Of a stretch of 64,000 bases of DNA, positions 1-64,000 are shown one piece after another. How positions within the stretch are numbered: position 1 is the stretch's first letter; every line of letters starts with the position of its first letter. Source of the stretch: Conyzicola nivalis (lineage in GTDB: Bacteria > Actinomycetota > Actinomycetes > Actinomycetales > Microbacteriaceae); the NCBI RefSeq assembly GCF_014639655.1, contig NZ_BMGB01000001.1, positions 1,132,882 to 1,196,881 on the forward strand, given 5' to 3'. The position numbers and the translations under genes are program-made. The notes below the pieces were generated by a model. That model was given only the letters and a program-made list of their open reading frames with translations, did no database searches and was not told the origin of the DNA.

Positions 1-76
1 GCACCGCGAGGGCTGGGACTCGGAGCTCGACGAACTCGTGGCGTTGCTGGCGGCGTCACCGTCGAGGTCCGCGTGA
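1..76 (+). CDS. SRPBCC (AHSA1-like) protein, C-terminal end only
   Basis: Only the last 24 residues are in the window; the gene begins upstream. The visible tail (REGWDSELDELVALL) matches the tail of the complete SRPBCC protein at 602-1072 (REGWNLELDELVRTL), so this is a paralogue of that START/AHSA1-type ligand-binding fold. Its TGA stop at 74-76 overlaps the GTG start of the following ArsR gene (GTGA), which implies translational coupling. SRPBCC proteins of this group commonly sit beside ArsR regulators; ligand and role are unknown. Confidence 0.75.
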   Translation, partial: HREGWDSELDELVALLAASPSRSA

Positions 77-381
77 CCCTCGTACCCGTGTTTGCCGCAC
101 TGGGCGACGAGACGCGCTGGAGCATCCTCACCGAGCTCGGCAGCGAAGACCTCTCGGCGTCGGCGCTCGCGTTGCGCCTGCCGGTGAGCCGGCAGGCGAT
201 CGCGAAGCACCTGGCAGCGCTGGTCGAGGTCGGACTCGTCGAGGCCGTGCCCGCGGGACGGGAGATACGCTACCGCGCGCTCGGCTCCCGCCTGGGCGAG
301 CTCGCCGCGCAGCTCGAGCAGATCGGCACCGCCTGGGACGCCCGCCTCGCCGCCCTCAAGCGCCTGGCCGAGGGCCGCTAG
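73..381 (+). CDS. ArsR-family winged-helix transcriptional regulator
   Basis: A 102-residue protein with the usual single-domain ArsR layout. The N-terminus (VFAALGDETRWSILTEL) is the ArsR helix-1 pattern, and the recognition region (LPVSRQAIAKHLAALVEVGLV) is followed by the wing (GREIRYRAL). No Cys pair of the classic ArsR/SmtB metal-binding type is present, so it fits the non-metal subgroup found with SRPBCC/AHSA1 proteins. The GTG start at 73 overlaps the stop of the upstream SRPBCC gene. It probably autoregulates this small cluster and senses the same ligand class as its partners, which is inference. Confidence 0.88.
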   Translation: MTLVPVFAALGDETRWSILTELGSEDLSASALALRLPVSRQAIAKHLAALVEVGLVEAVPAGREIRYRALGSRLGELAAQLEQIGTAWDARLAALKRLAEGR

Positions 382-389
382 CCGGGGCC

Positions 390-487
390 TTCGGAAACTC
401 AGGAACCCGCGTCGCCAGGTCTCCGTCGGATCGTGGAACCGCGCGCATCCGCAATGCCGCATCGACCGCGTCTCCTGAATTTCCGAA
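390..487. repeat. 98-bp intergenic repeat, copy 1
   Basis: The element starts with TTCGGAAACTCAGG (390-403) and ends with TCCTGAATTTCCGAA (473-487), which is almost the reverse complement of the start, so the ends are imperfect terminal inverted repeats. A second copy of exactly the same length with identical ends lies at 3256-3353 in the same orientation, while the interior differs. Just after it, ATTCAGGA (495-502) again pairs with TCCTGAAT (473-480). It lies between the ArsR gene and the next SRPBCC gene and contains no gene. Confidence 0.7.
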
Positions 488-601
488 ACTGCTTATTCAG
501 GACGGAGCGGCGGATGTCGCGGCGCCCGCCACCCCGGCGGCGCGGCACCCCGTTGCGCGGGCCGCGCCCGCGGAGGAACCTGTAGGCGATGGGAGGACGC
601 C

Positions 602-1072
602 ATGGCTGACATCGAGGACGGCGCTGTCGTCGACGAGGAGCATTACTCCGTGAGCCGCACCGTGCACGTGCGCACACCGCGCGGCCGGGTCTGGGACGCG
701 ATCACCACGGCGGACGGCATTGCCCGCTGGTTCGGCGACACCGCGAGCCTCGACGAGGCCAGGGTGGGGGCGAGCGGCTCGCTCGGCTGGGAGGACTTCG
801 GCGACTACGCGTTCGTCGTCACGGCGGTGGTCGACGGCTTCCTGTTCGAGTTCCGGTGGGCGAAGGACCCCGGTGTCGACGTGCGGGAGGACAACGCGAC
901 GTCCGTGCGCTTCGTGCTCGCCGACGCGGTCGACGGCACCATCCTCACCGTGGTCGAGAGCGGCTTCGACCTTCTCGCGGGCGACGACGCGGCGCGGCGC
1001 GAGCTGTTGCACGGCAACCGCGAGGGCTGGAATCTCGAGCTCGACGAACTGGTCAGGACGCTCGAGTCGTAA
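602..1072 (+). CDS. SRPBCC-domain (AHSA1-like) protein
   Basis: A 156-residue START-like fold protein of the Aha1-C/AHSA1 group. Typical marks are the early segment VSRTVHVRTPRGRVWDAIT, then GIARWFGD, the strand LFEFRWAKDP, and the amphipathic C-terminal helix after GWNLELDEL. These proteins bind small hydrophobic ligands in a deep cavity; no enzymatic residue can be assigned. The ATG is preceded by a good ribosome-binding site (GGGAGG, 7 nt away). It is a paralogue of the truncated gene at position 1, so ArsR is flanked by two related SRPBCC genes. Its 3' end overlaps the 3' end of convergent pabB by 20 bp. Confidence 0.88.
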   Translation: MADIEDGAVVDEEHYSVSRTVHVRTPRGRVWDAITTADGIARWFGDTASLDEARVGASGSLGWEDFGDYAFVVTAVVDGFLFEFRWAKDPGVDVREDNATSVRFVLADAVDGTILTVVESGFDLLAGDDAARRELLHGNREGWNLELDELVRTLES

Positions 1073-2387
1073 GCACGGCGAGCAGCGCGGCCGCCTTGAG
1101 CTTGACCTCGGCGAGCTCCTCGGCGGGCGCCGAGAGCGCCGTGATGCCGCCTCCGGCGCCGACCGTCGCACCGGCCCGGTCGAGCACGATCGAGCGGATC
1201 ACCATGGCGAGGTCGACGCGTCCGTCCACCCCGAAGTAGCCGAAGGCGCCGGCGTAGATGCCGCGCGCCCTGTCCTCGAGCCGGTCGAGGATGAGGGTCG
1301 CGTTGCGTTTGGGCGCGCCCGTCATCGAGCCCGCCGGGAAGCAGGCCACGACCGCGTCGACGGCGTCGACCCCGGGCGAGAGCCGTCCGCGCACGGTGCT
1401 CACCAGCTGGTGCACCTGCGGGTAGCTCTCGAGCGCGAACAGGCTCGGCACCGTCACCGTGCCGAGCTCGCTCACGCGTCCGATGTCGTTGCGCATCAGG
1501 TCGACGATCATGAGATTCTCGGCGCGTTCCTTGTCGCTCGCGAGGAGTTCGGCCTTGAGAACGTCGTCGTCGGCCGGGTTCGCGCCCCGTGCCCGCGTGC
1601 CCTTGATCGGCTTCGACTCCACGACGCCGTCGGGCGTGACGCTGAGGAACTGCTCGGGCGAGGCGCTGAGGAGGGCGACCCCGCCGATGCGGATCAGCCC
1701 GCCGTGGTGCGCGGGGCTCGACGCGCGCAGCGCCAGGTAGGCGGCGAACGGGTCGGGCCGCACGTCGACCGTCGCCTCGTTCGTGAGACAGAGCTGGTAG
1801 GCGTCGCCCGCGCGGATCGCCGCCTGGCATTCGGCGATGAGTTCGAGGTAGCGGGCGTCGCTCGTGGTCCAGGTCGCCGGCGCATCGGAGGGTGCGTGTA
1901 CGGGCAGCGGACGATCGAGCCCGAGCGCGGTGATCGTCGCGGTACGCCAGTCGGCGAGCTCGCCCTCCCACGACCCGCCGAGCGCGAGCAGGGTGACCTC
2001 GCGGGTGGCATGGTCGAAGGCGAGGGCGCGGTCGGCGAACATCAGGGCCGCGTCGGGGTACCGGCTCGCGCGCGTCGGCGGGGTGCCGAGGGTGACGTCC
2101 CGCAGTCCGTAGCCGAGCCAGCCGACCCACCCGAGCGAGAAACCGGGCCCCGTGTCATCCGCGAACCTGCGCGAGGCGAGATCGGCCCGCAGCTCGTCGA
2201 AGACGTCCGGGCCGCCGATGACCCGCGAGCCGGCGCCGAGGTAGCTGACCCCCGCGCCCTGACCGCTGTCGAGCCAGAAGCTGTTCGGTTCGTCGGCGAG
2301 CAGGCCGGCCCAGGCCCGGTGCGGTTCGATCCAGCGGCCGAGCGGATGACGCAGCACACGTGACGGCGGAAGGTCGGCGTGGCGCAT
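1053..2387 (-). CDS. pabB: Aminodeoxychorismate synthase component I
   Basis: A 444-residue chorismate-binding enzyme that aminates chorismate to 4-amino-4-deoxychorismate on the folate (p-aminobenzoate) branch. The N-terminal Anth_synt_I-type region carries LGWVGWLGYGL. The C-terminal chorismate-binding half has the block GDAYQLCLTNEA, then SPEQFL, the ESKPIKGT motif, VDLMRNDIGRV, the CFPAGSMTGAPK segment and an RSIVL strand. PIKGT rather than the PIAGT typical of TrpE favours PabB over anthranilate synthase. The ATG at 2387 lies 11 bp from the divergent pabC start and has TAAACT six bases upstream, suggesting a leaderless mRNA. No glutaminase (PabA) gene is present in the window. Confidence 0.9.
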   Translation of the reverse strand: MRHADLPPSRVLRHPLGRWIEPHRAWAGLLADEPNSFWLDSGQGAGVSYLGAGSRVIGGPDVFDELRADLASRRFADDTGPGFSLGWVGWLGYGLRDVTLGTPPTRASRYPDAALMFADRALAFDHATREVTLLALGGSWEGELADWRTATITALGLDRPLPVHAPSDAPATWTTSDARYLELIAECQAAIRAGDAYQLCLTNEATVDVRPDPFAAYLALRASSPAHHGGLIRIGGVALLSASPEQFLSVTPDGVVESKPIKGTRARGANPADDDVLKAELLASDKERAENLMIVDLMRNDIGRVSELGTVTVPSLFALESYPQVHQLVSTVRGRLSPGVDAVDAVVACFPAGSMTGAPKRNATLILDRLEDRARGIYAGAFGYFGVDGRVDLAMVIRSIVLDRAGATVGAGGGITALSAPAEELAEVKLKAAALLAVLTTRAS

Positions 2388-2399
2388 ACCCTGAGTTTA
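2387..2399. promoter_or_regulatory. Interlocked divergent leaderless-type promoters pabB/pabC
   Basis: Only 11 bases separate the two start codons. On the plus strand TACCCT (2387-2392) stands six bases before the pabC ATG. On the minus strand TAAACT (complement of 2394-2399) stands six bases before the pabB ATG. Both fit the actinobacterial TAnnnT -10 box at leaderless spacing. Each -10 box overlaps the first bases of the opposite gene, so the two promoters should compete for polymerase. Confidence 0.65.
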
Positions 2400-3178
2400 T
2401 GAGTACGCCGATCGCGCCCACCTCGGCCGTCTACCGCTGGCACGAGGGCGCGTTGCAGTTTCTGGACTATTGCGACATGACCGAGACCACGGTCGAGGCC
2501 GCGGACTCCTGGCTCGTGACCGACGGCCGCACGCTCGCGCTCGACCTGCACCGGTCGCGGTTTCTCGCGGCGGCGCCCGACGGCGCCGCGTTCTGGGACG
2601 CCGCAGTTGCCGCGATCCCCCGCGAGGGCGACTGGTTTCCGCGGGTGGAGCTGCAGTCGCGGCGCGGCTCGCAGCTGTTCGTTCTCCGGCTGCGCAGCGC
2701 GCCGACACTCACCCGCTCCGTCGTCGTCGCTACCCACGCGGGTCCCGACCCGCGCACGCGGCCGACCGTGAAGGGCCCCGACCTGGAGTCGATGCTGCGC
2801 ATCCGCACCGCCGTGCAGCCGCTCGGCGCGGAGGAGGCGGTCATCGTCTCCCCCGACGGTTACGTGGTCGAGGGCGCCTACAGCGCGCTCGTCTGGTGGC
2901 GTGGCGCGATCCTCTGCTCGACGTCGCCCGACCTGCCGCGCATCAACAGCGTCACCGAGCGCTCGCTGCTCGGCATGGCAGGGGCGCTCGGCGTCGAGAC
3001 ATTCCAGGAGGCGGTCACCCCGGCGGAACTCGACGGCTGCGAGGTCTGGGCGCTCAGCGCGCTGCACGGCCCGCGCATCATCACCCGCTGGGTGGACGGA
3101 CCGGAGATGGCCGCGCTGCCCGGCCGCCTCGACCTGTGGCGCACGCGGCTGGCGGTGCTGCGCCGGGAGCTGCCCTAG
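2399..3178 (+). CDS. pabC: Aminodeoxychorismate lyase (class IV aminotransferase fold)
   Basis: A 259-residue PLP enzyme of fold type IV, expected to release pyruvate from aminodeoxychorismate to give p-aminobenzoate, next to divergent pabB. The likely PLP lysine is in TVKGPDLESMLRIR, followed by the block EEAVIVSPDGYVVEGAYSAL with the conserved Glu, and INSVTERSLLG in the phosphate-binding part. The ATG at 2399 is chosen because it has a -10 box at leaderless spacing, whereas an in-frame start at 2360 would lie inside pabB. Class IV members also include D-amino acid and branched-chain aminotransferases, but the pabB neighbour favours PabC. Confidence 0.85.
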   Translation: MSTPIAPTSAVYRWHEGALQFLDYCDMTETTVEAADSWLVTDGRTLALDLHRSRFLAAAPDGAAFWDAAVAAIPREGDWFPRVELQSRRGSQLFVLRLRSAPTLTRSVVVATHAGPDPRTRPTVKGPDLESMLRIRTAVQPLGAEEAVIVSPDGYVVEGAYSALVWWRGAILCSTSPDLPRINSVTERSLLGMAGALGVETFQEAVTPAELDGCEVWALSALHGPRIITRWVDGPEMAALPGRLDLWRTRLAVLRRELP

Positions 3179-3255
3179 GGCACGCGCCGTCCGTCGCGCC
3201 CGCTTGGTTCACGCCCGCCCCCGAGGTGCCTCAGCCGCGTCATCCGCCCCGCCCT

Positions 3256-3353
3256 TTCGGAAACTCAGGCGACGGGGTCGCGTGCGGCAGACGGATGCGC
3301 CAGCTTCCGCGCATCGCCGAAGGTCTCGCGACCAGACTTCCTGAATTTCCGAA
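3256..3353. repeat. 98-bp intergenic repeat, copy 2
   Basis: Starts with TTCGGAAACTCAGG (3256-3269) and ends with TCCTGAATTTCCGAA (3339-3353), the same ends, length and orientation as the copy at 390-487; the interior is only weakly similar. It lies between the convergent ends of pabC and cydC, so the two copies bracket the SRPBCC-pabB-pabC segment. A MITE-like or REP-like element and a structured bidirectional terminator are both possible. No coding sequence is seen inside. Confidence 0.7.
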
Positions 3354-3365
3354 AAAGCGCGCGGC

Positions 3366-5057
3366 TCAGGCGAGGCGCAGGGTGGCGGTCACCAGGGCGC
3401 TGTCGATCGCGGTGTGCGAGATGACGATCACGGCGCGGTCGGCGGCCGCGGCTCCGCGTAGCAGGTCGGCCATCAGGGCGTCCGCCCGGTCGACGTCGAC
3501 GTTGGCGGTCGGCTCGTCGAGCACGAGGATGGGGAACTCGGCGAGCAGGGCCCGGGCGAGGGCGATGCGCTGGGCCTGTCCGCCGGAGACCAGCGAGCCG
3601 CGCTCCCCCACCGGAGAGTCGAGCCCGCCGCGCTCGCGCACCCACTCGTCGAGTCCGACCGACGCGAGCACGGCGTGCAGGTCGTCGTCGGTGGCCCCCT
3701 CGCGGGCGAAGAGCAGGTTCTGCCGGATCGTGTCGTCGAACAGGTGCGGCGACTGCTCGCAGAGTCCGACGATCGTGCGCACCGCGTCGGGGTCGAGCTC
3801 GTGCACGTCGACGCCGCCGAGTGTGTAGCCGCCCTCGTGGTCGAGGAACCGCACGAGCACGTGCGCGAGCGTGGTCTTGCCCACGCCGCTCTCGCCCGTG
3901 ACGAGGAGGCAGTCGCCGGGCGCGACCGTGACCGACACGTTGCGTAGCGCGCGGTCCGCCGCGCCGGGCCAGCGCGCCGAGACGCGGTCGAGCGTGAGGG
4001 TGACGGGGCCGGTCGGCAGGTCGGCGCCCCGTTCGAGCGCGACCGGGATTTCGGATGGCACGGAATCCGGGACCACCTCGGCGATGCGACGCGCGCTCAC
4101 CCGCACCTGACGCCACGCGCCGACGGCGAGCGGCACCATGCCGAACGCCTCGAAGACGGCGATGGGGACGAGCACCACGAGCGCGAGCGCCGGTCCGGTG
4201 ATGTCGCCGGAACCGTGCGCCGGAGCGGCCGCCAGCAGCGCCCCGATCATCGCCGCGCCGCTCAGCAACGAGACGGCCGCGGCCACGACGCCGGCACCGA
4301 GCGCCTGCCGCAGCTGGGCGGACCGCAGGCGCGCGTCGGCCGCGGCGATCGCGGCCTCGCGCTGCCCGGTGACGCCGAACGCCGTGAGCACGTCGAGGCG
4401 GGTCACGAAGTCGAGCACCAGTTGGGCCAGCTCGGCGCGCAGCGGCGCGACGCTGCGGTCGGCTTTCGCGGTGATCCCGCTGTGCACGACGGTGCCGACG
4501 ACCGCGGCGGCGACCAGGGCGACCAGCAGGGTGAGCCCGGCACCCGGCAGGATGATCGAGACGGTGACGACGCTGAGCACCGACACGACCAGCGATGTCG
4601 CGAGCGGCTGCACGACGCGCAGCGGCAGGTCCTGCAGCTGGTCGACGTCGGAGACGAGCCGGGTCAGCAGGTCGCCGCGGCGCGTGCCGCCGAGGCCGTC
4701 GGGCGCGATCGGGATGAGCCGGCGGAAGATCCCGGCGCGCAGGGTGGCGAGCGAGCGGAACGCGGCGTCGTGGGTGACGAGCCGCTCGACGTAGCGGAAG
4801 AACGCGCGGCCGAGCGCGAACGCGCGCACCCCGACGACCGCGAAGCCGAGGAAGAGGATGGGCGGCTGCTCCGAGGCGCGCGTGATGAGCCAGGCCGAGG
4901 TGGCGAGCAGCGCGACGGCGCTGCCCGAGGCGAGAATGCCGAGCAGCAGCCCGGGAACGAACCGTCGCGCGGGCGGTTGCGCGAGCCGCAGCACGCTCGC
5001 CGCGTCGGTGCCGCTCGCGGGAGCGGTTGCCGGAGCAACGTGAGGGGCGGATGTCAC
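3366..5057 (-). CDS. cydC: ABC exporter subunit CydC (cytochrome bd assembly)
   Basis: A 563-residue half-transporter: N-terminal membrane domain to about residue 320, then an ABC ATPase domain with Walker A GESGVGKTT near residue 390, signature VSGGQAQR near 490 and Walker B ILVLDEPTANVD. The FLGFAVVGVRAFALGRAFFRYVERLVTHDAAF segment (read in pieces) is typical of CydC. With CydD it forms the heterodimeric exporter of reduced thiols (cysteine/glutathione in E. coli; the actinobacterial thiol is not known from sequence), required to mature cytochrome bd. Its ATG overlaps the cydD stop by four bases. It is the last gene of cydABDC and ends near the repeat at 3256-3353. Confidence 0.93.
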   Translation of the reverse strand: MTSAPHVAPATAPASGTDAASVLRLAQPPARRFVPGLLLGILASGSAVALLATSAWLITRASEQPPILFLGFAVVGVRAFALGRAFFRYVERLVTHDAAFRSLATLRAGIFRRLIPIAPDGLGGTRRGDLLTRLVSDVDQLQDLPLRVVQPLATSLVVSVLSVVTVSIILPGAGLTLLVALVAAAVVGTVVHSGITAKADRSVAPLRAELAQLVLDFVTRLDVLTAFGVTGQREAAIAAADARLRSAQLRQALGAGVVAAAVSLLSGAAMIGALLAAAPAHGSGDITGPALALVVLVPIAVFEAFGMVPLAVGAWRQVRVSARRIAEVVPDSVPSEIPVALERGADLPTGPVTLTLDRVSARWPGAADRALRNVSVTVAPGDCLLVTGESGVGKTTLAHVLVRFLDHEGGYTLGGVDVHELDPDAVRTIVGLCEQSPHLFDDTIRQNLLFAREGATDDDLHAVLASVGLDEWVRERGGLDSPVGERGSLVSGGQAQRIALARALLAEFPILVLDEPTANVDVDRADALMADLLRGAAAADRAVIVISHTAIDSALVTATLRLA

Positions 5058-6697
5058 GAAGCCACCGCCACTCGGGGGCGCAGCTCGATCACGCTGTCTG
5101 CGGCGTCGAGCAGCGCCGCGCGGTGGCTCACCACGACGACGGCCACGCCGGTGGCCGCGAACCGCTCGAGCCCGAGGATGAGTTCAGCCTCGGTGGCCCG
5201 GTCGAGCGCGGAGCTCGGTTCGTCGAGAATCAGCACGGGGCACGACTGTGCGATGGCCCGGTAGAAGGCGCGCGCGAGCGACACCCGCTGCGCCTGCCCG
5301 CCCGACAGCCCCGAGCCGTTGACGCCGAGCACCTGCGCGGGGTCGACGAGCTCGGCCGCGGCGAAGCGCATGGCCTCACGCACGATCTGCTCGTCGACGA
5401 CGTCTGCCCCGAGTGCGATGTTCTCGGCCACGGTGCCGGCCATCAGCGACGGACGCTGCCCCGACCACGCCACCAGCTCCCGCGCTTCGGCGGGCGTGAG
5501 CGCGGCGCCCCCGTAGGAGACCGTGCCGCTGAACGGCACGAAGCCGAGGATCGCGCCGACGAGCGACGACTTGCCTGCGCCGCTCGGGCCGGCGATCGCC
5601 GTGACCACTCCCGGTTCGAGGCGCACACTCAGCCCGTCGATCACGGTGCGGTCGCCGTAGCGCACGCCGAGATCATCGACCGCGAGGGTGGCGCCCGTCG
5701 CGAGGGGACGAGCCCGGGATGCCGCGGCCGCCGTCAGCGCGGCGGCGTCGAGAATGCCGAACACCTCCTCGGAGGCGGCCACCCCGTCGGCCGCGGCATG
5801 GAACTGGAGGCCGACCTGGCGAAGCGGCAGGTAGGCCTCGGGGGTGAGCAGCAGCACGAACAGGCCGACCGTAAGCGCGAGGGTGCCGTCGACCAGCCGC
5901 AACCCGATCGACACGGCGACGACGGCCACCGAGAGGCTGCCGGCGAGTTCGAGCACGAAGCCGGAGACGAACGAGATGCGCAGCACCGCCATCGTGCGGG
6001 AGCGGTAGTCCTCGGTCACGCCCTCGATGCGCTCAACCTGCCGGTGCTGGCGGCCGAAGATCTTGAGCGTCGAAAGCCCGTCGACGACGTCGAGGAATCC
6101 GCTGGCGAGCCTGTTCAGCGCAGCCCACTGCTTCTTCTGCACGGCCTGGGTCGCCCAGCCGATGAGCACCATGAACAGCGGGATGAGCGGCAGGGTCACG
6201 ATGATGATGATCGCGGTCGCCAGGTCTTGCGTGAGCAGCACGAGCAGCAGCACGGGCGTCGCGATCGCGGTGAGGATGAGCTGCGGCAGGTACTTGGCGA
6301 AGTACCCGTCGAGGGCGTCGAGCCCCTGGGACACGGTCGTGGTGACGCGCGCCGAATTGCGGTCGGCGAGCCACGCAGGGCCCAGCTTCGCGATGGCGGC
6401 GACCACGCGCATCCGCAGTTGGCTCTTGACCCGGGCAGCACCACGCACCGCGAGCACGTCGAGCAGCCAGATGAAGACCGCCCGCGCCACGACGACACCC
6501 GCGAAGGCGGCGAAATCGGTGCCGAGCTGGACCACCGACCGGCCGTCGATGATCCCGACGATGAGAGCGGTCGCGAACCACGCTGCCGCGACGACGGTGA
6601 CCGTCTGGAGGAAGCCGACGACCCCGCCGGCGAGGAGGAACCACCGAGAAGCGGATGCGTACCGGAGCAGCCGCGGATCGATGGGTCCCGCGCTCAT
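5054..6697 (-). CDS. cydD: ABC exporter subunit CydD (cytochrome bd assembly)
   Basis: A 547-residue membrane-plus-ATPase half-transporter, partner of CydC. The N-terminal DPRLLRYASASRWFL start and the LDALDGYFAKYLPQLILTAI segment are CydD hallmarks. Walker A is GPSGAGKSS near residue 370, the signature LSGGQAQRVSLARAF near 470, and Walker B VLILDEPSSALD follows. It lies 12 bases after the cydB stop and overlaps cydC by ATGA. A TACGGT box six bases before its ATG, directly abutting the cydB stop, suggests a second, leaderless transcription start for cydDC inside the operon. Confidence 0.93.
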   Translation of the reverse strand: MSAGPIDPRLLRYASASRWFLLAGGVVGFLQTVTVVAAAWFATALIVGIIDGRSVVQLGTDFAAFAGVVVARAVFIWLLDVLAVRGAARVKSQLRMRVVAAIAKLGPAWLADRNSARVTTTVSQGLDALDGYFAKYLPQLILTAIATPVLLLVLLTQDLATAIIIIVTLPLIPLFMVLIGWATQAVQKKQWAALNRLASGFLDVVDGLSTLKIFGRQHRQVERIEGVTEDYRSRTMAVLRISFVSGFVLELAGSLSVAVVAVSIGLRLVDGTLALTVGLFVLLLTPEAYLPLRQVGLQFHAAADGVAASEEVFGILDAAALTAAAASRARPLATGATLAVDDLGVRYGDRTVIDGLSVRLEPGVVTAIAGPSGAGKSSLVGAILGFVPFSGTVSYGGAALTPAEARELVAWSGQRPSLMAGTVAENIALGADVVDEQIVREAMRFAAAELVDPAQVLGVNGSGLSGGQAQRVSLARAFYRAIAQSCPVLILDEPSSALDRATEAELILGLERFAATGVAVVVVSHRAALLDAADSVIELRPRVAVAS

Positions 6698-6703
6698 TCA
6701 GCC

Positions 6704-6709
6704 ACCGTA
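6704..6709 (-). promoter_or_regulatory. Candidate internal -10 box for cydDC
   Basis: On the minus strand TACGGT is immediately after the cydB TGA and six bases before the cydD ATG, the same TAnnnT-N6-ATG geometry seen at many starts in this window. It would let the assembly exporter be expressed separately from the oxidase subunits. No clear -35 was identified. Confidence 0.45.
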
Positions 6710-7726
6710 TCAGTGGGCGGAGGTGAGGATCGCCTCGCGCGTGATGCGCTTGCGGAACACCCAGTAGGTCCACGCCTGGTAGGCCAGGATGAGCGGCAAC
6801 GAGATGCCGGCCACCCAGGTCATGAGGTTGAGCGTGTACGGCGTGCTCGAGGCGCTCTCGATGGTGAGCCCGTTCGCGGGGTCGTTGCTCGCGGGCATCA
6901 CGTTCGGGAACAGGGCCGAGAGGATCGTGCCCACGGCGAGCACGATCGTGAGCGCGATGGCGGCGAAGGCGTAGCCCTCGCGGCCCACCGCGTTGAACAG
7001 CCACGAGGCGATGAGCGCGACCGCCGCGCCGAGCGCGAGGGTGAGGATGAGCCAGAGCTGCGGCGAATCGAGGTGCTGGAAGATGGTCCAGCCGAGGAAG
7101 AGTGCCGCGACGAGGATCGCGACCGCTCCGGACCTACGGGCGAGCGCCTGCGCGCGTTCGCGCATGTCGCCGGTGGTCTTGAGCGAGACGAACACCACCC
7201 CGTGGGTGAAGAAGAGCAGCAGGGTGGTCAGGCCGCCGAGCAGCCCGTAGGGGTTGAGCAGGGTGAGCAGGTTGCCGGTGAAGTTGTTGTCGGCGTCCAT
7301 CGGCACACCCTGGATGAGGTTGGCGAAGGCGACGCCCCAGAGCAGGGCGGGCACCACGGAGCCGACGAAGATCATGCGGTCGAACCACTTCGTCCACTCG
7401 CGGCCCTTGTTCTGGTGGCGGTACTCGAACGAGACGCCGCGCAGGATGAGGGCGACGAGGATGAGGAACAGCGCCAGGTAGAAGCCGCTGAACATGCTGG
7501 CGTACCACTCGGGGAAGGCGGCAAACATCGCGGCGCCCGCGACGATGAGCCAGGTCTCGTTGAGGTCCCAGATCGGGCCGATGGTGTTGATCAGCACGCG
7601 GCGGTCGGTGTCGTCCTTGCCGAGGAACGGGAGGCTCATGCCCACGCCGAAGTCGAATCCGTCGAGCACGAAGTACCCGATGAAGAAGAAGCCGACGATG
7701 AAAAACCAGAGGTATGCGAGGTCCAT
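6710..7726 (-). CDS. cydB: Cytochrome bd ubiquinol/menaquinol oxidase subunit II
   Basis: A 338-residue polytopic membrane protein. The N-terminus MDLAYLWFFIVGFFFIGYF, then the LDGFDFGVGMSLPFL stretch and GPIWDLNETWLI, are diagnostic CydB motifs, followed by GVSFEYRH. Together with CydA it forms the oxygen-reducing bd oxidase in the plasma membrane, used at low oxygen or under stress. The ATG at 7726 is preceded by AAGGGA at suitable distance and lies 14 bases after the cydA stop. Any longer reading upstream would run into cydA out of frame. Confidence 0.95.
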   Translation of the reverse strand: MDLAYLWFFIVGFFFIGYFVLDGFDFGVGMSLPFLGKDDTDRRVLINTIGPIWDLNETWLIVAGAAMFAAFPEWYASMFSGFYLALFLILVALILRGVSFEYRHQNKGREWTKWFDRMIFVGSVVPALLWGVAFANLIQGVPMDADNNFTGNLLTLLNPYGLLGGLTTLLLFFTHGVVFVSLKTTGDMRERAQALARRSGAVAILVAALFLGWTIFQHLDSPQLWLILTLALGAAVALIASWLFNAVGREGYAFAAIALTIVLAVGTILSALFPNVMPASNDPANGLTIESASSTPYTLNLMTWVAGISLPLILAYQAWTYWVFRKRITREAILTSAH

Positions 7727-7740
7727 GGTGTTTATGTCCC

Positions 7741-9153
7741 TTAGTAGACGGTCGCGAGCTTGGAGTGGTCGACGTTCTCGGGGTCGTCGTGCTTGTCCCA
7801 CTCGTCGGGGCCGGTCATCGCGGCCTTCTTGATGAGCTTGAACTCGACCACGGCGAGTGCGCCGTAGACCAGGGTGAAGGCGAGCAGGGAGATCGCGACG
7901 GTGAGACCGGTCACATTCGGCGACACCCCGTCCTCCGTCTTCATCAGGCCGAACACGATCCAGGGCTGGCGGCCCATCTCGGTGAAGATCCAGCCGACGA
8001 GCGAGGCGACGAGCGGGATCGGCGCCGCCCAGATGGCGACCTTCCACGCCCACGGCGGCGGGTTCTTGCCCTTGCGGGTGATCCAGAGCCCGACGACGGA
8101 GATCATCGCGCCGAGAACGCCCAGGCCGATCATCCAACGGAAGGCCCAGTAGGTGATCCAGATGATGGGCGAATAGTCGCCGGGACCGTAGTCCTGCACG
8201 TACTGCGCCTGCAGGTCGTTGATGCCCTCGACCTCGCCGGTGAAGGTGTGCGTGGAGAGGAACGACAGCAGGTACGGGATGCGGATGGAGAAGATCTCGT
8301 GCGCGCCGTCGGGTGTGCCGAGCGAGAAGATCGAGAAGCTCGCGTTCTCGGTGGTCTTGTAGAGGGCTTCGGCCGCGGCCATCTTCATGGGCTGCGTCTG
8401 CACCATCACCAGGCCGAGCTGGTCGCCGGAGAGCGCGGATCCCGCGAAGGCCCCGATGCTGGTGAACGAGCCGAACTTGAGGGCCGTGCGCATGGTGTCT
8501 TCGTGCCGCTTTCGCGACAGGTGGTATGCGGCGGTGGCGACCATGACCGCGGCGGCGAACATGATCGAGGCGAAGATGGTGTGCGGGAACTGGGTGACGG
8601 CGACCGGGTTCAGCAGCACGGCGCCGATGTCGACGAGCTCGGCCCGCCCCTTGGCCTCGTTGATCTCGTAGCCGACGGGGTTCTGCATAAACGCGTTGGC
8701 GGCGAGGATGAAGTAGGCGGAGAGCACGCTGCCTACGGCGGTCGCCCAGATGGTGGCGAGGTGCAGTCTGGGCGAGAGCTTGTCCCAGCCGAAGATCCAC
8801 AGTCCGATGAAGGTGGCCTCGAAGAAGAAGGCGAGCAGCCCCTCCATGGCTAGCGGAGCGCCGAAGACGTCGCCGACGAAGCGCGAGTAGTCCGACCAGT
8901 TCATGCCGAACTGGAACTCTTGGACGATTCCGGTGACGACGCCCATGGCGAAGTTGATGAGGAAGATCTTGCCGAAGAGGCGGGTGAGGTGCAGGTACTT
9001 CAGCTTGCCCGTGCGCACCCAGACGGTCTGCAGGGTAGCGACCAGCAGCACCATGCCGATCGTGAGCGGAATGAAGAGAAAGTGGTAGAGGGTCGTGAGA
9101 CCGAACTGCCACCGAGAAAGCAGAAGCGGGTCGAGAATCTCCCCCACGTCCAT
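7741..9153 (-). CDS. cydA: Cytochrome bd ubiquinol/menaquinol oxidase subunit I
   Basis: A 470-residue haem-carrying subunit. Visible marks are the haem-ligand region TTLYHFLFIPLTIGM with His24, GIVQEFQFGMNWSDYSRFVG, the QFPHTIFAS segment, and EMGRQPWIVFG in the quinol-site region. It is shorter than E. coli CydA (522 residues), consistent with the short Q-loop class. First gene of cydABDC. The start is ATG at 9153; a GTG at 9156 directly before it is an alternative. The 150-bp region to the divergent DedA gene holds the operon promoter; it contains a near-palindrome CGGGGGTAACCCCG (9259-9272) but no operator I can name. Confidence 0.95.
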   Translation of the reverse strand: MDVGEILDPLLLSRWQFGLTTLYHFLFIPLTIGMVLLVATLQTVWVRTGKLKYLHLTRLFGKIFLINFAMGVVTGIVQEFQFGMNWSDYSRFVGDVFGAPLAMEGLLAFFFEATFIGLWIFGWDKLSPRLHLATIWATAVGSVLSAYFILAANAFMQNPVGYEINEAKGRAELVDIGAVLLNPVAVTQFPHTIFASIMFAAAVMVATAAYHLSRKRHEDTMRTALKFGSFTSIGAFAGSALSGDQLGLVMVQTQPMKMAAAEALYKTTENASFSIFSLGTPDGAHEIFSIRIPYLLSFLSTHTFTGEVEGINDLQAQYVQDYGPGDYSPIIWITYWAFRWMIGLGVLGAMISVVGLWITRKGKNPPPWAWKVAIWAAPIPLVASLVGWIFTEMGRQPWIVFGLMKTEDGVSPNVTGLTVAISLLAFTLVYGALAVVEFKLIKKAAMTGPDEWDKHDDPENVDHSKLATVY

Positions 9154-9296
9154 CACCGCCCGATCTAAAGATTTCGTCAGAACTACATGACAATTCTCAT
9201 CGGCGCACTAAGCGGGCACATGAGTCTTAAGTCCCGCGTTTTACTCCCGGGGTCGATTCGGGGGTAACCCCGATTTCCGCGTTCAGGCGGTGCGGA

Positions 9297-9302
9297 TATG
9301 GT
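9297..9302 (+). promoter_or_regulatory. Leaderless-type -10 box for the DedA gene
   Basis: TATGGT lies exactly six bases before the GTG start at 9309, with no Shine-Dalgarno sequence between. This fits the TAnnnT-N6 leaderless pattern. Confidence 0.5.
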
Positions 9303-9308
9303 CGAGGC

Positions 9309-10043
9309 GTGAATGAGATTCTGACCTGGATTCTCGACGTGGTTCAGTCGGTCGATCCCGTGCTGCGCACGCTGCTCGCCGGCTTCGGCATCATGCTCGA
9401 GACGAGCATCCTCATCGGCCTGGTCGTGCCGGGCGACACCATCGCGATCGTGGCGGCCACCGGCGTCGAAGACCCCGCGCAGTTCGTTTTCCTCATTCTC
9501 GCCGTCATCGCCGGCGCCCTCACCGGCGAGAGCATCGGCTTCGCCCTCGGCCGCTACTTCGGTCCGCGCATCCGGGCGTCGCGACTCGGTCGACGCGTGG
9601 GCGAGCACAACTGGGAGCGCGCCGAAAACTATCTCGACCGCCGCGGCGGGCTCGCCGTCTTCGTGTCGCGATTCCTGCCCGTGCTCCACTCCCTCATCCC
9701 GTTGACGGTGGGTATGAGCACCATGCGCTACCGCCGCTTTATGAAGTGGACGGTTCCGGCCTGCATCCTCTGGGCCTGTGCCTACGTCTCGGTCGGAGCG
9801 GCCGCCGCCGGCAGCTACCGCCAGATGGCCGACCGCCTGCACTACGCCGGCTACATCTTCGTGGCCATCATCGTCGGCTTCGCACTGCTCGTGCTGGTGG
9901 CGAAGAAGGTGCTGTCGAAGCTCGAGGCACGTCACATGGACCGGGTCGCGCGACCGGGCACCGAGATGCCACCGGTCGCGGCGCCGGAGCTGGACGCGGC
10001 GGCGGAGCCCGAAGACCGCACGGTGGAGGACACCGCGCGTTAG
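9309..10043 (+). CDS. DedA/SNARE-associated family membrane protein
   Basis: A 244-residue integral membrane protein of the DedA (VTT-domain) family, linked in other bacteria to undecaprenyl-phosphate or phospholipid flipping and membrane homeostasis. Typical pieces are ETSILIGLVVPGDTIAI, GALTGESIGFALGRYFGPRI, the charged loop with RAENYLDRRGG, and SRFLPVLHSLIPLTVGM with the conserved Arg and Pro. A last helix near residues 185-208 is followed by a charged, Ala/Pro-rich cytoplasmic tail. GTG start. It is divergent from cydA, and nine bases from its end lies the convergent end of the osmoprotectant receptor gene. Confidence 0.9.
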   Translation: MNEILTWILDVVQSVDPVLRTLLAGFGIMLETSILIGLVVPGDTIAIVAATGVEDPAQFVFLILAVIAGALTGESIGFALGRYFGPRIRASRLGRRVGEHNWERAENYLDRRGGLAVFVSRFLPVLHSLIPLTVGMSTMRYRRFMKWTVPACILWACAYVSVGAAAAGSYRQMADRLHYAGYIFVAIIVGFALLVLVAKKVLSKLEARHMDRVARPGTEMPPVAAPELDAAAEPEDRTVEDTAR

Positions 10044-10051
10044 CGCGCCGC

Positions 10052-10981
10052 CTACTCGCGGATCAGTCCCTTGCCGACCAGCCACTCGCGGGCGATGGTC
10101 TCCGGCGACGGGGTGGCGCTCGCGGTGGCACGCTCGTTGAGCACGCGCAGTTCCTCGGTGGTGATGACGGCCGAGACGGGGTCGACGATCTGGTGCACGT
10201 CGGGCGAGTCTCCCGTGAGGTTCACGAGCGGCACGATGTTCTGCGCGGTGATGAGATTTTTCGGATCGGCGAGCACGCGCAGGTTGTTGCGGAGGATCGA
10301 CGGCGACGCGGCCGGGATCACGGCCACCTGCACGCTGTCGGTGAGCAGCGCCCCGAGCGTCGCGGTGCCGCCGCCGTCGGTGAGATCGCGCGTGTCGAAT
10401 CCGACGACCCCGTAGACGCTGAGCAGGCCGCCAGGCCCGTAGCGTTCCGACTGGAAGCCGTCGTCGGCGCCGATGGTGATGTCGTCTGCGAAGTAGGCGA
10501 GCTCCCCGATGCTGGCGACCTGACGGTTGCGGGCGAAGTCCTCGGTGACGACGAAGGCGACCGCCTTGTCGGCCGGCGCGGCCTCGAGCACGCGGAGCTT
10601 GATCGATTCGACAGCCTCGGGCAGTGCCTCCTCGATGTCGTCGTCCGAACGCGCAAACGCGGCGGCATCGATGGCGTAGAGCAACTCCCCCGACGTCTCC
10701 GGAACCAGGTCGACGCGCCCCGACTGCAGCGCCGCGATCGACGCCGCACGGTCGCCCACGCCCTCGTTGTAGTCGACGAGGTAGCCGTGGTCGGCGAGAA
10801 CCTGCCCGTAGACCTGGGCCAGAATGCGGTTTTCGACGGTGTCGTGCGCCCCGACGGTGATGCGCGCGCCGTGGCCCGAGTTGTTCTCGTCGGCCGACGT
10901 GGCCCCGCACCCGGAGAGGGTCACGGCGGCGCCGATCGCGAGTGCTCCCGCCAGAATCCGGATTCCGACGCGTGAGTGCAT
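10052..10981 (-). CDS. Glycine betaine/choline-type ABC substrate-binding lipoprotein
   Basis: A 309-residue receptor of the OpuAC/ProX (QAT) family. The signal peptide ends in a lipobox LSGC with Cys25, so it is a membrane-anchored lipoprotein. The mature part begins ITVGAHDTVENRILAQVYGQVL and carries the DLVPETSGELL and SERYGPGGLL segments of this family, with C-terminal LNERATASATPSPETIAREWL. It is the second such receptor here, downstream of the terminator that follows the first, and may have its own promoter (TTGACA near 11007-11012 on this strand). The first receptor has EYTGNLL where this has ETSGELL, so the ligands probably differ. Confidence 0.88.
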   Translation of the reverse strand: MHSRVGIRILAGALAIGAAVTLSGCGATSADENNSGHGARITVGAHDTVENRILAQVYGQVLADHGYLVDYNEGVGDRAASIAALQSGRVDLVPETSGELLYAIDAAAFARSDDDIEEALPEAVESIKLRVLEAAPADKAVAFVVTEDFARNRQVASIGELAYFADDITIGADDGFQSERYGPGGLLSVYGVVGFDTRDLTDGGGTATLGALLTDSVQVAVIPAASPSILRNNLRVLADPKNLITAQNIVPLVNLTGDSPDVHQIVDPVSAVITTEELRVLNERATASATPSPETIAREWLVGKGLIRE

Positions 10982-11053
10982 CTGACCATCCTGTCACGAC
11001 GCGACGTGTCAAAATCCTGTGAGAAAGTCCCAAATTCGGGTGGTGAGACGAAA

Positions 11054-11083
11054 GAGGGGCGGATGCCGCGGCATCCGCCCCTC
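11054..11083 (-). terminator. Strong hairpin after the first osmoprotectant receptor
   Basis: GAGGGGCGGATGCC (11054-11067) pairs perfectly with GGCATCCGCCCCTC (11070-11083) across a very short loop. On the minus strand it is followed by CTTTCGTCTC, a weak U-rich run. It lies 12 bases after the stop of the receptor gene at 11095 and should separate the four-gene transporter operon from the second receptor. Confidence 0.75.
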
Positions 11084-11094
11084 GTCTCTGACAG

Positions 11095-12009
11095 CTATTT
11101 CAGGAGGTCGTTGTCCGTCAGCCACTTGGTGGCGATGGCGTCGGACGACTCCTCGTCGACGGTCGACTGCACGTTGAGGTCGACGAGACCCTCGGGCGTG
11201 AGCTTGGCGCTGACCGCATTGATCACGTCGGCGATGTCGTCAGCGACGTCGGCGCTCACGAGCGGCACGACGTTCGAGGCGAGGAACAGGCCGTCGGGGT
11301 CTTCCAGGGTGACGAGGTTCTCGGTCTGGATGCGGGGATCCGCGCTGTAGACGTTCGCGATGTTGACGGTGCCGGCGATCAGGTCTTCGACGGTGGTGTC
11401 TCCCGTCGCCGTGAACGCGACGTCGACGCCGTAGCGGTCCTTCAGGCCGGTGGGGCCGTAGGGGCGCTCGGCGAGCTCGGCGTTGCCGCCCAGCGTCAGC
11501 GGAACCGTGACATCGGCGAGCGACGCGATCGTGGTGATGTTGTTCGCCTCGGCGAACTCGCTCGTGACGTTGTAGGAGTCCTGGTCGGTGGCCGGCGACT
11601 GGTCGAGCACCTCGAGGCCGTCGGGGAGGCTCGTCTGCAGCTCGGCGTAGACGTCGTCGGACGAGGTGGCCTCGGTCTTGGGCACGTAGTACTGGAGGAG
11701 GTTTCCGGTGTACTCGGGGAACAGCGAGACGGTGCCGGCCTCGAGTTCGGGCAGGTAGGCGTCGCGCTGGCCGATGTTGAACTTGCGCTCGACCTCGAAC
11801 CCGGCGTCTTCGAGAGCCTGCGAGTAGATCTCGGCGATGATTTCGTTGGAGTAGTACGCCTGTGAGCCGACGACGATGGTGTCGCCGGAGGCCGAGTCAT
11901 CCGTACCGGCGTCCAGTGGATCACCCGATGCGCACCCTGACAGGGTCAATGCCGCCCCGACCATGACTACGCCTGCGGCGAGCCAGCCTTTGTTCTTAGC
12001 TGTGGACAT
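11095..12009 (-). CDS. Osmoprotectant ABC substrate-binding lipoprotein
   Basis: A 304-residue lipoprotein of the OpuCC/OsmX family; the signal peptide ends LTLSGC with Cys26. Mature sequence: IVVGSQAYYSNEIIAEIYSQAL, the FPEYTGNLLQYY segment and RPYGPTGLKDRYGVDV. EYTG is the characteristic quaternary-amine receptor motif. It is the fourth gene of the importer operon, behind the ATPase and two permeases, and delivers glycine betaine, choline or a related solute to them. The start has an A-rich leader with AAGAAAAGAGA just upstream of the ATG. A terminator hairpin follows at 11054-11083. Confidence 0.92.
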   Translation of the reverse strand: MSTAKNKGWLAAGVVMVGAALTLSGCASGDPLDAGTDDSASGDTIVVGSQAYYSNEIIAEIYSQALEDAGFEVERKFNIGQRDAYLPELEAGTVSLFPEYTGNLLQYYVPKTEATSSDDVYAELQTSLPDGLEVLDQSPATDQDSYNVTSEFAEANNITTIASLADVTVPLTLGGNAELAERPYGPTGLKDRYGVDVAFTATGDTTVEDLIAGTVNIANVYSADPRIQTENLVTLEDPDGLFLASNVVPLVSADVADDIADVINAVSAKLTPEGLVDLNVQSTVDEESSDAIATKWLTDNDLLK

Positions 12010-12036
12010 TTTTTTCTCTTTTCTTGAGTGTGCGGA

Positions 12037-12759
12037 CTATTCCGCTACCGCGCGCGTTCTGGGTGAACGGGTGCGGACATCTGAGGTGCGCCCCGCGGCG
12101 ACGCCGCGCGGGACGACGAGTCGCTCGACGAGGGCGAAGAGCCCGTCGAGCACGAGGGCGAGGGCGACGATCACGAGGGCGGCGCCGAGCATCTGGTCGA
12201 ACCGGCGGAGGGCGAGGCCGGAGATGATGTATCCGCCCAGGCCGCCCAGGCCGATGTAGGCGGCGAGGGTGACCGTCGCGACGATCTGCAGCGCGGCGGA
12301 TCGGAGCCCGCCGATGAGAAGGGGCAGCCCGAGCGGGATCTCGACCTTCCACAGGATCTGCCACTCCGTCATGCCGACCGCGCGGGCCGAGTCGATGATG
12401 CGGCGGTCGATCGCCTCGAGGCCCGAGTAGGCACCGGCGAGGATCGAGGGGATGCCGAGCAGGACGAACGCGATGAAAGCCGCCAACGGCTTCTGCGTGA
12501 CACCGATGAGCGTGACCAACAGCAGGATGAGGCCGAACGACGGGATCGCCCTGGCCGCGCCGGACACGCCGATCGCCAGCTCTCGCCCCCTGCCCGTGTG
12601 GCCGATGAAATAGCCCAGCGGAATGGCGATGGCACCGGCGATGGCGAGCGAGACGAAGGTGTAGAAGAGGTGCTCGCCGATGCGGATCTGCAGAGCGTCG
12701 GCGCCGATGTAGCGTTCGGGGGCGAACAGCCAGGCCATGGCCTCGGAGAAGAGGTTCAT
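12037..12759 (-). CDS. Osmoprotectant ABC transporter permease (second)
   Basis: A 240-residue inner-membrane permease of the OpuBB/OpuCD (binding-protein-dependent transport) type. The EAA-like loop is seen as IDSARAVGMTEWQILWKVEIPLG, after RAIPSFGLILLL and the IPSILAGAYSGL segment. It has about six membrane segments and a charged Arg-rich tail. It overlaps the upstream permease gene by one base (TGATG), so the two are co-translated and probably form a heterodimer. Part of the ATPase-permease-permease-receptor operon for compatible-solute uptake. Confidence 0.92.
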   Translation of the reverse strand: MNLFSEAMAWLFAPERYIGADALQIRIGEHLFYTFVSLAIAGAIAIPLGYFIGHTGRGRELAIGVSGAARAIPSFGLILLLVTLIGVTQKPLAAFIAFVLLGIPSILAGAYSGLEAIDRRIIDSARAVGMTEWQILWKVEIPLGLPLLIGGLRSAALQIVATVTLAAYIGLGGLGGYIISGLALRRFDQMLGAALVIVALALVLDGLFALVERLVVPRGVAAGRTSDVRTRSPRTRAVAE

Positions 12760-13436
12760 CAGGAGGTCGCTCCGAGACGTTCGATGCGCGGACGCACGGT
12801 CTTCTGTGCGCGGGTCCAGGGCATGAGCATGCGGCCGAGCAGCACGAGCAGGTAGTCGACGACGAGGGCGATCACCACGACCATCACGACCCCCGCGAAG
12901 ATCTCGGCCACGATGCGACGCTGGTAGCCGTTGGTGAAGAGGTAGCCGAGGCTTTCGGTGCCGATGAGGATGCCGACCGTGACGAGGCTGATGGTGCTCA
13001 CGGCGGCGACGCGCAAGCCCGCGAGGATGACCGGTCCGGCGAGCGGGAACTCGACCGTCCAGAACAGGCGCCAGCTGCCGTAGCCCACGGCCGTGGCGGA
13101 CTGCCGCACTGCCGGGTCGACGGAGGAGAGCGCGTCGGCGACCGACCGCGCCATGATCGCGACCGCGTAGATCGTGAGCGCGATGGTGAGGTTGGCGTCG
13201 CTGAGCGCGCTGATCCCGAGCAGCGGCGGCAGGATGACGAGCAGCGCGAGCGACGGGATGGTGAACAACAGCCCGGCCAGCGTGAGCAGCAGGCCGCGCG
13301 TCAGCTTGAAGCGGAACGCCAGCCAGCCGATCGGGATCGAGATCACGAATCCGAGCAGGATCGGCGGGATGCTGAGCCGGATGTGCTCGACCGACAGCTC
13401 GGCGATCAGGTCGAGGTTGTTGACGACCCAGTTCAC
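12759..13436 (-). CDS. Osmoprotectant ABC transporter permease (first)
   Basis: A 225-residue permease. The typical ProW/OpuCB features are IPSLALLVILPPLLG, the EAA-like loop AVRQSATAVGYGSWRLFWTVEFPLA (read in pieces), and ESLGYLFTNGYQRRIVAEI near the C-terminus. It starts with GTG at 13436, overlapping the stop of the ATPase gene as GTGA, and ends in the start of the second permease. With that partner it forms the channel of the osmoprotectant importer. Confidence 0.92.
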   Translation of the reverse strand: MNWVVNNLDLIAELSVEHIRLSIPPILLGFVISIPIGWLAFRFKLTRGLLLTLAGLLFTIPSLALLVILPPLLGISALSDANLTIALTIYAVAIMARSVADALSSVDPAVRQSATAVGYGSWRLFWTVEFPLAGPVILAGLRVAAVSTISLVTVGILIGTESLGYLFTNGYQRRIVAEIFAGVVMVVVIALVVDYLLVLLGRMLMPWTRAQKTVRPRIERLGATS

Positions 13437-14314
13437 GCGACTGTGCTGTTCACGGTGTCGGGGCTGTTCACTGTGTCGGGGCTGTTCACTGTGTCGGCGG
13501 GCGCATCGACGAGCACGCCGGCGGTGCGCCCGTCGCCGTCGACGAGGACGGAGCCGGTGGCTGTGGTGCGGATGGAGAGGGCCCGCTTGCCGCGCTCCGC
13601 GCCGATGAAGTCGGCGACGAACTCGCTCGCCGGGTCGGCCAGGATCTCGGACGGGCTGCCGAGCTGCGCGATGCGGGCGCCCTTCTCGAGGATGACGACC
13701 TGGTCGCCGAGCAGGAACGCCTCGTCGATGTCGTGGGTGACGAAGACCACCGTCTTGTCGAGCTCGCGCTGCAGGCGGATGATCTCCTGCTGCAGTTCGG
13801 CCCGCACGATCGGGTCGACCGCTCCGAAGGGTTCGTCCATCAGCAGGATGTTGGGATCGGCCGCCAGTCCACGCGCGACTCCCACGCGCTGCTGCTGGCC
13901 GCCGGAGAGCTGGCTCGGGTAGCGGTCGGCGATGTCCCGACTGAGGCCCACGGTGTCGAGCAGTTCGAGGGCCTGGGCGCGGGCCTGCTTCTTCGGCACC
14001 CCGTTCAGCACGGGCACGGTGGCCACGTTGTCGATGACGCGGAGGTGCGGCAGCAGGCCGGAGTTCTGCATCACGTAGCCGATGCTGCGGCGCAGGGCCA
14101 CGGGCTGGCGGTCGAGGATGCTTTCGCCGTCGATCTCGATCACGCCCGAGCTGGGATCGACCATGCGGTTGATCATGCGCAGCAGGGTGGTCTTGCCACT
14201 GCCGGACGATCCGACGAGCACCGTCGTCTTGCGGGACGGGATGGTCAGGCTGAAGTCTTCGACAGCGAGGGGGCCGTCGCCGAACTGCTTGGTCACCGAA
14301 CGGAATTCGATCAT
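13433..14314 (-). CDS. Osmoprotectant ABC transporter ATP-binding protein
   Basis: A 293-residue ATPase of the OpuCA/ProV group. Walker A GSSGSGKTT near residue 37, Q-loop GYVMQNSGLLPHL, signature LSGGQQQRVGVARGL, Walker B ILLMDEPFGAVD, switch FVTHDIDEAFLLGD. The usual tandem CBS domains of longer ProV proteins are absent. The extreme C-terminus is three tandem copies of a six-residue PDTVNS-type unit, encoded by an 18-bp tandem repeat at 13446-13499. The ATG at 14314 is chosen because the ABC domain begins at once (MIEFRSVTKQFG) and GAGAAGC precedes it; a start at 14383 would add an unrelated leader. First gene of the importer operon. Confidence 0.9.
   Translation of the reverse strand: MIEFRSVTKQFGDGPLAVEDFSLTIPSRKTTVLVGSSGSGKTTLLRMINRMVDPSSGVIEIDGESILDRQPVALRRSIGYVMQNSGLLPHLRVIDNVATVPVLNGVPKKQARAQALELLDTVGLSRDIADRYPSQLSGGQQQRVGVARGLAADPNILLMDEPFGAVDPIVRAELQQEIIRLQRELDKTVVFVTHDIDEAFLLGDQVVILEKGARIAQLGSPSEILADPASEFVADFIGAERGKRALSIRTTATGSVLVDGDGRTAGVLVDAPADTVNSPDTVNSPDTVNSTVA
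13446..13499. repeat. Three tandem 18-bp units in the ATPase 3' end
   Basis: CTGTTCACNGTGTCGGGG occurs three times head to tail (13446-13463, 13464-13481, 13482-13499), nearly identical. Read on the minus strand it encodes repeated Pro-Asp-Thr-Val-Asn-Ser. The unit is a multiple of three, so copy number can change by slippage without breaking the frame. Confidence 0.85.
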
Positions 14315-14382
14315 GCTTCTCGGCTCATTCCTCGTGATTGTCACGAATCGACACGCGCCAGACAACTGCCGGTCCAGACACA

Positions 14383-14412
14383 AAGCTAAACACCATTCGG
14401 AACGTCTGTCAT
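14383..14412 (-). promoter_or_regulatory. Candidate promoter of the osmoprotectant importer operon
   Basis: On the minus strand ATGACA (14407-14412) is separated by 18 bases from TAGCTT (14383-14388). The predicted start lies about 60 bases before the ATPase ATG, so unlike many neighbours this operon should have a real 5' leader. Confidence 0.5.
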
Positions 14413-14481
14413 TCCGGATTGCAGATTATGTCCGACCACCGACATCGTGCGTACCGCGCCGCTCTCGTGCGCCGGGCAGAG

Positions 14482-14519
14482 AAAAACCCCCGGACAACTG
14501 GCTCGCAGTCGTCCGGGGG
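14482..14519 (-). terminator. Rho-independent terminator of the TetR gene
   Basis: CCCCCGGACAACT (from 14487) pairs with AGTCGTCCGGGGG (to 14519) with one mismatch around a short loop. On the minus strand it is followed directly by TTTTT. It lies 14 bases beyond the TetR stop codon, and is the clearest intrinsic terminator in the window. Confidence 0.88.
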
Positions 14520-14532
14520 GTTATCGGGATGC

Positions 14533-15192
14533 TCAGCCCTTGGTGGGCATTCCGAAGTGCGGGACCAGCAGCGACGCGACGATGTCCCCGCCGGCGTCGA
14601 GGAAGCTGACGTCGCCGTCGGGGTTGCGCGCGAACGCGCGGGCGGCGAGGGCATCGGAGATCTCGATTGCCGTTTCGAAGGCGAAGCGCACGTCGTCGTT
14701 GTCGGGCACGTCGAAACGCGCGACGAGGCTGTCGAGCAGTGCGGCGGCCACGACCGACTTGAACGGGATCTCGTTCGGGGCGGGGCGCAGGTCGATCACG
14801 TCGCCGACCCGCAGCGAGCGGAAGCCGGGCTCGGTCCGGAAGGCGTCGATGAGGATTTCGAGAGAGGCGGTGAGCGCCGAGACCCAATCGTCGTGTTCGG
14901 CAGTCGCCGCTTCATCCGCAATTCGGGTGAGGGCGCGCTCGAGGTTGCGCGCTCCGAGCGCCTGGAGCACGGCGATGCGGTCGGGGAAGTACCGGTAGAC
15001 GGTGCCGATCGATGCGCCGGCACGTTCCGCGACCATGGCGGTGGTCAGTCTCTCGTATCCGATTTCGTCGACGACCGCGGCGGCAGCGTCCATCAGGGCG
15101 GCGAGGCGTGCGGTGCTGCGTGCCTGCACCGGCTCGTTGCGGAGCGCGACCTGGCCAGCGATTGTTGCGTCCATGACTGATGGTGTCGACAC
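14533..15192 (-). CDS. TetR-family transcriptional regulator
   Basis: A 219-residue regulator. The N-terminal HTH covers about residues 27-73 with the recognition part LTTAMVAERAGASIGTVYRYF. The C-terminal ligand domain is helical and not assignable to a ligand. The GTG at 15192 (protein begins VSTPSVMDATIAG) is chosen because GAGGAG stands six bases upstream; ATG at 15174 and an upstream start at 15264 are less good. It is divergent from the App1-like phosphatase gene, with a 202-bp intergenic region that is unusually AT-rich for this genome. It may control itself or that gene, which is inference. Confidence 0.87.
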   Translation of the reverse strand: MSTPSVMDATIAGQVALRNEPVQARSTARLAALMDAAAAVVDEIGYERLTTAMVAERAGASIGTVYRYFPDRIAVLQALGARNLERALTRIADEAATAEHDDWVSALTASLEILIDAFRTEPGFRSLRVGDVIDLRPAPNEIPFKSVVAAALLDSLVARFDVPDNDDVRFAFETAIEISDALAARAFARNPDGDVSFLDAGGDIVASLLVPHFGMPTKG

Positions 15193-15394
15193 TGTGTCTC
15201 CTCGGATCAACGTAGACCGCCATCGTAACCCCGCCCCCAATGCGGGGGTAAGAATGAAACTCATTATTTGCGTAAAAATTTCACAATGGACCCAAGCGGT
15301 AGTTGAAAGAGTATTGCAATCCCCCTGTACGTCTACTGTTCGGCGGCTGAGTGTCGAGAATCAGTCGATGTGCTAGGCGTGTCAGACTGGGACC

Positions 15395-16465
15395 ATGGCC
15401 CGCTCCCGAAACCTTCTCGCGAACCACCAGGACGGGTCGACCGGTGCAGGCGTCCCCATCCTCCACTTCGCCGCACGACTCGAAGACTCCATGCACGCCT
15501 GGCGCGAGCGGAGGGGCCGCAAGCGCGGCCTCAAGACCACGGTCATCCCGTACACGGGCTACGGATCGCCCGGCTGGGTGCGCGTGCTGTGCCGGGTCGT
15601 GCTCACCCGCGGCGACGTCGCCAGCCAACGGGCCGCCAAGGTGCGCGGCTGGCGCAGCTTCTTCAGCATCCCCGTCGACGACGTCGAGGTGACGATCATC
15701 GCCGGGGGCACCGAACAGAAGGTCCTCGCCGGGCGGGGCGGACTCGTCGACACCCGGATCAAGGTCGAGCTCGCTCCGGGCTGGCACACGATCGTGATCA
15801 AGACGGATGACACGGAAGGCGTCACCGCGGAGGTCTTCGTCATCGACCCCGACGCCGCCTTCGGAATCATCTCCGACGTCGACGACACCGTCATGGTCAC
15901 CGCGCTCCCCCGTCCGCTGCTCGCGGCGTGGAACACCTTCGTGCTCGACGAGCACGCCCGACGCCCGGTTCCCGGGATGGCCGTGCTGTACGAACGCATC
16001 GTGCAGGCCAACCCGAGCGCACCCGTCATCTACCTGTCGACCGGCGCCTGGAACGTCGCGCCGACGCTCTCCCGCTTCCTTGACCGCAACCTCTACCCCG
16101 ACGGTCCGCTGCTGCTCACCGACTGGGGCCCCACCCACGACCGGTGGTTCCGCAGCGGCCGCGAGCACAAGGCGTCGAGCCTCGAGCGCATCGCCCAGGA
16201 ACTGCCCGGCATGAAGTGGCTGCTCGTCGGTGACGACGGTCAGCACGACGAGCAGCTCTACGGCGAGTTCGCCGCCGCGCACCCCGAGAACGTCGCTGCG
16301 GTGGCCATCCGCCAGCTGTCGACGAGCGAGGCGGTGCTGGCCGGTGGCCGGTCGCGCGCCGCAGACAACGAGCAGGAGACCGGAACGGCCTGGGTGTTCG
16401 CGCCCGACGGCGCCGGCCTCCTCGACCAGCTGAAGAAGACCGGGATTCTGGGTTCGCGCACCTGA
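15395..16465 (+). CDS. App1-family (DUF2183) phosphatidate-phosphatase-like protein
   Basis: A 356-residue protein. The C-terminal half is the App1 catalytic domain: the HAD-like DxDxT motif is Asp161-Val-Asp163-Asp-Thr165 in IISDVDDTVMVTAL, followed by PVIYLSTGAWN and a late acidic motif in WLLVGDDGQHDEQLY. The N-terminal half (to about residue 150) is the beta-rich region usual in bacterial homologues. In yeast App1 is a phosphatidate phosphatase; the bacterial substrate is unknown. No Shine-Dalgarno is seen; CAGACT stands six bases before the ATG, close to the leaderless pattern. It is divergent from the TetR gene. Confidence 0.85.
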   Translation: MARSRNLLANHQDGSTGAGVPILHFAARLEDSMHAWRERRGRKRGLKTTVIPYTGYGSPGWVRVLCRVVLTRGDVASQRAAKVRGWRSFFSIPVDDVEVTIIAGGTEQKVLAGRGGLVDTRIKVELAPGWHTIVIKTDDTEGVTAEVFVIDPDAAFGIISDVDDTVMVTALPRPLLAAWNTFVLDEHARRPVPGMAVLYERIVQANPSAPVIYLSTGAWNVAPTLSRFLDRNLYPDGPLLLTDWGPTHDRWFRSGREHKASSLERIAQELPGMKWLLVGDDGQHDEQLYGEFAAAHPENVAAVAIRQLSTSEAVLAGGRSRAADNEQETGTAWVFAPDGAGLLDQLKKTGILGSRT

Positions 16466-16511
16466 GTCCGCAAGGCCCGCCGCGGCGGCGGCTCCCCCGC
16501 CGCGCACCGTT

Positions 16512-16517
16512 TAGCAT
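16512..16517 (+). promoter_or_regulatory. Leaderless-type -10 box for the GH15 gene
   Basis: TAGCAT lies six bases before the ATG at 16524, with no Shine-Dalgarno sequence, which fits TAnnnT-N6-ATG. Confidence 0.5.
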
Positions 16518-16523
16518 TACCGG

Positions 16524-18320
16524 ATGCCCTTGCGCGTCGAAGACTATGCCCTGATCGGTGATTGCCACACGGGAGCCCTCGTCGGCAGCGACGGCAGTAT
16601 CGACTGGTTGTGCCTGCCGCGCTTCGATTCCGCCTCGACCTTCGGCGCCCTGCTCGGCACCGAAGACCACGGTCGCTGGCTGGTCGCCCCCGCCGCGTCG
16701 ACCGACGGCACGCCGGGAGTCAGTAACAGCCGCAGCTACGTCGACGACACCTTCACCCTCGTCACCCGCTGGGTGACCCCCACCGGAACCGTCGACGTCA
16801 TCGACCTCATGCCGCACGGCGACCGTCGCGCGGATGTCATCCGCCGCGTGGTCGGTGTCTCTGGCACCGTCGACATGGTGCAGGACCTGCGCATCCGTTT
16901 CGACTACGGTGCCGCGATGCCGTGGCTTCGACAGGTGCCGGATGCCGGCGGGAACGCCGTCATCGCGGTGGCCGGCCCCGACGCCATCGTGGTGCGCGGG
17001 CCCGAGCTGCGCGCGGCCGACCACACGCACGTTTCGGAGTTCACGGTGGCCGCGGGCGAGACCGTGGACATCGTGCTCACGTGGTATCCCGCGCACCGCA
17101 GGGCACCCCGCGCGCTCAACGTGAGCAGCCGCATCCGCGACACCGAAAAATGGTGGACCCACTGGGCCTCGGCCGCGGCCGCCGCCCCGCAGTACGCCTC
17201 GGCCGTGCGCCGTTCGCTGCTGGTGCTGCGCGCCCTCAGCCACGAGGACACGGGCGGCATCGTCGCCGCCGCGACCACGAGCCTGCCCGAGGAGTTCGGC
17301 GGCACCCGCAATTGGGACTACCGCTACGTCTGGCTGCGCGACGCCTCGCTCACCCTGCACGTGCTGCTCGACCACGGATTCGACAGCGAGGCAGACCCGT
17401 GGCGCGGCTGGCTGCTGCGCGCGATCGCCGGCGACCCCGGCGACGTGCAGATCATGTACGGACTGTCGGGCGAGCGCCGGCTCATCGAATACGAGGTTCC
17501 GAGCCTCCCCGGCTACGACGGCGCCTCCCCCGTGCGCATCGGCAACGGGGCGTTCACCCAGTACCAGGGCGACGTGTTCGGCGAGGTGATGCTCGCGCTC
17601 GAACGGGCCCGCCAGGCCAACGGCGAGGAGAAGGACTTCTCCTGGCCCGTGCAGCGCGCGATCATGAGCTTCGTCGAGGAGAACTGGCAGCGTCCCGACA
17701 ACGGGATCTGGGAGATCCGCGGCCCGCAGCGGCACTTCACGCACTCCCGGGTGATGCTCTGGGCGGCCTTCGACTGCGCGGTCCGCGCGGTGCGCGACTT
17801 CGGCCTCGACGGCCCGGTCGAGCGCTGGGAGCGGATGCGCGACGAGGTCCGCGACGAGATCGAGACCCAGGGCTTCGACACCGAACGCAACACCTACACG
17901 CAGTACTACGGAAGCACGGCGGTCGACGCGTCGCTGCTGCAGCTCGTGCAGGCCGGCTACATCGAGGCCACCGACCCGCGGATGCTGGGCACCGTCGCCG
18001 CGATCGAGAACGAACTGCTCGAGAACGGGCTGCTGCTGCGCTACCGCTCGGAGTCCGGCGTCGACGGCCTCCCCGCGGGCGAGAACCCGTTTCTCGCCTG
18101 CTCGTTCTGGCTCGTCGAGCAGTACGCGCTGTCGGGGCGGTTGCCGGATGCCACGGAGCTGATGGACCGCTTGGTGGGGTACTGCAACGACGTCGGTCTG
18201 CTCAGCGAGGAGTACGACGTGCTCGGCAACCGCCAGGCCGGCAACACCCCGCAGGCGTTCTCGCACCTCTCCCTCGTGCGTGCCGCCGACGCCATCGCGA
18301 AGGCGACCGCCGCGTCGTAG
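16524..18320 (+). CDS. Glycoside hydrolase family 15 protein (trehalase/glucoamylase-like)
   Basis: A 598-residue cytosolic protein; no signal peptide. The N-terminal beta-sandwich begins VEDYALIGDCHTGALVGSDGSIDWLCLPRFDS, read in pieces, typical of the actinobacterial GH15 trehalase-like group. The (alpha/alpha)6 barrel carries EEFGGTRNWDYRYVWLRDAS and the later NGIWEIRG segment. Members characterised in mycobacteria act as trehalases, others as glucoamylases or glucodextranases, so the substrate is an alpha-linked glucoside but not fixed by sequence. It follows the App1-like gene and precedes an HTH_42 gene by 20 bases. Confidence 0.88.
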   Translation: MPLRVEDYALIGDCHTGALVGSDGSIDWLCLPRFDSASTFGALLGTEDHGRWLVAPAASTDGTPGVSNSRSYVDDTFTLVTRWVTPTGTVDVIDLMPHGDRRADVIRRVVGVSGTVDMVQDLRIRFDYGAAMPWLRQVPDAGGNAVIAVAGPDAIVVRGPELRAADHTHVSEFTVAAGETVDIVLTWYPAHRRAPRALNVSSRIRDTEKWWTHWASAAAAAPQYASAVRRSLLVLRALSHEDTGGIVAAATTSLPEEFGGTRNWDYRYVWLRDASLTLHVLLDHGFDSEADPWRGWLLRAIAGDPGDVQIMYGLSGERRLIEYEVPSLPGYDGASPVRIGNGAFTQYQGDVFGEVMLALERARQANGEEKDFSWPVQRAIMSFVEENWQRPDNGIWEIRGPQRHFTHSRVMLWAAFDCAVRAVRDFGLDGPVERWERMRDEVRDEIETQGFDTERNTYTQYYGSTAVDASLLQLVQAGYIEATDPRMLGTVAAIENELLENGLLLRYRSESGVDGLPAGENPFLACSFWLVEQYALSGRLPDATELMDRLVGYCNDVGLLSEEYDVLGNRQAGNTPQAFSHLSLVRAADAIAKATAAS

Positions 18321-18340
18321 GCCCGGGCCATACTGTGGTG

Positions 18341-19465
18341 ATGACGCGCAGCTACCCGGCCCACCGCCGCGACATCGCCCGCCTGCGGCTCGCCACGCAG
18401 CGCATCTCGCCCGCCGTCGGGGCGTCGACCGGTACCGCAACGGCGACGGTCGCGTCCACCGTGCGGCACCTGCTCGCCATGCAGGCGCAGGACTTCGCGG
18501 GCGCCAAGTGGTCGGTCGGCCTGCGCACGCCCGGTAGTACAGATGCCACGGTCGAGGCCGCCCTCGCGGCCGGCGAGATCGTGCGCTCGTGGCCCATGCG
18601 CGGCACACTGCACTTCGTCGCGCCGGAAGACCTCGGCTGGATGCTCTCGCTCACCTCCGAGCGCATCATCCGCAGCGCGGCCGGGCGGCACCGGCAGCTC
18701 GAACTGGTCGAGGCGGACTTCGAGCTGGCCCGCGACATCGCCGTCGCCGAACTGGGCGGCGGGCGGGCGCTCTCGCGTGCCGACCTGCTCGAGCGCTTCG
18801 AGACCGGCGGCATCCCGGTCGCGGGGCAGCGCGGCGCACACCTTCTCGGCCGGCTCGCGCTGTGGGGCGTGCTGGTGTTCGGCCCCCTGCAGGCCGGCGA
18901 GGCGGGCAAGGCCGACCAGCAGACCTTCGTGCTGCTCGACGAGTGGGTCGCGGCGCCACGCGTCCTCGAGCGCGACGAGGCGCTCGGCGAGTTCGCGCTG
19001 CGGTATTTCACCGGGCACGGGCCGGCCACGGTGCGCGACTTCGCCTGGTGGTCGTCGCTGACGCTGGGCGACGCGCGTGCGGGTCTCGCCATCGCGCGAG
19101 ACCGGCTCGACGAGATCGACCTCGGCGGAACCCGGTACTTCGTGCCGCGCGATGCGGTGGCCGCGGCATCCGGGGTTCTGGTCCTTCCCGGATTCGACGA
19201 GTACCTGCTCGGCTACCAAGACCGCGGGGCCGCGCTCGCGCCCGAACACTTCGAGCTGATCGTGCCGGGCAAGAACGGCATGTTTATGCCCACGATCGTG
19301 GTGGGCGGCGAGGTGGTCGGAACGTGGCGGCGCACCACCACGGCAAAGGGCGTCTCGGTCGAACCCCGGCCGTTCGAGCCGCTGTCTGCCGCGTCGCTGC
19401 GCCGGTTCGACGCCGCGGCCGGGCGCTACGCGGCCTTCCTCGGCAAGGGGTTTCTGCCCCGCTGA
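18341..19465 (+). CDS. HTH_42 (AlkZ-like) winged-helix DNA-binding protein
   Basis: A 374-residue protein of the HTH_42 superfamily, which includes the DNA glycosylases AlkZ and AlkX (YcaQ). The signature region LLAMQAQDFAGAKWSVGLRT contains Gln48-Ala-Gln50, matching the catalytic QxQ pattern of AlkZ-type glycosylases, and is followed by RSWPMRGTLHFVAPEDLGW, also typical. The C-terminal part has VLVLPGFDEYLLGYQDR and PGKNGMFMPTIVV. A role in removing bulky alkyl lesions or crosslinks is plausible, but most members are untested. ATG at 18341; CATACT stands six bases upstream and no Shine-Dalgarno is present. A paralogue without the QxQ motif lies at 30067-31269. Confidence 0.82.
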   Translation: MTRSYPAHRRDIARLRLATQRISPAVGASTGTATATVASTVRHLLAMQAQDFAGAKWSVGLRTPGSTDATVEAALAAGEIVRSWPMRGTLHFVAPEDLGWMLSLTSERIIRSAAGRHRQLELVEADFELARDIAVAELGGGRALSRADLLERFETGGIPVAGQRGAHLLGRLALWGVLVFGPLQAGEAGKADQQTFVLLDEWVAAPRVLERDEALGEFALRYFTGHGPATVRDFAWWSSLTLGDARAGLAIARDRLDEIDLGGTRYFVPRDAVAAASGVLVLPGFDEYLLGYQDRGAALAPEHFELIVPGKNGMFMPTIVVGGEVVGTWRRTTTAKGVSVEPRPFEPLSAASLRRFDAAAGRYAAFLGKGFLPR

Positions 19466-19525
19466 CCCCGGGCGCCGACGGTCCTGACCCCGGTTTGCGG
19501 GGCGGTGCGGTCGGCGCAACCTCGG

Positions 19526-19531
19526 TAGGCT
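19526..19531 (+). promoter_or_regulatory. Leaderless-type -10 box
   Basis: TAGGCT is seven bases before the ATG at 19539 and no Shine-Dalgarno sequence is seen. Confidence 0.5.
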
Positions 19532-19538
19532 GGCGCGA

Positions 19539-20471
19539 ATGTTGACCTCCACGCCGGCCTACGCGCCGTTCCCCCTCGAGACGGATGAAACGTCCCTCGG
19601 GTTTGTGGAGACGACGGTCTACCCGCGCACCGGTACCGCACGGATCGTCGCGCGTCACCGACCGCAGCGCACGTCGACCAGGGCCACGATCTTCCTGCAC
19701 GGCGCGGCCGGTTCGTGGACGACCTGGACGCCGATGCTCGCCGCCGCGGACGAGGCGGGCATCACGATCGTCAACCCCGTACTGCTCGACCTGCCCGGTT
19801 GGGGCGACGCGACTCCGGCCCCGGGCGACGCGCCGCTCACGCTCGACACAGTCTGCGAGCTCGTGCGCGACATGGCCCTCGAGCTCGGCTACACGGAGTG
19901 GGACCTCGTGGGGCACTCGCTCGGCGGCTTCATCGCCCTGCACATGGCGTCGATCTGGCCGCAAAGCGTGCACTCGGTCGCTCTCGTCTCGGGGACGACG
20001 TGGTCGGTGATCGACGCCGTCGCCCGCCCGTGGCACGGGCTGCGGGTCATCCCCGGCTTCGTGCTGCTGCGCTTCTTTATGCGGCTGCTCGCGCCGATCC
20101 AGCCCGTGGCCCTCGCCGCGGTGCGCGGCCTACGCGCCTTGGGCATCCTGCGGTTCGCGACCTCGCCGCTGTTCCGGCACCCGACGCGCGTCGACGACAC
20201 GGTGATCGACGCGCTCGCCACCGAACTGCGTCCGCGCTCGTTCGTCACCGCCGGCGACGTGACGCGTGGCTACGACGCCGACGCCCGCTGGTCGCTGATC
20301 GAGTGCGAGGTGCTCGCTACGAAGGGCGACAACGACGTGTTCGTCACCGACGGCGACCTCGAACGGCTCGCCCGGGTGGTGCGTCGCTGCACGACCACGG
20401 TCATCGCCGACTGCGGCCACTTCGGCAACGTGGAGCAGCCGGCGGCGGTTCTGGCGGCGCTGGACTACTAG
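19539..20471 (+). CDS. Alpha/beta-hydrolase fold protein
   Basis: A 310-residue hydrolase. The oxyanion-hole segment is ATIFLHGAAGSWTTW, the nucleophile elbow GHSLGG in WDLVGHSLGGFIALHMA, an acidic residue in ATKGDNDVFVTDGDLERLA, and the catalytic His in ADCGHFGNVEQP. The lid region has a hydrophobic Leu/Arg-rich helix (GFVLLRFFMRLLAPIQ) that could touch the membrane. The substrate is unknown. The start is ATG at 19539, judged by the -10 box seven bases upstream. Confidence 0.83.
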   Translation: MLTSTPAYAPFPLETDETSLGFVETTVYPRTGTARIVARHRPQRTSTRATIFLHGAAGSWTTWTPMLAAADEAGITIVNPVLLDLPGWGDATPAPGDAPLTLDTVCELVRDMALELGYTEWDLVGHSLGGFIALHMASIWPQSVHSVALVSGTTWSVIDAVARPWHGLRVIPGFVLLRFFMRLLAPIQPVALAAVRGLRALGILRFATSPLFRHPTRVDDTVIDALATELRPRSFVTAGDVTRGYDADARWSLIECEVLATKGDNDVFVTDGDLERLARVVRRCTTTVIADCGHFGNVEQPAAVLAALDY

Positions 20472-20488
20472 GGCCGGTCCCGGCGGGG

Positions 20489-20911
20489 CTATTCGGCGAG
20501 CGGGCGCTGGCGCTGGCGCTTCGTCGCCGAGCGCTGCTGCTTCGCCGCGAGGTGTCGCCTCCCCGAGCCCTTCGTCGGTTTCGTCGGTCGTCTCGGCGGC
20601 GCATCCGGGGCGAGGGCGGTGGCCACCAGCTCCCCGAGTTTTTCCAGGGCCACCTCGCGATTGCGCAACTGGGAACGCTGCTCTGAGGCGCTGACGGTGA
20701 CCACACCCCCGACGAGCCGGGCGTCGAGCCGGTCGCCCAATCGGGCGCGTTGCGCGTCGGAGAGCACGGTCGACTCGGCCACGTTCCAGAACAGTTCGAC
20801 GCGGCTGTCCGACGTGTTGACGTGTTGCCCGCCCGGGCCCGACGACCGGGAGAAGCGCCAGCCGAGTTCCGCCGCCGGGATCGTCAGTGCCGGCGACACG
20901 CGCAGATCCAT
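20489..20911 (-). CDS. arfB: Peptidyl-tRNA hydrolase ArfB (ribosome rescue)
   Basis: A 140-residue class-I release-factor-like protein. The catalytic GGQ motif is residues 27-29 within FSRSSGPGGQHVNTSDSRVEL. The C-terminal tail is strongly basic (GSGRRHLAAKQQRSATKRQRQR), the part known to enter the empty mRNA channel of stalled ribosomes. The length matches ArfB/YaeJ and excludes full release factors. It follows the unrecognised gene at 20928-21398 by 16 bases on the same strand and is probably co-transcribed with it. Confidence 0.93.
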   Translation of the reverse strand: MDLRVSPALTIPAAELGWRFSRSSGPGGQHVNTSDSRVELFWNVAESTVLSDAQRARLGDRLDARLVGGVVTVSASEQRSQLRNREVALEKLGELVATALAPDAPPRRPTKPTKGSGRRHLAAKQQRSATKRQRQRPLAE

Positions 20912-20927
20912 GTCCGGGGAGGAGGGG

Positions 20928-21398
20928 TCAGTCGAGCCAGGTCAGCGAGGCGAAGTCCTCGGCCGTGAGCCCGAACTGCTCGGTGTTGCGGGCGACGAGA
21001 CTGCGCAGCTCGTCGATCTCGACGGCCTCCCGCACGATGACGTCGATGCCCGCGGGGGTGAACGCCGTCTTCTCAAAACGGATCGCGAGCACGGTCGAGG
21101 CATCGTTCTTACCCGTGACCGCCCAGCGGCTACGGGCCAACTTCAGCAGGCTCTTGCCGCGCCAGACGAAGTGGTCGTCGGCCCATTTGTCGGTGCCGAC
21201 CACGTGCTTCTCCTGGTTGTCGGCGGTGAAGTAGCTCACGTCGTCGCGCAGGGTCAGCGGGTTCTCGCTGACGAGGTCGTAACTGAACCGGGGGGACTTG
21301 CGCTCGCGGTTCAGCCACATCGGGAAGTTGGTGGCTCGCACGTTCCAGACTCCGGGGAGAATCGAGGCGAGGTCGCTGGCGTGCGGCGTGGTGGGCAT
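20928..21398 (-). CDS. Conserved hypothetical protein, possibly lipocalin/FABP-like
   Basis: I do not recognise this 156-residue protein with certainty. It begins near ILPGVWNVRATNFPMWL and continues with alternating beta-strand-like segments (FSYDLVSENPLTLRDDVSY, EKHVVGTDKWADDHFVWRG, SRWAVTGKNDASTVLAIRFE), which resembles a small beta-barrel of lipocalin or fatty-acid-binding type. It has no signal peptide or membrane helix. ATG at 21398 is chosen because TACCGT lies six bases upstream; a longer start at 21476 would run into the divergent gene. It is co-oriented with arfB just downstream. Confidence 0.7.
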   Translation of the reverse strand: MPTTPHASDLASILPGVWNVRATNFPMWLNRERKSPRFSYDLVSENPLTLRDDVSYFTADNQEKHVVGTDKWADDHFVWRGKSLLKLARSRWAVTGKNDASTVLAIRFEKTAFTPAGIDVIVREAVEIDELRSLVARNTEQFGLTAEDFASLTWLD

Positions 21399-21404
21399 CT
21401 GGCA

Positions 21405-21422
21405 ACGGTATCGGAATAGCAT
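21405..21422. promoter_or_regulatory. Back-to-back leaderless-type promoters
   Basis: On the minus strand TACCGT (21405-21410) is six bases before the ATG at 21398. On the plus strand TAGCAT (21417-21422) is five bases before the ATG at 21428. The entire region between the two start codons is 29 bases, so there is no room for untranslated leaders. Confidence 0.6.
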
Positions 21423-21427
21423 TTGAT

Positions 21428-22255
21428 ATGCCCGATAACGCGCCAGCCCGCCCCGTAGCACTCGCGTTATCGACACACCCCGGTCCGACGGTCGCCGTGA
21501 CCGTGGTCACGGCGGTTCTCGCCCTCGGAGCCGGGCTCGACGCGTGGCGTCTCGCGCTCGTGACGATGGCCGTGTTTCTCAACCAGATTTCGGTCGGCCT
21601 CTCGAACGACTGGATCGACGCGGAACGGGACGCCGCGGTCGGCCGCCGCGACAAACCGATCGCCCGCGGCTGGATCGACGTCGGCACGGTGCGAACGGTG
21701 TCGATCGTCACGGCGGTCGTGGCTGTGCTGCTCACCGTGCCGCTCGGCTGGGGCGCGACGGTGGCCCATCTCGTGTTCATCGCCTCGGCATGGGCCTACA
21801 ACGCGTGGCTGAAGCGGTCGCCGTTCTCGGTGCTGCCGTTCGTCGTGAGCTTCGGCCTGCTGCCCGCCATAGTGACCCTCGCCGCCGAGACGCCGCGGTT
21901 CGCGCCGTGGTGGATGCTCGCGGCCGGCGCCCTGCTCGGCGTCTCCGCCCACTTCGCAAACGTGCTGCCTGACCTCGCCGACGACGCGGCCACGGGGGTC
22001 GCCGGGCTCCCCCACCGTCTGGGCCGGCGGGCGAGCGGGCTCACCATCGCCGGCGCGTTGGGCGTGGCATCCGTTCTCGTCGTCTTCGGCGCGGGAAACC
22101 CGGGCGTCGTGCAGTGGGTCGGACTCGTCGTCACTCTGGGGCTGGCCGCGGTGTGTGGTGTGCTCGCCCTGACGCGGCCGCCCACCCGGCTGCTGTTCCA
22201 GCTGATCATGGCCGCGGCGCTGGTGAACGTCGCCCTGCTCGCGCTCGCGGCCTAG
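21428..22255 (+). CDS. UbiA-family prenyltransferase
   Basis: A 275-residue polytopic membrane enzyme. The first aspartate-rich motif is Asn60-Asp61..Asp64...Asp68 in GLSNDWIDAERDAAVGRRDKPIARG, which binds the Mg-prenyl diphosphate, and the second is VLPDLADDAATGVAGLPHRLG. About eight to nine hydrophobic segments follow the family pattern. UbiA members prenylate quinone precursors, haem, chlorophyll or decaprenyl-phosphoribose; this one is near SCO-type unassigned actinobacterial members by its NDWIDAERD motif, and the acceptor cannot be told. It is divergent from the hypothetical gene at 20928. Confidence 0.87.
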   Translation: MPDNAPARPVALALSTHPGPTVAVTVVTAVLALGAGLDAWRLALVTMAVFLNQISVGLSNDWIDAERDAAVGRRDKPIARGWIDVGTVRTVSIVTAVVAVLLTVPLGWGATVAHLVFIASAWAYNAWLKRSPFSVLPFVVSFGLLPAIVTLAAETPRFAPWWMLAAGALLGVSAHFANVLPDLADDAATGVAGLPHRLGRRASGLTIAGALGVASVLVVFGAGNPGVVQWVGLVVTLGLAAVCGVLALTRPPTRLLFQLIMAAALVNVALLALAA

Positions 22256-22306
22256 TTCTCCACAGGGCGCGACTACCGCCGCGAACTCGACGGCGCCCGA
22301 CGACCG

Positions 22307-23674
22307 CTATTTCTTCTCGGGCACCTTCTCGTGCACGGGGTTGCTGATGCCGATGAGGGAGACGATGCCGCCGAGGATGAGCAGCACCGCGGTGACGAGG
22401 AGTCCGCGGTGGAACGAGTCGACCGTGAACTGCGAGCCCACGATGACGCCGACGAAGGCGATCGCGATCAGACCGGCGATGCGCGAGATCGCGTTGTTGA
22501 TCGCCGAACCGATGCCGGACTGCTCCGGCGAGATCGACCCGAGGATCGCCGAGGTGAGAGGTGCGACGGTCATCGTGAGGCCGAGCGCGAAGACCACGAC
22601 GCCGGGGAAGACCTGGGTCCAGTAGTTCACGTCGTCGCCGATGCCGAGCATCAGCAGGTAGCCGATGCCACCGACGATCGGGCCGAGACCCATGAACAGG
22701 CGCGGGCCGTACTTGCCGGCGAGGGCTCCGAAGAACGAGGAGAGCGCGATGCTGATCAGCGTCATGGGCAGGAAGGCCAGTCCCGCGGCCGTCGCCGAGA
22801 AGCCGCCCACCTGCTGCAGGAACACGGTCACGATGAATCCGCCGAGCGACAGCGCGCCGTAGACCAGGGTGGTGGAGACGTTTCCGACCGAGAAGTTGCG
22901 CACGCTGAACAACCCGAGCGGCACCATCGGGTGCCGGGTGGTGCGCTGACGCAGGATGAACGCGAGCAGTGCGATCAGGCCGAGCACGAACGGTAGATAG
23001 ATCGCCGGGCTCGACCAGCCGAAGTTTGCCTGCTCGATGAGTGCGAAGACCGGACCGCCGAGGCCGACGATGCCGAGCACGGCTCCGAACCAGTCGATCC
23101 CGCCGCCCTCCGGGCGCACGTTCTTCTCGCCGAGGCGGGCGATCAGCACGAGCGTGACTGCGATCGGGATGATGTTGATCGCGAAGACGAGGCGCCAGTT
23201 GAGGTAGTCGACGAAGAGGCCGCCGAGCAGGGGGCCGACCAGGAACGCGGCGCTCGTCCACCCCGTCCAGGTGCCGATCGCCTTCGCCTGCGGTGCACCC
23301 CGGAAGGTCGCGATGATGATCGCGAGCGAGCTCGGAACCAACAGTGCACCCGCGATGCCCTGGGCCCCGCGCAGGATGACGAGGGACTCGGCCGTGGGCG
23401 CGAGCGCGATGAGCACCGACGTCACCGCGAAGCCGTAGAGGCCGGCTTTGAGCACGACCCAGCGTCCGAACGTGTCGGAGAGCGACCCGGCCAGCAGGAT
23501 GAGCGTGCCCAGGGTGATGGCGTAGGCGTCGACGACCCACTGCTGTGTCGTGATGCCCCCGCCGAGTTCCTTCTCGATCGCGGGCAGCGCCACGTTGATC
23601 ACCGAGCCGTCGAGGAAGGTGACGAACGACGCGAGTACCGCGATCGAGAGCACCAAGCGTTGATTTCGCGTCAT
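22307..23674 (-). CDS. MFS multidrug efflux transporter, DHA2 (QacA/EmrB) type
   Basis: A 455-residue drug:H+ antiporter-like protein. The first helix ends FLDGSVINVALPAIEKEL, the DHA signature D-x-T/S-x-V-N-V-A-L-P, followed by WVVDAYAITLGTLILLAGSLSDTFGR. The motif C-type Gly-rich helix GIAGALLVPSSLAII and WRLVFAINIIP are also present. About 12-14 membrane segments are expected. The ATG at 23674 is chosen; a GTG at 23689 is possible. No regulator is adjacent, so the substrate range is unknown. It ends 51 bases from the convergent UbiA gene, where a weak GGGCGC/GCGCCC inverted repeat (22265-22298) may act as terminator. Confidence 0.87.
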   Translation of the reverse strand: MTRNQRLVLSIAVLASFVTFLDGSVINVALPAIEKELGGGITTQQWVVDAYAITLGTLILLAGSLSDTFGRWVVLKAGLYGFAVTSVLIALAPTAESLVILRGAQGIAGALLVPSSLAIIIATFRGAPQAKAIGTWTGWTSAAFLVGPLLGGLFVDYLNWRLVFAINIIPIAVTLVLIARLGEKNVRPEGGGIDWFGAVLGIVGLGGPVFALIEQANFGWSSPAIYLPFVLGLIALLAFILRQRTTRHPMVPLGLFSVRNFSVGNVSTTLVYGALSLGGFIVTVFLQQVGGFSATAAGLAFLPMTLISIALSSFFGALAGKYGPRLFMGLGPIVGGIGYLLMLGIGDDVNYWTQVFPGVVVFALGLTMTVAPLTSAILGSISPEQSGIGSAINNAISRIAGLIAIAFVGVIVGSQFTVDSFHRGLLVTAVLLILGGIVSLIGISNPVHEKVPEKK

Positions 23675-23702
23675 GCTCGTAGTCAACACCAGGCGGGCGG
23701 TT

Positions 23703-24377
23703 TCATTCCGCCGCGGGTGTCGAGTTCACCGCGGCTTCGACTTCGTCGAGCACGCGGTGGTCGACGAGGAGCTGGAAGTGCCCGTCCACGGGCACCCGCA
23801 CGTTCGTCGCGCCCGGCAGTTCGCTGCCGGCGGGGATGTGCGGGTCGTACTCGCCGTAGACCGAGACGATGCGCGAGTTCACCTCGGCGTTGGCGGCGAG
23901 CAGGGCGAGGGTCGTATCGGTCGGGATGAACGCACGAAGCGGCCGCACCGGCATGTACTTCGACAGGCTCGAGCCTTGGAACGGCGACGCGATCGCCACC
24001 AGCCGGTCGATGCGCCCCTCGACGTCGTCGAAGAGCATCATGTGCTTGGCGATGAGCCCGCCCTTGCTGTGGGCGACGATGATGACGTTGCGCAGGTCGT
24101 GCTCGTCGACGTAGCGCTGCACGGTGGCCGCGGCATCCGGAATCGCGTCGATGTTGCGGCCGAGCAGTTCGACGGCGTGCACAGGGTGTCCGGCGCGGGC
24201 GAGGCGTCCGCCGGCTGCGCGCAGGAATTGCCAGCGCTCGTAGACGCCGGGAATGAGCAGGACGGGCGCGAGGTGGCCGCGCGGCTTGGGCACGGTGCGG
24301 TGACGGAGCGTGGCGCCGAGGCTCACCCGGGCCGCGTAGGCGTAGTCGGTGAGCCAGACTTTCGCGCGACCGAGCAT
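23703..24377 (-). CDS. Alpha/beta hydrolase, lipase/PGAP1-like
   Basis: A 224-residue serine hydrolase. Oxyanion segment PVLLIPGVYERWQFL; nucleophile elbow AHSKGG in VIIVAHSKGGLIAKHMM; after it VAIASPFQGSSLSKYM; acid in VSVYGEYDPHIPAGS; catalytic His in VPVDGHFQLLVDHRVL. The HSKGG elbow and short length resemble triacylglycerol lipase/esterase proteins. No signal peptide is seen, so it is likely cytoplasmic. The ATG has TAGACT six bases upstream. It is divergent from the alditol oxidase gene, 40 bases away. Confidence 0.83.
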   Translation of the reverse strand: MLGRAKVWLTDYAYAARVSLGATLRHRTVPKPRGHLAPVLLIPGVYERWQFLRAAGGRLARAGHPVHAVELLGRNIDAIPDAAATVQRYVDEHDLRNVIIVAHSKGGLIAKHMMLFDDVEGRIDRLVAIASPFQGSSLSKYMPVRPLRAFIPTDTTLALLAANAEVNSRIVSVYGEYDPHIPAGSELPGATNVRVPVDGHFQLLVDHRVLDEVEAAVNSTPAAE

Positions 24378-24383
24378 GTGGTC

Positions 24384-24389
24384 AGTCTA
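24384..24389 (-). promoter_or_regulatory. Leaderless-type -10 box for the lipase-like gene
   Basis: On the minus strand TAGACT lies six bases before the ATG at 24377. In the other direction CAGAAT is six bases before the alditol oxidase ATG, with a GGAG between. Confidence 0.5.
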
Positions 24390-24417
24390 CGATCCGGGGC
24401 CGGTGCAGAATGGAGCA

Positions 24418-25668
24418 ATGTCTACCAACGTCGGTGAGAACTGGGCCCGAAGCTACGAGTACACGGCGGAGACGCTTGCGCGTCCGACGACCGTGGGCGA
24501 GGTGCAGGACGTCGTCGCGGCGGCGACGCGGGTGCGGGCGCTGGGCAGCCGCCACTCGTTCACCGACCTGGCGGACTCCCCCGGGACGCTCGTCAGCCTC
24601 GACCTGCTCGATGCGCCGATCGAGATCGATCCGCATACGCGCACCGTCACGGTCGGCGGAGGCGTGCGGTACGGCGACCTCGCCACCCGGTTGCAGGGCG
24701 CGGGGTGGGCGCTGCACAACCTCGCCTCGCTGCCGCACATCTCGGTCGCCGGCGCGGTCGCCACCGGCACCCACGGCTCGGGAGACGCCAACGGCACGCT
24801 CTCCGCCGCGGTCTCCGCCCTCGAGATCGTGACCGCGTCGGGCGAGCTGCTCACGCTGCGCCGCGGCCAGCCCGACTTCGACGGCGCCGTGGTCTCGCTC
24901 GGCGCTCTCGGCATCGTCACGCGCGTGAGCCTCGACATCCAGCCCACGTTCGACGTGCGCCAGGACCTCTACGACGACCTCGCCTTCTCCGACCTGCTCG
25001 CGAATTTCGACGCCGTCACCTCGAGCGCCTACAGCGTCAGCCTGTTCACGGACTGGCTCGGCGACACCCTCGCCACCGTGTGGATCAAGAGCCGAATGGA
25101 TGCCGCGGCGCCCCCCGAGCGGATCCTCGGCGCCGAGCGGCAGGTCGCCGGGCGGCACATGCTGCCCGATCAGCCCGCGTCGAACGTCACCCAACAGGGC
25201 GGCATCGCGGGGCCGTGGAGCGACCGGCTCGCGCACTTCAAGCTCGGCTTCACCCCGTCGAACGGAGACGAGCTGCAGAGCGAGTACCTCGTGCCGCGCC
25301 GCAACGCCGTCGCGGCGATCGAGGCCGTGCGCGCGCTCGGGCCTCGCATCGCGCCGCTGCTGCTCGTCACCGAGCTGCGCACCATGGCGGCCGATTCGCT
25401 CTGGTTGAGCGGCGCCCACGAGACCGACGCGGTCGGCATCCACTTCACCTGGAAGCCGCTCGCCGCCGAGGTGCGCGCCCTGCTGCCCAAGATCGAGGCG
25501 GCGCTGCTCCCACTCGGAGCACGGCCGCACTGGGGCAAGGTGTTCGTCGCCGAGCGGTCCGAGCTCGAGCCGCTCTTTCCGCGAATCGCCGATTTCCGCG
25601 AACTGGCCGGCCGGCTCGACCCGCAGCGCAAGTTCGGCAACGCGTTCCTGGAGCGCACCGTCTACTGA
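24418..25668 (+). CDS. aldO: FAD-dependent alditol oxidase
   Basis: A 416-residue VAO-family flavoprotein. FAD-binding part: VRALGSRHSFTDLA with His46, the position of the covalent FAD attachment in Streptomyces AldO, then GGGVRYGDLATRL and ASLPHISVAGAVATGTHGSG. Later segments AYSVSLFTDW, LQSEYLVPR, TELRTMAADSLWLS and ARPHWGKVF are those of alditol oxidases. Expected reaction: O2-dependent oxidation of the terminal hydroxyl of xylitol/sorbitol-type polyols to aldoses with H2O2 release. Arabinono-lactone oxidases and gulonolactone oxidases are related, but length and motifs favour AldO. ATG at 24418 follows a GGAG. Confidence 0.85.
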   Translation: MSTNVGENWARSYEYTAETLARPTTVGEVQDVVAAATRVRALGSRHSFTDLADSPGTLVSLDLLDAPIEIDPHTRTVTVGGGVRYGDLATRLQGAGWALHNLASLPHISVAGAVATGTHGSGDANGTLSAAVSALEIVTASGELLTLRRGQPDFDGAVVSLGALGIVTRVSLDIQPTFDVRQDLYDDLAFSDLLANFDAVTSSAYSVSLFTDWLGDTLATVWIKSRMDAAAPPERILGAERQVAGRHMLPDQPASNVTQQGGIAGPWSDRLAHFKLGFTPSNGDELQSEYLVPRRNAVAAIEAVRALGPRIAPLLLVTELRTMAADSLWLSGAHETDAVGIHFTWKPLAAEVRALLPKIEAALLPLGARPHWGKVFVAERSELEPLFPRIADFRELAGRLDPQRKFGNAFLERTVY

Positions 25669-25678
25669 TCGGGGGCTC

Positions 25679-28321
25679 TCAGGCGAACGCGTCGAGACGG
25701 CCGACCGCCGTCACCTTGACCACCGCCACGCCCAGCTCCGCCGACTCGGCGAGGTCGACGGTGGCGCTGATGCCCCAGTCGTGATCGCCGGCGGGGTCGG
25801 CGAAGATCTGGCGCACCGTCCAGACCTCGGCGCCCTCCTCGACGATGAGCATCGCCGAACTGCGGGCGTCGCTGTCGGTCGCGAGGTCGTCGTGCACGTC
25901 GAAGTACGAGTCCATGGCGTCGCCCCACACGTCGGCGGTGAATCCCGACGCGGCATCCAGAGCACCGAGCTCCTCGTACTTGTCCAAGGCGGCGAGCTGC
26001 ACCCGACGGAACAGCTCGTTGCGCACGAGCACCCGGAACGCCCGAGGGTTGGTGAGGATCGACGGCGGCGCGGGCGGCAGCACCGGCTTCTCGCCGGGCG
26101 CGGTCGGGTTGATCAGCTGCTCCCACTCGTCGACGAGGCTGGAGTCGACCTGCCGTACCAGTTCGCCCAGCCACTCGATGAGGTCGAGCAGCTCCTCGGT
26201 CTTGGCCTCGTCGGGGACCGTCTGCCGCACCGCGCGGTAGGCGTCGCTGAGATAGCGCAGAACGAGTCCCTCGCTGCGCGCGAGCTTGTAGTAGCCCACG
26301 TAGTCGGCGAATGTCATGGCGCGCTCGTACATGTCGCGCACGACCGACTTGGGGCTGAGTTCGAAGTCGCCGATCCACGGCTGGGTGGCGCTGTACTGCT
26401 CGAACGACGCGTCGAGCAGCTCCTCGAGCGGCTTCGGCCAGGTCACATGCTCGAGCAGCTCCATGCGCTGGTCGTACTCGATGCCCTCGGCCTTCATCGA
26501 TGCGACGGCCTCACCGCGGGCGAGGAACTGCTGCTGCGACAGGATCGGGCGGGGGTCGTCGAGCGTCGCCTCGAGGATCGAGATCATGTCGAGCGCGTAG
26601 CTCGGCGACTCGGGATCGAGAAGTTCGAAGACCGCGAGAGCGAAGGGAGACAGCGGCTGGTTCAGCGCGAAGTTCGGTTGGAGGTCGACGGTGAGGCGGA
26701 TGTCGTAATGGATGACCGCTGCCGAGGGTTCGGCGTTCCAGTCCTCGTACTCGCCGCTGTCGAAACCGTCGACACCCTCGAGCGCCGACTTCAGCGCCGG
26801 CGACGTCGCGACGGGATCGGCCCGTGGGACCTGGGTCACGACGTCGGCCGTGCGCAGCGTGCGGTAGATGGCCAGGGCCTTGCGCGCCATCGCGAGCTGC
26901 TTGGGCCAGGGGTCGTGGCTCTCGAAGATGAGGTCGCGCATCTCCTGGAACGCGTCGCCCTCCCGCGCGATCACGTTGAGGATCATCGAGTGGCTCACCT
27001 GCATGCTCGAGTTCAGCGTCTCGGGCTCGGCGGCGATGAGGCGGTTGAAGCTCGGCTCGCCCCACGACACGAATCCGTCCGGCGCCTTCTTGCGCACGAT
27101 CTTCTTGATCTTCTTCGGGTCGTCGCCCGCCTTCGCCACGAGCCGGGCGTTCTCGCTCTCGTGCTCGGGCGCCTGCGCGACCACCGTGCCCGCCGTGTCA
27201 TAACCGGCGCGACCGGCGCGACCCGCTATCTGGTGGAATTCACGCGCCGTCAGCTGGCGCATCCGCACGCCGTCGTACTTGGTGAGCGCCGTGAACAGCA
27301 CCGTCCGGATCGGCACGTTGATGCCGACGCCGAGAGTGTCGGTGCCGCAGATCACGCGCATCAGGCCCTGCTGCGCGAGCTGCTCGACGAGTCGGCGGTA
27401 CTTGGGCAGCATGCCGGCGTGGTGCACGCCGATGCCCGAACGGATGAGCCGGGAGAGGGTCTGACCGAAAACGGTGGTGAACCGGAAGTCGCCGATGGCC
27501 GCCGCGATCTCGTCGCGCTGCTCGCGGCTGACGATCTTGATGCTCGTCATCGCCTGGGCCCGTTCGAGCGCCGCGAGCTGCGAGAAGTGCACGATGTAGA
27601 TGGGCGCCTGGCCGGTCGCCAGCAGGTCTTCGATGGTCTCGTGCACCGGCGTCGTGGCGTAGCTGTAGCCGAGCGGCACGGGGCGCTCGACGCCGGTGAC
27701 GACGGCGGTCTCCCGACCGGTGCGGATCGTCAGGTCGTCGGCGATGCGCGAGACGTCGCCGAGGGTCGCCGACATGAGGATGAATTGCACGTGCGGCAGC
27801 GTGAGCAACGGCACCTGCCAGGCCCAGCCGCGGTCGGGGTCGGCGTAGAAGTGGAACTCGTCCATAACGACCTGGTCGACGTCGCTCTGGTCTCCGCCGC
27901 GCAGGGCAACGTTGGCGAGGATCTCGGCGGTGCAGCAGATGATGGGCGCGTCGGGGTTCACCGACGAGTCGCCGGTGACCATACCGACGTTCTCGGCGCC
28001 GAAGATGTCGACGAGGGCGAAGAACTTCTCCGACACGAGTGCCTTGATCGGCGCGGTGTAGTAGCTGCGCTTGCCCTGGGCGAGCGCGGCGAAGTGGGCG
28101 CCGATCGCGACGAGCGACTTACCCGTGCCCGTCGGCGTCGAGAGGATGAGGTTCGCGCCCGAGACGATCTCGATGAGCGCCTCCTCCTGCGCCGGATACA
28201 GGCGAAGGCCGCGGTCGGCCGCCCACTCGGAGAAGTTCTCGAACGCCTGGTCGGCGTCGAAGGGGCGGGGGGCGCGCTCGAGAAGCGTCGCGGGGGCGGT
28301 GGTGGCGACATCCTCAGGCAT
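25679..28321 (-). CDS. Ski2-like DExH RNA helicase with DUF3516 C-terminus
   Basis: An 880-residue superfamily-2 helicase. Q/Walker A region LILSTPTGTGKSLVAIGAH, motif Ia YYTAPIKALVSEKFF, DExH box as VVMDEFHFY, motif III ILMSATLGD, motif IV-V GVHHAGMLPKYRRLVEQL and LGVGINVPIRTVLFT, motif VI HQIAGRAGRAGYDT. The long C-terminal region from about residue 480 is the DUF3516 extension of actinobacterial homologues. A role in RNA processing or turnover is expected by homology to Ski2/Mtr4. ATG at 28321 is the best start; I see no convincing Shine-Dalgarno or -10 box. It ends ten bases after the convergent alditol oxidase gene. Confidence 0.9.
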   Translation of the reverse strand: MPEDVATTAPATLLERAPRPFDADQAFENFSEWAADRGLRLYPAQEEALIEIVSGANLILSTPTGTGKSLVAIGAHFAALAQGKRSYYTAPIKALVSEKFFALVDIFGAENVGMVTGDSSVNPDAPIICCTAEILANVALRGGDQSDVDQVVMDEFHFYADPDRGWAWQVPLLTLPHVQFILMSATLGDVSRIADDLTIRTGRETAVVTGVERPVPLGYSYATTPVHETIEDLLATGQAPIYIVHFSQLAALERAQAMTSIKIVSREQRDEIAAAIGDFRFTTVFGQTLSRLIRSGIGVHHAGMLPKYRRLVEQLAQQGLMRVICGTDTLGVGINVPIRTVLFTALTKYDGVRMRQLTAREFHQIAGRAGRAGYDTAGTVVAQAPEHESENARLVAKAGDDPKKIKKIVRKKAPDGFVSWGEPSFNRLIAAEPETLNSSMQVSHSMILNVIAREGDAFQEMRDLIFESHDPWPKQLAMARKALAIYRTLRTADVVTQVPRADPVATSPALKSALEGVDGFDSGEYEDWNAEPSAAVIHYDIRLTVDLQPNFALNQPLSPFALAVFELLDPESPSYALDMISILEATLDDPRPILSQQQFLARGEAVASMKAEGIEYDQRMELLEHVTWPKPLEELLDASFEQYSATQPWIGDFELSPKSVVRDMYERAMTFADYVGYYKLARSEGLVLRYLSDAYRAVRQTVPDEAKTEELLDLIEWLGELVRQVDSSLVDEWEQLINPTAPGEKPVLPPAPPSILTNPRAFRVLVRNELFRRVQLAALDKYEELGALDAASGFTADVWGDAMDSYFDVHDDLATDSDARSSAMLIVEEGAEVWTVRQIFADPAGDHDWGISATVDLAESAELGVAVVKVTAVGRLDAFA

Positions 28322-28373
28322 GATGCTTCGATCATCCCCTACTGCGCCGGGCGGCGCGTCCAGGTGGCCCCCC

Positions 28374-30029
28374 TCAGCGACGCTCCGGCAGCACGCGAGG
28401 CAGACGCCAGAACTCGGGGAGCACCAGCACGGCCACCGCGGCGAGCGCCGCCCAGACCGGATGGACCACGGCGGGGCCGCCGACCGCCAGCCACACGCCG
28501 ACGAGCAGCACAGCCCGCACCACGAAGCCGCCAGTCCAGACCTTCGGGGCGGGCGTCCCCGGCGGCGTCCACTCCACCCGGGCGGCCCAGCCGCGCCAGA
28601 GCACACCGTTGCCCCACAGGGCGACCACACCGACCACGACGGCGACTATCGGGCCGAGCGCGGGATGCGGCGCGGTTCCGAGCGCGAGCAGGTCGACCAC
28701 CGAGGACAGGGCCGCGGGGACGGCCGGCGAGACGAGAAGTGCGAGGGCAAGGACGAGTGCGAGGATGCGCCCGACCCCGAGCTGCCGCACGCTGCGCGCG
28801 TGGGCGGCACCCCGGGCGGGCGCACCCGGGTCGGCGAGGGCGATCCCGGTGAGCAGCCGCACGAGCGGATCGATCACCTGCGCCGTGTTGCGCGCGTAGG
28901 CCTGGTGCTCGGTGAACGGGTTGGCGGTGTTGTGCACCGGGTGTTCTTCCGGACCGGTGGCGTCGCTGGCGGGGCCGCCGTAGACCTCGCGCCAGCGCAG
29001 CTCCCTGGCCCGCATGCTGGTGGAGACGGTACCTGCCGTGAACGGGTCCCAGATCGCCCAGAGGTTGAGCCAGCGGGGCCGGCGCTCCAGGCGAGACCAC
29101 TCCTCGACCGGGCTGAACCGGGACGCGGCGCCACCCGGCCCCCGTTCGGCACGCGGCACCCCGGCAACGGCGGCCCGCACGCCGGCGAGTCGTCCTGTGG
29201 TCCATCGCGGTGCGCCGAGCAGGGCCAACGTGCCGCCCACGGTCACGAACGCGTCGACCGGCACGCGCACCTCGCCCGTTGCGGGGTCGAACAGGGTCTG
29301 CGCCGCGATTGTCGCACCCTGCGAGTGGGCGAGCAGGACGACCTGCGTGGCGTCGACCTCTTCCCCCTCCGCCCGGGCGAGCAGCGCGGCCCGCACGCTC
29401 GCGGAACGCACACCGTCGCGCACGACCGCCCGCATCGCCGCGGCGCGCACGGGCCGCCTGGTCCACACCGCCACGTCACCGACGAACTCCGCGAGCCCGC
29501 TCGTGACGCCGCGGACGAGCCATGACACCCCGGGCACCAGCAGGAGCAGGCCGACGAGCGGGAACAGCAGGGTGAGCAGCAGGCCCGTCCCGGCCAGTAC
29601 CAGCCAGAAAGCAGCCACGACCGGTGCGCTCACCACACGCCACCACGGGTTCACCCAGATGATGCGGGTGAAGTGCGAGCCCAGCCGGAGAAGCGCGCGC
29701 CACGCGAACGGACCACCCCAGGCGAACACCTCGCCGGGTTGCAACGGGAGGAACGACTCGGCCCAGCGCGCCTCCGTCACCACGAGCACCACCTCGTGTT
29801 GCGCTCCGTCGTCACCTCGGAACCGCACCCGGGCGTTCACTTCGTCGGGCGCGTCCCCGGCGAGCGCCACGCGTTCGAACGCCACCCCGTCGCCGCCCGA
29901 TCCCCGGGACACCCAGTCGAGCCGCCGCAACAGGGGTTCGGCCCACTGGAGCAGGGTCTCACTGCGACGCTGGCTGCCCATCCCGTGCACGACGACGAGG
30001 GCGACGACACGTTTGTGCGCGGGGCTCAT
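28374..30029 (-). CDS. Membrane-embedded predicted serine hydrolase, unknown function
   Basis: A 551-residue protein I cannot assign to a named family. The N-terminus has an alpha/beta-hydrolase first strand and oxyanion motif (VALVVVHGMGSQRRSE), then two long hydrophobic stretches near residues 130-185, and then a nucleophile elbow AHSQGA in TQVVLLAHSQGATIAAQTL. A second group of three to four hydrophobic helices lies in the last 150 residues. So the hydrolase domain is interrupted by a membrane hairpin and followed by a membrane domain. A late HNTANPFTEHQAYARN segment could supply the catalytic His. Leaderless-type start with TAGCGT seven bases before the ATG; a GTG at 30038 is less likely. 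Confidence 0.72.
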   Translation of the reverse strand: MSPAHKRVVALVVVHGMGSQRRSETLLQWAEPLLRRLDWVSRGSGGDGVAFERVALAGDAPDEVNARVRFRGDDGAQHEVVLVVTEARWAESFLPLQPGEVFAWGGPFAWRALLRLGSHFTRIIWVNPWWRVVSAPVVAAFWLVLAGTGLLLTLLFPLVGLLLLVPGVSWLVRGVTSGLAEFVGDVAVWTRRPVRAAAMRAVVRDGVRSASVRAALLARAEGEEVDATQVVLLAHSQGATIAAQTLFDPATGEVRVPVDAFVTVGGTLALLGAPRWTTGRLAGVRAAVAGVPRAERGPGGAASRFSPVEEWSRLERRPRWLNLWAIWDPFTAGTVSTSMRARELRWREVYGGPASDATGPEEHPVHNTANPFTEHQAYARNTAQVIDPLVRLLTGIALADPGAPARGAAHARSVRQLGVGRILALVLALALLVSPAVPAALSSVVDLLALGTAPHPALGPIVAVVVGVVALWGNGVLWRGWAARVEWTPPGTPAPKVWTGGFVVRAVLLVGVWLAVGGPAVVHPVWAALAAVAVLVLPEFWRLPRVLPERR

Positions 30030-30036
30030 GGTGCAC

Positions 30037-30042
30037 ACGCTA
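30037..30042 (-). promoter_or_regulatory. Leaderless-type -10 box for the membrane hydrolase
   Basis: On the minus strand TAGCGT is seven bases before the ATG at 30029. No ribosome-binding site is present. Confidence 0.5.
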
Positions 30043-30066
30043 CGCCCCGGCGCGCCGTCGGATGAT

Positions 30067-31269
30067 CTACGCGCTCCCGTGTTCGCACTCCCGTTCCTGC
30101 ACGCGCATGGCGGGCGACCGGTACCCGGTCGGGCTCCGCACGCCGCCGAGCCAGGCGGTCAGGCGCGACGCCTGATCGTCGATCGACTCCCGCACCGCGG
30201 GCGTCACCGGTTCGAGGAAGCGCACACGCACGACCGCGCCCGCGTCCTGTATCCAGCTGCCCACTACCCGTCCGTCCGACCAGACGGTGTTACCCGCGTT
30301 GCCCCGGCTGTCGAACAGCTGTGCTCCGTGTGGGCCGAGGTAGAAGGCGCGGTCCTTCCATCCCATCACCGTCGGGTCGAGGGGCGGCAGGAGCGCGGTC
30401 CACGGTGCGTTCCCCGCCCCGCGGTCGAGGTCATCGGTGTCAAGGTCGTCGGGCAGGACCCACCCACGCAGAGCACCGTCGAGCGAGACCTCCACCGCGC
30501 CGAGCTGCCGGATGGCGAGCCGAACGGCCCCCTTGGTCGCACCCAGCCACCAGACGATGTCGTCCTCGGTTCCCGGTCCGAACGCACGCAGCCACCGGCG
30601 CACGAGTTCGCGGTAGCCGTCTGCCGCCTCCATCCGCTCGACGGGAGCACCGAGCCAGCGGTCGGGCAGGGTCCACAGCGGCCGCGCCGTCGGGAAGCCG
30701 CCGGTAGACGGGCCGCGAACGATCACGCCTTCGGCTCCGAGCAGCGTGAGCACCTGCGGGGCAGACCAGGTCTCCCCCGCCGTCGTCGCGACGGTGACGT
30801 CGATGAGCGGCACGGCCCGGCGCAGTTCCGCGGCGGAGAGGGCGTCGGGACCCGCGGAGAGTGCCGCCGTCACTCCCGCCCGCGCGCGGTCGAGCCAGTC
30901 CCCGCCGCTCGAGGCGAGGCCCGCCCGCTCGAGGTCGCGGGCCATCCGAGAGTGTTCGGATGTCGCGACGCGCACCGCCGCGCTGCCGAGCACGGCGGGC
31001 AGCAGCTCCCGCGGGAAGGCGAACAGCGTGCGACGCATCGCGAGCTGCTTGACGAGGGTGCGGTCGGTGTAGAGCGCCGCGTCGATCTCGGCGACGGTGA
31101 CCCCGGGCGAGCGAGCCCACACCGAGAGGTAGACGCTCGGCGCGTCGGTCGCGTGCAGGGCCACGACCGACGTCGCCGCGTCCACGGGCGTCCGCGCGGG
31201 CGACTCTGCGGCGAGCGCGTGCCTGGTGGCGATCCGGGCCCGTCGTTCGTCGTCGGTGATGTGTCGCAT
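30067..31269 (-). CDS. HTH_42 winged-helix DNA-binding protein without QxQ
   Basis: A 400-residue protein of the HTH_42 superfamily and a distant paralogue of the protein at 18341-19465. Shared layout: ARIATRHALA near the start, LVKQLAMRRTLFAFPRELLP at the position of the RSWPMRGTLHF block, and the C-terminal PLDPTVMGWKDRAFYLG. The catalytic-motif position reads His39-Ala-Thr-Asp (VVALHATDAP) rather than Gln-x-Gln, so glycosylase activity of the AlkZ kind is uncertain. ATG at 31269. It is followed after 37 bases by the membrane hydrolase gene on the same strand, which has its own -10 box. Confidence 0.82.
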   Translation of the reverse strand: MRHITDDERRARIATRHALAAESPARTPVDAATSVVALHATDAPSVYLSVWARSPGVTVAEIDAALYTDRTLVKQLAMRRTLFAFPRELLPAVLGSAAVRVATSEHSRMARDLERAGLASSGGDWLDRARAGVTAALSAGPDALSAAELRRAVPLIDVTVATTAGETWSAPQVLTLLGAEGVIVRGPSTGGFPTARPLWTLPDRWLGAPVERMEAADGYRELVRRWLRAFGPGTEDDIVWWLGATKGAVRLAIRQLGAVEVSLDGALRGWVLPDDLDTDDLDRGAGNAPWTALLPPLDPTVMGWKDRAFYLGPHGAQLFDSRGNAGNTVWSDGRVVGSWIQDAGAVVRVRFLEPVTPAVRESIDDQASRLTAWLGGVRSPTGYRSPAMRVQERECEHGSA

Positions 31270-31314
31270 CGTGTCATCCGCCCCTCTCGTCCCGCACCAT
31301 CGGCGCGCTACCCG

Positions 31315-31731
31315 TCAACGCCAGAGGGTCAGGATGACGCTCGCCGCGACCGTGCAGAGAATGAAGTACGGCGCGTTGATGAGCGTATACAGCAGCGGGC
31401 GAGGGAAGTTCGGGTTGATCGCGATGTTCAGCGTCTGGGCGACGAGGTAGCCGATTCCCACGAGGAGTCCGAACACGACGCCGTCGCCGACCGACTCGAC
31501 CGACAGGGCCCGGAGCAGGATCGCGCTCGTGACGACTACGGCCAGGCTCGAGACGAGGGGTCCGAGGATGAAGAGGGGTCCGGGCTTCGGCAACTGCGCG
31601 GCCTCTTTTCCGAGGGCCACCCGATACGGTCGCGCGACTATCGCGGAGAAGTAGAGGCCGCCGAGCACGGCGAAGACGACGGTAGAGGCGATTACTGCCA
31701 GCCAGTTGATTTCGGGAAGAACGCTGAACAT
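31315..31731 (-). CDS. DUF1761 family small membrane protein
   Basis: A 138-residue protein with four hydrophobic helices. The N-terminus INWLAVIASTVVFAVLGGLYFSAI and the C-terminal LLYTLINAPYFILCTVAASVILTLW fit DUF1761, a family of four-helix membrane proteins with no known function. It is the same strand as the VOC protein upstream and the HTH_42 gene downstream, with gaps of 78 and 45 bases. No catalytic residues can be named. Confidence 0.78.
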   Translation of the reverse strand: MFSVLPEINWLAVIASTVVFAVLGGLYFSAIVARPYRVALGKEAAQLPKPGPLFILGPLVSSLAVVVTSAILLRALSVESVGDGVVFGLLVGIGYLVAQTLNIAINPNFPRPLLYTLINAPYFILCTVAASVILTLWR

Positions 31732-31809
31732 GGTTGAACTCCTGGGTTATTGGGGTGTGCGGCTGAGGGTGCGGCGCGGGAGACTCTCGTCCCCCACGCC
31801 GCGGCGGTT

Positions 31810-32277
31810 CTATTCGGCGGTGTAGACGGCGGCCACGTCGAGGATCCAGGTCACCCCGAACGAGTCGGTGAGCATGCCGAATCCGGCGCTCCACGCCGAG
31901 GCCGCGAGGGGTTCGACGATCGTCGCGCCGACCGCGAGCTTCTGCCAGTACGACTCCACCTCGTCGAGGGTCTCGCCGCGCACGGAGACGAAGAACGGCT
32001 GGTCGGTGACGGTGATGCCGTTCTCGCGCCGGGTCGAACCCGCGCCAGCAGTCGATCCGCCCGACTGGCCGGGGATGTCGTAGGCCATGACCCGGAAGCC
32101 GTCCTCGCTTTCGACCTGGCCGAAGACGACGCCGTCGGCGCCGGGGGCGTCCTCGGGCATCCCGAAGTCGCCGTAGGTCGCGATGGTCACGCGTCCGCCG
32201 AAGACGGACTGGTAGAACCCGAGGGCCGCCCGGGCGTCGCCACGGAAGTTGAGGTGGGTGGTGGTCGTGATGCTCAT
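31810..32277 (-). CDS. VOC family protein (PhnB-like)
   Basis: A 155-residue vicinal-oxygen-chelate fold protein. It begins THLNFRGDARAALGFYQSVFGG, the typical PhnB-like start, followed by FGMPEDAPGADGVVFGQVES, VTDQPFFVSVRGETLDEVESYW and the closing segment GFGMLTDSFGVTWILDV. Members of this group include PhnB and glyoxalase/bleomycin-resistance-like proteins; the metal-binding positions are not conserved enough to claim activity. The ATG at 32277 has AGGAG six bases upstream, so the longer in-frame reading from 32325 is rejected. It is divergent from the WYL regulator. Confidence 0.85.
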   Translation of the reverse strand: MSITTTTHLNFRGDARAALGFYQSVFGGRVTIATYGDFGMPEDAPGADGVVFGQVESEDGFRVMAYDIPGQSGGSTAGAGSTRRENGITVTDQPFFVSVRGETLDEVESYWQKLAVGATIVEPLAASAWSAGFGMLTDSFGVTWILDVAAVYTAE

Positions 32278-32366
32278 GTCTGCTCCTAGTGAGAACGGCA
32301 CCGGGGTTCTCCCCGGCTCCACCACTGTGACGGGTGTCTAGGACAGGTTCGGTCCTAGACCCCGCG

Positions 32367-32372
32367 TATCAT
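32367..32372 (+). promoter_or_regulatory. Leaderless-type -10 box for the WYL regulator
   Basis: TATCAT lies seven bases before the ATG at 32380, with no Shine-Dalgarno sequence. Confidence 0.5.
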
Positions 32373-32379
32373 CGAGAAC

Positions 32380-33372
32380 ATGACGACGCCCACCTCGCGC
32401 CTGCTGAGTCTGCTCTCGCTGCTGCAGACGCGCCGCGACTGGCCGGGCGTGGTCCTGGCCGAACGTCTGGGCATCAGTCACCGCACCGTGCGTCGTGACG
32501 TCGACCGGCTGCGCGAGATGGGCTACAGCATCCGGGCGACGATGGGTCCGGACGGCGGCTACCGACTCGACGCCGGAAGCGAACTGCCGCCCCTGCTCTT
32601 CGACGACGATCAGGTCATCGCGCTGGCGGTGGCACTGCGCGCCGCGACCCTCTCCGGCGTCGGCATCGAGGAAGCGGCCGTGCGTGCCCTGACCACCGTG
32701 CGGCAGGTGATGCCCTCGCGTCTGCGTCACCGGCTCGACGCCCTCGAGTTCACGACCGTCGCGACCCGCGCGGGTGGGGGTGTGCAGGATCCGGTCGCAC
32801 CCGACGTGCTCGTGACGCTGTCCGCGGCCGCCCGCGCCCAGGTGGAGCTGCGTTTCGACTACGCGGGCCGCCTTCCGCTCGACGAGCCGACGCGGCGCCG
32901 GGTCGAGCCGCACCACGTCGTGACCGCCCAGGGTCGCTGGTACCTCGTGGCCTGGGACCTCGAGCACGACGACTGGCGCATCTTCCGCGCGGACCGCATC
33001 ACCCCACGCACCCCCACCGGCGGGCGGTTCCGCCCGCGCGAAGTCCCGGGCGGCGATGTCACCCGGTACGTGGCCGCCCGGTTCAAGGGTTCCGCCGATA
33101 CCGACCGGTGGCCGTGCACGGGCACGGTCGTGCTGCATCGGTCCGCGTCCGACGTGATTCCCTTCGCCGGCGACGGGATCGTCGAAGACCTCGGCCCCGA
33201 CCGCTGCAGCCTCGAGGTCGGATCCTGGTCGTGGATGGCCCTCGCCGCCTCGCTGGGCCGCTTCGACACCGACATCGACGTCGTGCACCCCCCGGAGCTC
33301 GCCGAGGCGTTCGGGGAGCTCGCCGCGCGCAACGCCGCGACGGCCGCCGGCGGCGTGAACGCTCCGTCCTGA
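32380..33372 (+). CDS. WYL-domain transcriptional regulator
   Basis: A 330-residue DeoR-like HTH plus WYL protein. The HTH is at residues 5-60 (LLSLLSLLQTRRDWPGVVLAERLGISHRTVRRDVDRLREMGY, read in pieces). The WYL core is near residues 185-205 (GRWYLVAWDLEHDDWRIFRADRI), and a WCX-like C-terminal domain follows. WYL proteins bind small ligands or nucleic acids and act as activators or repressors. Its neighbours are the divergent VOC/DUF1761 genes, a plausible target by position. Confidence 0.9.
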   Translation: MTTPTSRLLSLLSLLQTRRDWPGVVLAERLGISHRTVRRDVDRLREMGYSIRATMGPDGGYRLDAGSELPPLLFDDDQVIALAVALRAATLSGVGIEEAAVRALTTVRQVMPSRLRHRLDALEFTTVATRAGGGVQDPVAPDVLVTLSAAARAQVELRFDYAGRLPLDEPTRRRVEPHHVVTAQGRWYLVAWDLEHDDWRIFRADRITPRTPTGGRFRPREVPGGDVTRYVAARFKGSADTDRWPCTGTVVLHRSASDVIPFAGDGIVEDLGPDRCSLEVGSWSWMALAASLGRFDTDIDVVHPPELAEAFGELAARNAATAAGGVNAPS

Positions 33373-33481
33373 TAGACAGGTATCGGCGCGGCGCCACCGG
33401 TCGCCACGAAGGGACCTCGTCGCGACGCCGCCTTCTTCGTCGAGACGGATGAAAACAATCGCGACCGGGGCGCTACAAACG

Positions 33482-33512
33482 CTTGACATGGTCAAGCTAG
33501 TGCCACTAGCTT
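33482..33512. promoter_or_regulatory. Palindromic operator over the hydrolase-TetR promoter
   Basis: AAGCTAGTGCCACTAGCTT (33494-33512) is a perfect 19-bp palindrome around a central C. It overlaps CTTGACATGGTCAAG (33482-33496), a second inverted repeat. The promoter elements lie within them: TTGACA (33483-33488), 18-base spacer, TAGCTT (33507-33512), then seven bases to the ATG at 33520. The TetR gene co-transcribed downstream is the obvious binding protein, so this is probably an autorepressed operon. Confidence 0.8.
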
Positions 33513-33519
33513 TGTGGCT

Positions 33520-34332
33520 ATGAACACTAACCAGAACACATTGTCTGTGCCGAACGGCACCATCGCCTACGACGACTCGGGCGAGGGCCCGCTCATCGTC
33601 TGCGTGCCGGGGATGGGCGACCTGCGCGCCAGCTACCGCCACCTCGCCCCCGCGCTCGTCGTCGCCGGCTACCGCGTCGTCACCACCGACCTGCGCGGGC
33701 ACGGCGACAGCAGCACCGGCTTCCCGTCGTACGGCGACGAGGAGACGGCGGGCGACGTCGAGGCGCTGCTCGACCACCTCGGATCCCCCGCGGTCATCGT
33801 CGGCAACTCGATGGGCGCGTCCGCCGCCATGCTGACGGCCGCGCGCCGCCCCGAGCTCGTCACCGGCCTCGTGCTGCTCGGCCCGTTCGGCCGCAACCCG
33901 AAGGTGTCCCGCGCCCTCACGCTCATCATGCGCGCCGCAACCGCGGTCCCCTGGGTGACCGTCACCTGGAAGGCCTACCTGCCCTCGCTCTACGCCGGCA
34001 GGAAGCCGGCCGACCAGGCCGAGTACACCGCCAGCCTGTTCGCCGCCCTGCGCCGCCCCGGCTACGCCGCCGCCTTCTCGCGCACGACACGCTTGAGCCA
34101 CGACGCCGTCGAGCGCGCGCTTCCCGCGGTGCACACCCCGTCGCTCGTGCTGATGGGCGGGCTGGACCCCGACTTCCCGGACCCGCGCGCCGAGGCCGAC
34201 TGGCTCGCGAACGCCCTCGGCGGTACGGCCGTGATGGTCCCCGACGCGGGCCACTACCCGCAGTCCCAGCGTCCCGATCTCGTCGTTCCGGCCATCGAGT
34301 CGTTCCTGACGACGGTTGTTCCCCGTGGCTAG
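33520..34332 (+). CDS. Alpha/beta hydrolase in a TetR-controlled pair
   Basis: A 270-residue hydrolase. Oxyanion segment IVCVPGMGDLRASYRHLAP, then VVTTDLRGHGDSS, nucleophile elbow GNSMGA (Ser inside VIVGNSMGASAAMLTA), acid in GGLDPDFPDPRAE and His in VPDAGHYPQSQRP. It fits epoxide-hydrolase/haloperoxidase-like soluble members; the substrate is unknown. ATG at 33520 is seven bases after TAGCTT, giving a leaderless mRNA; GTG at 33514 would overlap the promoter. Its end overlaps the TetR start by eight bases. The palindromic operator upstream suggests induction by a compound that the hydrolase acts on. Confidence 0.87.
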   Translation: MNTNQNTLSVPNGTIAYDDSGEGPLIVCVPGMGDLRASYRHLAPALVVAGYRVVTTDLRGHGDSSTGFPSYGDEETAGDVEALLDHLGSPAVIVGNSMGASAAMLTAARRPELVTGLVLLGPFGRNPKVSRALTLIMRAATAVPWVTVTWKAYLPSLYAGRKPADQAEYTASLFAALRRPGYAAAFSRTTRLSHDAVERALPAVHTPSLVLMGGLDPDFPDPRAEADWLANALGGTAVMVPDAGHYPQSQRPDLVVPAIESFLTTVVPRG

Positions 34333-34930
34333 GGCGGGGTTGACCCACGACCGCGTGGTCGAGGCCGCCGAGGTGCTCGCCGACGAGGTCGGTATCGCGG
34401 GCCTGAGCTTTGCGGCCCTCGCCGACCGGCTCGGCGTCAAGGTGCCGAGCCTGTACAAGCACGTCGCGTCGCTCGACGCGGTGCGCCAGTCGATCTCGGT
34501 GCGCGCGAAGAACGACATGGCGGATGCCATCGGTGCAGCCGCCATCGGACGCTCGCGCGGGGAGGCGGTGCGCGCGCTCTCGCTCGCCTACCGTGCGTGG
34601 GCGGGGGCGCATCCGGGCCGCTACGAGACCACGCTGCGGGCCGCGATCCCCGGCGACCCCGCCGACGTGCGCGCGGGCTCCCGCGCGGTCGAGGTGATCT
34701 TCTCGGCCCTCGCCGGCTACGACCTCTCGCGTGAGGCGACCATCGACGCCACCCGCATGCTGCGTTCGACCCTGCACGGCTTCGTCGCCCTCGAGGCGGC
34801 CGGCGGCTTTATGCTGCCGCTCGACGTCGACGCGAGCTTCGAGTCGATACTCGGCGCGCTCGACCGCACGTTCGACGGCTGGGACCCCGCGGGCCGGGAG
34901 CCCGGGCGGGAGCCGAACGCGATCGTTTAG
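34325..34930 (+). CDS. TetR-family regulator with WHG-type C-terminal domain
   Basis: A 201-residue regulator. HTH at about residues 5-50, with LSFAALADRLGVKVPSLYKHVASLDAVRQSI. The C-terminal part (LSLAYRAWAGAHPGRYETTL and MLRSTLHGFVALEAAGGFMLP) is the TetR_C WHG-like domain, including the AHPGRYE and HGF segments. GTG at 34325 is chosen over an upstream TTG because it overlaps the hydrolase stop and begins right at the family N-terminus. It probably binds the palindrome at 33494-33512 and represses its own operon. Confidence 0.87.
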   Translation: MARAGLTHDRVVEAAEVLADEVGIAGLSFAALADRLGVKVPSLYKHVASLDAVRQSISVRAKNDMADAIGAAAIGRSRGEAVRALSLAYRAWAGAHPGRYETTLRAAIPGDPADVRAGSRAVEVIFSALAGYDLSREATIDATRMLRSTLHGFVALEAAGGFMLPLDVDASFESILGALDRTFDGWDPAGREPGREPNAIV

Positions 34931-34933
34931 AAT
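34928..34933 (+). promoter_or_regulatory. -10 box that overlaps the TetR stop codon
   Basis: TAGAAT begins with the TAG stop of the TetR gene and lies five bases before the GTG start at 34939. The SDR gene can therefore be transcribed independently of the repressed operon upstream, as a leaderless mRNA. Confidence 0.5.
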
Positions 34934-34938
34934 CGTGT

Positions 34939-36441
34939 GTGCCTTCCCAGCCTGACTCCCCCTCCGTTCCCGACGACGCCGCGACCACCGTGCCCGGCGC
35001 CGCGATCGATCCCGCCGACCTCGCCGTGACCCTGCGGGTGCTCGAGTCGATGGCCGCGATCGACGAGGAACACCCCGACTTCATCACCGTGCGGCGGGCC
35101 ACGGCCAAGATGTTCAAGTCGGTCAAGAAGGAGCGTCGGCTCGACAAGCGCGCCACGATCGCCGACGCCGACCGCGCCGTCGTCGCCGCCACCGCCACGG
35201 GCGCGCCCGACCGCATCGACGACGAGACCCGCGGCGTGCCGATCGCCGCGTCGACGACCGCCCCGACCGCCGGGACGCTCCTCAAGCCGCGCAACTGCTA
35301 CATCTGCAAGCAGCCGTACACCCAGGTCGACGCGTTCTACCACCAGCTCTGCCCCGAGTGCGCGGCCATGAGCCACGAGAAGCGCGACGCCCGCACCGAC
35401 CTGACCGGCAAGCGCGCGCTGCTCACCGGCGGCCGCGCGAAGATCGGCATGTACATCGCCCTGCGGCTGCTGCGCGACGGAGCGCACACCACAATCACCA
35501 CGCGCTTCCCGCGCGACGCCGTCCGACGGTTCACGAGCCTGCCCGACTCCGCCGACTGGATCGACCGCCTGCGGGTCGTCGGAATCGACCTGCGCGACCC
35601 CGCCCAGGTGATCGGGCTCGCCGAGTCGGTCGCCGAGCAGGGACCGCTCGACATCCTGATCAACAACGCCACGCAGACCGTGCGCCGCTCCCCCGGCGCC
35701 TACCAGCCGCTCGTCGACGGCGAGCTCGCCCCGCTGCCCGACGGCCCGCTGCCCGAGCTCGTGACGTTCGGCCACACCAACGACCCGCACCCGCAGGCCC
35801 TCGCCCAGTCGGTGACCGCCCACCCCATCCTCGCCGCGGCCGCGTCCCGCGCCGAGCAGCTCACAGAGCTGGCCATGACCGCCGGCTCCTCGTCGCTGGA
35901 ACGCCTCGCAGCCGGCACCGCGATCGATGCGGGCGGCCTGCTGCCCGACCTGCACGACGCCAACTCGTGGACGCAGCACGTCGACGAGGTCGACCCGCTG
36001 GAGATGCTCGAGGTGCAGCTCGCCAACACGACGGCGCCGTTCATCCTCATCTCGAAGCTGCGGCCGTCGATGGCCGCGTCGCCCGCCCACCGCAAGTACA
36101 TCGTCAATGTCTCGGCGATGGAGGGCGTCTTCGGCCGGGGTTACAAGGGTCCGGGTCATCCGCACACCAACATGGCCAAGGCGGCCGTCAACATGCTCAC
36201 CCGCACCAGCGCCCGCGAGATGCTCGAGACCGACGGCATCCTCATGACGAGCGTCGACACCGGCTGGATCACCGACGAGCGCCCGCACCCGACCAAGGTG
36301 CGCCTCGCCGAGGAGGGCTTCCACGCCCCGCTCGACCTGGTCGACGGCGCCGCCCGCGTCTACGATCCCATTGTGCGCGGCGAAGACGGCGAAGACCTGT
36401 TCGGTATCTTCCTCAAGGACTACAAGCCGAGCTCATGGTGA
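34939..36441 (+). CDS. SDR-fold oxidoreductase-like protein with N-terminal Cys4 knuckle
   Basis: A 500-residue protein, about twice the size of a classical SDR. Residues 1-110 are a low-complexity and helical leader. Cys120-x2-Cys123 and Cys138-x2-Cys141 (CYICK and CPEC) form a probable zinc knuckle. The Rossmann domain begins at about 157 with the cofactor motif TGGRAKIG (163-170), then DILINNATQTV, and the Ser392 region VNVSAMEGVFG. The catalytic YxxxK position reads Thr410-Asn-Met-Ala-Lys414, so the usual Tyr is missing. An insertion of about 100 residues lies between NNA and Ser. It overlaps the next small gene. It may be a non-catalytic or unusual SDR. Confidence 0.8.
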   Translation: MPSQPDSPSVPDDAATTVPGAAIDPADLAVTLRVLESMAAIDEEHPDFITVRRATAKMFKSVKKERRLDKRATIADADRAVVAATATGAPDRIDDETRGVPIAASTTAPTAGTLLKPRNCYICKQPYTQVDAFYHQLCPECAAMSHEKRDARTDLTGKRALLTGGRAKIGMYIALRLLRDGAHTTITTRFPRDAVRRFTSLPDSADWIDRLRVVGIDLRDPAQVIGLAESVAEQGPLDILINNATQTVRRSPGAYQPLVDGELAPLPDGPLPELVTFGHTNDPHPQALAQSVTAHPILAAAASRAEQLTELAMTAGSSSLERLAAGTAIDAGGLLPDLHDANSWTQHVDEVDPLEMLEVQLANTTAPFILISKLRPSMAASPAHRKYIVNVSAMEGVFGRGYKGPGHPHTNMAKAAVNMLTRTSAREMLETDGILMTSVDTGWITDERPHPTKVRLAEEGFHAPLDLVDGAARVYDPIVRGEDGEDLFGIFLKDYKPSSW

Positions 36442-36668
36442 CGCCGGTCGAATTTCTGAAGAACGCGGGTGACGGCACCCGCGTGGTCATCCGGTACGCC
36501 CTGCACGACGACCCGGAGGGCTCGGCGACCGACGCGCTCGGCTACCTCTCGGGCACCGACGCCACCCACTGCGTGATCGCGACCGTGCGCGGGCTCACCA
36601 CGATCGCGTTCGCCGACGTGATCGCGGCGAAAGAGGTCCCGCCGCCGCCCGCTCCGAGGCCACGCTAG
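36435..36668 (+). CDS. Small SH3-like (Rv0428c-type) domain protein
   Basis: A 77-residue protein whose ATG overlaps the SDR stop. It reads GDGTRVVIRYAL, then ATDALGYLSGTDATHCVI and TTIAFADVIAAKEVPPPP. This resembles the SH3-like domain that precedes the acetyltransferase domain in Rv0428c-type GNAT proteins (VxVRxR, DxLG, and the AxDVVAAKxVPP end). Here the domain stands alone and ends in a Pro-rich tail, with no GNAT domain following. Translational coupling suggests partnership with the SDR-like protein. The family match is by eye. Confidence 0.65.
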   Translation: MVTPVEFLKNAGDGTRVVIRYALHDDPEGSATDALGYLSGTDATHCVIATVRGLTTIAFADVIAAKEVPPPPAPRPR

Positions 36669-36737
36669 AACAGGGAATACCGCGCACCGCCGCGAGGTTG
36701 CCAAGTCCATACGTTTGAATTGACTAGGAGACAGACC

Positions 36738-37769
36738 ATGGAGATCGAACTCGGGCTCGACACCTTCGGCGATGTGACGGACGACGCCGAAGGCCGCCCC
36801 CTGCCGCACGCGCAGGTGCTGCGCAACATCGTCGACCAGGGCGTCCTCGCCGACCAGGTCGGCATCGACTTCATCGCCATCGGCGAGCACCACCGCGAAG
36901 ACTTCGCGGTCTCGGCACCCGAGGTCGTGCTCTCGGCGATCGCGGCCCGCACCTCGCGCATCCGGTTGGGTTCCGCGGTGACCGTGCTGAGTTCGGATGA
37001 CCCGATCCGGGTCTTCCAACGCTTCGCAACGCTCGACGGCATCTCGAACGGCCGCGCGGAGGTCATCCTCGGGCGCGGGTCGTTCACCGAGTCGTTCCCG
37101 CTCTTCGGATTCGACCTGGCCCAGTATGAGGAGCTCTTCGACGAGAAGCTCGACCTGTTCGCCGCGGTGCGCCAGCAGCAGCCGGTCACCTGGCAGGGCA
37201 GCACCCGCGCGCCGCTCGCCGAGCAGTCGGTCTTCCCTCCCGTCGAGAACGGCCTGCTGAAGACCTGGGTCGGCGTGGGCGGAAGCCCCGAGTCGGTCAT
37301 CCGCGCCGCCCGGTACGGCCTGCCGCTGATGCTCGCCATCATCGGGGGCGAACCGCTGCGCTTCGCACCGCTCGTCGACCTCTACCACCGCGCGCTCGAG
37401 CAGCTCGAACAGCCGACCCAGCCCGTGGGCGAGCACTCCCCCGGACATATCGCCGAGACCGACGAGCAGGCCCGCGAGGAGCTCTGGCCGCACTACCAGG
37501 CGCTCATGGCCCGCATCGGCCGCGAACGCGGCTGGCCGCCCATGACCCGCGCGCAGTTCGACGCCGCCGCCGCCCCGGAGGGTGCGCTGTTCGTCGGCTC
37601 GCCGGAGACCGTCGCGACGAAGATCGCCTACGCCGCGAAGGGTCTCGGCCTCTCCCGCTTCGACCTCAAGTACGGCAACGGCGGCCTGAGCCACGACAAG
37701 CTGATGAAGAGCATCGAGCTGTACGGCACCCGGGTCATCCCGCGCGTGCGCGAGCTCCTCGCCGACTGA
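36738..37769 (+). CDS. LLM class flavin-dependent oxidoreductase
   Basis: A 343-residue luciferase-like (F420 or FMN) fold protein. It begins IELGLDTFGDV, then DFIAIGEHHREDFAVSAPEVVL, a EHH motif typical of the bacterial luciferase-like group, SRIRLGSAVTVLSSDDPIRV, ISNGRAEVILGRGSF and WVGVGGSPESV. This subgroup is usually annotated as a putative FMN-dependent luciferase-like monooxygenase; the substrate is unknown. The ATG at 36738 has AGGAG eight bases upstream. A GC-rich hairpin at 37777-37800 follows the stop. Confidence 0.87.
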   Translation: MEIELGLDTFGDVTDDAEGRPLPHAQVLRNIVDQGVLADQVGIDFIAIGEHHREDFAVSAPEVVLSAIAARTSRIRLGSAVTVLSSDDPIRVFQRFATLDGISNGRAEVILGRGSFTESFPLFGFDLAQYEELFDEKLDLFAAVRQQQPVTWQGSTRAPLAEQSVFPPVENGLLKTWVGVGGSPESVIRAARYGLPLMLAIIGGEPLRFAPLVDLYHRALEQLEQPTQPVGEHSPGHIAETDEQAREELWPHYQALMARIGRERGWPPMTRAQFDAAAAPEGALFVGSPETVATKIAYAAKGLGLSRFDLKYGNGGLSHDKLMKSIELYGTRVIPRVRELLAD

Positions 37770-37776
37770 GGCAGGC

Positions 37777-37800
37777 GGCCCGTGGGTGCGACCGCGGGCC
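37777..37800 (+). terminator. Candidate terminator hairpin
   Basis: GGCCCG (37777-37782) pairs with CGGGCC (37795-37800), with an inner GG/CC pairing, eight bases beyond the LLM stop codon. There is no clear U-run after it, so termination may be weak. Confidence 0.4.
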
Positions 37801-37909
37801 GTCACCTTCGCCGGGTGATTCTGCCCGCCCGCGGCTGGCGCACACTGGGCACCACCGCGGGGGCAGATTCCGCGGATGCCACAACCGCCGGCGCGGAGGG
37901 GAGCAGACG

Positions 37910-38314
37910 ATGGGTCCCGTCGACGTCGTCGTCATCTCGTTCCCCGACGCGGGACTGATGTCGGGTGTCGCACCGCTGCTCGAGCAGCTCGCTTCAGGTG
38001 GCACCCTCCGCGTCGTGGACGCGGTGATCGCAGCGCGAACCGCGGGGAGCGCGGTCACGGTCACCGACCTCGAAGACGACATCGTGCCGCGCTGGTCGAG
38101 GATCAGTCCCGACCCCCGCCCGCTGTTCAGCAGCGCCGACGCCGAACTCGTCGTCGCGGGCATCCGGCCAGGCAGCTCGGCGCTGTTGCTCGCGATCGAA
38201 CATGTGTGGTCGGACTCGCTGGCGCTGCTCTCCTCCGACGTGGGCGGACTGCTGGAACTGCACGTCCACGTCCCGCCCCACACCGTGGCGGCCGCGGCGA
38301 CGGTGGACAGCTAG
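37910..38314 (+). CDS. DUF6325-like protein
   Basis: A 134-residue protein beginning MGPVDVVVISFPDAG, the typical opening of DUF6325/DUF1269-related proteins, then ALLEQLASGGTLRVVDAVI-like text (LLEQLASGGTLRVVDAVIA) and SSALLLAIEHVWSDSLA. No membrane helix is evident. The ATG is preceded by GGAGGGGAGC. It is followed after eight bases by a small gene, then by a large LuxR-type regulator and a DUF1269 gene. Function unknown; the grouping suggests a stress or envelope-related role, but that is inference. Confidence 0.72.
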   Translation: MGPVDVVVISFPDAGLMSGVAPLLEQLASGGTLRVVDAVIAARTAGSAVTVTDLEDDIVPRWSRISPDPRPLFSSADAELVVAGIRPGSSALLLAIEHVWSDSLALLSSDVGGLLELHVHVPPHTVAAAATVDS

Positions 38315-38322
38315 GGGACCGC

Positions 38323-38529
38323 ATGCCCCTCTTCCGGAGATTCGGCAGACCCGGGCTTCTCACCGACGTCACCCGCGCCGCCGTCGTGGGAGGCACCGCC
38401 CCGATGATCGCGCGCGCCGTCGAGCGCGGAGCCGCACGGCCCGCGGCGATCGAGCCGGGCATCGCCGCCGACCGGACGGCCACGCCGGATGGCCCGTGTT
38501 CAGCCGAAACGGGTGAGCCTCACCCGTGA
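38323..38529 (+). CDS. Small protein with RRPGLL-like start
   Basis: A 68-residue protein, MPLFRRFGRPGLLTDVTRAA followed by VVGGTAPMIARAVERGA and a Pro/Ala/Thr-rich tail. Small proteins of this kind (basic start, GLL, VVGGTA helix) are commonly encoded next to DUF6325 genes in actinobacteria, sometimes with a SHOCT domain, which is absent here. GGGGACC upstream of the ATG serves as ribosome-binding site. Likely co-translated with the DUF6325 gene. Confidence 0.6.
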   Translation: MPLFRRFGRPGLLTDVTRAAVVGGTAPMIARAVERGAARPAAIEPGIAADRTATPDGPCSAETGEPHP

Positions 38530-38574
38530 AGGGCGATACGCCTCCGCCCCCTACCGCGCCCTCCTGCCCGGTCG

Positions 38575-38580
38575 TATATT
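38575..38580 (+). promoter_or_regulatory. Leaderless-type -10 box for the large LuxR-type regulator
   Basis: TATATT lies exactly six bases before the ATG at 38587 and is the best match to TATAAT among the leaderless boxes here. Confidence 0.55.
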
Positions 38581-38586
38581 CATCGC

Positions 38587-41250
38587 ATGGTGACGGCGAG
38601 CGGTGCACGACTCATCCACGACACACCGGCGGCCAAGGTCAGCGTCCCGGTTCCGGTCGGTCCGTTGGTCGAGCGACCGCGCCTCTACGACGCGCTGTCG
38701 ACCGGACTCGATTCGCCCGACGCGACGTTCATGATGATCAGCGCGCCGGCCGGCTACGGGAAGTCGTCGCTGCTCGCCCAGTGGTGCGCCATGGCGAGAG
38801 ACGAGGGTGTGGTCGTCGGGTGGTGCGAACTCGACAACGACGACAGGGATCCGCTGGTCTTCTGGGGCTCCCTGCTGGCCGCCCTCGTCGTCGCCGCCGC
38901 CGGCAACGACGCGGCCGAGCGCGCGCTCGGCTCACTCGAAGTGAGCATGGCGCCGCGCAAGCACAGCGAGTTCCTCGCGGGTCTCACCCGGGCGCTCGAC
39001 CTCCTCGGCCCGCGCACGGCCGTCGTCTTCGACGACACGCACCTGCTCGCCGACGGGGCATCCGAGGCCGAGTTCATCCGGTTCCTCAAGCTCGTTCCGG
39101 CGAGCGTCTACGTGGTCTTCGCCACCCGGTCGTCGCTGCTCGAACAGCGCGCCCGGCTCACCAACCGCGTGCGCGAGCTCACGGCCGACTCGCTCTCGTT
39201 CACCCACGCCGAGGCCTGCGCGCTGTTCGAGGACGACGACATCGACGGCGGCGGAGTCGACTCCCTCTACGCCGCCGCCGAGGGCTGGCCGGCGGCGCTC
39301 AGCCTGGCCCACGCCGGCGTCGCCCGTTCGACCGGCACCCTCGACGCACGGCTCGGCCTGCTCGACCCGGACGTGCTGCACCAGTACCTGCAGCGCGAGG
39401 TCTTCGACGACCTGGGTCCGCTCGACAGGTCGACGATGCTCACGGCCGGCATCTGCCCGCTCGTCACGGCCAGCCTCGCGAACGCGGTGGGCACCTCGCT
39501 CGACAGCGCCCACGCCCTGCGACGGCTGGCCGGCAACAACCCCATGCTGCGCCGCGTCTCCACCGACGAGCTCGGACGGGTCTGGTACCGCGTGCAGCCG
39601 CTGTTCCGACTGTTCCTGCGCGAGAAGATCGTCGAGCTCTCTCCCACGGCGCTGCGGGAGATGACCGGGCGGGCCGCCGAGTGGCACGTCGTCAACGGAG
39701 ACCCGCTCGTCGCCCTGCAGTTGGCGCTCGACATCGACGACGGGGAACTCGTCGAGACGGTGCTGCGGCGCTCCGGCTACGCGCTGGTCTCCGAGGGACA
39801 CGCGGCGGAGGTTCTCGCGCTCGCCGGTTCCGCTACCGGCCGCACGACCGCCGGACCGTTCTCGAGTCTGATGATCGCCTGGGCCGCGGCGGACTGCGGC
39901 GAGACCGACCGCGCGGCCGACGCCGTCGCTCGGGTGCGCCCCACCGGTCTCGACGTCGACGACCTCTTCGAGTGGGACTGGCTGCTCTACCTCGTTCAGC
40001 TGCGCATCGCGCTGCTGCGGGGGGAACGTATCGACGGCCTGTCGTCGGGTTGGGCCGACAGCACCATGCTGGCGCTGCCCGACGAGCTGTGCGCGGCGGT
40101 GCACCTAGGCCGCGGTCTCGCCGAGACGCGCGTCGGTGCGACCGAGCGTGCCGTCGAAGAGCTCGAGGCGTCACGGGCGATCGCCGAGAACATCGGCGAC
40201 CTGTCGGTGCAGACGATGAGCGCCGTCGGCCTGGCCGCCACCAAACTCGGCGCGAGCGACCTGCGGGCCTGCCTGCGCCACGCCCTCTGCGCGCTCGAGA
40301 TCGCCGGACGGTCGTCGGGCCGCGCCTCTGACACCGCGCTCGCCCACGCCCACATGCTCGCCGGCTGGGCGCACCACGAGCTGCTCGACGAGGCGTCCGC
40401 GCTCGAACACCTGCGGGCGGCCGCCGACTTCGCCGGCAGGCAGCACCTCTCCGAAGTGACGACGGAGACACGGCACGCGCTCCAGGCGGTGACGTTCGAC
40501 TCGCTGCCCGACAAACGACGGGCCGCCCAGGATTTCACGACCGGATGGCCCCAGCCCTACCTCGTCGGCGCTCCGGCGTCGGTGGTCGTGTCGTCGCTGC
40601 ACTTCGGCATCCGCATGGCGCTGACGATCGGCGAGCACCGCTGGAGCGAGCGGCTGCTCGACCGGGCGAGGCACCTGATCGGCGAGGGTCACGACTGGAA
40701 CGTGGCCTACGCGCTGCTGCTGTACTCGACGGGGCGGCAGTCGTCGGCCCGCAGCATCCTGACTCCCCTCCTGCACGAATCGCGCGGCGCGCGCACTCCG
40801 CTCAGCGAGATCGTGGAGTGGTCGCTCGAGGCGGTGTTCGAACACGAGTCCGGCAACGCGTTTCGCGCACACGCGGCGATGTGCCGGTCGTTGGAGAGGG
40901 CGGATGACACGGGGGCGCTGGCCGAGGTGGTGCGGCCCGGCGGCGATTCGGTGCGCGCCGTGCTCGCGCACGGCCTGCACCGTTTCGGCAGGCACGACGG
41001 TATCGCGACGCAACTGCTCGCCCGCGGCCGCGCGGAGTTCGAGCCCGACCAGCCCCTCGGCGCGCTGACGCCGAAGGAGCGGGAGCTGCTCTCCGAGCTG
41101 AAGACACTGCGCACCGTCGGCGAGATCTCCGACGACATGCTGCTCTCGATCAACACCGTGAAGACCCACATGCGCGGCATCTACCGCAAGCTCGGCGTCT
41201 CGTCGCGACGCAGCGCGATCGCCGAGGCGGAACGCCTGGGACTGGTCTGA
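38587..41250 (+). CDS. LAL/MalT-like LuxR-family ATPase regulator
   Basis: An 887-residue STAND-type regulator. Near residue 27-60: PVGPLVERPRLYDAL and Walker A MISAPAGYGKSSLLAQW, followed by LDNDDRDPLVFWGSLLAAL, the MalT-like block; Walker B TAVVFDDTHLL near 145. The middle (about 330-800) is helical, TPR-like. The C-terminal LuxR HTH is LTPKERELLSELKTLRTVGE, then INTVKTHMRGIYRKLGVSSR, slightly degenerate in its first half. ATP- and ligand-driven oligomerisation on DNA is expected. It sits between DUF6325/small protein and DUF1269 genes, likely targets by context. Confidence 0.88.
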   Translation: MVTASGARLIHDTPAAKVSVPVPVGPLVERPRLYDALSTGLDSPDATFMMISAPAGYGKSSLLAQWCAMARDEGVVVGWCELDNDDRDPLVFWGSLLAALVVAAAGNDAAERALGSLEVSMAPRKHSEFLAGLTRALDLLGPRTAVVFDDTHLLADGASEAEFIRFLKLVPASVYVVFATRSSLLEQRARLTNRVRELTADSLSFTHAEACALFEDDDIDGGGVDSLYAAAEGWPAALSLAHAGVARSTGTLDARLGLLDPDVLHQYLQREVFDDLGPLDRSTMLTAGICPLVTASLANAVGTSLDSAHALRRLAGNNPMLRRVSTDELGRVWYRVQPLFRLFLREKIVELSPTALREMTGRAAEWHVVNGDPLVALQLALDIDDGELVETVLRRSGYALVSEGHAAEVLALAGSATGRTTAGPFSSLMIAWAAADCGETDRAADAVARVRPTGLDVDDLFEWDWLLYLVQLRIALLRGERIDGLSSGWADSTMLALPDELCAAVHLGRGLAETRVGATERAVEELEASRAIAENIGDLSVQTMSAVGLAATKLGASDLRACLRHALCALEIAGRSSGRASDTALAHAHMLAGWAHHELLDEASALEHLRAAADFAGRQHLSEVTTETRHALQAVTFDSLPDKRRAAQDFTTGWPQPYLVGAPASVVVSSLHFGIRMALTIGEHRWSERLLDRARHLIGEGHDWNVAYALLLYSTGRQSSARSILTPLLHESRGARTPLSEIVEWSLEAVFEHESGNAFRAHAAMCRSLERADDTGALAEVVRPGGDSVRAVLAHGLHRFGRHDGIATQLLARGRAEFEPDQPLGALTPKERELLSELKTLRTVGEISDDMLLSINTVKTHMRGIYRKLGVSSRRSAIAEAERLGLV

Positions 41251-41282
41251 TCCGCCCGGCCCAATCAGAAAGCGAGAATGTC

Positions 41283-41771
41283 ATGACCAGCACCCTGTCG
41301 GTCTGGAAGTTCGACAGCGTCAACGGGGCGGTCGAGGCCGAAAAGGTTCTGCTCGACCTGCAGCGGGAGAGCCTCATCACCGTGGACGACGCCGCCGTGG
41401 TGTCGTGGGAGGTCGGTTCCACCGGGCCGAAGACCCGTCAGCTCACCACGTCGGCGGGGGCAGGGGCGCTCGGCGGTAGCTTCTGGGGCTTGTTGTTCGG
41501 CCTGATCTTCTTCGTCCCGCTGCTGGGCACCGTGGTGGGTGCCGTCGTGGGGGGCATCGCGGGATCGCTCTCCGACGTGGGAATCGACGACACGTTCCTC
41601 GACAGCGTGCGCGACAGCATCACCCCCGGCACCTCCGCGCTCTTCGTGCTGACGAGCGGGGCCGTCATCGACAGGGTCGCCGACGCGTTCGAGGGGGTCG
41701 ACGTCGAGCTCATCGACACCAACCTCAGCCACGACGACGAGGCGAAACTGCGGGAGGTGTTCGGGGCCTGA
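41283..41771 (+). CDS. DUF1269 family membrane protein
   Basis: A 162-residue protein. The N-terminus STLSVWKFDSVNGAVEAEKVL and DDAAVVSWEV fit DUF1269; the Gly-rich centre (GALGGSFWGLLFGLIFF, then VGAVVGGIAGSLSDVGID) forms a membrane hairpin like a glycine-zipper; the C-terminal part SALFVLTSGAVIDRVADAFEG is a second soluble domain. Function unknown. It follows the LuxR-type regulator by 32 bases. Confidence 0.8.
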   Translation: MTSTLSVWKFDSVNGAVEAEKVLLDLQRESLITVDDAAVVSWEVGSTGPKTRQLTTSAGAGALGGSFWGLLFGLIFFVPLLGTVVGAVVGGIAGSLSDVGIDDTFLDSVRDSITPGTSALFVLTSGAVIDRVADAFEGVDVELIDTNLSHDDEAKLREVFGA

Positions 41772-41845
41772 GATCGTCACCCCGCCCGGGCTGATAGCGT
41801 GTCGATCACCCGTGCACGATCTGAGACCCTGGGGGCGCACCACCC

Positions 41846-42913
41846 GTGAAGCTGTTCTTCGACTGTAGGGCCGTGCGCTGGGGAACCCACGACGGCATCA
41901 GCCGCTACTCGGCCAACCTGGTGCGCGAACTGGCCAAACTCACGCCCGTGACGATGATCATCAACGACGAACGCCAGCTCGAGATGCTGCCCGACCTGCC
42001 GTGGATCAAGGCACCGGCGATGACGAGTCCCAAGGACTCCCTCATGTCGCGCTACCTCAATCCGTTGCATCCGGATGTCGTCTTCTCCCCCATGCAGACC
42101 ATGGGGTCCCTGGGGCGCAACTACAAGCTCGTGCTCACGGTGCACGACCTCATCTACTACACGCACCGCACGCCTCCGCGTAACCTGCCGCAGGCGGTCC
42201 GGGTGCTCTGGCGCCTCTACCACCTCGTCTGGTGGCCGCAGCGGATGCTGCTCAACCGGGCCGACGCCGTCGCGGCGGTCTCGCGCACCACGATGGACCT
42301 CATCACGCGCAAGAAGCTCACCACCAAACCGCTCATCCTCGCGCCGAACGCGAGTTCGCTCGCCGCCGCCTCGGGCGAGCCCGCCGCGACCCGGCCGCGC
42401 GACAAGAGCCTCGTCTACATGGGCTCGTTCATGCCGTACAAGAACGTCGAGACGCTCGTGACGGCCATGAACGACCTGCCCGACTACACGCTGCACCTGA
42501 TGAGCCCGATGTCGGCCGAGACGCAGCAACGCCTCCGTGCGCTCAACACCGCGGACAACCTGGTCGTGCACGACGGCGCGACCGACGCCGAGTACGTCGA
42601 GCTGCTGCAGCGGTCGACGGCCCTCGTCAGCGCGTCGCTCGACGAGGGATTCGGCATCCCGCTCGTCGAGGCGATGGCGTTCGGTGTGCCCGTCGTCGTC
42701 TCCGACATCACGATCTTCCACGAGATCGCCGGGGACGCCGGTCTCTTTTTCACGCCGACGGATGCCGCGGCTTTCGTCACAGCGGTCGAATCCCTCGAGG
42801 CGCCGGGCGCGTGGGCGGCACGGTCCGAGGCGAGTGTCGCCCAGGCGGCCACCTGGAGCTGGGAGAACTCGGCCGCCCAGCTGTGGGCCGGGCTCCAGGC
42901 GGTGAACGCCTGA
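41846..42913 (+). CDS. Glycosyltransferase family 4 protein
   Basis: A 355-residue GT-B enzyme. The N-terminal acceptor domain begins LFFDCRAVRWGTHDGISRYSANLV, with VLTVHDLIYYTHR in the middle. The C-terminal donor domain has YMGSFMPYKNVETLV and the EX7E motif Glu267...Glu275 (DEGFGIPLVEAMAFGVPVV), with ITIFHEIAGDAGLFF. Sugar and acceptor unknown; envelope polysaccharide or glycolipid synthesis is likely. GTG start at 41846 with a GC-rich leader; TAGCGT (about 41792) may be the -10 of a leadered promoter. The next gene begins one base after its stop. Confidence 0.88.
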   Translation: MKLFFDCRAVRWGTHDGISRYSANLVRELAKLTPVTMIINDERQLEMLPDLPWIKAPAMTSPKDSLMSRYLNPLHPDVVFSPMQTMGSLGRNYKLVLTVHDLIYYTHRTPPRNLPQAVRVLWRLYHLVWWPQRMLLNRADAVAAVSRTTMDLITRKKLTTKPLILAPNASSLAAASGEPAATRPRDKSLVYMGSFMPYKNVETLVTAMNDLPDYTLHLMSPMSAETQQRLRALNTADNLVVHDGATDAEYVELLQRSTALVSASLDEGFGIPLVEAMAFGVPVVVSDITIFHEIAGDAGLFFTPTDAAAFVTAVESLEAPGAWAARSEASVAQAATWSWENSAAQLWAGLQAVNA

Positions 42914-42914
42914 C

Positions 42915-43769
42915 ATGCGGCGGGGGCTCTTCGGCGCACGCCAGGCGCCGGGCGAACCGGAAGCCGGGCCGGCCGAGTCGATAGCGGCCCGCGCCCGCGC
43001 CGCCCAGGCCCGCGAGTCGGCCGAGACCCGGCGCACCGCCAAACGCTCGGGCGAGGCGGCCCGGCTCGCCCTGATCCGCACGGTCGAGCAGAACGAACGC
43101 GAGCTCGAACTGGCGCTCGACACCGTCGTGCGGTTCGAGCCGACCACGCTGGGCTTCCTCGCCACCGAGATCGACTCGGCCGACCCGATCACGCAGTGGT
43201 CGACGCTCGGCCGCTCCCCTGTGCCCGACGCCGGCCTGCCCGGCTGGCTGCGCGACCGCTGCCTCACGGCCAACTCGGAGAGCGTGGTGCTCGACTGGCT
43301 GACCTTCCGGGCCGTCTTCCGCGCACACAAGGAGTTCTCGGCGCGCGGCACCGACGACCCGCTGCCCCAGATCTACGAGGCGCTGTCGTTGCAGCCCGGT
43401 GAGAGCCTCGCCGTCGAGGGCGTGCTGACGGCCGGCCGGCGGGAGTGCGACCGGATCCTGCGGGTGGCGCTCGCGCTGCGTACCGCCCAGCGCGCTGCGG
43501 TGGCCCGCGACATCCGCTCGCTCACCGGGTACGCGGCGGCGGACGCCTGGCACGCGTTCGACCGCGCGAACCGGTTCGTGACGGCCCAGCTCGCGGAGTG
43601 GCTCGTGGCGGAGGACCCGGCCGACGGGGAGGTCGCGGCGCAGGTCGCGGCCGGCCGGTTCTCGACCGACGAATTCACCGCGACCGGACGCAGCACCGGC
43701 ATCGCCCCGTACGACATCGACGAGGCGGCCTTCGCCGCCGACCTGCGGCGCACCACGCCGAGCACCTAG
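42915..43769 (+). CDS. Uncharacterised protein coupled to a glycosyltransferase
   Basis: I do not recognise this 284-residue protein. Residues 1-60 are basic and Ala/Arg-rich, predicted helical or disordered (ARARAAQARESAETRRTAKR). The rest is soluble and mostly helical, without membrane segments, signal peptide or Cys residues near each other. Its start is one base after the GT4 stop codon, so it is co-translated with it. A GC-rich inverted repeat (43769-43798) lies between its end and the convergent azoreductase. Confidence 0.6.
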   Translation: MRRGLFGARQAPGEPEAGPAESIAARARAAQARESAETRRTAKRSGEAARLALIRTVEQNERELELALDTVVRFEPTTLGFLATEIDSADPITQWSTLGRSPVPDAGLPGWLRDRCLTANSESVVLDWLTFRAVFRAHKEFSARGTDDPLPQIYEALSLQPGESLAVEGVLTAGRRECDRILRVALALRTAQRAAVARDIRSLTGYAAADAWHAFDRANRFVTAQLAEWLVAEDPADGEVAAQVAAGRFSTDEFTATGRSTGIAPYDIDEAAFAADLRRTTPST

Positions 43770-43798
43770 CGCCGCGGATCGCGGCTTCGTGGCGGCGC
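43769..43798. terminator. Candidate bidirectional terminator hairpin
   Basis: GCGCCGC (43769-43775) can pair with GCGGCGC (43792-43798) between convergent genes. There is no U-tract on either side, so the call is weak. Confidence 0.35.
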
Positions 43799-44449
43799 CT
43801 ACTCCAGCCGGGTCATCCCTCCGAGGCGCGACCCGGCGGAGGCCGCTTCCTCGTGGGCGAGTGCGAGCTCTTCGCGCCCGCGCTCGATCTGGTCGGCGAG
43901 TTCGGGCACAGCCTCGGCGAGCGTGAGACTCGTCGAGACGAGCGTGACCGGCATGCCGAGCGACGTTCCGAGAATCAGCTGCAGCGCGGGCACCGCGTGG
44001 TCCCAACCCGCCGTGGGCGAACCCTCGTCGTAGGAGACCCCGCGGCTGGAGATGATCACCGCCGGCCTGCCCGCCATCGGCTGCTTGTCGCCGGCTGTGA
44101 TGCCCGGCACGTGGATGTGGTCGATCCAGGCCTTAAGCGTCGACGGCATCGAGTAGTTGTAGAGCGGCGCGCCGACGAGGACGACGTCCGCGGTCAGGAG
44201 CTCCTCGATGAGCGCTGCCTGCAATGCGACCGCCTCGGCGGGCGGGTTCGACCCCTCCGGCCTGGCGTGTTCCGGCCAGTGCAGCGAGGAGTCCGCCAGG
44301 TGCGGGAGCGGCGCCCGGTGCAGGTCGCGGTGGGTCACGGTGTTCTGCGGGTCGGCCTCGAGCCACGCGTCGACGAAGGTCTGCCCGATCGCGCGCGACC
44401 GTGAGGTGTCGAGGTCGGCCGAGGAATCGAGGTGCAGGAGGTGCGGCAT
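43799..44449 (-). CDS. azoR: FMN-dependent NADH-azoreductase (AzoR/AcpD-like)
   Basis: A 216-residue flavodoxin-fold oxidoreductase. It begins LLHLDSSADLDTSRSRAIGQTFVDAW, and contains ADVVLVGAPLYNYSMPSTLKAWIDHI, the FMN-binding block of AzoR, and VIISSRGVSYDEGSP. Expected to reduce azo compounds or quinones with NADH. It lies ten bases after the MFS gene at the end of the large catabolic operon, but a TAGCGT box whose TAG is the MFS stop codon stands seven bases before its ATG, so it may also be transcribed alone. Confidence 0.88.
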   Translation of the reverse strand: MPHLLHLDSSADLDTSRSRAIGQTFVDAWLEADPQNTVTHRDLHRAPLPHLADSSLHWPEHARPEGSNPPAEAVALQAALIEELLTADVVLVGAPLYNYSMPSTLKAWIDHIHVPGITAGDKQPMAGRPAVIISSRGVSYDEGSPTAGWDHAVPALQLILGTSLGMPVTLVSTSLTLAEAVPELADQIERGREELALAHEEAASAGSRLGGMTRLE

Positions 44450-44456
44450 GCGGTCA

Positions 44457-44462
44457 ACGCTA
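44457..44462 (-). promoter_or_regulatory. -10 box that overlaps the MFS stop codon
   Basis: On the minus strand TAGCGT begins with the TAG stop of the MFS gene and lies seven bases before the azoR ATG, the same arrangement as TetR/SDR at 34928. Confidence 0.45.
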
Positions 44463-45689
44463 GCCGCTGACGAGGATGGCCTCGCGCCGTGACCCGATCG
44501 ACACCCGCACGATGAGCAGGTTGGCGACCACGAGCACCACCGCGATGACCGCGACGGCCGGCCAGACTCCCGCGGCGTCGAACACCCCGAAGACGAGCAG
44601 TGGACCGACCACGGCGCCGACGTCGCCCGCGGTTCTCGTCACCCCGACCACGACCCCGCTCAGCCCGGCCGGCACGCGCTCGCTCATGATCACCGAGGGC
44701 ACGACACCCGCGACGCTCGACGCGAGTCCGTAGACGACGATGGCGGCGGCGAAGAACCACGGCCCCTCGGCCACCGCGAACAGCAGGAGAGCCAGTGCCG
44801 CCGCGACCGTGGCGGGGACGAGCACCGAGACACGGCGACCACGGTCGATAACGGCGCCGACGAGGGGCATCGCGGCGAGCGATGCCAGGGTCGCGGCCGC
44901 CAGCGCGACCCCGAGGGTGAGCGGGGTGAGACCGCCCTGCTCGTAGGCGAGCAACGGCACGAGTCCCTGCTCGCCGCCGAACCGGGCGAAGAACGCCGCG
45001 AACGAGCCGAGCGCGAGGGCGACGACCACGACGCCGAGACCCGACGAGGCGACCCGGTCGACCGCGGGCCGTGCGCCACGGTCGCCGGCTCGCAACGGTT
45101 GCCAGTAGTGCCGGGCCGGGCGAGCCGCGTCCCAGGCGAGACAGGCCGCGAGAGGCACGCTGGCGACGACGAATGCCACCTCGAGCGGGAACCAGGTGAG
45201 CGCGAGCCCGCCGACGAACGCGCCGAGCGCTCCGGCCGACATCTGCACGGCGGTCGCCGTTGCCATGACGCGCCCTCGCCGGTCGGCGGGAGCCCCGGCC
45301 ACGAGCACCGCGAAGCCGATCGTCACCGCTGCGCCGCCCAGTATGCCCGCGGCGACCCTGGCCGCGATCAGCGTGCCGGTATCCGTACTGAATCCCGTCG
45401 CGGCGGTCACGACGATCAACGACAGGCACACCGCCCGCAGGTACGGCCGCGGACGCCACCAGCGCAGGGCGAGACCGGCGGGGATGTTCGCGATCACCCG
45501 CCCGACCCCGAACGCCGCGACGATGACACCGAGCATGGCCGCGGTCACGCCGAAGCGGTCGACGTACAGCGGGAGCGCCGGCACGATCGTGCCCCACGTC
45601 ATCTGCGTCGAGCCGATGAGACAGCAGAGCAGGATCGTCTGTTCCCACTGCGACGACGCGGATCGCGAGCGCGCGGCCCGCCGGCTCAC
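44460..45689 (-). CDS. MFS transporter in the catabolic operon
   Basis: A 409-residue 12-helix MFS protein. Early region MTWGTIVPALPLYVDRFGVTA, then VGRVIANIPAGLALRWWRPRPYL in the motif-A position, and RVAAGILGGAAVTIGFAVLVAGAPADRRGRVMA later. It resembles DHA1-type drug or sugar efflux proteins. The GTG start at 45689 overlaps the stop of the upstream monooxygenase (GTGA). In this operon it could import a second substrate or export a product or a toxic intermediate. Confidence 0.83.
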   Translation of the reverse strand: MSRRAARSRSASSQWEQTILLCCLIGSTQMTWGTIVPALPLYVDRFGVTAAMLGVIVAAFGVGRVIANIPAGLALRWWRPRPYLRAVCLSLIVVTAATGFSTDTGTLIAARVAAGILGGAAVTIGFAVLVAGAPADRRGRVMATATAVQMSAGALGAFVGGLALTWFPLEVAFVVASVPLAACLAWDAARPARHYWQPLRAGDRGARPAVDRVASSGLGVVVVALALGSFAAFFARFGGEQGLVPLLAYEQGGLTPLTLGVALAAATLASLAAMPLVGAVIDRGRRVSVLVPATVAAALALLLFAVAEGPWFFAAAIVVYGLASSVAGVVPSVIMSERVPAGLSGVVVGVTRTAGDVGAVVGPLLVFGVFDAAGVWPAVAVIAVVLVVANLLIVRVSIGSRREAILVSG

Positions 45690-47041
45690 GACGCGAGGTT
45701 CTCGCGGAGGGTGCGGCCGGGGTAGGCCGCACCCATGGTGCCCCTGCGCCGCAGCTCGGGCACGAGCAGTTCGATGATGTCGACGTACGAACTCGGCATG
45801 CTCAGCGGGTTGCCGATCATGTACCCGCCGCGGGAGCCGGTGGCCGCGAAGTTCTCCTCGAGCTGGTCGGCCAGCTGCGCGGCGGTGCCCGACATCGTCG
45901 TGTCGAAACCCACCGCGTGCTTCCAACCGCGCTCGAAGAACTCGTCGCGGCTCATGTCGTGGTCGGCGCCCAGTTCGGCGACCAGCTGGCCGACGAGTCC
46001 CGAAGGCGACGCACCGGTCGCCACGATCGTCTCGTTAAGCTCGCCGAGGTTGACGGTCGATCCCACGGTGGAGAAGTCGTAGCCCGAGTTGTACGACAGG
46101 TAGGCGCCCACCGCTTCGTCGCCCCAGTAGGCGAGCATCTCGTTCTTGCGCGCGGCCGCCTCCTCCTCGGTGCGCCCGATCACGAGCTGGGTGGCCCAGA
46201 GGATGCCGACAGCCGAAGGGTCGCGGCCGTTCGCGGCGAGTTCGGCGTCGAGCATGCTGCGGTGACGCGTCTGCGAGGCGAGGTTTCCGCCGAAGCCGAA
46301 GATGAGATCGGCGAACTTGGCGCTCGTCGCGATGCCGCGCGGCGAGTTGCCGGCCTGCACGAGCACCGGGTGGCCCTGGGGGCTCGGCACGCTCGTCAGC
46401 GGTCCCTTCACGTCGAAGAACGCGCCGTGGTGGTCGATCGCGTGCACCTTGGCCGGGTCGGCGAACCGTCCCGTCTCGCGGTCCATCACGATCGCGTCGG
46501 GCTCGACGGAGTTCCACAGCCGCTGGCAGACGTCGATGAACTCGTCCATGCGCTCGTAGCGCTGGCCGTGCTCGGGCAGCGAGTCGTAACCGTAGTTCGC
46601 AGCATCCGACACTCTCGTCGACGCGACGACGTTGAAGGCGATGCGTCCGCCGGTGACGTGGTCGAGGGAGTTGAGCAGGCGCGCCACGTAGAACGGGTGC
46701 ATAAACGTCGACGAGTAGGTGAGCCCGAAACCGATGTGCTCGGTGACGGCCGACATGGCCGCGATGAACGGGCTCATGTCGTGGCGGGGCCACTGCACGC
46801 CCCACTCGACGGCGGCGTCGGTGGATCCGCGCCAGGTGTCGGGCAGGCCGGTGCCGTCGCCGAAGAAGAGCATGTCGATTCCGCCGCGTTCGGCGGTGAT
46901 CGCGAGCTCCTGGAACATGCGCACGTCGGGGAACGTGCGGCCGGCCCACGAACCGGGTCGGGCCCAGCGGCCCTCGGTGTGGGTGAACGACAGGTCGAAC
47001 GCGAGGTGCATGTGCGTCGGGTCGGCGTCGGGGTGGTTCAT
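45686..47041 (-). CDS. NtaA/DmoA-family FMN-dependent monooxygenase
   Basis: A 451-residue luciferase-like monooxygenase of the NtaA/SnaA/DszA/DmoA class. Marks: LAFDLSFTHTEGRWARPGSWAG (in pieces), MLFFGDGTGLPDTW, EHIGFGLTYSSTFMHPFYVARLLNSLDHVTGGRIAFNVV (in pieces), HGQRYERMDEFIDVCQRLW, and PVLVQAGNSPRGIATSAKFADLIF. These two-component enzymes use FMNH2 from a separate reductase to oxygenate sulfides, aminopolycarboxylates or heterocycles. Two reductase genes lie at the head of the same operon. ATG at 47041 overlaps the hydrolase stop by ATGA; the MFS start overlaps its own stop. Confidence 0.88.
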   Translation of the reverse strand: MNHPDADPTHMHLAFDLSFTHTEGRWARPGSWAGRTFPDVRMFQELAITAERGGIDMLFFGDGTGLPDTWRGSTDAAVEWGVQWPRHDMSPFIAAMSAVTEHIGFGLTYSSTFMHPFYVARLLNSLDHVTGGRIAFNVVASTRVSDAANYGYDSLPEHGQRYERMDEFIDVCQRLWNSVEPDAIVMDRETGRFADPAKVHAIDHHGAFFDVKGPLTSVPSPQGHPVLVQAGNSPRGIATSAKFADLIFGFGGNLASQTRHRSMLDAELAANGRDPSAVGILWATQLVIGRTEEEAAARKNEMLAYWGDEAVGAYLSYNSGYDFSTVGSTVNLGELNETIVATGASPSGLVGQLVAELGADHDMSRDEFFERGWKHAVGFDTTMSGTAAQLADQLEENFAATGSRGGYMIGNPLSMPSSYVDIIELLVPELRRRGTMGAAYPGRTLRENLAS

Positions 47042-47733
47042 GCGTGCACGGGCTTTCCGGTGATGGCGGTTCGCGCTGCCGCGGAGGCGGGGGCGGATGT
47101 CGCGAAGAGGGTTTCGAGGTCGGTGCTCGTGATGATCTGGCCGACGTTGAGGGCGAGCTGTTCGAGCGCGTTGGCGTTGATGCGCACGTCGTAGGCGGCC
47201 GTGGCGTCCGACGGGATGACGACCGGGAAGTCGAGCTGCATGGCGTCGGTCGCGGTCGCGGCGACACAGCACTCGCTGGTCAGGCCGGTGACCGCCACCC
47301 ATTCGATGCCCGCGTCGCGCAGCAACCCCTCGAGACCGGTCTCGAAGAACCCGCTGTAGACGCGCTTCACCACCCGGATCTCGCCCTCGGCCGGTTCGAG
47401 GCCGTACCACTCGGCACCCGGGGTACCCACGATGCACGGCTCCTCGGGAGACATGGCCGCGTCGAGCGCCGCACCCCGCAGCCAGCCGCTCGACCGCCAC
47501 ACGCGGTCGGGCTGCGAGCCGAGCTCGATCCAGACGACCGGGATCCCCTTCTCCCTGGCGGAGTCGACGAGACGGTCAATGGTGGCGAGGGCGTCGACGA
47601 TCGATGCGGATGCCGCCGCGTCGAGCCCGTAGTCGCCCAGGTAGGCGGGGTCGGCGAACGACCGCTGCACGTCGACGACGAGCAGCGCGCCGGGGAGGCT
47701 CCCGAGAGCCGCGAGATTCACCGCGCCGGTCAT
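47038..47733 (-). CDS. Isochorismatase-fold cysteine hydrolase, RutB-like
   Basis: A 231-residue hydrolase. ALLVVDVQRSFADPAYLG contains the catalytic Asp, the basic residue lies in VVKRVYSGFFETGLEGLLRDAGIEWVAVTGL (read in pieces), and TSECCVAATATDAMQLDF contains the nucleophilic Cys. The RYSGFF-type and T-x-x-CV motifs are those of RutB (ureidoacrylate amidohydrolase) and related amidohydrolases, such as N-carbamoylsarcosine amidase and nicotinamidase-like enzymes. The ATG at 47733 overlaps the stop of the RutA-like gene (ATGA). Together they suggest oxygenative ring opening followed by amide or carbamate cleavage. Confidence 0.85.
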   Translation of the reverse strand: MTGAVNLAALGSLPGALLVVDVQRSFADPAYLGDYGLDAAASASIVDALATIDRLVDSAREKGIPVVWIELGSQPDRVWRSSGWLRGAALDAAMSPEEPCIVGTPGAEWYGLEPAEGEIRVVKRVYSGFFETGLEGLLRDAGIEWVAVTGLTSECCVAATATDAMQLDFPVVIPSDATAAYDVRINANALEQLALNVGQIITSTDLETLFATSAPASAAARTAITGKPVHA

Positions 47734-48815
47734 GCCTGGGCCGACCATGCCTGTGCCGCCCGGTCCGCGTCTTGGGCGCGCAACACCGGAAGCACGCTCT
47801 CGCCGAAGGGCGGCAGGTCGTCGAGGTAGTCGGGGAAGATGATCATCAGCCCGTCGAGCTCGGCGCCCTCGACGACCGTGTTGATGTGGCCGACGATCGT
47901 GTCCGGCGACCCGAAGACGTAGGGGGTCTGGAACGCGTCGTGTCCCGTCGCCGACTCCGTCCACGAGCTGACGCGGTCGCGCGGCATGCCCCATGACACG
48001 CGCATGTTGGCGAGGGCCTCGCGGTCGACGCCGACACCGATCTCGTCGACCCGCTTCTCGGCGAGGGCGTCGGTCTCCGCCATCACGACGGTGAGCATGC
48101 CGTAGGTCTTCACCTCGCGGCCGAGCGCGGCCGCCCGTTCGTGCACGTCGCGCGACGAGTCGCGCAGCTCCTCCATGGTGGCGCCGGAGAGGAAGGCGCC
48201 GTTGCTGCGCCTGGCCTGGAAGTCGCGGCCGGCCGGCGAGTTGCCCGCGCTGATGATCGTGGGCGGCTTCACCGGGTGCGGACGGGACTCCGCGTCGGTG
48301 AGGGTGAAGAATTCGCCGTCCAGCGTCACGGAGTCCTCCGTCCACAGCCGGGTGACCGCCTCGGTCCACTCGTCGACCATGCGGTAGCGCGCCTCCTTCG
48401 ATAGCGTCGCGTCCCACTCCCCCATCTGCATGAACTCCTCGGCGTAGGCGCCCGACACGATGTTCATGCCGGCGCGGCCGCCCGAGATCTGGTCGATCGT
48501 GGTGAACATCTTCGCGGCGACCACCGGGTTGTGCACGTTGGCGTGCACGGTGGCCCAGATCTTGACGCGCGAGGTGGCCTCGGCGATGCCGGCCATCATG
48601 GTCATCGACTCGAGCGTGCGGCCCCAGTGGTCGGTGGAGCCGCCGAAGCCCTTCCACTTGCCCATCGACATCACGAAGTCCATCCCGGCGTCCTCCGCCA
48701 TGATGGCGGCCTTCTTGTTGTAGTCGTAGCTGCCGTCGGGGTGTGGAGCCGTCTCGGAGACGAGCCAGCCCCCGTTGGCTATCGGGAGGAAGATGCCGTA
48801 TTCGCGTTCAGACAT
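47730..48815 (-). CDS. RutA-like flavin-dependent monooxygenase (LLM class)
   Basis: A 361-residue luciferase-like monooxygenase. GIFLPIANGGWLVSETAPH, GFGGSTDHWGRTLESMTMMAG, TSRVKIWATVHANVHNPVVAAKM and DQISGGRAGMNIVSG closely follow the plan of E. coli RutA, the pyrimidine oxygenase that opens uracil between N3 and C4. SfnG-type sulfone monooxygenases are related but match less well in the FGG-x-T-x-x-W-x-x-x-LES stretch. FMNH2 would come from the operon reductases. Its stop overlaps the RutB-like start. The substrate may be a pyrimidine or another N-heterocycle; this is not settled by sequence. Confidence 0.85.
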   Translation of the reverse strand: MSEREYGIFLPIANGGWLVSETAPHPDGSYDYNKKAAIMAEDAGMDFVMSMGKWKGFGGSTDHWGRTLESMTMMAGIAEATSRVKIWATVHANVHNPVVAAKMFTTIDQISGGRAGMNIVSGAYAEEFMQMGEWDATLSKEARYRMVDEWTEAVTRLWTEDSVTLDGEFFTLTDAESRPHPVKPPTIISAGNSPAGRDFQARRSNGAFLSGATMEELRDSSRDVHERAAALGREVKTYGMLTVVMAETDALAEKRVDEIGVGVDREALANMRVSWGMPRDRVSSWTESATGHDAFQTPYVFGSPDTIVGHINTVVEGAELDGLMIIFPDYLDDLPPFGESVLPVLRAQDADRAAQAWSAQA

Positions 48816-48856
48816 GGTGCGTTCTTTCTGTGGCTGGGGTGGAGGGCGGTCGACGG

Positions 48857-49960
48857 TTACGGCGCGGGCCAGATGAGCGTCGTGCCGTCGTAGATGTTCT
48901 CGATGAAGCTGTTGTCGAAGTACGACTGCACGTCGGCGGGGGCCTTCGTGATCTGGTCGGTCTCGACCAGGAAGTCGCTGATCGCGTCGACGTTGGCGGT
49001 GTCGACGAGCCCGATCGGCCGGTCGTCCGGCTGGTTCTCGGTGATGATCTCCGACTCGGTCTCCCAGATCTTGATGTTGTGCGCCACGTCGTATCCCTCG
49101 CCCGACAGCACGGACGCGTACTCGACGCACTCGTCAATGTTCTCGTCGCAGTAGTCGATGGCGTGCAGGCTCGCCCGCATGAAGTCCTCGACGGCCGTGG
49201 GGTTGGCCTCGGCGAAAGCGGGATTGACCGCGACGGTTCCCAGCGAGCTCGGCACCCCGAAGTCGTACGGCCGCCACACGGTCACGTCGAAGTCCGCCGC
49301 CTCGAGCAGGTTGGGCTCGTTCGAGATGAAGCCGGTGAGCGAGTCGACCTGGCCGCGCGGCAGGATCGTGGGGTCGTAGCCCACCACCACCTGCTGGATC
49401 GAGGCCACGTCGACGCCGGCGTTAGTCAGCATCGCCTCGACGGCGGGCGGCATGTTGCCCTTCTGGCCGAGGATGGTGCCGTCGAGTTCGGTGAGGTCCT
49501 TCACGTCGGTGTTCGTCATCAGGATCTCGAGTCCCACGTTGGAGAGCGTCGAGATGCCGAGGATGTCGATGCCGTTGTCCTGGGCCTGGATGAGGTTCTG
49601 CTCGCCCACTCCCGTGAACGTGACCTGGCCGGAGGCGAGCAGCTGGGCGTTCTCGCCGGTGTCGCCGGTTCCCGGCTGGATGTCGACGTCGAGGCACAGC
49701 GCGTCGAAGTAGCCGAGTTCGTCGGCGGCGACGGTGTTCAGAATCGACGCGGACGCCTGATAGAAGTACCCGGTGAGGAAGTTGATCTTCCCCGCCGCCT
49801 TGTTGAGTTCGCAGCGTTCGGCCGAGATGGCGCTGCCCTCGGATGCCGCATCGGCCGAGGTATCGGACGGCGCGGATGCGGTGGGACTGCAGGCGGTGAG
49901 GCCGATCGCGACGGTGGCGATCACCGTCGCGGCGATGGCCAGTCTGGTGCGTGCGGGCAT
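48857..49960 (-). CDS. NMT1/THI5-like ABC substrate-binding lipoprotein
   Basis: A 367-residue receptor. Signal peptide with lipobox LTAC, Cys24. The mature part, after a short acidic linker, reads INFLTGYFYQASASILNTVAADELGYF, then GENAQLLASGQVTFTGVGEQNLIQAQ and SLTGFISNEPNLL, typical of the NMT1/THI5-like fold used by receptors for pyrimidines (ThiY), riboflavin (RibY), sulfonates and nitrate. Four Cys residues in the mature chain (near DALCLDVD and IDYCDENIDECVEYA) may form disulfides. AAGGAG stands seven bases before the ATG. With the permease and ATPase just upstream it forms a complete importer. Confidence 0.88.
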   Translation of the reverse strand: MPARTRLAIAATVIATVAIGLTACSPTASAPSDTSADAASEGSAISAERCELNKAAGKINFLTGYFYQASASILNTVAADELGYFDALCLDVDIQPGTGDTGENAQLLASGQVTFTGVGEQNLIQAQDNGIDILGISTLSNVGLEILMTNTDVKDLTELDGTILGQKGNMPPAVEAMLTNAGVDVASIQQVVVGYDPTILPRGQVDSLTGFISNEPNLLEAADFDVTVWRPYDFGVPSSLGTVAVNPAFAEANPTAVEDFMRASLHAIDYCDENIDECVEYASVLSGEGYDVAHNIKIWETESEIITENQPDDRPIGLVDTANVDAISDFLVETDQITKAPADVQSYFDNSFIENIYDGTTLIWPAP

Positions 49961-50025
49961 AGCTGTCTCCTTGAGATGGGGTTAAGGGTGCGAGCGGTGG
50001 TGCGGGTGGGAATGTGGGGCGCGCG

Positions 50026-50889
50026 TCAGTTCTTCTCGCCGATCATCGACTCGTGCCAGTGCAGGACCCGCCGCTCGATCGCGGTGATGATGGCCAGCAG
50101 CACGGAGCCGAGGATCGCGAGACAGAAGATCGCCGCGTAGACGACGGGCAGGCGGTTGTTCGACGACGCGATGCTGATGACCGTTCCGAGACCCTCGGCC
50201 GCGCCGGGGGCGGCGAGCTCCGCGACGACGGCGCCGATGATCGAGAGCGGGAACACGATGCGCAGTGACGTGAACAGGAACGGCAGCGCGCTGGGCATCC
50301 GCACGTGCCAGAGCATCTCGATGCGCGAGGCGTGCAGCGTCGAGAAGACCTGCACGACCGACTGTGGCACGGAGCGGAGCCCGGTGGACACGTTGATGAG
50401 GATCGGGAAGAAGCAGATCAGCGCCGTGACGATGAGCTTCGGTTCCGGTCCGAACCCGAATGCGACCACGAGCGCGGGCGCGATGGCGACCAGCGGCGTC
50501 ACGTTGAGCACGACCGCCACCGGCATGATGGCCCGTCGCGCGATGGGCAGTTCGGAGATCAGGATCGCGAGCACGTACGAGGCGACGAACCCGATGGCGA
50601 GGCCGATCAGCGCCACGGACAGCGTGACCCAGGCGTTGTGGAGGTAGAAACCCGGATTGCTCGCGAGCGCCTCCCACACCGCGGCGAGCGGCGGCAGCAG
50701 GTACGGGTTGTCTTTCGCGACGAAATTCCAGGCGAAGCCGAGAGCGACGACGAGCACGACCACGGGCAGCCAGTAGGCGGGGCGGACGAAGGAGAAGCGC
50801 GCGGGGATCGCCGCGGTCTTCTTCCGCGGGAGCGTGCTCTCGACGGGTGCCGGGTCCACGCGTGGCGTCACAGGGGTGGTGAGTGTCAT
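50026..50889 (-). CDS. ABC transporter permease (SsuC/ThiX-like)
   Basis: A 287-residue permease of the nitrate/sulfonate/bicarbonate class. The EAA loop is STLHASRIEMLWHVRMPSALPFLFTSLRI (in pieces), preceded by PVAVVLNVTPLVAIAPALVVAFGFGPEPKLIV and FPILINVSTGLRSVPQSVV. Six to seven membrane segments. It lies between the ATPase and receptor genes, 15 and 65 bases away. The class fits the NMT1-like receptor. Confidence 0.9.
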   Translation of the reverse strand: MTLTTPVTPRVDPAPVESTLPRKKTAAIPARFSFVRPAYWLPVVVLVVALGFAWNFVAKDNPYLLPPLAAVWEALASNPGFYLHNAWVTLSVALIGLAIGFVASYVLAILISELPIARRAIMPVAVVLNVTPLVAIAPALVVAFGFGPEPKLIVTALICFFPILINVSTGLRSVPQSVVQVFSTLHASRIEMLWHVRMPSALPFLFTSLRIVFPLSIIGAVVAELAAPGAAEGLGTVISIASSNNRLPVVYAAIFCLAILGSVLLAIITAIERRVLHWHESMIGEKN

Positions 50890-50904
50890 GGTTGTTTCCC
50901 GTCC

Positions 50905-51741
50905 CTAGGCCGCGCTCGAGGCCGGATTGCTCACGGGGTTCTCGCGCCACGCGGCCTGGAGGTGGTCGCGGATCGTGTCTTCGAAGTGGTGGAATTCTGG
51001 TGTCTTCAACATCGCCTCGCTGCGCGGGCGCGGGAGCGTGATGTCGACGGACGCCGTGACCCGGCCGGGACCCGACGACATCACGAGGACCTTGTCGGAG
51101 AGCCGCACGGCCTCCGTCACCGAGTGGGTGACGAAGACGACGGTCGTGTTCATCTGGTCCCAGATGTCGAGCAGTTGCCCCTGGATCGACTCGCGGGTGA
51201 ACTCGTCGAGCGCCGAGAACGGCTCGTCCATCAACAGCACGTCGGGCTGAACCCCGAAGGCCCGCACGATCGCGGTGCGCTGCTGCATGCCGCCGCTCAA
51301 CTGCGCGGGCAGCTTGTGCACGGCGTCGCCGAGCCCGGCCTTCTGCAGCAGGTCGCGCATGTCCGGCGCCGCCTTCGCCACATGCCCGCCGATTTTCTGG
51401 CGTCGTCGGTCGGCGCCGGGGTTGACCTTCGCCGGCAGGCTCACGTTCTTGAGCACGTCGAGCCACGGCAGCAGCGCGGGAGTCTGCGGAACGAGTCCGA
51501 TCATCTTCGCGGCGCAAGCACGTTCCGGTGTCACCCCGAAGACGCTCACGTCGCCGTCGTCGGCCTGCTCGAGTCCGGCGATGAGGCGCAGCAGGGTGGA
51601 CTTGCCACAGCCGGACGGTCCGATGATGCTCACGAACTGGCCGCGCTCGATCGTGACGTCGACGCCGTTGAGGGCGACGTGCTGGCCCGCGCCCGATCCG
51701 TAGATCTTCACGGCCTTGCTGATGGCGATGGTGTCTGACAC
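50905..51741 (-). CDS. ABC transporter ATP-binding protein (SsuB/ThiZ-like)
   Basis: A 278-residue ATPase. Walker A GPSGCGKSTLLRLIAGLE near residue 42, Q-loop LVPQTPALLPWLDVLKNV, signature LSGGMQQRTAIVRAF, Walker B LLMDEPFSALDEFTRE and switch VFVTHSVTEAVRLSDKV. These are the marks of the nitrate/sulfonate/taurine family. An insertion of about 15 residues between Q-loop and signature (NPGADRRRQKIGGHVAKAA) is slightly unusual. GTG start three bases after the flavin reductase stop. Confidence 0.9.
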   Translation of the reverse strand: MSDTIAISKAVKIYGSGAGQHVALNGVDVTIERGQFVSIIGPSGCGKSTLLRLIAGLEQADDGDVSVFGVTPERACAAKMIGLVPQTPALLPWLDVLKNVSLPAKVNPGADRRRQKIGGHVAKAAPDMRDLLQKAGLGDAVHKLPAQLSGGMQQRTAIVRAFGVQPDVLLMDEPFSALDEFTRESIQGQLLDIWDQMNTTVVFVTHSVTEAVRLSDKVLVMSSGPGRVTASVDITLPRPRSEAMLKTPEFHHFEDTIRDHLQAAWRENPVSNPASSAA

Positions 51742-51744
51742 GGT

Positions 51745-52272
51745 TTAGACCAACTTCCTGAACGCGCGGTTCTGATAAACGAGGGGCTCGACGTCGGCGC
51801 GCAGCACGTCGTCGACGTGGACGATGATCATGAGGTGGTCCCCCACGGTCCAGCGCTCGTGCACCCGACCGACGATGGATGCCGCGGCGCCCGTCACGAC
51901 GGGAACGTGGTCGTACTCGTGGTGCAGTTCGACCGCCGCAAACTTGTCGACGCCCTTGGTGGCGAAGTGCTTGGCGATGTCGCCCTGGCCGTCGGCGAGG
52001 ATGTTCACCGCCAGGTGCGTCGTGCGGGCGAACGCCGGGTAGCTCTCGGCCGTCTCGGCGAGGAACACGGCCACGAGTGGCGGCGAGACCGAGACGCTCG
52101 TGAAGCTGTTGGCGGTGAACCCGTAGGGCGTGCCGTCGATCTTGGTGGTGACGAGCGTGACCGACGTCGCCATGCCGGCGAGGGCGCGGCGCAGTTGTCC
52201 CGCGTCGAATCCGGGAGGCGATTCGAGGTAAGTTCCGGATGACTCGGCTACCGCTGTGTCGACGTTCGTCAT
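51745..52272 (-). CDS. Flavin reductase family protein (RutF/HpaC-like)
   Basis: A 175-residue FMN-binding split-barrel reductase. LRRALAGMATSVTLVTTKIDGTPYGFTANSFTSVSVSPPLVAVFL (in pieces) is the classic flavin-reductase-like opening, then THLAVNILADGQGDIAKHFATKGVDKF and HLMIIVHVDDV. Such enzymes supply reduced FMN to two-component monooxygenases, here the RutA-like and DmoA-like proteins. ATG at 52272 overlaps the stop of the preceding FMN reductase (ATGA). Confidence 0.9.
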   Translation of the reverse strand: MTNVDTAVAESSGTYLESPPGFDAGQLRRALAGMATSVTLVTTKIDGTPYGFTANSFTSVSVSPPLVAVFLAETAESYPAFARTTHLAVNILADGQGDIAKHFATKGVDKFAAVELHHEYDHVPVVTGAAASIVGRVHERWTVGDHLMIIVHVDDVLRADVEPLVYQNRAFRKLV

Positions 52273-52793
52273 GCCGCCACCCCCGCGAGCGAACCGAGGA
52301 CGACCGAGCGGCGCTCGATCCACTCGGCGATGGCCGTGTCGCGCTGTGCACCATCGGCGGCCACCGCGTCGGGGAGGAACAGACCGCCGAGCGGGCTGAG
52401 CGCGCCGAGCTCGTCGAGCACGGGCTGCAGGTGGGTTCCGCCGGCGAGCGAGTGCTGCGGCGACGCGGCGATCGTCAGCGGCACTGCGAACGTCGAGGAG
52501 AGCGCTCCGGGTCCGTACCCGTCGAGGAACGCCTTGAGCAGGCCCGTGTAGGAGCCCTTGTAGACCGGCGTGGCCACGACGAGCAGCTGCACCGCGGCGA
52601 GCCGGGCACGCTCGCCGGCCACACCGGCGTCGGAGCTGTCGAGAACGCGGCCGCCGAATTCGGCGAGGTCGACCACGCCGGCGTCCGACGCTCCGAGCGC
52701 GTCGGTGAGGCTGGCCACGAGCGAGCGTGTCGCCGCGAGAGTCTTCGAATCGGCACGTGGGTTGCCCACGACGCCGCTGATCAGGAAAGTCAC
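52269..52793 (-). CDS. NAD(P)H-dependent FMN reductase (SsuE/MsuE-like)
   Basis: A 174-residue flavodoxin-like reductase. It begins FLISGVVGNPRADSKTLAATRSL with the phosphate-binding S-x-R/K-S pattern, and has LLVVATPVYKGSYTGLLKAFLD followed by PLTIAASPQHSLAG, typical of SsuE/MsuE. A second source of FMNH2 in the operon. SsuE-type reductases often serve sulfonate monooxygenases, one hint that the substrate could contain sulfur. GTG start with GGAGG eight bases upstream. First gene of the catabolic operon. Confidence 0.88.
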   Translation of the reverse strand: MTFLISGVVGNPRADSKTLAATRSLVASLTDALGASDAGVVDLAEFGGRVLDSSDAGVAGERARLAAVQLLVVATPVYKGSYTGLLKAFLDGYGPGALSSTFAVPLTIAASPQHSLAGGTHLQPVLDELGALSPLGGLFLPDAVAADGAQRDTAIAEWIERRSVVLGSLAGVAA

Positions 52794-52886
52794 TTGTGCC
52801 TCCAGGGCTCAGATCCGTCGAAAAGAGAGAAGGAGAGCGAACGGGTGAAGAGATTCGCCTCTCGAGAGGAACGCTGTCGAGAAGGA

Positions 52887-52913
52887 AGCTAATGGCCCGC
52901 GGAGGTCCGTTAG
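52887..52913. promoter_or_regulatory. Candidate promoter/operator of the catabolic operon
   Basis: On the minus strand TAGCTT (complement of 52887-52892) could be the -10 of the operon, giving a leader of roughly 85 bases. It is overlapped by an imperfect inverted repeat CTAATGG (52889-52895) and CCGTTAG (52907-52913). No regulator gene is adjacent, so this is only a candidate. Confidence 0.35.
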
Positions 52914-52928
52914 TGAGACAGTACAGAC

Positions 52929-52978
52929 CGAGTGTTACGCGAAAGCGACGGGTTCTGTTTCGCGCGCGTAAACACTCG
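52929..52978 (-). terminator. Long stem-loop between the orphan gene and the operon
   Basis: CGAGTGTTACGCGAAA (from 52929) pairs with TTTCGCG and then GTAAACACTCG (to 52978) with a small bulge. It starts three bases beyond the stop codon of the gene at 52981. It lacks a U-run, so it may be a Rho-independent terminator of weak type or a processing structure. Confidence 0.5.
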
Positions 52979-52980
52979 CC

Positions 52981-53397
52981 CTAGGCCGTGAGCAGGTGCA
53001 GCGAACCGTCGGCGGTGTGGAACGAGTAGACGTCGACCTGCTGTGCTTTCGCGGCGCTGAGTGGCCAGGATGCCGAGGTGAAGAACCTCGCCTGCGGCTC
53101 GGCGACGCAGAGAACCAGTCGGGGTCTCGTCGGCAATACACCGCGCAGCCAGACGAGTTTGAACATGTCGGCGAGGGCGCCCATACGGTGGGTCGAGCGC
53201 GCCTCGCCAAGGTACGGGACGAGCTGCACGAGCACGCTCTCGGCCTGGTCGATGCCCTCGACCTCCACCCGGAGGTTTCCGGGCAGTTGCAGGGTGCGCG
53301 GTTCGAGGTCGACCCTGAGCAGGGCGCCGAGTGCGCGCAACATGGCGTGTTCCGTCGATTCCTCGGCGATTCGACCCGTCGTTCCGATGTGCCCCAC
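52981..53397 (-). CDS. Unrecognised small protein
   Basis: A 138-residue soluble protein that I cannot place. It has an amphipathic opening, AMLRALGALLRVDLEPRTL, a mixed alpha/beta middle, VEVEGIDQAESVLVQLVPYL and VLPTRPRLVLCVAEPQARFF, and ends TADGSLHLLTA. The pattern hints at a restriction-endonuclease-like or PD-(D/E)XK-type small fold, but no motif is certain. GTG at 53397 is preceded by GAGGTG; ATG at 53343 is an alternative. It stands alone between the tRNA gene and the catabolic operon. Confidence 0.6.
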   Translation of the reverse strand: MGHIGTTGRIAEESTEHAMLRALGALLRVDLEPRTLQLPGNLRVEVEGIDQAESVLVQLVPYLGEARSTHRMGALADMFKLVWLRGVLPTRPRLVLCVAEPQARFFTSASWPLSAAKAQQVDVYSFHTADGSLHLLTA

Positions 53398-53495
53398 CCC
53401 GTCACCTCGCAGTCTCTCGGTTCACCGAGACACGAGCGTACGCCGCAGATATTTCGCCGGTGTTTCTGGCTGCGACGACGGGCCCGTTAACGACG

Positions 53496-53523
53496 AAAGC
53501 CCCGCTGAATACAGCGGGGCTTT
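53496..53523 (-). terminator. Terminator of the tRNA-Ala transcript
   Basis: AAAGCCCCGCTG (53496-53507) and CAGCGGGGCTTT (53512-53523) form a perfect 12-bp stem with a four-base loop, eight bases beyond the 3' end of the tRNA. The T-run within the stem end gives a compact intrinsic terminator that can act in both directions. Confidence 0.85.
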
Positions 53524-53531
53524 CTCACTAA

Positions 53532-53608
53532 TGGTGGATCCAAGGGGATTCGAACCCCTGACCCCCTGCATGCCATGCAGGTGCGCTACCGGGCTGCGCC
53601 ATGGACCC
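53532..53608 (-). tRNA. tRNA-Ala (anticodon GGC)
   Basis: A 77-nt tRNA with encoded CCA. Acceptor stem GGGTCCA/TGGATCC carries the G3-U70 wobble pair that identifies alanine tRNAs. D-arm GCGCAGCCCGGTAGCGC, anticodon stem CCTGC/GCAGG with loop ATGGCAT (anticodon GGC), T-arm with GGTTCGAATCC. It decodes GCC/GCU codons; GCC is heavily used here. It is followed by a terminator at 53496-53523. Confidence 0.96.
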
Positions 53609-53730
53609 ATTATTCGTTTTTCGATTCGCCTTCTCTCTCGAAAAGGCAACTTGTAAAGATTACTACATAACTCGACGACTCCAAACCGCGCCGACGCGAA
53701 TCCGAAACAATGACGGGGCAAACTGGTCGG

Positions 53731-54303
53731 ATGAGTGCCACACCGATCACCGTCTCCGTCACGCGAACCGTCGCCCCCGAGCGTGCGAAGGAGGCCGCGG
53801 CCTGGGCACGCGCCGGGCAGGAACTCGCGAGCGCCAGCCCGGGCTACCTGGGTTCCGGTTGGATTCGCCCCGACCCCGAGTCATCCGAATGGCACATGCT
53901 CTACCGTTTCGCCGACGAACCGAGCCTGTCCACATGGGAGAAGTCCGCCGAGCGCGCCTGGTGGGTGGAGAGCGCGGTCGGACTGGTCGAGGAGTCGTCG
54001 GTCGAGCGTCGAACCGGCATCGAGGGCTGGTTCGACCAGCCGACGTCGGTCGAGGTGATCGCGCAGACCCCGCCCACTCCCCCGCGCTGGAAGCAGATGG
54101 TCGCGATCTTCGCGAGCTTCCTGCCGCTCAGTCTCGTCGTCAACTGGTTGCTGTCGTTTGTGAGCGACGGTTGGCCGCTGCCCCTGCGCGTTCTGGTGCT
54201 CACGGTGATCGTCACGCCGGTGATGACCTACCTCGCGCTTCCGGCGATCACCCGACTGCTGCGGCCGTGGCTGCTGGGGGGCGGCGTCCGGCGTACGAAA
54301 TAG
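53731..54303 (+). CDS. Antibiotic-biosynthesis-monooxygenase (ABM) domain membrane protein
   Basis: A 190-residue protein. The N-terminal 100 residues are an ABM ferredoxin-like domain (ITVSVTRTVAPERAKEAAAWA, GYLGSGWIRPD, MLYRFADEPSLSTWEKS). The C-terminal part has two membrane helices (MVAIFASFLPLSLVVNWLLSF and PLRVLVLTVIVTPVMTYLAL) with PRWKQ between. This ABM-plus-two-helix family is widespread and has no defined role. ATG at 53731; CAAACT is six bases upstream. It is convergent with metQ across a hairpin. Confidence 0.85.
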   Translation: MSATPITVSVTRTVAPERAKEAAAWARAGQELASASPGYLGSGWIRPDPESSEWHMLYRFADEPSLSTWEKSAERAWWVESAVGLVEESSVERRTGIEGWFDQPTSVEVIAQTPPTPPRWKQMVAIFASFLPLSLVVNWLLSFVSDGWPLPLRVLVLTVIVTPVMTYLALPAITRLLRPWLLGGGVRRTK

Positions 54304-54332
54304 TGCCCGCCCCGCAGCGGCGGGACGGGCAC
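54303..54332. terminator. Bidirectional terminator hairpin
   Basis: GTGCCCG (54303-54309) pairs with CGGGCAC (54326-54332), with further GC pairing inside, between the convergent ABM gene and metQ. There is no long U-run. Confidence 0.55.
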
Positions 54333-54347
54333 GGATAATGCGTGTGA

Positions 54348-55184
54348 CTAGTTCTCGACGGGCACCACGAGACCGTCCCAGGTCTCGTTGATGTAGTCGG
54401 AGGTCTCCTGCGACGTCAACAGCTCGTAGAGCTTGGCGACGCGGGGATCGCTCTCCAACTCCTCGGTGGTGGCGAGCACGTTGACGTACGGGCTGTCGCT
54501 GCCCTCGATCAGAATCGCGTCGTCGGCGGTGAGGCCGGCGGGCAGCGCGAACGAGATGGTGACGAAGGCCGTGTCGACGTCGGGCACCGACTGCGCCAGC
54601 GTGGCGTTCTCGATCTCGACGAACTCGAAGTCGTGCGGGTTGTCGGTGATGTCGCCGAGCGTGGTCGGCTCCTCGGTGGTCTCGATGAGCCCCTCGGCGG
54701 CGAGGATCAGCAGCGCGCGGCCCTCGTTGGTCGGGTCGTTCGGCACGGCGATCGTCGCGCCGTCCTCGAGGTCGTCGAGGCTCTTGATCTTGTCGCTGTA
54801 GAACGCGGCGCTCGGCAGGTAGACGTCGCCGACGCTCACGAGCGAGTCGCTCGACGCCTCGTTGTAGGTCGCGAGGAAGTTCGCGTTCTGGAACAGGTTC
54901 GCGTCGGTCGACCCGTCGCTCACCGACAGGTTCGGGGTGTTGTAGTCGGTGAACGGCACGAACTCGATGGTGAGGCCGGCGTCGGCGGCGAGGTTCTCCT
55001 GCACCCAGGTCAGGATGTCGCCGGCGGGCGTCTGCAGCGCGCCCACCTTGATCGTGCCGAGGTCCTCGACGTCGGGGTTGGTCGAGGCCGGAGCGCTCGA
55101 CGAGCAGGCGGAGAGGCCGATGGCCAGGACTGCGGCGGCAGCGGCGGCACCAGCAAGGCGCGCGCTGCGGTGGGTGATACGCAT
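54348..55184 (-). CDS. metQ: Methionine ABC transporter substrate-binding lipoprotein
   Basis: A 278-residue NlpA/MetQ family lipoprotein: signal peptide with lipobox LSAC, Cys27. The mature part has IKVGALQTPAGDIL, LTIEFVPFTDYNTPNLSVSDGSTDANLFQNANFL (in pieces) and TIAVPNDPTNEGRALLILAAEGLI, the core NlpA signature, with EIENATLAQSVPDVDTAFVTISFALPAGL. Third gene of metNIQ, behind the permease by 71 bases. AGAAGAG precedes the ATG. D/L-methionine is the family ligand. Confidence 0.93.
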   Translation of the reverse strand: MRITHRSARLAGAAAAAAVLAIGLSACSSSAPASTNPDVEDLGTIKVGALQTPAGDILTWVQENLAADAGLTIEFVPFTDYNTPNLSVSDGSTDANLFQNANFLATYNEASSDSLVSVGDVYLPSAAFYSDKIKSLDDLEDGATIAVPNDPTNEGRALLILAAEGLIETTEEPTTLGDITDNPHDFEFVEIENATLAQSVPDVDTAFVTISFALPAGLTADDAILIEGSDSPYVNVLATTEELESDPRVAKLYELLTSQETSDYINETWDGLVVPVEN

Positions 55185-55255
55185 GTGATTCTCTTCTCTT
55201 GGATGTTGGGTGATGCGGGCGCGGCCGTGATGCTGACTTCGGCCGCTGGGGGAAA

Positions 55256-56026
55256 CTATTCGGCGCTCGTGACCGGACGAAGGTCGGCCCGGGCGGCCAC
55301 GGCCTGGGCCCTGCCGGTGTCCGACGCCGTGCGCGCATACTTCTTCGCGAAGTGGGTGGCGATGGCCGCGAGCGACTGCACGATGATGAAGATGATGATG
55401 ATCACCGCGACGATGTGGATCGTCGAGTACCGCTGGTAGCCGTAGCGGAAGGCAACGTCGCCGAGTCCGCCGCCGGCGACCGTTCCCACCATCGCCGAGA
55501 AGTTGATGATGGATGTCACGGTGGTGGCGAGTCCGAGCAGCATGCTCGGCAGCGCCTCGGGCACGAGCACCTTGCGCACGATCTGCCAACGGCTGGCGCC
55601 CAACGAGTTCGCGGCCTCGGTGAGACCCGGGTCGACCTCCTTCAGGGCGATCTCGACCATGCGGGCGAAGAACGGGATGGCCACGAGCGAGAGCGGCACG
55701 ATCGCCGCGGTCGAGCCGATGAAGGTTCCGACGACGAGTCGGGTGAACGGGATGACCGCGATCATCAGGATGATGAACGGGATCGAGCGCCCGAGGTTGA
55801 CGATGAAGTCGAGCACGCGGTTGATCACGCGTCCGGCCGTGCGCGATCCGAACGGGGTGGCGAAGAGCCCGCCACGCTCGGTACCGACGAGCAGAATGCC
55901 GAGCGGCAGGCCGACGATGACGGTGACGATCAGCGCGAGGGAGACCATGTAGAGCGTCTGCCCGGTGCCGAGCAGCAGCACGTCGACGAGGTCGCTCCAG
56001 AACTTGGGATCGGAGGTGTCGTTCAT
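55256..56026 (-). CDS. metI: Methionine ABC transporter permease
   Basis: A 256-residue permease of the MetI type. LLLGTGQTLYMVSLALIVTVIVGLPLGILLV at the start, NLGRSIPFIILMIAVIPFTRLVVG, and the EAA loop LTEAANSLGASRWQIVRKVLVPEALPSML, followed by NFSAMVGTVAGGGLGDVAFRYGYQRY, are all MetI marks (each read in pieces). ATG at 56026 overlaps the metN stop by ATGA. Together with MetN and MetQ it imports methionine. Confidence 0.94.
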   Translation of the reverse strand: MNDTSDPKFWSDLVDVLLLGTGQTLYMVSLALIVTVIVGLPLGILLVGTERGGLFATPFGSRTAGRVINRVLDFIVNLGRSIPFIILMIAVIPFTRLVVGTFIGSTAAIVPLSLVAIPFFARMVEIALKEVDPGLTEAANSLGASRWQIVRKVLVPEALPSMLLGLATTVTSIINFSAMVGTVAGGGLGDVAFRYGYQRYSTIHIVAVIIIIFIIVQSLAAIATHFAKKYARTASDTGRAQAVAARADLRPVTSAE

Positions 56027-57015
56027 GCTGCGTCCCTTACGAGTTCGACGAGCAGGCCTTGGGCGCGCAGGTCGGCGATCGCCGCCGCGGTGGTCTGCGG
56101 CGAGCCGGGCAGCTCGAGACGGGTGCGGCCGGCCTGGTTGCCGGCGATCGTCTCGATCGTGGCACCGAGGATGCTCACGTCGATCGCGTGGTCCCTGGCC
56201 AGCTGCGCGATGACCGGCCGGTCGGCGGACCCGCCGCTGAAGGTGATGTCGACGACCGCGCCCGTCGTGCCGGCCGGGATGTCCCCGAGCGGGAAGAGGT
56301 CGTGGGCCAGCCGGGAACCCGGGGTGGAGATGAGCTCGACCAGTTTTCCCTGTTCCACGACGCGGCCGCCCTCGAGCAGGGCCGCCGAGTCGCACACCGT
56401 CTTCACGACGTCCATCTCGTGGGTGATGAGCAGCACGGTGAGGTCGAGCTCGCGGTTGATGGTCTTGAGCAGCTCGAGGATCGACCGAGTGGTCTCGGGA
56501 TCCAGTGCGCTTGTGGCCTCGTCGGAGAGCAGCACGCTCGGTCGCCCGGCGAGGGCACGGGCGATTCCGATGCGCTGCTTCTGGCCGCCGGAGAGCTGGG
56601 CCGGGTACGCGTTCTCCTTCTCGGCCAGTCCCACGAGGTCGAGGATCTCGCCGGCGCGTGAACGCCGTTCGCGGCCGTCGACGCCGATGACCTCGAGCGC
56701 GAGTTCGACGTTGCCGCGGACCGTCCGGCTCGACAGCAGGTTGAAGTGCTGGAAGACCATGCCGATGCTCTGCCGGGCGATGCGCAGGTCGCGGTCGGCG
56801 AGAGACGTGATGACTCTGCCGTCGACCGTTATGGTGCCGACATCCGGCCGTTCCAACAGGTTGACGGTGCGGATGAGGGTGCTCTTGCCCGCACCGCTCT
56901 GCCCGACCACGCCGAAGATCTCTCCGCGCCCGACCTCGAGACTGACGTCGTCGAGGGCCAGCGTGCTACCGGAGCCCACGCCGAAGGACTTGCTGACGTG
57001 ACTGATCGATATCAT
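56023..57015 (-). CDS. metN: Methionine ABC transporter ATP-binding protein
   Basis: A 330-residue ATPase. Walker A VGQSGAGKSTLIRTVNLLE near residue 36, Q-loop GMVFQHFNLLSSRTV, signature LSGGQKQRIGIARAL, Walker B SVLLSDEATSALDPETT, switch LLITHEMDVVKTV. The last 75 residues are the NIL (ACT-like) methionine-sensing domain used for trans-inhibition. First gene of metNIQ. Upstream, two direct repeats of TTTCCGTCGNNCGAA lie 29 bases apart and could bind a regulator; no SAM riboswitch is recognised. Confidence 0.94.
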   Translation of the reverse strand: MISISHVSKSFGVGSGSTLALDDVSLEVGRGEIFGVVGQSGAGKSTLIRTVNLLERPDVGTITVDGRVITSLADRDLRIARQSIGMVFQHFNLLSSRTVRGNVELALEVIGVDGRERRSRAGEILDLVGLAEKENAYPAQLSGGQKQRIGIARALAGRPSVLLSDEATSALDPETTRSILELLKTINRELDLTVLLITHEMDVVKTVCDSAALLEGGRVVEQGKLVELISTPGSRLAHDLFPLGDIPAGTTGAVVDITFSGGSADRPVIAQLARDHAIDVSILGATIETIAGNQAGRTRLELPGSPQTTAAAIADLRAQGLLVELVRDAA

Positions 57016-57027
57016 GCGCTACCCGGG

Positions 57028-57071
57028 TTCGTACGACGGAAAAATCGTCACGCGCCTTCGAGCGACGGAAA
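57028..57071 (-). repeat. Direct repeat pair upstream of metN
   Basis: On the minus strand TTTCCGTCGTACGAA (57042-57028) and TTTCCGTCGCTCGAA (57071-57057) agree at 13 of 15 positions and are spaced by 29 bases. They fill the region directly upstream of the metN start (57015), where a regulator of methionine uptake would bind. Confidence 0.5.
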
Positions 57072-57156
57072 GAATCAGTGTCGCCCGGCGGGCTGCGCGG
57101 CGCCAAGTCGTGTTACGCCGTGTGTCCGCCGACGGCTCGCCGGGTCGTGCGGGTTG

Positions 57157-57558
57157 TTATTCGGCGTTCTCCGACACGGGCTCGTCGATCACGGCGGCAC
57201 CGGCCACGTCGAGGGGGATCGTGGGGCAGTCCTTCCACAGGCGCTCGAGCGAGTAGTACATGCGGTCTTCCTCGTGGAAGACGTGGACGATGAGGTCGCC
57301 GAAGTCGAGCAGGATCCAGCGGCCCTCGGCGCGGCCCTCGCGGCGGATGGTCTTGGCTCCGGCCTCCAGCATCTTGTCTTCGATTTCGCCGGCGATCGCG
57401 ACGACGTTGCGCTCGTTGCGGCCGGTGGCGATGAGGAAGACATCGGTGAGGGGAAGCGGGCCGGACACGTCGAGGGCGACGATGTCTTCGGCCTGCTTGG
57501 AGTCGGCGGCGGCGGCCGCAACGTTGACGAGTTCGCGGGCGCGAGGAGAAGCAGTCAC
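57157..57558 (-). CDS. rsfS: Ribosome silencing factor RsfS
   Basis: A 133-residue RsfS/RsfA/Iojap-family protein. DIVALDVSGPLPLTDVFLIATGRNERNVVAIAGEIEDKMLEAG (in pieces), GRAEGRWILLDFGDLIVHVFHEEDRMYYSLERLW cover the family core, including the conserved W-x-LLDFGD-x-x-VHVF stretch. It binds ribosomal protein uL14 and blocks subunit joining during starvation. GTG start at 57558 with AAGGA upstream. It follows the acidic membrane protein, nadD and proA in the conserved block. Confidence 0.94.
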   Translation of the reverse strand: MTASPRARELVNVAAAAADSKQAEDIVALDVSGPLPLTDVFLIATGRNERNVVAIAGEIEDKMLEAGAKTIRREGRAEGRWILLDFGDLIVHVFHEEDRMYYSLERLWKDCPTIPLDVAGAAVIDEPVSENAE

Positions 57559-57579
57559 TGGGTCCTTAAGAGTGGGTGT

Positions 57580-57595
57580 GTGAATCGCGATTCAC
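57580..57595. promoter_or_regulatory. Perfect 16-bp palindrome before rsfS
   Basis: GTGAATCGCGATTCAC is a perfect inverted repeat between the stop of the acidic membrane protein (57598) and the rsfS start (57558). It could be a protein-binding site or a small RNA hairpin; its function is unknown. Confidence 0.5.
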
Positions 57596-57597
57596 GG

Positions 57598-59193
57598 TTA
57601 GAAGATTCCGAAGACGAATCCGGCGATGAGCAGGCCGACGACGGCGACCGCCATAACGGATGCGGTGACCAGGAGCACGTTGAGCATGCGGTTGCTCTGC
57701 TTGCGTCCCAGTTCGATGCCACCGCGCGTGGCGGTGTGGCTGCTGACCGCGGTGATCGCACGCACGGGAGCAGAGTCGGTGTTCGCCACCTCGTTGTCGA
57801 AAGCGTCGAAGAGGTGGTCGACCTCGGGGTCGTCATAGTGGCGCGAGTCGCGGCCGGTGGTACCGACGCTTCCCGGCAGGTTGATCGTGCCGGTCACCAT
57901 GATCTCGCCCGTGGCGTTGAGCACCGAGGAGAAGTCGTCGCGCTGCGGGATCATCGGCAAGACGAGCGCGTTGGTGGTCGTTGCGACGTTTCCGCCGCCG
58001 ACATCGCGGCTCAGGGTGTTCTCGAACGGCTGGTTCTCGTCGTCGAGCTCGGCCTGGCGCGACCAGTGGCCGATCGGCGGCGTGTACGCGGAGTCAGACT
58101 CGGAGTCGGTCGTCGACGCGGGAGACTGCGGTGCGTTCGAGGGGGTGACGAGGAAGGAGAACGGCGTGGCCTTGGCGGAGTCGTCTGCCGGCTTTGCGGT
58201 TTGGTCGGCCTTGGGCGCGGCGCGTTCGACGTCGACGGGGGTGTCGGTCTCGGACTGCGGCGAGCGGGTGAGGGCCTCGAACTCGGCCATCGCGTCGGAC
58301 AGCGCCGACTGCGGCGCCGCGACCGGCTCGACGAGCGGCGGGATGAAGACGGAACCGGCCGGTGCGCCCGCGGCGGGCGCCTCGGGCGTGGCCTCGGGCT
58401 CTTGGAAGCGCATTTCGACGTCGGACTGCTGCGGCTCGTGGGCAGAGTCGGTCGGAGCCGACTCGGACGTGGATGTCTCGGTGTCGGGTGCCTCGCTGGC
58501 GGCGACCTCGGCGGCTGCGGCTGCCTCGGCGGCGGCGCGCATGGCACGCCACTCACGGCGGCTCAGCGTGCGCTCTTCCTGGGCGATCTCGACGGGGGCG
58601 ACCGGTGCAACGGGCTCGGCGACCTCGATCGGCTCCCCCACGGGAATCTCGGGTTCGGCGGCGGGCTCGACGACGTCGTGCTGCTCGGAGTCGGCGGCCT
58701 GCTCGTTGTCGGCCTGCTCGGTCGCAGCCTGCTCGCCTTCGGTCTGCGTGCTCTCGGCGCGCTCGTCCTCGGCCGCGGGTTCGAGCAGGTCGGAGAAGAG
58801 CGAATCGAACGAGGGTTCGGCGTCGGTGGCCTGGTCGGCCTTGTCTTGCTCGACGGGTGTCGCCTCGGGGCGGAAGTCGCTCAGCTGGAAGCCGGTGTGG
58901 CCCTCGTCGTCGTTCGTGACCTCGACCTGGTCGGCGAACGGGAACGGCTTGGCGATCGCGGAATCGGTGAGCGCGGGCGTCTCGGACTGGTCGCCGTCGT
59001 GCTCGACCGATTCGGCGGGAGCGGTCTCGGAACCGGTGGGCACCTCGACGAGGCCCTCGGCGGCGGCGGCGCGGGCGCGGCGGCCCGATGGGGCGCGGTC
59101 GGCCTCGGCGGAGTCGTCGATTTCCTCCGCGTGGGAGAGCTGCTGGCGAAGTGCGCGCCTCGACAGTGGAGGCTGATCCTGAGAGGTGGTCAT
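57598..59193 (-). CDS. Acidic, disordered protein with one C-terminal membrane helix
   Basis: A 531-residue protein I cannot name. Residues 1-490 are rich in Glu, Asp, Ala, Pro, Ser and Thr and predicted disordered. The last about 25 residues (LLVTASVMAVAVVGLLIAGF) are a single membrane helix, so it is probably tail-anchored with a large cytoplasmic acidic part. A short motif repeats: LSRRALRQQ near residue 11 and LSRREWRAMR near 215. Position between nadD and rsfS is conserved in relatives as far as I recall. Its ATG overlaps the nadD stop by one base. Confidence 0.72.
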   Translation of the reverse strand: MTTSQDQPPLSRRALRQQLSHAEEIDDSAEADRAPSGRRARAAAAEGLVEVPTGSETAPAESVEHDGDQSETPALTDSAIAKPFPFADQVEVTNDDEGHTGFQLSDFRPEATPVEQDKADQATDAEPSFDSLFSDLLEPAAEDERAESTQTEGEQAATEQADNEQAADSEQHDVVEPAAEPEIPVGEPIEVAEPVAPVAPVEIAQEERTLSRREWRAMRAAAEAAAAAEVAASEAPDTETSTSESAPTDSAHEPQQSDVEMRFQEPEATPEAPAAGAPAGSVFIPPLVEPVAAPQSALSDAMAEFEALTRSPQSETDTPVDVERAAPKADQTAKPADDSAKATPFSFLVTPSNAPQSPASTTDSESDSAYTPPIGHWSRQAELDDENQPFENTLSRDVGGGNVATTTNALVLPMIPQRDDFSSVLNATGEIMVTGTINLPGSVGTTGRDSRHYDDPEVDHLFDAFDNEVANTDSAPVRAITAVSSHTATRGGIELGRKQSNRMLNVLLVTASVMAVAVVGLLIAGFVFGIF

Positions 59194-59798
59194 TAAATAC
59201 TCCGATACAAGTGGTGTTTGGAGATGTACTGAACTACACCATCGGGAACCAAATACCAGACCGGGAATCCCCGGCTCACCCGGCTTCTGCAGTCTGTAGA
59301 TGAGATAGCTAGCGCCGGAACTTCTAGCAAGCTTACGCCCTGCTCAGGTAAACCGGAAATGGTCAGGGGGTGTCCCGGGCGCGACACCGCGACGAAATGC
59401 GCGAGCGGCCAGACCTGTTCGACGTCTTTCCATTCGAGGATCTGCGCGATCGCGTCGGCCCCCGAGATGAAGAAGATGTCGGCGTCGGGCCGGGCGGCGT
59501 GGATATCGCGCAGGGTGTCGATCGTGTAGGTCGGACCCGTGCGGTCGATGTCGACCCGGCTGACGGTGAACCGTGGATTCGCCGCGGTGGCGATCACGGT
59601 CATCAGATAGCGGTGTTCGCCCTCGGTGACCGCGTAGTCCGACTTCATCCACGGCATGCCGGTGGGGACGAAGATCACCTCGTCGAGGTCGAACTTCTGC
59701 TGCACCTCGCTCGCAGCGACGAGGTGCCCGTTGTGGATGGGGTCGAACGTTCCACCCATCACACCGACGCGAGCCCGGCGCGCGGCGCCCTCGACCAC
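59193..59798 (-). CDS. nadD: Nicotinate-nucleotide adenylyltransferase
   Basis: A 201-residue enzyme that adenylates nicotinate mononucleotide in NAD synthesis. [12 protein letters not shown] (residues 15-26) is the nucleotidyltransferase (T/H)xGH motif region; [14 protein letters not shown] and the [15 protein letters not shown] block follow. [22 protein letters not shown] and the C-terminal [10 protein letters not shown] (ISSTxxR motif) complete the family pattern. GTG start at 59798, nine bases after the preceding small gene. The stop overlaps the start of the next gene. Confidence 0.94.
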
Positions 59799-59807
59799 GG
59801 GCGGCCC

Positions 59808-60008
59808 CTAGTGGCCGGGCGTGTGGTCGTCGTGCGCGGCACCGACCTTGTCGCTGTGGCGGTTCGCCACGTCGCGGTAGCTCCAGACGACGACGCCGAG
59901 CGCGACGAACGCGGCGACGGCGATGCCGGCGTACCCGAACGGGCTCATGGGCAGCTCGGTGTGGGCCGTCTCTTCAGCGGCGGAAATCAGGCTGGTGATC
60001 AGCGACAT
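59808..60008 (-). CDS. Small single-pass membrane protein
   Basis: A 66-residue protein. Residues about 18-42 form one membrane helix (YAGIAVAAFVALGVVVWSYR), followed by a short charged His/Asp-rich tail ending DDHTPGH. GGAG six bases upstream supports the ATG at 60008 over an ATG at 60020. It lies between proA and nadD in the same direction. Such small proteins at this position are common in relatives; function unknown. Confidence 0.75.
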   Translation of the reverse strand: MSLITSLISAAEETAHTELPMSPFGYAGIAVAAFVALGVVVWSYRDVANRHSDKVGAAHDDHTPGH

Positions 60009-60037
60009 ATGGTTCTCCATTCACGACGTGGTAAAGC

Positions 60038-61306
60038 TTAGCCGCGCGCCTGACCACTGCCGCGCACGACCCACTTGGTGCTCGTCAATTCGCCGAGCCC
60101 CATCGGACCCCGCGCGTGCAGCTTCTGGGTCGAGATGCCCACCTCGGCACCGAAGCCGAATTCGCCGCCGTCGGTGAACCTGGTCGAGGCGTTCACCATG
60201 ACGACCGCGGAATCGACCTCGGCGAGAAAACGTTCGGCGTTGCCGAGGTCGTTGGTGATGATCGACTCGGTGTGGTGCGTGGAGTAGTCGCGGATGTGCT
60301 GCATCGCCTCGTCGAGTCCCCCGACCACCCGGACGGCCAGGTCGAGCGACATGTACTCGGTCGACCAGTCGTCGTCGGTGGCGGGCACGACGTCGGCGAA
60401 GATCGCGCTCGTGCGCTCGTCGGCGTGGATGGTCACGCCGGATTCACGCAGTCTCGCGAGCACGGGAGGCAGCAGTCGAGAGGCGGATGACTCGTGGACG
60501 AGCAGTGTCTCGAGGGCGTTGCACACGCTGGGGCGCTGCACCTTGGCGTTGTGCACGATGTCGACCGCCATCCGCTCGTCGGCGCTCGCGTCGAGGAACA
60601 CGTGTACCACCCCCGCACCGGTTTCGATGACGGGCACCTTCGACTCGGCGACGACGGCGTTGATGAGGTCGGCGCTGCCGCGCGGGATGAGCACATCGAC
60701 GTGACCGCGCGCCTGCATGAGCTGCTTGGCACCCTCGCGTCCGAACTCGTCGATCGTCTGGACGGCGTCGACCGGCAGTCCTGCCTCCGCCAGCGCACCC
60801 TGGATGACATCGACGAGAACCCGGTTGGTGTTCTCCGCCGCCGATCCCCCTCGGAGCACCACGGCGTTGCCGCTCTTCAGCGCGAGCGCCGCGATGTCGA
60901 TCGTCACGTTGGGCCTCGCCTCGTAGATCGCGCCGATCACGCCGAACGGCACGCGCATCTGGGTCAGACCGATGCCGTTGGGCAGGGTGCTTCCGCGCAC
61001 CACCTCGCCGACGGGGTCGGTGAGTGCGACGATCTCGCGCACGGCGTCGGCGAGGGCGGAAAGGCGGTCCGCGTCGAGACGCAGCCGGTCTTGCAACCCC
61101 GTCGACAGTCCGTTCTCCCGTCCGTTGGCCAGGTCAAGGTCGTTGGCCTGAATGATGCGGTCGGAGTTCGCGACCACCGCCCGGGCGATCGCCTCGAGCG
61201 CCGAGTTCTTCAGGTCGGCTTTCGCCGTGGCGAGCAGCACGGACGCGCGGCGCGCGGCCTCGAGCTTCTCGGTGAACGATCGGGTGGCTACGGCGGTGTC
61301 GGTCAT
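60038..61306 (-). CDS. proA: Gamma-glutamyl phosphate reductase
   Basis: A 422-residue enzyme, second step of proline synthesis, reducing glutamyl-5-phosphate to the semialdehyde with NADPH. Catalytic Cys near residue 262 in KVQRPSVCNALETLLVH; VPFGVIGAIYEARPNVTIDIAALALKSGNAVVLRGGSAA (in pieces) is the ProA cofactor block; FTDGGEFGFGAEVGISTQKLHARGPMGL closes it. The ATG at 61306 has TACACT seven bases upstream, so transcription starts at the ATG rather than from proB. A reversed hydrolase gene lies between proA and proB. Confidence 0.95.
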   Translation of the reverse strand: MTDTAVATRSFTEKLEAARRASVLLATAKADLKNSALEAIARAVVANSDRIIQANDLDLANGRENGLSTGLQDRLRLDADRLSALADAVREIVALTDPVGEVVRGSTLPNGIGLTQMRVPFGVIGAIYEARPNVTIDIAALALKSGNAVVLRGGSAAENTNRVLVDVIQGALAEAGLPVDAVQTIDEFGREGAKQLMQARGHVDVLIPRGSADLINAVVAESKVPVIETGAGVVHVFLDASADERMAVDIVHNAKVQRPSVCNALETLLVHESSASRLLPPVLARLRESGVTIHADERTSAIFADVVPATDDDWSTEYMSLDLAVRVVGGLDEAMQHIRDYSTHHTESIITNDLGNAERFLAEVDSAVVMVNASTRFTDGGEFGFGAEVGISTQKLHARGPMGLGELTSTKWVVRGSGQARG

Positions 61307-61313
61307 AGCGCCC

Positions 61314-61319
61314 AGTGTA
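61314..61319 (-). promoter_or_regulatory. Leaderless-type -10 box for proA
   Basis: On the minus strand TACACT lies seven bases before the proA ATG. It gives proA its own start, needed because the opposing hydrolase gene separates it from proB. Confidence 0.55.
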
Positions 61320-61401
61320 CGACCGGCGGGAGGGGGCTGGCACGGCACGCTCCCGCGTGCGATTCTGAGCGAAACAGCAGGCCGGAGAGGAATCCGCAGG
61401 T

Positions 61402-62187
61402 ATGACCGAGTTCGTGACATCCGCCGACGGCACCCGTATCGCTTTCGACCGCGAAGGCGACGGTCCGCCCGTCGTCCTGGTCGGTGGCGCTACGCAGTTC
61501 CGGGCGTTCGACCCGGCGACCGCCGAGTTGGCGCGCGAGCTCGCCGGCCGCGGGTTCACGGTCGTAAACTACGACCGGCGTGGCCGCGGCGAGAGCGGCG
61601 ACACCGTTCCGTTCGCCGTCGACCGGGAGGTCGAGGACATCGCGGCCCTCGTGGCCGAGGTGGGCGGCGCGGCGGCGCTGTACGGCAGTTCGTCGGGCGC
61701 GGCCCTGGCGCTGTGGGCCGCCGCGGCCGGGGTGCCGACGACGGCGCTCGTGCTGTGGGAGCCTCCGTTCGAGCTCGAGGGCACCGGCGACCGCGACTGG
61801 CTCACCGGCCTCGAGGACCGGATCGCACACAACGACCGGCAGGGCGCGGCCGAGTTCTTTATGCGCGACATGCCGCCCGAGTGGCTGGAGGCGGCGAAGT
61901 CCAGCGACGCCTGGCAGACCCTGATCTCCGTGGCACCGACCATGGTCTACGACGCAGCGGCGCTCGAACGCACGCAGCACGCCCCGTGGCGCGAGGCCTG
62001 GGCGGCGGTCACGGTTCCGACCCTCGTGGTGGTCGGTGATCAGGCGCTGCCGATCTTCCCGCCGGTGGCCGACGCGCTGGTGGAAGCGCTCCCCCGCGCG
62101 ACACAGTGCCGCATCGACTCGTCGAACCACGACTGGAAGCCCGACCAGATGGCGAAGGTGATCGCCGACTTCGTCAGGCCCGCTTAG
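61402..62187 (+). CDS. Alpha/beta hydrolase inserted between proA and proB
   Basis: A 261-residue hydrolase. VVLVGGATQFRAFDP near the oxyanion hole, YDRRGRGESGD, then a Ser elbow GSSSGA (in ALYGSSSGAALALWAA), acid in VVGDQALPIFPP and His in SSNHDWKPDQM. It is the only plus-strand gene in the last nine kilobases. GGAGAGG lies upstream of the ATG. Its 3' end overlaps the proB 3' end by 14 bp. Function unknown; it looks like a later insertion into the proBA region. Confidence 0.85.
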   Translation: MTEFVTSADGTRIAFDREGDGPPVVLVGGATQFRAFDPATAELARELAGRGFTVVNYDRRGRGESGDTVPFAVDREVEDIAALVAEVGGAAALYGSSSGAALALWAAAAGVPTTALVLWEPPFELEGTGDRDWLTGLEDRIAHNDRQGAAEFFMRDMPPEWLEAAKSSDAWQTLISVAPTMVYDAAALERTQHAPWREAWAAVTVPTLVVVGDQALPIFPPVADALVEALPRATQCRIDSSNHDWKPDQMAKVIADFVRPA

Positions 62188-62965
62188 CCTCGAACCAGGT
62201 ACCGACCGCGGCGCCCGACAGGGCCGCGCCCACGTCGCCGGTCGAGGCGAGCAGCACGGGCGTACCCGAGCCCGCGGCGAGCTTCGCGGCGGCCACCTTG
62301 GTGCCGGCTCCCCCCGTGCCCACCCCGGCCGCGCCGATGTCGCCGAACTCGACCTGGCCGAGGTCGTCGTCGAAAGCCACCTCGGTGATCTTCACGGCGC
62401 CGGGGTCCAGCGGCGGACGCGAGTAGAGCGCGTCGATGTCGGAGAGCAGTACGAGCAGGTCGGCGCGCACGAGCTGCGAGACGAGTGCGGCGAGGCGGTC
62501 GTTGTCGCCGAACCGGATCTCGTGCGTCGCCACCGTGTCGTTCTCGTTGACGATCGGCAGGATGCGCAGGTCGAGCAACCGCTCCATGGCGCGTTGCGCG
62601 TTGCCACGATGGGTGGGGTTCTCGAGGTCGCCCGCCGTCAGCAGCACCTGGCCCGCGACGATCTTGAAGCGGCGCAGGCTGTCCTGGTAGCGGTAGATCA
62701 GCAGGTTCTGACCCACGGCCGCGGCCGCCTGCTGGGTCGCGAGGTCGGTGGGGCGGGAGTCGAGGTTGAGAAACGGGATGCCCGTCGCGATGGCGCCGGA
62801 CGAGACCAGGATGACCTCGCAGCCGCGACCATGAGCGGCCGCGAGGGCGTCGACGAGCGGTGCGATCTGACCGACGTTCTCGCCGCTGATCGACGATGAA
62901 CCGACCTTGACCACGATGCGCTTGGCCGTGACGATCTCGGCCCGGGAGCGGATCGGACTAGTCAC
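62174..62965 (-). CDS. proB: Glutamate 5-kinase (short form)
   Basis: A 263-residue amino-acid-kinase enzyme, first step of proline synthesis. [13 protein letters not shown] near residue 17, [63 protein letters not shown] (in pieces) and [15 protein letters not shown] are ProB marks. The C-terminal PUA domain of E. coli ProB is absent, as in many short homologues. GTG at 62965 overlaps the obg stop by eight bases (GTGACTAG), and it is translationally coupled to obg. Confidence 0.94.
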
Positions 62966-64000
62966 GGTCGTCCGCGGCGTCACGCTCGACGGCGAAGCCC
63001 TCGTCGTCGTTCCAGACGCCGCCCTCACGCTCGCGGTCGAGCTCGGCACGGGCCGCCGTCTTGGCGTCCATGCGCTCGAGGTAGTTCGCGCGACGGGTCT
63101 TGCTCGTCAGGCGGCGACCCTCTTCGAGGCGCGGGTCGGTGCCACGGGGGCTCGCCACGAGTTCGGCGGCGGACGCCACGGTGGGCTCCCAGTCGAAGAC
63201 GACGCCGCCCTCGGCACCGATCATCACGGTGGAGCCGGGCACTGCGCCCGACTTGAACAGCTCGGTCTCGACGCCGAGCTTGGCCAGACGGTCGGCGAGG
63301 AAGCCGACGGCCTCGTCGTTGGTGAAGTCGGTCTGCTGCACCCAGCGCTCGGGCTTGGTGCCGATGACGCGGTAGACGTTGCCGAACGACCCGCCCTCGA
63401 CCTTGATGACGAAGTCGACCTCGTTGACGGCGCGCGGGCGGATCACGATGCGCGGCTTCGCCGTCTCCTTGGCCTTCTCGACGCGGTCGGCCTCGACGAG
63501 CTCGGCGAGAGCGAACGAGAGCTCGCGCAGGCCGGCGCGGGACACGGCGGACACCTCGAACACGCGGTAGCCGCGGGCCTCGAGGTCGGGGCGCACGAGG
63601 TCCGCCAGTTCTTTGCCCTCGGGCACGTCGGTCTTGTTGAGCGCGATGAATTGCGGACGCTCGAGCAGCGGGACCTGGCCGTCGGGAACGGGGTAGGCGG
63701 CGAGTTCGCCGAGGATGATGTCGAGGTCGCTCAGCGGGTCGCGGCCCGGGTCGAGCGTTCCACAGTCGAGAACGTGCAGCAGCGCCGAGCAGCGCTCGAC
63801 GTGGCGCAGGAACTCGAGGCCGAGGCCCTTACCCTCGCTGGCGCCCTCGATGAGGCCGGGGACGTCGGCGACCGTGTAACGGGTCTCGCCCGACTCGACG
63901 ACTCCGAGGTTGGGGTGCAGGGTGGTGAACGGGTAGTCGGCGATCTTCGGCTTGGCCGCCGACATGGCTGCCACCAGGCTCGACTTTCCGGCCGAGGGAT
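62958..64000 (-). CDS. obg: Obg/CgtA family GTPase, 5' end beyond the window
   Basis: Only the G-domain and C-terminal part are present (about 347 residues). The visible N-terminus is the P-loop [17 protein letters not shown], then [43 protein letters not shown], the NKTD motif [11 protein letters not shown], and a VSAVSRAGL segment. The C-terminal OCT domain (residues from [44 protein letters not shown]) is complete. Obg GTPases act in late 50S assembly and stress response. The N-terminal Obg fold lies outside the window. Confidence 0.95.

Follow-up and report, generated by a model that had tools for sequence, protein, structure and literature searches.

The window, a stretch of 64,000 nucleotides from Conyzicola nivalis, contains a widely conserved, operon-like run of catabolic genes that is preceded by a putative structured leader RNA and by a gene for a small protein, c8, whose occurrence is tied to that RNA. 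We assign a probability of about one half to the reading that this operon scavenges nitrogen from an imported pyrimidine-2,4-dione-like ring larger than uracil, that it stands under GlnR control and that c8 acts on the leader RNA.

An earlier note had described ten genes on the minus strand, and their coordinates and expected families were borne out when reading frames were called with a home-made gene caller and compared to Pfam. In the direction of transcription, the run encodes an SsuE/MsuE-like NAD(P)H:FMN reductase (g01, 52269 to 52793) and a flavin reductase of the HpaC/RutF type (g02, 51745 to 52272), followed by the ATPase (g03, 50905 to 51741) and the permease (g04, 50026 to 50889) of an ABC importer and an NMT1/THI5-like substrate-binding lipoprotein (g05, 48857 to 49960). 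Downstream of these lie genes for a RutA-like FMNH2-dependent monooxygenase (g06, 47730 to 48815), an isochorismatase-fold amidohydrolase resembling RutB and biuret hydrolase (g07, 47038 to 47733), an FMNH2-dependent monooxygenase of the NtaA/DmoA family (g08, 45686 to 47041), an MFS transporter for which export is assumed (g09, 44460 to 45689) and an AzoR-like FMN-dependent reductase (g10, 43799 to 44449). NCBIfam and Pfam support the assignments of g01 to g04, g09 and g10 (for g03 and g04 together with recurrence in relatives), Pfam that of g05, and NCBIfam and PDB matches that of g08. Four junctions overlap by 4 bases each, three of them as ATGA and one as GTGA. The list of ten was correct but incomplete, as an eleventh conserved gene encoding the 138-amino-acid c8 (52981 to 53397, minus strand) and the conserved leader RNA (52826 to 52916) lie just upstream.

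As the earlier note had suggested looking for, the same gene order recurs across other actinomycete families; therefore, the gene set is not a product of chance. The recurrent core comprises the ABC importer and the RutA-like, isochorismatase-like and DmoA-like proteins. Relatives were retrieved with patterns from the RutA-like protein, and the best 80 of 319 constitute the named loci, which for this reason lean to close relatives. All six core genes were found together in 48 of the 70 named loci with enough flank, and the hydrolase adjoins g06 in 58 of these 70. The DmoA-like gene is often missing in Nocardiopsis loci and is thus not essential everywhere. In four Herbiconiux-type loci (L034, L036, L037 and L040), a divergent operon contains a related importer, 44 to 48% identical, together with a monooxygenase. 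A neighbor gene in Subtercola (c15/k17) was considered as a regulator and rejected, since the one scanned encodes a DUF4190 protein. A search of titles and abstract openings retrieved no papers describing such a gene set or leader RNA.

The leader RNA was found near-exclusively ahead of operons of this kind in the genomes searched, and its copy in the window matches the profile with 40.9 bits (E 2.4e-8). It is predicted to fold into a conserved, compact hairpin interrupted by an internal loop. Helix P1 pairs GGA (52906 to 52908) with TCC (52832 to 52834), helix P2 starts from 52900 paired with 52841, and the 3′ strand has the conserved sequence CGCTCTCC (all on the minus strand). Among 67 distinct rows, 85.3% of the cells were paired compared to 75.5% after shuffling, and the covariation of 0.246 (shuffled, 0.086) was not reached by any of 500 shuffles; this alignment (A5) was fitted to its own model, and a single row (L080, minus strand) among those counted is spurious. 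A plain MAFFT alignment of 40 rows (A4) gave the same picture. Pair 20-96 is never broken and occurs as GC in 33, UA in 21, AU in 11 and CG in 2 rows. Weak spots are the outermost P1 pair, broken in 26 of 66 rows, and two loop-side P2 pairs, broken in 28 and 25 of 67. There were 13 further pair types, a number not clearly above that in shuffles (mean of 11.3; 87 of 500 as high). Overall, the compensatory base changes argue for a conserved structured element.

Neither the leader RNA nor c8 appears to belong to a catalogued family. At gathering level, Rfam 15 reported a single tRNA in the window and nothing at the leader, and no match was obtained in the 15 of 24 neighborhood loci that were scanned. 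Lowering the threshold to an E value of ≤10 for two leaders revealed nothing related, the only match of the window leader being an unrelated one with E 2.7. On the basis of these null results in the window and the loci scanned, a known riboswitch was rejected as the identity of the leader. The NMT1 riboswitch, which is a xanthine riboswitch, resembles the leader in standing ahead of an NMT1-type transporter; the window leader, however, lacks an Rfam match at gathering level. Searching for other genes under control of the RNA as a clue to a ligand was likewise unsuccessful: the weaker matches of the RNA model lie away from genes of this operon kind and several fall inside coding sequence. Those examined (L141, L142, L150 to L154 and four second matches of 24.8 to 25.3 bits, L195 to L198) were taken as chance matches.

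Upstream of the leader, promoter elements were searched for in 73 leader sources, which had been chosen since earlier searches with the RNA model had already found the leader RNA in them; the RNA matches of six reach only E values of 0.01 to 0.19, the weakest sources being L129, L065, L126 and L075 and, at about 0.001 to 0.005, L119 and L095. The window carries a −10-like hexamer, TACTGT (52918 to 52923, minus strand), 9 bases ahead of the GGA of the leader. A TAnnnT hexamer ending 9 to 15 bases before the RNA was present in 73 of 73 leaders, compared to a mean of 4.25 and a maximum of 10 after shuffling. A GlnR-like box, TTTAC-n6-GAAAC (52957 to 52972, minus strand), is located further upstream, with an additional GTAAC at 52934 to 52938. 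It resembles the gTnAC-n6-GaAAC type of consensus in the portion of PMC10704036 available to us. Such boxes were enriched, occurring in 29 of 73 leaders against a mean of 0.24 and a maximum of 2 in shuffled sequences; both controls were shuffles of single bases, not dinucleotides. A word search of the main text of a paper on GlnR of S. venezuelae found no monooxygenase, NMT1 or isochorismatase. We infer that a promoter lying between c8 and g01, subject to nitrogen control of the GlnR type, drives the operon, and its mRNA would begin with the structured leader.

Neither Pfam nor NCBIfam has a family that matches the c8 protein at E values of ≤0.001. A Foldseek search with its structure model retrieved XisH (2okf; TM 0.63, E 2.6e-4), and the matches to XisH and the CARF nucleases Card1 and Can2 ranged from E 2.6e-4 to 1.4e-2 at 8 to 15% identity. 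Since we take XisH, and likewise Card1 and Can2, to have the PD-(D/E)XK fold, the modeled core of c8 appears PD-(D/E)XK-like. Residues E45, E47, D50, Q58 and K80 are invariant in 12 of 12 sequences; no E-x-K was seen in any of them, and Q58 has no lysine two residues on. The c8 protein appears to share its fold with XisH, Card1 and Can2 but differs from them in being tied to one catabolic operon and in the lack of an obvious canonical E-x-K. Its gene was present in 65 of 66 RNA-positive genomes, with the match in L076 covering positions 8 to 59 of 143 only, and in none of 7 RNA-negative genomes. The co-occurrence holds even where c8 lies 21 to 33 kb away. Exceptions are L133, which has the leader RNA and no c8, and G600, where a distant c8 relative (47 bits) is present and the leader RNA and the operon genes are both missing from the 7.5 kb examined. 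Of the seven RNA-negative loci, four have no importer genes next to g06 and one more is without g07 and g08; RNA and c8 may therefore have been lost jointly as the operon decayed. Because genomes retain or lose RNA and c8 as a pair even when the two are unlinked, c8 is suggested to be a dedicated regulator of the leader.

How the leader operates can be read in several ways. It could be a metabolite-sensing riboswitch for the substrate of the operon itself, with c8 as an unrelated operon member, an explanation that we would not call probable. It agrees with a compact conserved hairpin that has an internal loop and sits close to where the message is predicted to start, ahead of one catabolic operon, and in Streptomyces loci an 8-base pairing of the conserved 3′ strand with the ribosome-binding region is possible. 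In the window, only a 5-base match exists between this strand and downstream sequence; masking of the ribosome-binding site is therefore unsupported there. Moreover, a free-standing riboswitch would not require RNA and c8 to co-occur, least of all unlinked. Our tentative proposal is that leader RNA and c8 form a new two-part regulator, in which a small nuclease-fold protein would recognize one leader hairpin and, through binding or cleavage, switch a nitrogen-heterocycle operon whose ring substrate would have no described degradation pathway. We regard it as improbable that the conserved segment instead functions as DNA, an operator bound by c8 or some other protein. The site directly behind a −10-like hexamer is a frequent one for operators and c8 could bind DNA, but the loop length varies widely across rows, and pair 21-95 is a G-U in 27 of 67 rows, which fits an RNA better than a DNA palindrome.

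The structure model of g05 (pLDDT of 87.3) was closest to ThiY (3ix1, E 7.9e-21), followed by a thiamin-bound protein (4nmy, 2.8e-17) and Thi5 (9.3e-17), and TauA (2.1e-14) and E. coli SsuA (1.5e-12) ranked behind. The modeled receptor thus seems nearest to binders of the pyrimidine/thiamin type. Across 83 aligned rows, in which some genomes are present twice, g07 keeps the Asp-Lys-Cys triad of isochorismatase-fold amidohydrolases (Asp in 82, with one gap; Lys and Cys in all 83). In 19 of 19 aligned RutA-like proteins, the equivalents of RutA Lys69, Asn134, Val136 and Glu143 are invariant and Leu65 of the O2 pocket aligns with Met; the position of Trp139 is occupied by Ala in 13 and by Ser in 6, which would leave more room in the pocket of g06. 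Roles of these residues are mostly presumed, as are all RutA positions except L65, V136 and F224, and the numbering was mapped by us. The earlier note had called g06 and g07 a RutA/RutB-like core. As true RutA and RutB they fall short, with g06 scoring 238.6 bits against RutA (TIGR03612, NCBIfam equivalog cutoff 498.3) and g07 scoring 65.0 bits against RutB (TIGR03614, cutoff 377.95); the TIGR03612 cutoff is not reached by any further gene of the genome either. By these scores, the operon is probably not a Rut operon.

An importer of its own, two monooxygenases that depend on FMN and a hydrolase resembling RutB make uptake and breakdown of a non-uracil heterocycle, as already suggested, the best reading of the operon. 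We infer the substrate class and the order of steps as follows. The ABC importer would bring the ring compound into the cell, and the flavin reductases would supply FMNH2, some relatives adding a riboflavin kinase of their own. The DmoA-like enzyme may oxidize or N-dealkylate a ring substituent, the RutA-like enzyme would then open the ring at an amide bond, and the isochorismatase-like hydrolase would cut the exposed ureido group to yield carbamate, from which ammonia would follow. Export of the leftover skeleton could fall to the MFS protein, with AzoR presumably handling reactive products.

A flavin or a breakdown product of it (riboflavin, lumichrome or another alloxazine) seems an unlikely substrate, in spite of several likenesses. 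The end ring of an alloxazine is a uracil, so that the DmoA-like enzyme could act like RcaE and take off the side chain, and the RutA/RutB-like pair could open the ring for nitrogen. Riboflavin-kinase domains occur in 18 of the 80 named loci, 12 of them fused to the MFS protein (one of those also to a flavin reductase) and 6 unfused to it; they were detected with an HMM built from motif hits, and Pfam confirms four (L041, L065, L074 and L081). The rca cluster contains a riboflavin kinase gene. Among the Herbiconiux-type monooxygenases that neighbor the related importer, the one tested (L037) finds its closest PDB counterpart in the riboflavin lyase RcaE (296 bits). However, the kinase may merely supply FMN, and the operon in the window has none, the only flavokinase match of the genome lying elsewhere. 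By PDB matches, g08 is nearer to DszA (251.8 bits), LadA (236.2), DmoA (217.8) and HcbA1 (196.8) than to RcaE (179.4). No FMN riboswitch was found with Rfam in the window or the 15 of 24 neighborhood loci. The operon shares with RcaE of Microbacterium and the Lum cluster of Nocardioides an LLM monooxygenase, a riboflavin kinase in some relatives and, presumably, attack on a uracil-containing ring, but the lumichrome route opens its ring by hydrolases according to the text of PMC12746152 available to us, and a word search of its main text did not return RutA.

Still less likely is a diverged Rut pathway for uracil or thymine with a different importer. RutA itself opens uracil between N3 and C4 with FMNH2 and O2. 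As in the E. coli RutA-RutB-RutF system, a RutA-like ring opener adjoins an amidohydrolase resembling RutB, a flavin reductase is present and the logic is one of nitrogen scavenging; among PDB entries, g06 matches RutA best (192.5 bits), and RutB ranks second for g07 (57.1 bits). Apart from the low equivalog scores, E. coli RutA joined another actinobacterial type (L051/52/54; support 98/95) while g06 formed a separate clade, in a tree for which the program warned of long branches. RutC, RutD, RutE and RutG are missing among the ten genes according to NCBIfam and Pfam, as noted earlier, and the ABC importer, the conserved second monooxygenase and the larger predicted pocket also set the operon apart.

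The organosulfur option raised previously, an operon like ssu, sfn or dsz that scavenges sulfonates or sulfones, is weakened to the point of being very unlikely: ssu, tau and sfn operons likewise have an SsuE-like reductase, an ABC importer and an LLM monooxygenase, g05 matches the SsuA family (43.8 bits, cutoff 163.5) and DszA is the best PDB match of g08, but TauA and SsuA rank lower for the receptor, GlnR-like boxes lie upstream, the amidohydrolase would have no clear role, SfnG is far from g06 in the tree (which was built without SsuD, NtaA and DszA), and scores against SfnG (cutoff 382.95) and SsuD (cutoff 518.2) were 177.9 and 82.1 bits for g06 and 63.6 and 47.0 bits for g08, which passes the subfamily cutoff of NtaA/DmoA (TIGR03860; 379.9 bits, cutoff 279.7).

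For the preferred reading, nitrogen scavenging from a ring larger than uracil, c8 would most likely bind or cut the leader RNA and thereby set expression of the operon. The analysis describes an operon widespread among actinomycetes, together with a leader RNA that may represent a new class and a companion protein outside the catalogued families. If the leader were a riboswitch, its ligand would reveal the substrate of the operon; should c8 act on the RNA, dedicated control of mRNA leaders would be added to the roles of nuclease-fold proteins.

The earlier note had read ten genes at window positions 43799-52793 as an operon; all of them were found on the minus strand, each with its expected Pfam family, and the overlapping junctions it had described were recovered as 4-base overlaps at four junctions. 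Its gene list stood for these ten genes but lacked a leader RNA (window 52826-52916, minus strand) and an 11th gene, c8 (52981-53397, minus strand; 138 amino acids), which precedes the leader; a tRNA gene lies just upstream of c8 (53535-53608, minus strand). The host genome (3.34 Mb) was 99.96% complete, and its closest named relatives, judged by the RutA-like monooxygenase g06, were Glaciihabitans, Agreia, and Cryobacterium (Microbacteriaceae).

Matches to g06 at an E value of ≤1e-60 occurred in 21 of 299 Microbacteriaceae genomes. The best copy was 55 to 100% identical in 20 of them (the window's own counted) and 36% identical in the 21st, and genes 6, 7, and 8 were kept together in 19 of those 20. 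A species-genome collection scanned with g06 yielded 319 relatives, the best 80 of which were retained as named loci; these came from Microbacteriaceae, Micromonosporaceae, Streptomycetaceae, Nocardiopsidaceae, Pseudonocardiaceae, and other families. Gene content was counted in the 70 of these best 80 loci that had at least 5.5 kb before and at least 4.5 kb after g06. All three importer genes were present in 63 of the 70, the hydrolase in 58, the DmoA-like enzyme in 51 (it was absent from several Nocardiopsis loci), and an MFS gene in 44. The search for the same gene set in other actinobacteria, proposed in the earlier note, recovered a core of six genes (importer, RutA-like enzyme, hydrolase, and DmoA-like enzyme) in 48/70 loci from several families. 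The window-type reductases were less common (g01, 13/70; g02, 10/70), and a different flavin reductase was found in 27/70.

The protein g06 proved RutA-like but remained below the family cutoffs: it scored 238.6 bits against the RutA model (cutoff, 498.3) and 177.9 bits against the SfnG model (cutoff, 382.95). In a tree of 29 rows, for which the program flagged long branches, the g06 clade (support, 94/98) was separate from E. coli RutA, which joined another actinobacterial type (L051, L052, and L054; support, 98/95). The positions aligned to RutA Lys69, Asn134, Val136, and Glu143 were conserved in 19 of 19 g06 sequences, while Leu65 was replaced by Met in all 19 and Trp139 by Ala (13 sequences) or Ser (6 sequences). 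The hydrolase g07 retained the catalytic triad and fell below the cutoffs for RutB (65.0 versus 377.95 bits) and biuret hydrolase (61.2 versus 370 bits). The monooxygenase g08 belonged to the NtaA/DmoA family (379.9 bits; cutoff, 279.7), with DszA as its nearest PDB match. The only sequence match of the receptor at an E value of ≤0.001 was ThiY, a formyl-aminopyrimidine binder, and its structure model ranked ThiY, a thiamin-bound receptor, and Thi5 ahead of TauA and SsuA.

Other gene arrangements were also observed. L051 (5781-10717), L052 (7290-12276), and L054 (6809-11770) show that the family has another type of operon, with an asparaginase-like gene, the RutA-like gene grouping with E. coli RutA, a GntR/UTRA regulator, and a DmoA-like enzyme 54 to 57% identical to g08. 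In L050 and L053, genes for a TENA/THI-4 protein, an amidohydrolase, and an importer with a ThiXYZ-like reading lie near that for a RutA-like enzyme (37 to 42% identical to g06); these genes may serve thiamin-pyrimidine breakdown. In Actinoplanes, the g06 homologs of L104 and L115 lack the operon and face genes that read as a P450-like gene and a BMP-type ABC importer.

A riboflavin-kinase domain was encoded either within the operon or immediately after it in 18 of the best 80 of 319 loci, fused to the MFS protein in 12 and not fused to it in 6. One of the 12 is a 788-amino-acid triple fusion of MFS, riboflavin kinase, and flavin reductase in Actinosynnema (L081:13070-15436). Four Herbiconiux-type loci (L034, L036, L037, and L040) carry a divergent operon with a related importer and a DmoA-family monooxygenase; the one tested of these four enzymes, from L037, had the riboflavin lyase RcaE as its best PDB match (296 bits). 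The same divergent operon also reads as encoding alcohol dehydrogenase-like and LacI-like proteins. The kinase domains and the RcaE-like neighbor show a tie to flavin supply and are no proof of flavin as the substrate. In the published lumichrome route, the ring is opened by hydrolases (PMC12746152).

In the interval separating c8 from the first gene of the operon, the leaders share the consensus GGA-yy-TCCGCG...CGC-n-CGCTCTCC, which in an alignment of 40 leaders formed an outer helix of 3 to 4 bp and an inner helix of 5 to 7 bp. Pairing was evaluated on 67 distinct rows of a model-fitted alignment with 500 shuffles. Paired cells amounted to 85.3% (75.5% shuffled), and the covariation score was 0.246 (0.086 shuffled), a value reached by none of the 500 shuffles and falling to ≤0.123 when the strands were slid. 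Pair 20-96 occurred as four Watson-Crick types and was never broken, and G-U pairing at 21-95 in 27 rows favors an RNA over a DNA palindrome. On the opposing side, breaks affected the outermost pair in 26 rows and the two loop-side inner-helix pairs in 28 and 25 rows, and further pair types were not clearly more numerous than in the shuffles (87/500). A TAnnnT hexamer ended 9 to 15 bases upstream of the GGA in 73/73 leaders (shuffled mean, 4.25; maximum, 10), and the RNA is therefore predicted to lie at the transcript start. With G-U allowed, the conserved 3′ strand could pair with the ribosome-binding region over 8 to 9 bases in Streptomyces, Nonomuraea, Leifsonia, and many Nocardiopsis loci and over only 5 bases in the window (mean of 73 loci, 6.85; shuffled, 5.86).

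The covariance model matched 73/73 sources, all chosen for having the RNA (weakest E value, 0.19). In the window's genome, one match was strong (40.9 bits), and two others had E values no better than chance (0.24 and 0.63). Among 37 operon-bearing genomes, 32 had a match at an E value of ≤0.01; when the loci of the other five were searched alone, L068 and L071 were clear, L065 and L126 were weak, and L084 still gave no match. A second, weak match (24.8 to 25.3 bits) occurred in 3 of the 37 and in a sister genome, in all four cases away from operon genes; in two Agreia genomes (L195 and L196), the same 24.8-bit match stands beside one conserved gene and was taken as chance shared by descent. 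Across 394 genomes of the class, 12 had matches at an E value of ≤1e-3; the eight matches above 31.5 bits preceded the operon, whereas the five weaker ones did not. Within 110 bases upstream of the leader RNA, 29 of 73 loci had a TnAC-n6-GnAAC box (shuffled mean, 0.24; maximum, 2), and this exact form was not found there in the other 44. In the window, the GlnR-like box reads TTTAC-GCGCGC-GAAAC (52957-52972). The box is similar to published GlnR boxes (PMC10704036).

The companion protein c8, encoded at the opposite operon end in Actinoplanes-type loci, had no Pfam or NCBIfam match at an E value of ≤0.001. Its confident structure model (pLDDT, 93.4) was nearest to XisH and more weakly similar to CARF nucleases, both of which we take to have the PD-(D/E)XK fold; judged by this model, c8 is PD-(D/E)XK-like. 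The order was represented by 149 genomes, five of which encode a relative of c8; in one of these (G600; a distant relative, 47 bits), no RNA or operon gene lay in the 7.5 kb around the c8 relative. Exclusion of three of the best 80 of 319 loci that were cut off upstream (L100, L134, and L135) left 77. The RNA was present in 66 (L062 and L103 among them), absent in seven (L083, L084, L092, L104, L115, L121, and L124), and unsettled in four (L066, L070, L086, and L136), which all have c8 and were kept out of the counts. In 63 of the 66 RNA-positive loci, c8 lay inside the locus; in Subtercola L112 and L109, it was 21 and 33 kb off (each match crosses one TGA; open frame, 136 amino acids), and L133 alone was without it. 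A search of the seven RNA-negative genomes at an E value of ≤1e-5 found c8 in none; L084 and L121 retain the importer, RutA-like, hydrolase, and DmoA-like genes, and the other five loci are reduced. The co-occurrence of c8 and the RNA is thus beyond what physical linkage alone explains; no P value is given, since the losses are few and some are common to related species.

The operon is real and widespread, and it is not a Rut operon. The reading that fits best is a role in scavenging nitrogen from a pyrimidine-dione-like ring that exceeds uracil in size; the candidate new leader RNA and its companion nuclease-fold protein are the greater surprise.
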